NCBI GenBank assembly: GCA_026397575.1
Contig: JAPLUP010000068.1
Span: 1-12,484, forward strand
Length of the DNA: 12,484 nucleotides
Direction: 5' to 3'
DNA from: Candidatus Zixiibacteriota bacterium
GTDB lineage: Bacteria > Zixibacteria > MSB-5A5 > CAIYYT01
Part shown: in pieces, positions 1 through 12,484 of the stretch
Layout: each line of letters begins with the position of its first letter
Position numbering within the stretch: position 1 is the first letter of the stretch
Notes under the pieces: model-generated
Databases searched by the model: none
Seen by the model: only the letters and a program-made list of their open reading frames with translations
What the model was told of the DNA's origin: nothing
Program-made: the position numbers and the translations under genes

Positions 1-819
1 AAAGTCGGTTGGGTATTCGTCAAAGCGACCGCACCGATAATCTTGGCGCTGACCGTTATCGCTTTCGGTAGCAGCTATCTGCAAGTCGGCAACGTTTTTT
101 CAACCACTGCGCTGGAACCGAAGTTCGATAAGCTCGATCTCATCAAAGGTGCGAAGAATCTGCTTACCCTCAAGTCGCTCGTTGCGCTGGCGCGCGACGT
201 CTTCAAGCTGGCGCTCATCGGTCTGATAGCCTATTACGCCATCAAGAAGGAAGTCCCAACCCTCGTGACGTTTCCGCAGCTGAGCGCCGGTGAAATCGGC
301 ACCTCAATGATCAGCATCTCCGTGCGCATTGCTTTCAAGATTCTCTTGGCGCTGCTTATACTAGCGGCACTCGACTTCGCCTACCAGCGTTTCGACTACT
401 TGCGCGGTTTGCGCATGTCGCACCAGGACATTAAGGAAGAATTCAAGACGACTGAGGGTGATCCGCTCACGAAGGGCAGAATTCGCTCTATCCAGAGAGA
501 ACAGGCGCGCCGTCGCATGATGCAGGATGTCCCCAAAGCTGATGTCGTGATCACAAACCCGACTCAGCTTGCCGTCGCACTCAAATACGATGCCGACAAG
601 ATGGACGCTCCCACGGTGATTGCCAAAGGCGAACGGCTGGTGGCACAGGCGATCAAGAAAATCGCTCAGGAAGCCGGTATTCCCATCATCGAAAACAAAC
701 CGCTGGCGCAGGCGCTGTTCAAAACCGTCGAGATCGGCATGCAGGTGCCGGGGCATCTCTACCGCACGGTCGCCGAAGTGCTCGCCTACGTTTACAGCCT
801 GAAGGGGAAGGGTAGGTAG
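1..819 (+). CDS. flhB: FlhB, flagellar type III export switch protein (5' end missing)
   Basis: Inner-membrane component of the flagellar type III export apparatus that switches export from rod/hook to filament substrates. The frame is open from base 1, so about 85 N-terminal residues lie outside the window (272 of the usual roughly 355 are present). The TTG at 43 is an internal leucine codon, not a start. Remaining hydrophobic segments, a basic linker (codons around 420-520) and the cytoplasmic domain are visible. The autocleavage site at 556-567 reads NPTQ instead of the usual NPTH, and the following ALKYD, APTVIAKG and ENKPLAQALF stretches match the family closely. It ends in VAEVLAYVYSLK and is followed 8 bases later by flhA, the normal gene order. 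Identification is secure. Confidence 0.96.
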   Translation, partial: KVGWVFVKATAPIILALTVIAFGSSYLQVGNVFSTTALEPKFDKLDLIKGAKNLLTLKSLVALARDVFKLALIGLIAYYAIKKEVPTLVTFPQLSAGEIGTSMISISVRIAFKILLALLILAALDFAYQRFDYLRGLRMSHQDIKEEFKTTEGDPLTKGRIRSIQREQARRRMMQDVPKADVVITNPTQLAVALKYDADKMDAPTVIAKGERLVAQAIKKIAQEAGIPIIENKPLAQALFKTVEIGMQVPGHLYRTVAEVLAYVYSLKGKGR

Positions 820-827
820 GAACGGCA

Positions 828-2888
828 ATGTTCAAGTTCAGCCAATACGCCGATATCTTTCTCGCCATAGGCGTCGTGCTGATTATCGGCGTACTGATTA
901 TCCCGATTCCGACGATGGGACTCGACTTGTTGCTTGCGGCCAACATCACACTGTCGCTGGTGATCCTGCTGACAACGCTCTATCTCAAGCGCCCGCTGGA
1001 CTTTTCCGTGTTCCCCGGCTTGTTGTTGGTCGTCACGCTATTTCGACTCTCATTGAACGTGGCTGCCACCCGCTTGATCCTGGGCGAAGGTTATGCCGGA
1101 ACGGTGATCAACTCCTTCGGTAATTTCGTCGTCAAAGGCAATTATGTCATCGGATTTATCATCTTCATCATTTTAGTAATCATCCAGTTCGTCGTAATCA
1201 CGAAAGGCGCCGGCCGCATCAGTGAGGTGGCCGCTCGCTTCACGTTGGATGCCATGCCCGGCAAACAGATGGCAATTGATGCTGATCTTAACGCCGGTCT
1301 GATCAATGAAGATGACGCTCGCCGTCGTCGCAGCGATATCACGCGCGAAGCCGATTTTTATGGCGCAATGGACGGCGCTTCCAAGTTTGTCCGCGGTGAC
1401 GCCGTCGCCGGCATCCTGATCACCATGGTCAATGTCATCGGCGGTTTTATCATCGGCGTCGCGCAGCAAGGGATCCCGCTGGCGGAAGCAGTCAAGAAAT
1501 ACACGCTCTTATCAATTGGTGACGGCCTGGTCACCCAAATCCCCGCGCTCATCGTTGCTACCGCTTCCGGTATCCTCGTGACGCGCGCCGCCGGTGATTC
1601 AAACCTGGGGAGTGAAATCGCCAAGCAGGTCACGCTTCAACCCAAAGCCCTTGCGATCGCCTCCGGGTTGGTCTTTGCGCTGGGCATTGTCCCCGGCATG
1701 CCGTTTGTGCCGTTCACCTTCTTCAGCATTCTGGTCGGGCTTGCCGCCTATCTCATCATGCAGGCAGACAAACGGCGTCAAGCAGAAAAAGACACTAAAG
1801 AGGTTCATATCGTTCCGCAGGAGACCAAAACACCTACTGAACAAGCCGAAGAATCGCTGCGTCTCGACACGCTCGAAGTTGAAATAGGTTATGGCTTGAT
1901 CCCTTTGGTCGATACCCAGCAGGGGGGTGATTTGCTTGAACGCATCGCCACAATTCGCCGCCAGTTGGCCACCGAGATGGGTGTTATCCTGCCGCCGATT
2001 CGCATTCGCGATAACGTGCAGCTAAGACCCAATCTCTATGAGGTGAAGCTCAAGGGCAGTAACGTCGCCCACTTTGAACTAATGGTCGATCACTATCTGG
2101 CCATCAATCCGGGTCATCTCGACGACGATCTCGAGGGCTTCCCAACCTACGAGCCCGCCTTCGGCATGTCCGCCAAATGGATCGTCCAGAACTACAAGGA
2201 ACTGGCGGAACTGAAGGGTTTCACGGTTGTCGAACCGGCCGCCGTGATGGCGACCCACCTAACCGAGATCATCAAGACCCATGCCGCCGAGATTTTCACG
2301 CGCCAGGATGTCAAGAACCTTGTCGAACGCGTCAAACGCGAAGCGCCCGCTGCGGTCGAAGATGTCGTTGGCGATCTCGTGCCGCTATCAACTTTGCAGA
2401 AAGTGCTTCAGAATCTGCTGACCGAACGCATCAGCATCCGCGACATGGTAACAATATTGGAAACGCTGGCCGACTATTCCCAGCAGACCAAAGACTCTGA
2501 TGTTCTGACCGAATACGTTCGGATGGCATTGCGACGCACGATTACCAATAGCTATAGAAACAGCGACAATCAAATGAACGTGTTCACCCTCGACCCGCAA
2601 ACGGAGAAATTCCTTTCCGATAATGTGCAGGCAACCAAGCAGGGTTTGATGCTGGTGCTGCCGCCGGCCAAGGGTGAAGTGCTGATCAGCAAGATCAAGG
2701 CAGCGTGCGAAATGATGGGACGCGAAGGTCTCACCCCCGTACTGCTGGTCAGCCCCAATATCCGCTTGGCGTTGCGCCGCTATGTGCAGGGCGCAATACC
2801 GAACATCGTAGTGATCTCGTATTCGGAGGTCCTACCTGACGTTGAAGTTTACTCTAAACAAGCAGTGAGCATATACGATGCTGATTAA
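828..2888 (+). CDS. flhA: FlhA, flagellar type III export gate protein
   Basis: Largest membrane protein of the flagellar export gate, forming a nonameric ring whose cytoplasmic domain docks chaperone-substrate complexes and helps use the proton motive force. The length of 686 residues is normal. Hydrophobic segments fill roughly residues 8-320. The FHIPEP-family signature lies at about residues 62-85 (FPGLLLVVTLFRLSLNVAATR), and the conserved cytoplasmic loop RFTLDAMPGKQMAIDADLN lies at 137-155. The soluble C-terminal domain starts near residue 325. The ATG at 828 gives a typical N-terminus directly before the first membrane segment, with only a weak Shine-Dalgarno (TAGGAA, 817-822). The last 11 bases overlap flhF, suggesting translational coupling. 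No unusual residues were noticed. Confidence 0.97.
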   Translation: MFKFSQYADIFLAIGVVLIIGVLIIPIPTMGLDLLLAANITLSLVILLTTLYLKRPLDFSVFPGLLLVVTLFRLSLNVAATRLILGEGYAGTVINSFGNFVVKGNYVIGFIIFIILVIIQFVVITKGAGRISEVAARFTLDAMPGKQMAIDADLNAGLINEDDARRRRSDITREADFYGAMDGASKFVRGDAVAGILITMVNVIGGFIIGVAQQGIPLAEAVKKYTLLSIGDGLVTQIPALIVATASGILVTRAAGDSNLGSEIAKQVTLQPKALAIASGLVFALGIVPGMPFVPFTFFSILVGLAAYLIMQADKRRQAEKDTKEVHIVPQETKTPTEQAEESLRLDTLEVEIGYGLIPLVDTQQGGDLLERIATIRRQLATEMGVILPPIRIRDNVQLRPNLYEVKLKGSNVAHFELMVDHYLAINPGHLDDDLEGFPTYEPAFGMSAKWIVQNYKELAELKGFTVVEPAAVMATHLTEIIKTHAAEIFTRQDVKNLVERVKREAPAAVEDVVGDLVPLSTLQKVLQNLLTERISIRDMVTILETLADYSQQTKDSDVLTEYVRMALRRTITNSYRNSDNQMNVFTLDPQTEKFLSDNVQATKQGLMLVLPPAKGEVLISKIKAACEMMGREGLTPVLLVSPNIRLALRRYVQGAIPNIVVISYSEVLPDVEVYSKQAVSIYDAD

Positions 2889-3801
2889 GAACTTCCAAGC
2901 AGGCACCATTCAAGAGGCCCTCGATCTGGTGCGAAAAGAATTTGGACGCGAGGCCGTGATTCTGAAGACGGACATCATCAAGGACAATGGCAGAAGGCTG
3001 TTCTCCGTCACTGCCGCCAAGGACTTTCAGGAAGATTTGATAGTAGCTACAGCGGTTGTAACACCATCGGTCGCTAAGCAGCCGATGCCCGCCTCATTTC
3101 CCGTGGTTCCACCTCTGGCGCTACGGATTTGTCGCAAACTCCAGCAGTCAAAAAGCTCCAGCCGTGACGATCTGGCTAAGATCATTCATGAGATGACAGC
3201 GAAGCAAGCGTCATTTCCGGAAAATGAAAAGAATATCGTCTTTGTCGGACCATGTGGCTCCGGCAAAAGCTCCCTACTGGCCAAGTTCGCGGCGGAACTG
3301 GTGTTCAACCGCAGGCGGCAGGTCACGTTGTCGACTCTCGACTACTTCCGTCCGGGAGCCGAACAAGAGGTCAGCAGCATTGCCGATGTCCTCAGCATCG
3401 CGCAGGACGACGGCAATGGCAACGGCAAACGTCCTAAGGCAAACAGCAGTTGCCATCTCGTCGACACAACTGGTCTGGTCGTCGGAGATGAGGAAAGCTT
3501 TGCCGATTTGCAGACATCGCTGGAGAAGATTCGCGGCCGCTACACGATTCTCGTGCTTTCCCTGACCACGAGTTGGAAAAACAACCGTCGTTTTCTCGAT
3601 CACTGTCTGCCACTCGGAATCGATGCGATCACTCTCACGCAGCTCGATGTGGCTCAGAGTTGTGGCGCCATCGTCAACATCGCGGCGCATGACTATCCAC
3701 CGATCATCGGTGTCAGCGAATCACGTCTTCCCACCGGTAGAGTCACGCCGTTTGACGCTCGACGCTATCTCGACAAGCTGATTGGAGATGACAATGGCTA
3801 A
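2878..3801 (+). CDS. flhF: FlhF, SRP-type GTPase, short and with altered G motifs
   Basis: FlhF is the SRP-family GTPase that helps place the flagellum and recruit early basal-body parts. The N-terminal B domain is recognisable (EALDLVRKEFGREAVILKT, residues 13-31). The G domain has a P-loop GPCGSGKSS (124-132), a G2-like DYFRPGAEQ (155-163), and TQLD (254-257) followed by a segment parallel to the family's TKLDETSSLG. At 307 residues it is shorter than most FlhF proteins, mainly because the linker between the B and NG domains is brief. Several nucleotide-binding motifs deviate: DTTG (196-199) for DTAG, TQLD for TKLD, and a non-standard closing loop near 278-284. The ATG lies inside the end of flhA and has no strong Shine-Dalgarno. 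Position between flhA and flhG supports the call; GTPase strength is uncertain. Confidence 0.88.
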   Translation: MLIKNFQAGTIQEALDLVRKEFGREAVILKTDIIKDNGRRLFSVTAAKDFQEDLIVATAVVTPSVAKQPMPASFPVVPPLALRICRKLQQSKSSSRDDLAKIIHEMTAKQASFPENEKNIVFVGPCGSGKSSLLAKFAAELVFNRRRQVTLSTLDYFRPGAEQEVSSIADVLSIAQDDGNGNGKRPKANSSCHLVDTTGLVVGDEESFADLQTSLEKIRGRYTILVLSLTTSWKNNRRFLDHCLPLGIDAITLTQLDVAQSCGAIVNIAAHDYPPIIGVSESRLPTGRVTPFDARRYLDKLIGDDNG

Positions 3802-4660
3802 CGGCCCAACCACCAAACAGCATCGTGCTATGGTGATAGCCGTCTGCTCAGGCAAAGGTGGCGTCGGTAAGTCAACGCTGGCAATCTTTGTCGCTTCCCG
3901 ATTGGCTGCCGCCGGCAAGAGCACGCTCCTGATCGATGCCGATTTTGGCATCGGCGATGTCGCAACGATGACAAACCAGACTCCCCTGGTCGGTTTCGAA
4001 CAGATTCTGGCTGGTGAAGCCAAGCTCGAAGAGGCCGTCCTTCGTTTCGGGCCTCGCTTATCAATTATCGGCACACTCCCGGGTGCTCATTTCGAAGCGG
4101 CACTGATTAATGAACAGGGATTGGCTAATTGTCGGCAGTTTGACTCGCACTATGACGTTATCGTGCTCGATACTCCCTCGACAATCGATCCGCTGAATCT
4201 GAATCTAATCGCCGGCAGTGATCTTGCTCTGTCCATCATTACTTCGCGAATCCCAGCAATTGCCGACTCTTACGTGCAACTTAAGCGCATTACCCAGACC
4301 GGAGGCAAAGTCGCCACCGGTTTTGTCGTAAATCAAGTTGAGTCGGAAGTGGAAGGCAATCAGACGATCACCAAATTTGGTGAGTTGGTCGACCGTTTCC
4401 TCGGACACTCGATTCCCGCGCTCGGTATTGTGGAAACAGACCCCCGTATCGCCAAAGCCACGGAAAGCCAATCACTTCTGGAACTGACCCGCCAACCAGG
4501 TGGCTTCGGCCGCAAAGCCGAAAAGATGATCAAGACTCTACTGGAGAAGCATGTGAGCCTACCCCAGGGCGGCTGTTCAATTTGGGAACACCTATCAGCG
4601 ACGATTTTGCTAAAAAGTGAAAACGTCTTTGACGATACCAGAGTGCTGGTACGTGTATAG
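3794..4660 (+). CDS. flhG: FlhG/FleN-type MinD-like ATPase
   Basis: MinD/ParA-family ATPase that limits flagellar number and normally works with FlhF. The deviant Walker A SGKGGVGKS lies at residues 19-27, the Walker A' region LLIDADFGIGD at 45-55 and the Walker B region VIVLDTPSTID at 122-132. I chose the ATG at 3794 because GGAG at 3784-3787 lies 6 bases upstream; ATG 3788 and TTG 3782 are in frame but touch or precede this site. From 3794 the protein is 288 residues. It overlaps the end of flhF by 8 bases. The N-terminus before the P-loop is short and shows no DQAxxLR motif, the element that in other FlhG proteins stimulates FlhF. The last 30 or so residues (after EKHVSLP) do not resemble the usual FlhG end. 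Confidence 0.9.
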   Translation: MANGPTTKQHRAMVIAVCSGKGGVGKSTLAIFVASRLAAAGKSTLLIDADFGIGDVATMTNQTPLVGFEQILAGEAKLEEAVLRFGPRLSIIGTLPGAHFEAALINEQGLANCRQFDSHYDVIVLDTPSTIDPLNLNLIAGSDLALSIITSRIPAIADSYVQLKRITQTGGKVATGFVVNQVESEVEGNQTITKFGELVDRFLGHSIPALGIVETDPRIAKATESQSLLELTRQPGGFGRKAEKMIKTLLEKHVSLPQGGCSIWEHLSATILLKSENVFDDTRVLVRV

Positions 4661-4664
4661 AGAC

Positions 4665-4691
4665 TAAACATGTCTAAAATGATCGTGATAA
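4665..4691 (+). promoter_or_regulatory. Possible sigma-28 promoter upstream of fliA
   Basis: TAAA at 4665-4668 is followed by exactly 15 bases and then CGTGATAA at 4684-4691. The sigma-28 (FliA) consensus is TAAA-N15-GCCGATAA, so the -35 core, the spacing and the GATAA half of the -10 fit, while the first three -10 bases do not. It lies in the only gap (62 bases) between flhG and fliA, and the start site would give a leader of about 25 bases. This would let FliA sustain its own expression. Two partial matches in AT-rich DNA could arise by chance. Confidence 0.4.
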
Positions 4692-4722
4692 CTATGTTCG
4701 TCAGGAAAGGCGCAGAACGAGT

Positions 4723-5481
4723 ATGAATGTAGCAAACGCATGGAAGGACTACCGTACTACCGGCGACCCGGAGATCAGAAAAAGACTGCTCTCGTACTAC
4801 CTCCCGCTGGTCAAAAACGTGGCCGGCAGATTGGCAATGGGTTTTCCCAAAACCGTAGAGCTTGCCGATCTGGTCAACACCGGCGTCATCGGACTCATCG
4901 AAGCCTTCGCCAACTTCGACCACAATCGTGGAATTAAGTTTGAAACTTACGCCGTGCCCCGCATTCGAGGCGCCATCCTCGATGAACTGCGCTCTCTTGA
5001 TTGGGTTCCACGCTCAACTCGCGCCAAGTCGCGCGAACTCGACCGTGCGGTGCAGGAGTTGGAAAGGCGTACGGGACGAAAGCCCTCGCATCGAGAATTG
5101 GCCAAATACATGAACATCACCGTTGATGAATTCACCTCCACTCTTGACGATGTCAGCGGCGCCACGCTGCTGTCACTTGACGAACTGATTTACCGTGAAG
5201 AGGATAATCGCCAGATTCCCCGAGTGGAAACGCTTGAAGGCAGACGTGACATGTCCGTGCTGGGGGAGATCGAGGAGATGGAACTGCGCGCCTATCTCGG
5301 TGTGGCGATTGCCAACCTGACCGAACAGGAGCGATTGGTCGTCGCTCTCTATTACTATGAGGAACTGACACTGAAGGAAATCGGCGAAGTGATGCAGATT
5401 TCTGAATCGCGCGTGTCGCAGATACACACCAAGTCAGTGTCGAAACTTCGAAATCTCGTAAGAGACAAATTCGCGATGTAG
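4723..5481 (+). CDS. fliA: FliA, flagellar sigma-28 factor
   Basis: Alternative RNA polymerase sigma factor of the FliA/WhiG/SigD type, which recognises TAAA-N15-GCCGATAA promoters of late flagellar, motor and chemotaxis genes. Region 2 is at about residues 20-100, including YYLPLVKNVAGRL, ELADLVNTGVIGLIEAF and the strongly conserved RIRGAILDELRSLDWVPRS. Region 3 is around 105-165. Region 4 (about 195-248) carries the helix-turn-helix TLKEIGEVMQISESRVSQIH. The 252-residue length is normal. The ATG at 4723 is 12 bases from the nearest purine-rich site (AGGAAAGG, 4703-4710), a rather long spacing, but no better in-frame start exists. The placement directly after flhG is typical. No anti-sigma FlgM is in the window. 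A perfect target promoter appears at 12351-12377. Confidence 0.96.
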   Translation: MNVANAWKDYRTTGDPEIRKRLLSYYLPLVKNVAGRLAMGFPKTVELADLVNTGVIGLIEAFANFDHNRGIKFETYAVPRIRGAILDELRSLDWVPRSTRAKSRELDRAVQELERRTGRKPSHRELAKYMNITVDEFTSTLDDVSGATLLSLDELIYREEDNRQIPRVETLEGRRDMSVLGEIEEMELRAYLGVAIANLTEQERLVVALYYYEELTLKEIGEVMQISESRVSQIHTKSVSKLRNLVRDKFAM

Positions 5482-5492
5482 GTGGAAGAGCT

Positions 5493-5981
5493 ATGGCCGA
5501 TTCGATTGCCGTTCCGGATAACCTTGCCAAGACGCCACTGGCAGAGCGGGTGAATCAATTGCAGAGGACTGCTGGTGATATCGATCAGCATCAAGCGACT
5601 CAGTTGGTTCAGGACAAGCACATCCAGCGCCAGCATGAAGCTGTCGCCCCGGAAAAGACCGATGAAGCCGTGATCCACCGCGACGGTGAAAAGAGGGAGC
5701 AGCCACGCAAAGAAAAGAAAAAGCATCAAGAAGCACCCCCGCAGTCTCGGAAACTGTACCGGTGCGCACGCGCGCCCCGCGAACCACGACTGCTCCCAGA
5801 CCACCGAAGCTTGTCCGCAGAGCCGGCGCTGTTACCGCAAGTCGCACCGAGAAATACCTCGAAGCGGTGCGCATGTACCGACAGGGCAGTGACAAGGGCA
5901 CAATCGAAAAAGCGCTCGGCATTTCCTTCATGGAATTGGAACTGCTCGGGAGGATCAAATGACGACAGTAGTAGCGCCTGA
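5493..5981 (+). CDS. Small charged flagellar-operon protein, probably frameshifted
   Basis: The ATG at 5493 has AGGTGG at 5480-5485, and the first 75 or so residues are polar, rich in Q, E and K, and look like the small Lys/Glu-rich proteins often found after fliA or in flagellar operons. Function unknown. From about residue 80 the frame turns into sequence unlike a real protein (many Arg, Cys, Ser and Trp), while the -1 frame becomes clearly protein-like and ends at 5962. No hydrophobic segment or signal peptide is visible. The simplest reading is one gene of about 156 residues, 5493-5962, with one base missing or a -1 slip between about 5711 and 5742, where A- and C-runs lie. The open frame itself continues to 5981. 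Two separate overlapping genes cannot be excluded. Confidence 0.6.
   Translation: MADSIAVPDNLAKTPLAERVNQLQRTAGDIDQHQATQLVQDKHIQRQHEAVAPEKTDEAVIHRDGEKREQPRKEKKKHQEAPPQSRKLYRCARAPREPRLLPDHRSLSAEPALLPQVAPRNTSKRCACTDRAVTRAQSKKRSAFPSWNWNCSGGSNDDSSSA
5690..5962 (+). CDS. C-terminal part of the frameshifted protein, DUF6115-like tail
   Basis: This is the open stretch in the frame -1 relative to the gene starting at 5493. It encodes a Pro/Arg/Thr-rich linker followed by about 35 residues (TEKYLEAVRMYRQGSDKGTI and on, ending MELELLGRIK). That end resembles the short helical tail of DUF6115/DUF2802-type flagellar-operon proteins, in which a small helix-turn-helix-like unit closes the protein. There is no ATG before 5879, and the only plausible independent start, GTG 5762, has no Shine-Dalgarno. 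This is why I take it as the second half of the preceding gene rather than a gene of its own. The family match is from memory and weak. Confidence 0.5.
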   Translation, partial: KEGAATQRKEKASRSTPAVSETVPVRTRAPRTTTAPRPPKLVRRAGAVTASRTEKYLEAVRMYRQGSDKGTIEKALGISFMELELLGRIK

Positions 5982-5996
5982 CAGAGGAAAACAATC

Positions 5997-7187
5997 ATGA
6001 GCAACGAATCACCCCTGTTTCTGACGAAGGTTGAGTGTCCGGTTTGTAAGACCGTTAACGAATTCGAAACCATCAAGGTTGGCGCCTATGTCGAGGAGGA
6101 TCACGACACAGACTTCTGCCCCAAGGGCCGCCGTTGGCACAACCCCAAGTACGCGATTTACAATCCACTACTCTTTTTCATGGCGACCTGCGAGAACTGC
6201 TATTACACACGCGAGTTCAATCAGACGTTCCGGGATTGGAAGAATGACTCCGCCTTCCGCACCTATCGGCAGAAAACCGTTCAGAGTCGCCATCTTGAGG
6301 CCCTGGCCGTTGACGGTTCCATTATCAAGATGATGGGTCAGAGACGCGACCCACAGGGCAATCCGCTGGGCACGGCCGTCGTCAAGTTCCTGCTCGGGGT
6401 CTATGACGAGTTGCTCAATGAACACCCGCATAAGCTCGACGTTGGCCGCTTCTATCTGCGCATCGCTTGGCTCTACCGCGAACACCTCGGAGGACCTAAC
6501 ATCATGGCTTCGCAATCGGCGCACTTTGCCCACGACATCGAGAAAGCTTACGCCCGGCTAAAGCAAGCGCGGGACACTCTGGCCACAAATGTCGGCCATG
6601 TTTCCGACCTCGTCGCCACGGCTTTCTCCGATCGTGAAGGCGCGATGGAGCAATCAGCGGAATTCCTCTCCGTTGGCGAAACCCTCAAGACCAATCTCGC
6701 CCGAATCGCCGAGCAGGAGGCCGCGCTCGCCGCTACTATCGCGCAGATGGGACAGACGGTCGAAGACAACAGTCGCGTTCTGCATCATCGGTCCGAATCT
6801 GGCCGGCAGGGTACAATTGGCTTTGGCGGGTATCCTTCTTTGGAGGATTTTTTGCGCCAGGTCAAGACCCGCTGGGAGTTTGCTCCACTCAACGAACACG
6901 ACGCCTTGTTCTATGCGATTGAATTCTACAAATCGGCGCTGGAAGATGGTCATGAGATTCAGCAGGGCAACCAACAAATTCAGGCAACATATCTGATTGC
7001 CGAACTGTCGCGGCGTGTGTCTCGCAATGTTGAAGCCAAGCTATACTTCAACAATACGATTAAAGCCGGCCAGCAGTTCATCTTTGACAACCGGGGGGAC
7101 CAGACGCGCACGGCCCTAGCCAAGAAAATCACGGAATTGGCTCTGGCGCAGGGAAGAGCAAATCTTGCTGCAATCAAAGGTGACTAG
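5997..7187 (+). CDS. DUF2225 protein with zinc-ribbon cysteines
   Basis: Cytoplasmic protein of the DUF2225 family, function unknown. The N-terminus has CPVC (residues 14-17), a DTDFC segment (37-41) and CENC (65-68), a spacing that fits a zinc-binding module, and NPLLF before the second Cys pair is typical of the family. A long helical, coiled-coil-like stretch covers about 180-258, rich in Ala, Glu and Gln. A second helical region (about 300-395) looks TPR-like (FYAIEFYKSALEDG; YFNNTIKAGQQ). At 396 residues it is longer than the 230-300 residues I would expect, probably because of the middle helices. The ATG at 5997 has AGGA 8 bases upstream. Its stop overlaps the next start by one base. 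Position between fliA and PilZ genes suggests a link to motility, but no role can be assigned. Confidence 0.85.
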   Translation: MSNESPLFLTKVECPVCKTVNEFETIKVGAYVEEDHDTDFCPKGRRWHNPKYAIYNPLLFFMATCENCYYTREFNQTFRDWKNDSAFRTYRQKTVQSRHLEALAVDGSIIKMMGQRRDPQGNPLGTAVVKFLLGVYDELLNEHPHKLDVGRFYLRIAWLYREHLGGPNIMASQSAHFAHDIEKAYARLKQARDTLATNVGHVSDLVATAFSDREGAMEQSAEFLSVGETLKTNLARIAEQEAALAATIAQMGQTVEDNSRVLHHRSESGRQGTIGFGGYPSLEDFLRQVKTRWEFAPLNEHDALFYAIEFYKSALEDGHEIQQGNQQIQATYLIAELSRRVSRNVEAKLYFNNTIKAGQQFIFDNRGDQTRTALAKKITELALAQGRANLAAIKGD

Positions 7188-7945
7188 TGGACAGAATAGC
7201 TAATCGTGAGCAGACAATCGTCGGTCCACTGAAGATTTGGGACAAGCTGGAACTTGTCTTCGAAGAGGACGGCAAGCAAGGTCGATATCGCACGCGAGTT
7301 GAAGACGTCGAAGGCGACTCGCTGGTAATCGATCGACCGTCTTTGTTGACGGGTGATGCGCTGTTTCGCGTCGGCGGTGCTTTTGTCGCTTGGTTTATCA
7401 AGTCCGATTCGGCATACACCTTCCCCGGCAAAGTTCTCAAGAAAGTCGAAGGTGATCTTGACATTTACTGGATCAACAAGCCGAATTCGGTCGACCGAAA
7501 TCAGCGTCGTCGTTTCTACCGCATAGCTGATGATTCTCCGGTTTCGGTTATCATCGCAGACCATCTCATCAAAGAGCAGGATCCTGGGGCTGATGTCAAA
7601 GTGTTCGAGGGGATCGCGCTTGATATCTCCGGCAACGGTATGCACCTCCGGTCGAAACTTGACGCCAACGTCGGAACCAAAGTGCTGTTGACGCCTCGAT
7701 TCAGGGATTTGAAACGCGAATTCTTCTTGATTGGAGTCATCCGACGCAAGGAGAGTCTCAGCGATAACTGGTATGGCTACGGTATCGAGTTTTTCACGAT
7801 CGAAGAAGTGCGCCAGCTCTTTAGCTCGTTTCCCGCCCACATACTGCCGAAGCAATACCTGACGTTCAACGAGAATCAGCGCTCGCTGCTGCTCAATCAC
7901 ATCTTCGCCAAGCAGTTAGCTCTCAAGAAAAAAGGACTCATCTAA
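7187..7945 (+). CDS. YcgR-type PilZ flagellar brake protein (c-di-GMP receptor)
   Basis: Two-domain protein of the YcgR/FlgZ/DgrA kind. Residues about 10-100 form a beta-rich N-terminal domain like the PilZN/YcgR N-domain. A PilZ domain follows with the c-di-GMP-binding RxxxR motif (R108 and R112 in QRRRFYR) and DISGNG (146-151, the D/N-x-S-x-x-G motif), both complete. In Escherichia and Salmonella the c-di-GMP-bound protein slows or biases the motor; the same role here is inference. It starts with GTG at 7187, which overlaps the TAG of the DUF2225 gene by one base, with AAGGTGA just upstream. At 252 residues the length is close to YcgR. The C-terminus carries a basic, helical tail (about 215-252). 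Confidence 0.85.
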   Translation: MDRIANREQTIVGPLKIWDKLELVFEEDGKQGRYRTRVEDVEGDSLVIDRPSLLTGDALFRVGGAFVAWFIKSDSAYTFPGKVLKKVEGDLDIYWINKPNSVDRNQRRRFYRIADDSPVSVIIADHLIKEQDPGADVKVFEGIALDISGNGMHLRSKLDANVGTKVLLTPRFRDLKREFFLIGVIRRKESLSDNWYGYGIEFFTIEEVRQLFSSFPAHILPKQYLTFNENQRSLLLNHIFAKQLALKKKGLI

Positions 7946-7968
7946 TACAGACAGACAGGAGAATACAA

Positions 7969-8493
7969 ATGACCAAACGCACTCAAACAGCCCCGCCGAG
8001 CGAGGGTTTCGTAATCAAGCAAGCGCTACAGCTCTACAAAGCGCGCAGACGTCGGTACGTGCGCTTGGAGATCGCTGCTCCCGTGGTCTTCGCGCCCATC
8101 GACATTGACCGACCGCTGGACTACGATCACTTGGACCAAGTGACTGGCACTATCCTAAATATCTCAGGTGGCGGCGCGCTGCTTGCCTGCCCAAAGCAGC
8201 TAAGCGAGAACGGCTTTCTTTCGATGAATCTCGAACTGACCGGCCTGGAAATGCTCACGGGTGTCATCGGGAAGGTAAAACGTGTTGACGACGACGGTGA
8301 TGGCGAATACCTCGTCGGTGTCGAGTTCTGCTCCGAACAGGAACTGGTAACAGTGTTTGGTGAAGCGAATATTGGCAGCGTGATCTCCAGTTTCGATAAT
8401 CGCATCAAGCGCTATTTGCTGCGCTACGTGTTTGCCAGCAAAGTCAGCGAGCGTTTGCAGGGCGGTGGCGAGAAGGATGAAACAGACGAATAG
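7969..8493 (+). CDS. Single-domain PilZ protein
   Basis: Second c-di-GMP receptor next to the YcgR-like gene. A basic start leads into RRRRYVR (R28 and R32 as RxxxR) and NISGGG at 64-69 (N-x-S-x-x-G), the two c-di-GMP contacts of PilZ domains. The domain fills most of the 174 residues, without an N-terminal YcgR domain. The start ATG is supported by AGGAG at 7957-7961, 7 bases upstream, one of the best ribosome sites in the window. The C-terminus (about 140-174) is helical and charged, ending in a Glu/Asp-rich tail. The last 17 bases overlap the next gene. The target is unknown; the location suggests motor or export control. Confidence 0.85.
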   Translation: MTKRTQTAPPSEGFVIKQALQLYKARRRRYVRLEIAAPVVFAPIDIDRPLDYDHLDQVTGTILNISGGGALLACPKQLSENGFLSMNLELTGLEMLTGVIGKVKRVDDDGDGEYLVGVEFCSEQELVTVFGEANIGSVISSFDNRIKRYLLRYVFASKVSERLQGGGEKDETDE

Positions 8494-9085
8494 GATTGTT
8501 CTCATAACGGTATTCCTGGCCTTTGTGCTGTCGATCGGCGTCGTGGGCCAAAACGAAAGAACGCTGCTGTTGATCGTAAATGGCACAGGCAATGTCTGGC
8601 CTGACTGCGGGCTGCGGGAGCGACTCGTCAGCTCTCTCTGCGATCGCAGCGGTCTGCTGCTGGCGTCGCCGGAGCGCTCGGAAAGCTTGGTTCGCCGTCT
8701 CGCGGGTCGATTCGACAAGCAAGCCGTATTGGCCGAGGGACAGTCCGAGAAGTATCTCTATATCCTCTGGTGCGACATCGTCAAACAGCAGTTGACGATT
8801 GAGAACGGCTTCAGTCTGCCGATTCTGCTCACCCAGAAGCGCGTCAAAGCATCACTGGAACTTGAATATCACATCATCGATTGCAGCCGTGGTCGATCGG
8901 TCGCTGCAGATCGCATTGTCGCCCACGGGAACGGACCGGCCACCCTGCAGTGCATCGACTTTACGGATGCCGACCCGAATCTGTTGTTGTCGTACTCGGA
9001 CAAGAAGGCCCTGTTTGACCGCATCGAAAATGACGCGGCGAAAAAGCTCATCGCAGCTTTTGACGAAATCGCTCGGCAGCGTTAG
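8477..9085 (+). CDS. Exported protein of unknown function
   Basis: I chose ATG 8477, not the upstream in-frame 8432, because it puts a clear signal peptide at the very N-terminus: MKQTNR followed by the hydrophobic core IVLITVFLAFVLSIGVV and a possible cleavage near VVG-Q (residues 22-25). A purine-rich stretch, GGTGG at 8464-8468, could serve as ribosome site. The mature part of about 180 residues has alternating hydrophobic strands, a probable pair of Cys (in WPDC and SLC), and a helical end (LFDRIENDAAKKLIAAFDEI). The layout of strands and the terminal helix is loosely reminiscent of CsgG/FlgT-type periplasmic proteins, but I do not recognise a family. It overlaps the PilZ gene by 17 bases, so it is probably co-expressed with it. 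Confidence 0.7.
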   Translation: MKQTNRIVLITVFLAFVLSIGVVGQNERTLLLIVNGTGNVWPDCGLRERLVSSLCDRSGLLLASPERSESLVRRLAGRFDKQAVLAEGQSEKYLYILWCDIVKQQLTIENGFSLPILLTQKRVKASLELEYHIIDCSRGRSVAADRIVAHGNGPATLQCIDFTDADPNLLLSYSDKKALFDRIENDAAKKLIAAFDEIARQR

Positions 9086-9099
9086 CGCAGAAGAGATTG

Positions 9100-9124
9100 C
9101 ACCCGCCAAGGTACTTGTCGGGTG
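9100..9124 (+). repeat. Hairpin after the exported-protein gene
   Basis: CACCCG (9100-9105) pairs with CGGGTG (9119-9124); after one mismatch CAAG (9107-9110) pairs with CTTG (9114-9117) around a 3-base loop. This gives ten pairs. No T-run follows, so it is not a standard intrinsic terminator; it may slow RNA decay or polymerase. It starts 15 bases after the stop codon at 9085. Confidence 0.6.
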
Positions 9125-9163
9125 GGCGATCGCATTTCGAGCAGCGCCTTATCAATAATTGAC

Positions 9164-9173
9164 CACCCGGGTG
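9164..9173. promoter_or_regulatory. Perfect 10-base palindrome upstream of the kinase operon
   Basis: CACCCGGGTG is a full palindrome 42 bases before the kinase start. Its halves repeat the arms of the hairpin at 9100-9124 exactly. It could be an operator or part of an alternative RNA pairing; both are inference. Confidence 0.35.
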
Positions 9174-9214
9174 TGCCCGATCGTGCCAACTACGAGAACA
9201 TAGGATTGTGAACA

Positions 9215-11005
9215 ATGTGCGCCTATCACTCAAACCCCACAGAACCGTCGACCGGCAAATTCGAACGGCAGACTCCAATGGCCTCCGCTTGGACGCAGTT
9301 CGACCGAATACCGGTCGCCATCTTCGCCGCCAATAATGACGGCGAAATCTTCTATACTAATGACCGCTTCTTGCAGATTGTCGATCATGACAGCAGCGCC
9401 GTCGATTGTTGTCATGGGCTTGCTGACCTGGAAAACTTGCTCTCGACTGAATTAATCAGACCGGCGCGCCAGGTGATCGAACAACGCACGACCTTTGAAT
9501 CCGGACAATTCATCTTCGTGGGAGCCGGTGGTCGATACTATCTCCTGTCAATTTCCCTGTCTCCGCTGATGCTTGACGACACCTGCCACGGCGTGTTTGG
9601 TATCCTGCAAGACTCCACCGAGACTGCGGACGCCAGCGAGAGCCTGCGACGACGTATCAAAGAGCTCAACACGATCGAGGAAATCTCACAGGCATTGCAT
9701 TCCACGATGAAGACCGATGACATACTGCGCATCATTCTCACGGGAGCAACCTGCAAGGAAGGACTCGGCTTTAACCGCGCCTTTCTCTTTCTGCTGAATG
9801 AAGGCGAGAACTGCCTGGAAGGCAAAATGGCGATTGGTCCGTCCAACGCTGAAGAGGCCGGCCGTATCTGGGGAGAAATACCGCAGGGGAATCGCACGCT
9901 TTCGGAAGTGCTGGCGGCATACCTCCAGAACGTCGCCAATCACGATATCGAAGTCAATCGCATCGTGCGATCGCTGAAGATCGACCTTAGTGCACCGACA
10001 ATGTTCCGGCAGGTCATGGAGAGCGGTCATTGGTGCAACATTGACAGCTTGTGCGAAGCCGTCGTCCACGACACCGGCGTCCTTCAGGCGCTGAACACTC
10101 ATCGCTTTGCCGTGGTGCCGCTTCTGTCGCGGGGAAAATCGATCGGCGTCATCCTCGCTGATAACTTGATCACCGGCAAACAAACGGAAGATAACACCGT
10201 CCACCTTCTGCAGATTTTCGCCGATCATGCCGCATCGGCAATTGAAAACGCCGGGTTATTCGAGGAAATCGAAGTCAAGGCGGCCTCGCTGGAGAAGGCC
10301 AACCTCAAACTCGAGCAGGTGCAGAAGCAGATTGCCGCCATTGAGAAAAGCTCACTGATGGCGGAAATAACATACAAAATCGCGCACGAACTGCGCAACC
10401 CGATCACGATTATCGGCGGTTTCGCGGCGCTGTTAAACCGCAACCTAAACCCTGCCGATAAGTCAAGCGAATACGGGAGGATCATCGTGGAGGAAACCTT
10501 GCGTGTGGAAAAGGCGCTTGCCGAAGTGCTAAATTTCTCCAAGTCCTTTGCTCTCGACAGAGTTCGCTGTGACCTGTGGGAAATCGTTGCCGCCACCGTC
10601 GATGTGCTCGAGCAGACTCATTCGCCGGTCACAATCGAACTCGATCCCGATGACGACAAAAGCCCTCTCCACGTTCGGGTGAACCGGGATCAAACCGTGC
10701 AGTCGTTGCACGATATCATCGAGGCCGTCGGTTCGTGTCTGCCTGACAGTACGCCGATGCGTCTTCGGCTGGGGAGTTCCGAGGCCGCGCAGCGGATCGA
10801 ACTCCACTGGCAAATTGAACCTGAGGAGCACGAGCGGGTCACCTCCCTGTTGGCGGAGATGCTTGACACTCGTGCTACCGGCTCTTCGTTGCGACTGACA
10901 TTAGCTTTCGAGACCGTCCGCTACAACGGCGGCGAACCGGGACTGGCCGCCTCGGCGGCGCAGGACAAGTATCTCTTCATTGAGTATCCGGCCATGGAGG
11001 AGTAA
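9215..11005 (+). CDS. PAS-GAF sensor histidine kinase with degenerate ATP-binding domain
   Basis: Soluble sensor protein of 596 residues with no membrane segment. A PAS domain lies at about 24-135, a large GAF domain at about 150-348, a helical linker at 350-382, and the dimerisation/phosphoacceptor domain at about 382-450, whose H-box AHELRNP contains His391. The last part (about 487-595) has the position and rough shape of a HATPase_c domain, but I see no N-box Asn, no DxGxG and no GxGLGL motif; the corresponding segments read LHDIIEAVG, LHWQIEPEEHE and TRATGSSLRLT. ATP binding is therefore doubtful. The ATG at 9215 has AGGA 9 bases upstream. The next gene, a receiver, begins 2 bases after the stop. 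It may act as a phosphoacceptor, phosphatase or scaffold rather than a kinase. Confidence 0.88.
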   Translation: MCAYHSNPTEPSTGKFERQTPMASAWTQFDRIPVAIFAANNDGEIFYTNDRFLQIVDHDSSAVDCCHGLADLENLLSTELIRPARQVIEQRTTFESGQFIFVGAGGRYYLLSISLSPLMLDDTCHGVFGILQDSTETADASESLRRRIKELNTIEEISQALHSTMKTDDILRIILTGATCKEGLGFNRAFLFLLNEGENCLEGKMAIGPSNAEEAGRIWGEIPQGNRTLSEVLAAYLQNVANHDIEVNRIVRSLKIDLSAPTMFRQVMESGHWCNIDSLCEAVVHDTGVLQALNTHRFAVVPLLSRGKSIGVILADNLITGKQTEDNTVHLLQIFADHAASAIENAGLFEEIEVKAASLEKANLKLEQVQKQIAAIEKSSLMAEITYKIAHELRNPITIIGGFAALLNRNLNPADKSSEYGRIIVEETLRVEKALAEVLNFSKSFALDRVRCDLWEIVAATVDVLEQTHSPVTIELDPDDDKSPLHVRVNRDQTVQSLHDIIEAVGSCLPDSTPMRLRLGSSEAAQRIELHWQIEPEEHERVTSLLAEMLDTRATGSSLRLTLAFETVRYNGGEPGLAASAAQDKYLFIEYPAMEE

Positions 11006-11006
11006 G

Positions 11007-11369
11007 ATGAATGCGACAATTATGTGTGTTGATGATGAACTGAACCTGTTGCGCCTCTATGAGCAGGTGTTGGCGGAGGACGGCTTCCGCGTTGTCTCGG
11101 CTCGCAGCGGCACGGAAGCGCTCGACAAGATTCATGCGCAACAGGTGGACCTTGTAGTGCTGGACATCAAGATGGACGACAAGGACGGTCTGGATGTTCT
11201 GCGCGAGATGAAAATGGAAAACCCCGATCTGCCCGTGATTCTTCATTCGGCATACAGTACCTACAAGTCGGACTTCAAGAGCTGGTTGGCAGTCGACTAT
11301 CTGGTCAAGAGCGCCGACCTAACGTCGTTGCGCGCGCGCATTAGAGAGCTGCTGGGTGTCGATGACTGA
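11007..11369 (+). CDS. Stand-alone response regulator receiver
   Basis: CheY/Spo0F-like receiver of 120 residues with no output domain. All key residues are present: D9 and D10 (metal site), D53 (phosphorylation site, in VLDIKM), S81 in the Thr/Ser position and K101. The longer in-frame ATG at 10980 lies inside the kinase gene; ATG 11007 is preferred because GGAGGAG at 10996-11002 sits just upstream and the coding start is 2 bases after the kinase stop. It is the natural partner of the kinase-like protein, and the output could be protein contact with the next gene products or the motor. Its last bases overlap the next gene. Confidence 0.92.
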   Translation: MNATIMCVDDELNLLRLYEQVLAEDGFRVVSARSGTEALDKIHAQQVDLVVLDIKMDDKDGLDVLREMKMENPDLPVILHSAYSTYKSDFKSWLAVDYLVKSADLTSLRARIRELLGVDD

Positions 11370-11721
11370 TCAGCGTGATGATTTCGTAGAGCTCGTCGAT
11401 CACGTCGCCGAGATGGTGGAAGAGATCAAACTGCTGAGTATCAATCTCACCGTTGCACATGCGAAGCTGCGATTGAATGACAACGCTTTTCAGACGGTCG
11501 GCCGCAGCTTCCAACAATTGCTGGACACGGCGGCAGCCAGCGTGGAAGAGGCTACCATTGTACTCAAGAATGCCCGTGGGCAGAAGCTGACGGATGACGA
11601 GAAATTCGTCGGCCAGACTGAACTCGACTCGAGTCTGGAAAAGATCAAAAAAGAGGCGGAGAATATCATTCAGTCCGTGCTGGCAATCAAGAAAACTCAG
11701 AGGATTAACCGGCAAGTCTGA
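11362..11721 (+). CDS. Small soluble protein resembling a chemoreceptor signalling tip
   Basis: All-helical protein of 119 residues from ATG 11362 (GTG 11356 is an alternative, with AGAGAG 7 bases before it). No signal peptide or membrane segment. Residues 24-53 (LLSIN, AFQTV, SFQQL) line up without gaps with the receptor hairpin consensus LLALN-x15-F-x2-V-x6-L: L24, L25, N28, A34, F43, V46 and L53 fall on conserved positions. The flanking regions are heptad-like helices. Receptors are hundreds of residues long with sensing domains and methylation helices; here only the tip region seems present, and the E/R/G residues that contact CheA and CheW are largely changed. It overlaps the receiver gene and precedes a CheB-like gene. 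The homology is my pattern reading and needs a profile search. Confidence 0.7.
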   Translation: MTDQRDDFVELVDHVAEMVEEIKLLSINLTVAHAKLRLNDNAFQTVGRSFQQLLDTAAASVEEATIVLKNARGQKLTDDEKFVGQTELDSSLEKIKKEAENIIQSVLAIKKTQRINRQV

Positions 11722-11744
11722 GCCGAGAGGAAAAGAGCATCCCT

Positions 11745-12353
11745 ATGAAACTCATCCTGCTCATCACTGATGTCGGGGGCCCTGTTGCGTTACATACACT
11801 CCTGTCCGAAATTCCCAAGGACATTCCCTGCCCGCTAATGGTGCTGCCCAGCTCCGACGTTGGGCTGCTGGAATCATCAGCCGCGGCGCTGCGCCGAACC
11901 ATAGCGTTACCGATTTTCATGATCCAGCCGCGCATGAAACTCGAACGCGGCTGTGTGTTTTTCGGCGCTGCCGGCACTCTGTACCGACCCATTCGGATAG
12001 AGGAAATGACGGCGTTGGAAGCCATTCATGTCAACAAAGAGGAAGAATACCTTCGCAAGACGATTGAAAATCTGGCTGCTGCGTTCTCGGAAGAGTTGAC
12101 CGTCATCTTCCTATCCGGGAGGGGGCGGCGCCCAGAAATTCAGGCAAGTTGTTCGGTCCTGGAGAAGTCAAGAAGCCGCCTGATCGTCCTGAACCGTTCT
12201 GAAACGGTGGTTTTCGACATGGGACAGCAGGTGCTCGATGAGAGTCCGGCTGCATGCGAACTCACGGCGACCGAGATTGTTGCTTTTCTGGCATCGGCGT
12301 CATCATCTGGTCGTTCCCCTCGGAAAAAGTCGGCAAACGTATCAGGTCGGTAA
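11745..12353 (+). CDS. CheB-like methylesterase domain lacking the catalytic triad
   Basis: The 202 residues follow the CheB C-terminal domain closely in order: GGPVALHTLLSEIP (11-24), LERGCVFFGA (66-75) for the family's LxPGxVYxAP, VIFLSGRG (120-127) for the LTGMG turn, and VFDMGQQVLDES (156-167) for VFGMPxAA. There is no receiver domain. In CheB the Ser sits in GASTGGP, the His in QHMP and the Asp in TGMGxDG. Here they align with Asp9 (ITDVGGP), Pro35/Ser36 (VLPSSD) and Arg129 (SGRGRRP), so no triad remains. A pseudo-enzyme or binding role is likely. The ATG at 11745 has AGAG 7 bases upstream and a GAGAGG further back. The C-terminal 20 residues are basic and Ser-rich. Confidence 0.8.
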   Translation: MKLILLITDVGGPVALHTLLSEIPKDIPCPLMVLPSSDVGLLESSAAALRRTIALPIFMIQPRMKLERGCVFFGAAGTLYRPIRIEEMTALEAIHVNKEEEYLRKTIENLAAAFSEELTVIFLSGRGRRPEIQASCSVLEKSRSRLIVLNRSETVVFDMGQQVLDESPAACELTATEIVAFLASASSSGRSPRKKSANVSGR

Positions 12354-12377
12354 ATGCAGACCGTGCTTTGCCGATAA
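12351..12377 (+). promoter_or_regulatory. Sigma-28 promoter, perfect consensus
   Basis: TAAA at 12351-12354, exactly 15 bases, then GCCGATAA at 12370-12377: an exact match to the FliA consensus. TAAA includes the stop codon of the CheB-like gene. The start site would be near 12384, about 27 bases before the ATG of the next gene. The FliA encoded at 4723-5481 would be expected to read it. Confidence 0.85.
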
Positions 12378-12410
12378 CACAGAATGGGAGGCTACTAGAA
12401 AGGAATCTGA

Positions 12411-12484
12411 ATGGGTGATTTGCAGCAAGTCAGAGTCCTCGTTGTTGATGACGAGGAGTTCATGCGCAAGCTCATGACCAGAAT
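12411..12484 (+). CDS. Response regulator receiver, start only
   Basis: Begins with ATG 12411; AAGGAA at 12400-12405 is 5 bases upstream. Only 24 full codons are in the window: after a short polar lead comes VRVLVVDDEEF (7-17), the first strand of a receiver domain with its acidic pair. Whether it is CheY-like or carries an output domain cannot be seen. It is preceded by a perfect sigma-28 promoter, so a late-flagellar or chemotaxis role is likely. Confidence 0.9.
   Translation, partial: MGDLQQVRVLVVDDEEFMRKLMTR

Follow-up and report, generated by a model that had tools for sequence, protein, structure and literature searches.

The window analysed here, a 12,484-nucleotide contig of a Candidatus Zixiibacteriota bacterium, carries a flagellar gene cluster in which a group of genes may form a conserved signalling module assembled from components of chemotaxis and two-component systems, each without its usual enzymatic or receptor function. 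We give this reading an even chance of being correct. The makeup itself, namely a kinase without ATP motifs, an intact receiver, a receptor tip and a CheB without its catalytic triad, had been put forward in the original prediction and is real, as attested by Pfam, profile, fold and alignment evidence. No system of this makeup was found in open-licence PMC papers, in agreement with the earlier statement that none had been described.

Layout, distribution and conservation of the locus

The cluster is headed by the flagellar regulators FlhF, FlhG and FliA (2878..5481, forward strand), named by their Pfam domains and their place. Conserved genes for DUF2225, YcgR-like PilZ and PilZ proteins and the uncharacterised u8432 (5997..9085, forward strand) lie between FliA and the signalling genes, which are also on the forward strand. 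These are HK, a pseudo-histidine kinase recognised by its Pfam domains (9215..11005, 596 aa), REC1, a stand-alone receiver (11007..11369, 120 aa), TIP, a free-standing homologue of the chemoreceptor signalling tip (11362..11721, 119 aa), and CheBL, which has the fold of the CheB catalytic domain (11745..12353, 202 aa). The four frames are all intact, and REC1 and TIP overlap by 8 bases. The earlier suggestion of a system attached to the flagellum holds in so far as the genes belong to a flagellar gene cluster.

The unit is larger than these four genes, as REC2, a second CheY-like receiver, begins at 12412; its 5' part runs along the forward strand to 12484, where it is truncated by the contig end. 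In a related locus (L028), REC2 is complete (PF00072, E 3.3e-30) and is followed by FapA (PF03961, E 2.5e-57). Directly upstream of REC2 in the window lies a sigma-28-like (FliA-type) promoter sequence (12351..12377, forward strand) with 0 mismatches to the sigma-28 consensus, TAAA-N15-GCCGATAA. The pattern proved informative, although some matches to it fall within coding sequence (in loci L030 and L031, and a site with two mismatches in HK of the window) and are probably due to chance. Housekeeping promoters and terminators, for which 8900-12484 was scanned, did not exceed the chance level. Behind the sigma-28-like site, REC2 would be expressed late and might relay the output to the motor.

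A short TIP gene is present in at least 108 of the 132 genomes of the phylum, which protein names give as Zixibacteria. The count is a lower bound, being drawn from the matches listed and leaving aside a genome with two TIP fragments (G031) and the weaker hits in a few genomes. The organism names among 120 listed proteins include Zixibacteria (7), 'bacterium' (3), GN15 (1) and Calditrichaeota (1). Wherever 8 kb of upstream sequence is present, TIP sits in the FlhF-FlhG-FliA-DUF2225-PilZ cluster; a named FlhA, FlhF, FlhG or FliA gene was found at 67 of the 109 TIP loci, and the remaining 42 have less than 8 kb upstream. These loci were selected for holding TIP and their genes labelled with self-built profiles, the PilZ/YcgR and RECm/REC2 labels being approximate and the genome family labels (f1, f6, f13 and so on) being the tool's own. 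HK, REC1 and TIP are linked at 63 of the 109 loci, so that the predicted linkage in relatives stands for these three genes. All four are found together at 12 loci, which belong to one kinase clade. The constant part is TIP, which also occurs at 41 loci that show neither a long HK nor REC1 (among them L086, whose sequence is cut off 522 bases upstream); TIP therefore cannot depend on HK and REC1 alone.

The arrangement is not a product of local decay. A dN/dS comparison across the set, suggested alongside the original prediction and made with the sister genome as reference, gave 0.05-0.20 for the four genes, which indicates purifying selection and agrees with the earlier view of a probably functional operon. 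Across all tested pairs of the four genes the ratio was 0.02-0.29, with dS close to saturation or beyond it for L029-L030. A sequencing artefact was rejected, given that relatives have lost the same residues, and pseudogenes are disfavoured by the dN/dS values, the open frames and the wide distribution. It is accordingly very improbable that the genes are remnants of an old two-component and chemotaxis operon that is losing function gene by gene. The stepwise differences between families in the ATPase motifs, the triad and the tip contacts would be in keeping with such a course, as would the absence of HK and REC1 from many f5, f7 and f19 loci, but it is opposed by the low dN/dS in every tested pair, the open frames in the relatives read, the invariant H-box described below, the agreement of the kinase tree with the genome families and the phylum-wide maintenance of TIP.

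TIP as a free-standing receptor tip

The earlier identification of a mini receptor tip is borne out at the family level. A TIP family profile of 20 rows, searched against the PDB, matched the signalling tip of chemoreceptors (MCPs; 2ch7/3ja6) with an E of 8e-8. The first nine rows were all chemoreceptors and the first designed coiled coil appeared at E 0.0033; with chemoreceptors heading the search, a chance coiled coil is disfavoured. MCPsignal was matched at E<=0.1 by 6 of the 20 family members, which do not include TIP of the window, for which no convincing Pfam match was obtained on its own. The TIP gene of G104 (f13) is itself above the Pfam MCPsignal cut-off (E 2.1e-9).

The structural model of TIP, of moderate confidence (pLDDT 80, pTM 0.62), has predicted helices at residues 2-37, 40-71 and 88-118; the tip helices comprise 36 and 32 residues, and the hairpin turn, predicted at residues 38-39, coincides with the MCP hairpin position. 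A Foldseek search of this model against the PDB returned no significant match, and none of the rows listed was an MCP. Such an outcome is not out of the ordinary for a small bundle of helices, yet lends no support to the identity of TIP. TIP shares with the MCP signalling tip (PF00015) a homologous tip helix and hairpin with the core L-A-L-N-x-A-I-x-x-A-K/R. Unlike MCPs, it has only 119 aa, a length that leaves it without sensor, HAMP and methylation helices, and E385 and the GxGRGF turn are mostly lost. With regard to the trimer and array contacts of Tsr, E385 is kept in 3 and F396 in 11 of 109 TIPs, and R388 is present as K/R in 106. Asn28 of TIP is encoded at 11443-11445. TIP may thus be viewed as a sensorless receptor tip, homologous to that of MCPs and predicted to fold as a short helical hairpin.

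A further difference from MCPs is that TIP occurs in genomes where CheA, CheW and other MCPs were not found. No match to CheA was obtained in 45 of the 108 TIP genomes, nor to either CheA or CheW in 32 of them. In these 32, the part of the 45 CheA-negative genomes covered by the MCP scan, a clear full-length MCP was found only in G056 and G129, although a missing CheA, CheW or MCP can reflect the incompleteness of a draft genome; a flagellin match was present in 22. The occurrence of TIP without CheA or an MCP and the loss of array-contact residues point to a small protein-docking hub, and not to an arm of a CheA array. The opposite view, that TIP inserts into CheA/CheW arrays as an accessory of ordinary chemotaxis while CheBL modulates MCP adaptation, appears improbable. 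The genome of the window does hold CheA, CheW, an MCP and a canonical CheB away from the operon, and CheW lies within the operon in f6. Against this stand the genomes without CheA or CheW matches, 30 of which are also without a clear full-length MCP, the rarity of E385 and F396 among TIPs, and the finding of CheBL in G090, G091 and G096, all without a CheA match.

HK and its receiver

HK of the window contains PAS (~29-143), GAF (182-343) and HisKA/DHp (384-443; HisKA E 3.7e-10) domains in Pfam, followed by a degenerate CA remnant (~471-596). HATPase_c was not detected in the whole protein at E<=1 or in the C-terminal part alone at E<=0.1, which confirms that the kinase lacks ATP motifs. The H-box, which went unmentioned in the original prediction, reads HELRNP, with His391 (codon 10385-10387) intact and Asn395 encoded at 10397-10399. 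Compared with the sensor histidine kinase class, HK of the window thus has the H-box His and is without the N, G1 and G2 motifs. HK would sense a cytoplasmic signal through its PAS and GAF domains and, having lost the motifs, would not bind ATP normally while keeping its histidine helix.

This pattern extends to relatives. The aligned columns of 63 receiver-linked HKs show no variation at the H-box His, Arg, Asn and Pro, and the Glu adjacent to the His is kept in 59; by contrast, 2 retain the N-box Asn, 2 retain the G1 Asp and 61 lack the full ATP-motif set. G1 and G2 occur together only in the two f13 kinases, L154 and L168, which have HATPase_c (E 2.4e-18 and 1.7e-21) and look active; active-looking kinases are hence rare among the receiver-linked HKs of relatives, and not the norm. 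A Pfam scan of 17 HKs found HisKA in all 17 and HATPase_c in 2 at E<=0.1. The pseudo-kinase L098 has a G1-like DCGSGV near the aligned G1 place, without the full motif set. In the long HKs found without REC1, a group of three members with perhaps two origins, the H-box is damaged in every case (HSLQNP, HRFQNP, DELRNP). An H-box that is invariant with REC1 and damaged without it suggests that phosphoryl chemistry takes place on the receiver or together with it, and the earlier description of the system as non-catalytic is probably wrong for HK. The C-terminal GG and a nearby Glu are conserved in at least 95% of HKs, which suggests that the CA remnant also has some role; in one genome pair, dN/dS was 0.028 for the DHp domain and 0.168 for the remnant. 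The HK tree, in which long branches meet (f15/f16 with f18) and the outgroup is very distant, follows the genome families and does not allow ATPase losses to be counted.

The receiver had been described as intact, and rightly so: REC1 matches PF00072 (E 5.6e-24), and D9, D10, D53 (codon 11163-11165) and K101, that is, the acidic pair, the phospho-Asp and the Lys, are invariant in 17 of 17 aligned rows. It also displays a conserved face, 'SAYSTYKxDFxSWLADxYxxKS'. REC1 would be the partner receiver of HK.

Spo0B and ChpT are histidine-kinase-like proteins in which the DHp His is present and the ATPase domain is degenerate. By the same sequence features, HK resembles the degenerate-kinase phosphotransferases of the PhyT/Spo0B/ChpT kind, and it is probably an ATP-independent phosphotransferase or phosphatase for REC1, not a mere scaffold. 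Judging by the tie between H-box and REC1, it would pass phosphate to or from this receiver, or remove it. HK differs from PhyT, Spo0B and ChpT in having PAS, GAF, a HisKA-type HELRNP box and a flagellar operon with a chemoreceptor tip. PhyT (formerly PhyP) of Sphingomonas melonis has a degenerate ATPase domain and, via its His, passes phosphate between two receivers, from the single-domain regulator SdrG to PhyR (PMC5898713). HK, too, has stand-alone receivers alongside. An invariant His fits phosphatase or docking roles too.

Two other readings of HK have to be considered. It is unlikely that the DHp domain and CA remnant act in the manner of Caulobacter DivL, binding REC1~P and informing TIP or another kinase with no phosphate moved. 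According to the DivL study, this PAS-containing degenerate kinase is paired with a single-domain receiver and binds DivK~P without kinase or phosphatase activity, so that phosphoryl chemistry is not a prerequisite for a degenerate kinase to function (PMC4211667). The lost ATP motifs and the conserved GG and Glu of HK would accommodate such a reader; however, DivL has a Tyr in place of the His at the acceptor site (PMC4211667), whereas the His and Asn of HK are invariant in the receiver-linked copies, and those without REC1 have a damaged H-box. More doubtful still is that an active kinase encoded elsewhere charges the His of HK, which then phosphorylates REC1 with signal-gated specificity. 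The retention of the His and, mostly, of its adjacent Glu, the active-looking kinases of the same group in f13 and at least one canonical kinase elsewhere in the genome of the window, beside cheB, speak in its favour, but none of the operon's long HKs outside f13 was seen to combine G1 with G2, and two typical short GAF-DHp proteins of relatives, the ones scanned, are without an ATPase domain as well.

CheBL, CheW and the wider system

CheBL matches PF01339 above the Pfam cut-off (E 3.1e-11), and its predicted fold is that of the CheB methylesterase catalytic domain (3sft, 1chd), with an E of 5e-12 and a TM of 0.79 against 3sft. Unlike CheB, it is without a receiver domain, and its triad positions, aligned to the canonical CheB of the same genome, are Asp-Ser-Glu instead of Ser-His-Asp. 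Among nine aligned CheBL proteins, the catalytic His is lost in all, the Ser is lost in five, including that of the window, and kept in four, and the third position is Glu or Asp in seven (Glu in the window). The earlier view of a dead CheB is therefore correct as to the lost triad, with the qualifier that the third position stays acidic, and active versions are not the norm in relatives, as none of the nine keeps the His. The retained acidic position or Ser leaves room for a different chemistry. Replacement of the canonical CheB by CheBL was rejected, since an intact copy is found on another contig of the same genome. TIP itself is without the methylation helices that would serve a CheB as substrate.

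CheBL follows TIP at 12 loci of one kinase clade (families f1, f9 and f10), and at six loci of another clade (f6) its place is taken by CheW (PF01584, E 1.1e-26 and 2.1e-26 in the two scanned), which is absent from the operon of the window. That either CheBL or CheW follows TIP suggests that TIP acts as a docking hub for them, the neighbourhood being the ground for proposing that CheBL binds TIP. CheBL, with its broken active site, may have been kept as a TIP-recognising binding domain.

Somewhat short of an even chance, and thus held tentatively, is the broader reading of a phylum-wide, CheA-free flagellar signalling system in which the freed tip would be a hub for stand-alone receivers, ATP-independent histidine proteins would set their phosphorylation, and the CheB and CheW folds would serve as binding modules only. 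The histidine proteins in question would be the pseudo-kinase HK and, in relatives, the ATPase-less GAF-DHp proteins.

Holding and controlling CheA is what the chemoreceptor tip is known for. Here, a lone tip is kept phylum-wide inside a flagellar cluster, including in 30 genomes that yielded neither CheA nor CheW nor a clear full-length receptor; should the proposed role of TIP prove right, the receptor tip would have a function independent of the chemotaxis kinase. The tie between the H-box and the receiver amounts to a natural experiment on the purpose of a histidine kinase once ATP use is lost. Furthermore, the CheB triad changes by degrees in one clade, which may illustrate the transition from an enzyme to a docking protein.

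State of the operon and its receptor-tip protein

Re-reading of the open reading frames and a Pfam scan gave the same frames, domains and residues as the original prediction, which had described a kinase lacking ATP motifs, an intact receiver and a dead CheB around a small receptor tip. The 596-aa histidine kinase (HK, 9215-11005, forward strand like the genes after it) comprises PAS, GAF and HisKA domains and no recognisable ATPase, with an intact H-box, HELRNP. The receiver REC1 (11007-11369) is indeed intact, and its stretch SAYSTYKxDFxSWLADxYxxKS shows unusually strong conservation throughout the phylum, which may mean that it binds a fixed partner. The 202-aa CheB-like protein (CheBL, 11745-12353) matches Pfam CheB_methylest and has a predicted CheB fold (pLDDT 85.5); alignment to the genome's own canonical CheB (L001) confirms loss of the triad, with Ser changed to Asp, His lost and Glu in the third place. 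A second receiver (REC2) starts at 12412 on the forward strand and is truncated at the contig end, the window being one entire contig of a 3.09-Mb genome in 719 contigs. The sister genome has a complete REC2 (PF00072), after which comes FapA (L028:2403-3968; Pfam 'Flagellar Assembly Protein A', E 2.5e-57), as it also does behind the second receiver in many relatives. Upstream, the conserved cluster proteins u5493 (5493-5981) and u8432 (8432-9085) have no Pfam match at E<=0.001; u8432, kept across much of the phylum, has a hydrophobic, signal-like N-terminal start.

The tip protein (TIP, 11362-11721, 119 aa) has no convincing Pfam match by itself. A single-sequence query recovered 19 homologues, the window's own included, and a 20-row profile 439 at E<=0.01, of which the best 120 were listed; homologues whose organism is named are mostly Zixibacteria. 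Against the PDB, the profile of 20 relatives retrieved the chemoreceptor tips 3ja6 and 2ch7 (E about 8e-8), with six further chemoreceptor rows preceding the first unrelated chain, and in two f13 genomes the TIP gene itself is matched by Pfam MCPsignal, in one of them (G104) above the cut-off at E 2.1e-9. A Foldseek search of the PDB with the TIP model gave no significant match. The predicted structure is a hairpin whose turn, at residues 38-39, aligns with the hairpin position of the phylum's own MCPs. On this alignment, with residues numbered by what we take to be the Tsr scheme, the tip-core Asn is kept in 104 of 109 TIPs, an Ala in 107 and a Lys or Arg at R388 in 106, while E385 is kept in just 3 and F396 in just 11. 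Contacts of the trimer-of-dimers tip are described as including E385-R388' locks and F396 stacking (PMC8144572). By sequence, TIP is thus homologous to the chemoreceptor tip but reshaped, since the core residues are kept while the E385 and F396 trimer contacts are mostly gone.

Distribution, gene order and the chemotaxis machinery

A narrow TIP profile matched 22 of 132 phylum genomes and a broad one 119, true MCPs counted in; a short stand-alone TIP is found in at least 108. The 109 loci of these 108 genomes (G001 twice, window included) have a strongly conserved gene order: FlhF-FlhG-FliA-DUF2225-YcgR/PilZ-u8432, an optional GAF-DHp gene, optional HK-REC1, TIP, optional CheBL or CheW, receivers and FapA. 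A named FlhA, FlhF, FlhG or FliA is present in 67 loci, and the other 42 have less than 8 kb of upstream sequence. Of the proposed four-gene neighbourhood, long HK, REC1 and TIP occur together in 63/109 loci; CheBL follows TIP in 12, and CheW does so in 6. REC1 occurs without a long HK in 2 loci, the reverse in 3 and neither in 41, some loci ending at contig ends. Literature searches covering open-licence papers turned up no account of a system like this, in keeping with the original claim of novelty.

Upstream in relatives lie 27 shorter HK-like proteins, 26 of which keep an H(E/Q)(I/V)NNP box. The typical GAF-DHp protein has about 295 aa and an HE[IV]NNP-like box and lacks an ATPase domain, and two that were scanned match GAF and HisKA in Pfam with no ATPase match; four f12 proteins have a different build, and the single one of them that was scanned has HisKA as its sole match. 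In many relatives the GAF-DHp gene lies after u8432 and before the long kinase or TIP (L039, L041, L093, L116, L121-L125 and others).

CheA (H-kinase_dim) matches were found in 70 of the 132 genomes and CheW in 87. Among the 108 TIP genomes, 45 have no CheA match and 32 neither CheA nor CheW, 14 of the latter being at least 95% complete. An MCP search of these 32 gave no match in 21, the TIP gene and nothing else in 7, weak partial matches in long frames in G090 and G091, and clear full-length MCPs in G056 and G129; flagellin is matched in 22. The window's own genome carries CheA, CheW, an MCP and an intact CheB outside the window. Its CheW match (G000:C90, loci L048 and L051) falls into two separate frames (4233-4481 and 4480-4659), which may reflect a frameshift or assembly error.

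A kinase that kept its histidine

In Pfam, HisKA matches 17/17 aligned HKs and HATPase_c only two at E<=0.1 (best 0.0053). Among the 63 kinases linked to a receiver, two retain the ATP-site Asn at its aligned column and two the G1 Asp; with a few columns of slip allowed, three carry the G1 string DxGxG (L098 and the f13 pair), two, both from f13, carry the G2 string, and six have some Asn close to the N-box. The H-box His, Arg, Asn and Pro are kept in all 63 and the adjacent Glu in 59; the three long kinases without REC1 read HSLQNP, HRFQNP and DELRNP. Between the window and its sister, dN/dS is 0.028 in the His-bearing DHp domain and 0.168 in the ATPase (CA) remnant, both short stretches from one pair.

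The simplest reading of this pattern would be that the His has been selected for phosphoryl chemistry that needs no ATP. PhyT, likewise combining a degenerate ATPase with a retained His, hands phosphate on from SdrG, a single-domain regulator, to PhyR via that His (PMC5898713). Alternatively, HK may be a non-chemical reader, as exemplified by DivL (PMC4211667), although DivL has Tyr where HK has His. The HK tree tracks the genome families (labelled f1-f19 by the genome search tool) and places f13 near a very distant outgroup, which would suit an ancestral active kinase; its long branches are compatible with different numbers of losses. The f13 kinases L154 (G104) and L168 (G103) look active beside REC1, with G1, G2 and HATPase_c (E 2.4e-18 and 1.7e-21). 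The f13 TIP scores best of the TIPs against MCPsignal. The f13 arrangement is possibly the ancestral state.

Candidate partners of TIP and putative late flagellar expression

In nine aligned CheBL sequences, the catalytic Ser column holds Asp in five, the window among them, and Ser in the four from f9/f10, the His is lost in all nine, and the Asp column, where gap placement is uncertain, holds Glu in six (window included), Asp in one and Gln in two; the full triad is therefore absent from all nine, though an acid is often retained. The families with CheBL (f1, f9, f10; 12 loci) group in the kinase tree as one supported clade (97/97), and the loci with CheW, 6 in number, are the f6 clade (99/94), for which one recruitment each would be the simplest account. 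The CheW loci are L033, L039, L041, L116, L133 and L147; the f6 genomes G064 and G069 have no CheA match. MCP methylation helices lie well beyond the tip region. Because TIP ends long before them, a CheB partner would find none, which fits triad loss with fold retention.

With what we take to be the sigma-28-type (FliA-type) consensus, the window has 16 matches at three or fewer mismatches versus 6.6 expected. One with 0 mismatches (12351-12377, forward strand) lies between CheBL and REC2, overlapping the CheBL stop codon; at the same place L028 and L030 have 0 mismatches, L029 one, and L031 no such site. A one-mismatch site is shifted to between TIP and CheBL in f9 (L036, L043, L045, L097), and sites lie between REC1 and TIP in three f12 loci and between TIP and the approximately labelled receiver RECm in L109, L112 and L121. 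On the coding strand of the 109 loci, sites with at most one mismatch number 28, some inside genes or outside the module, versus 3.3 in mononucleotide shuffles. From these sites, the downstream receivers seem to belong to the late flagellar genes.

The analysis establishes what the proteins are, what they have lost, and how they are conserved, ordered and distributed. In the mechanism that we propose, TIP would serve as a hub, HK would act as a phosphotransferase or phosphatase, CheBL would be a binding module and REC2 would provide the output.
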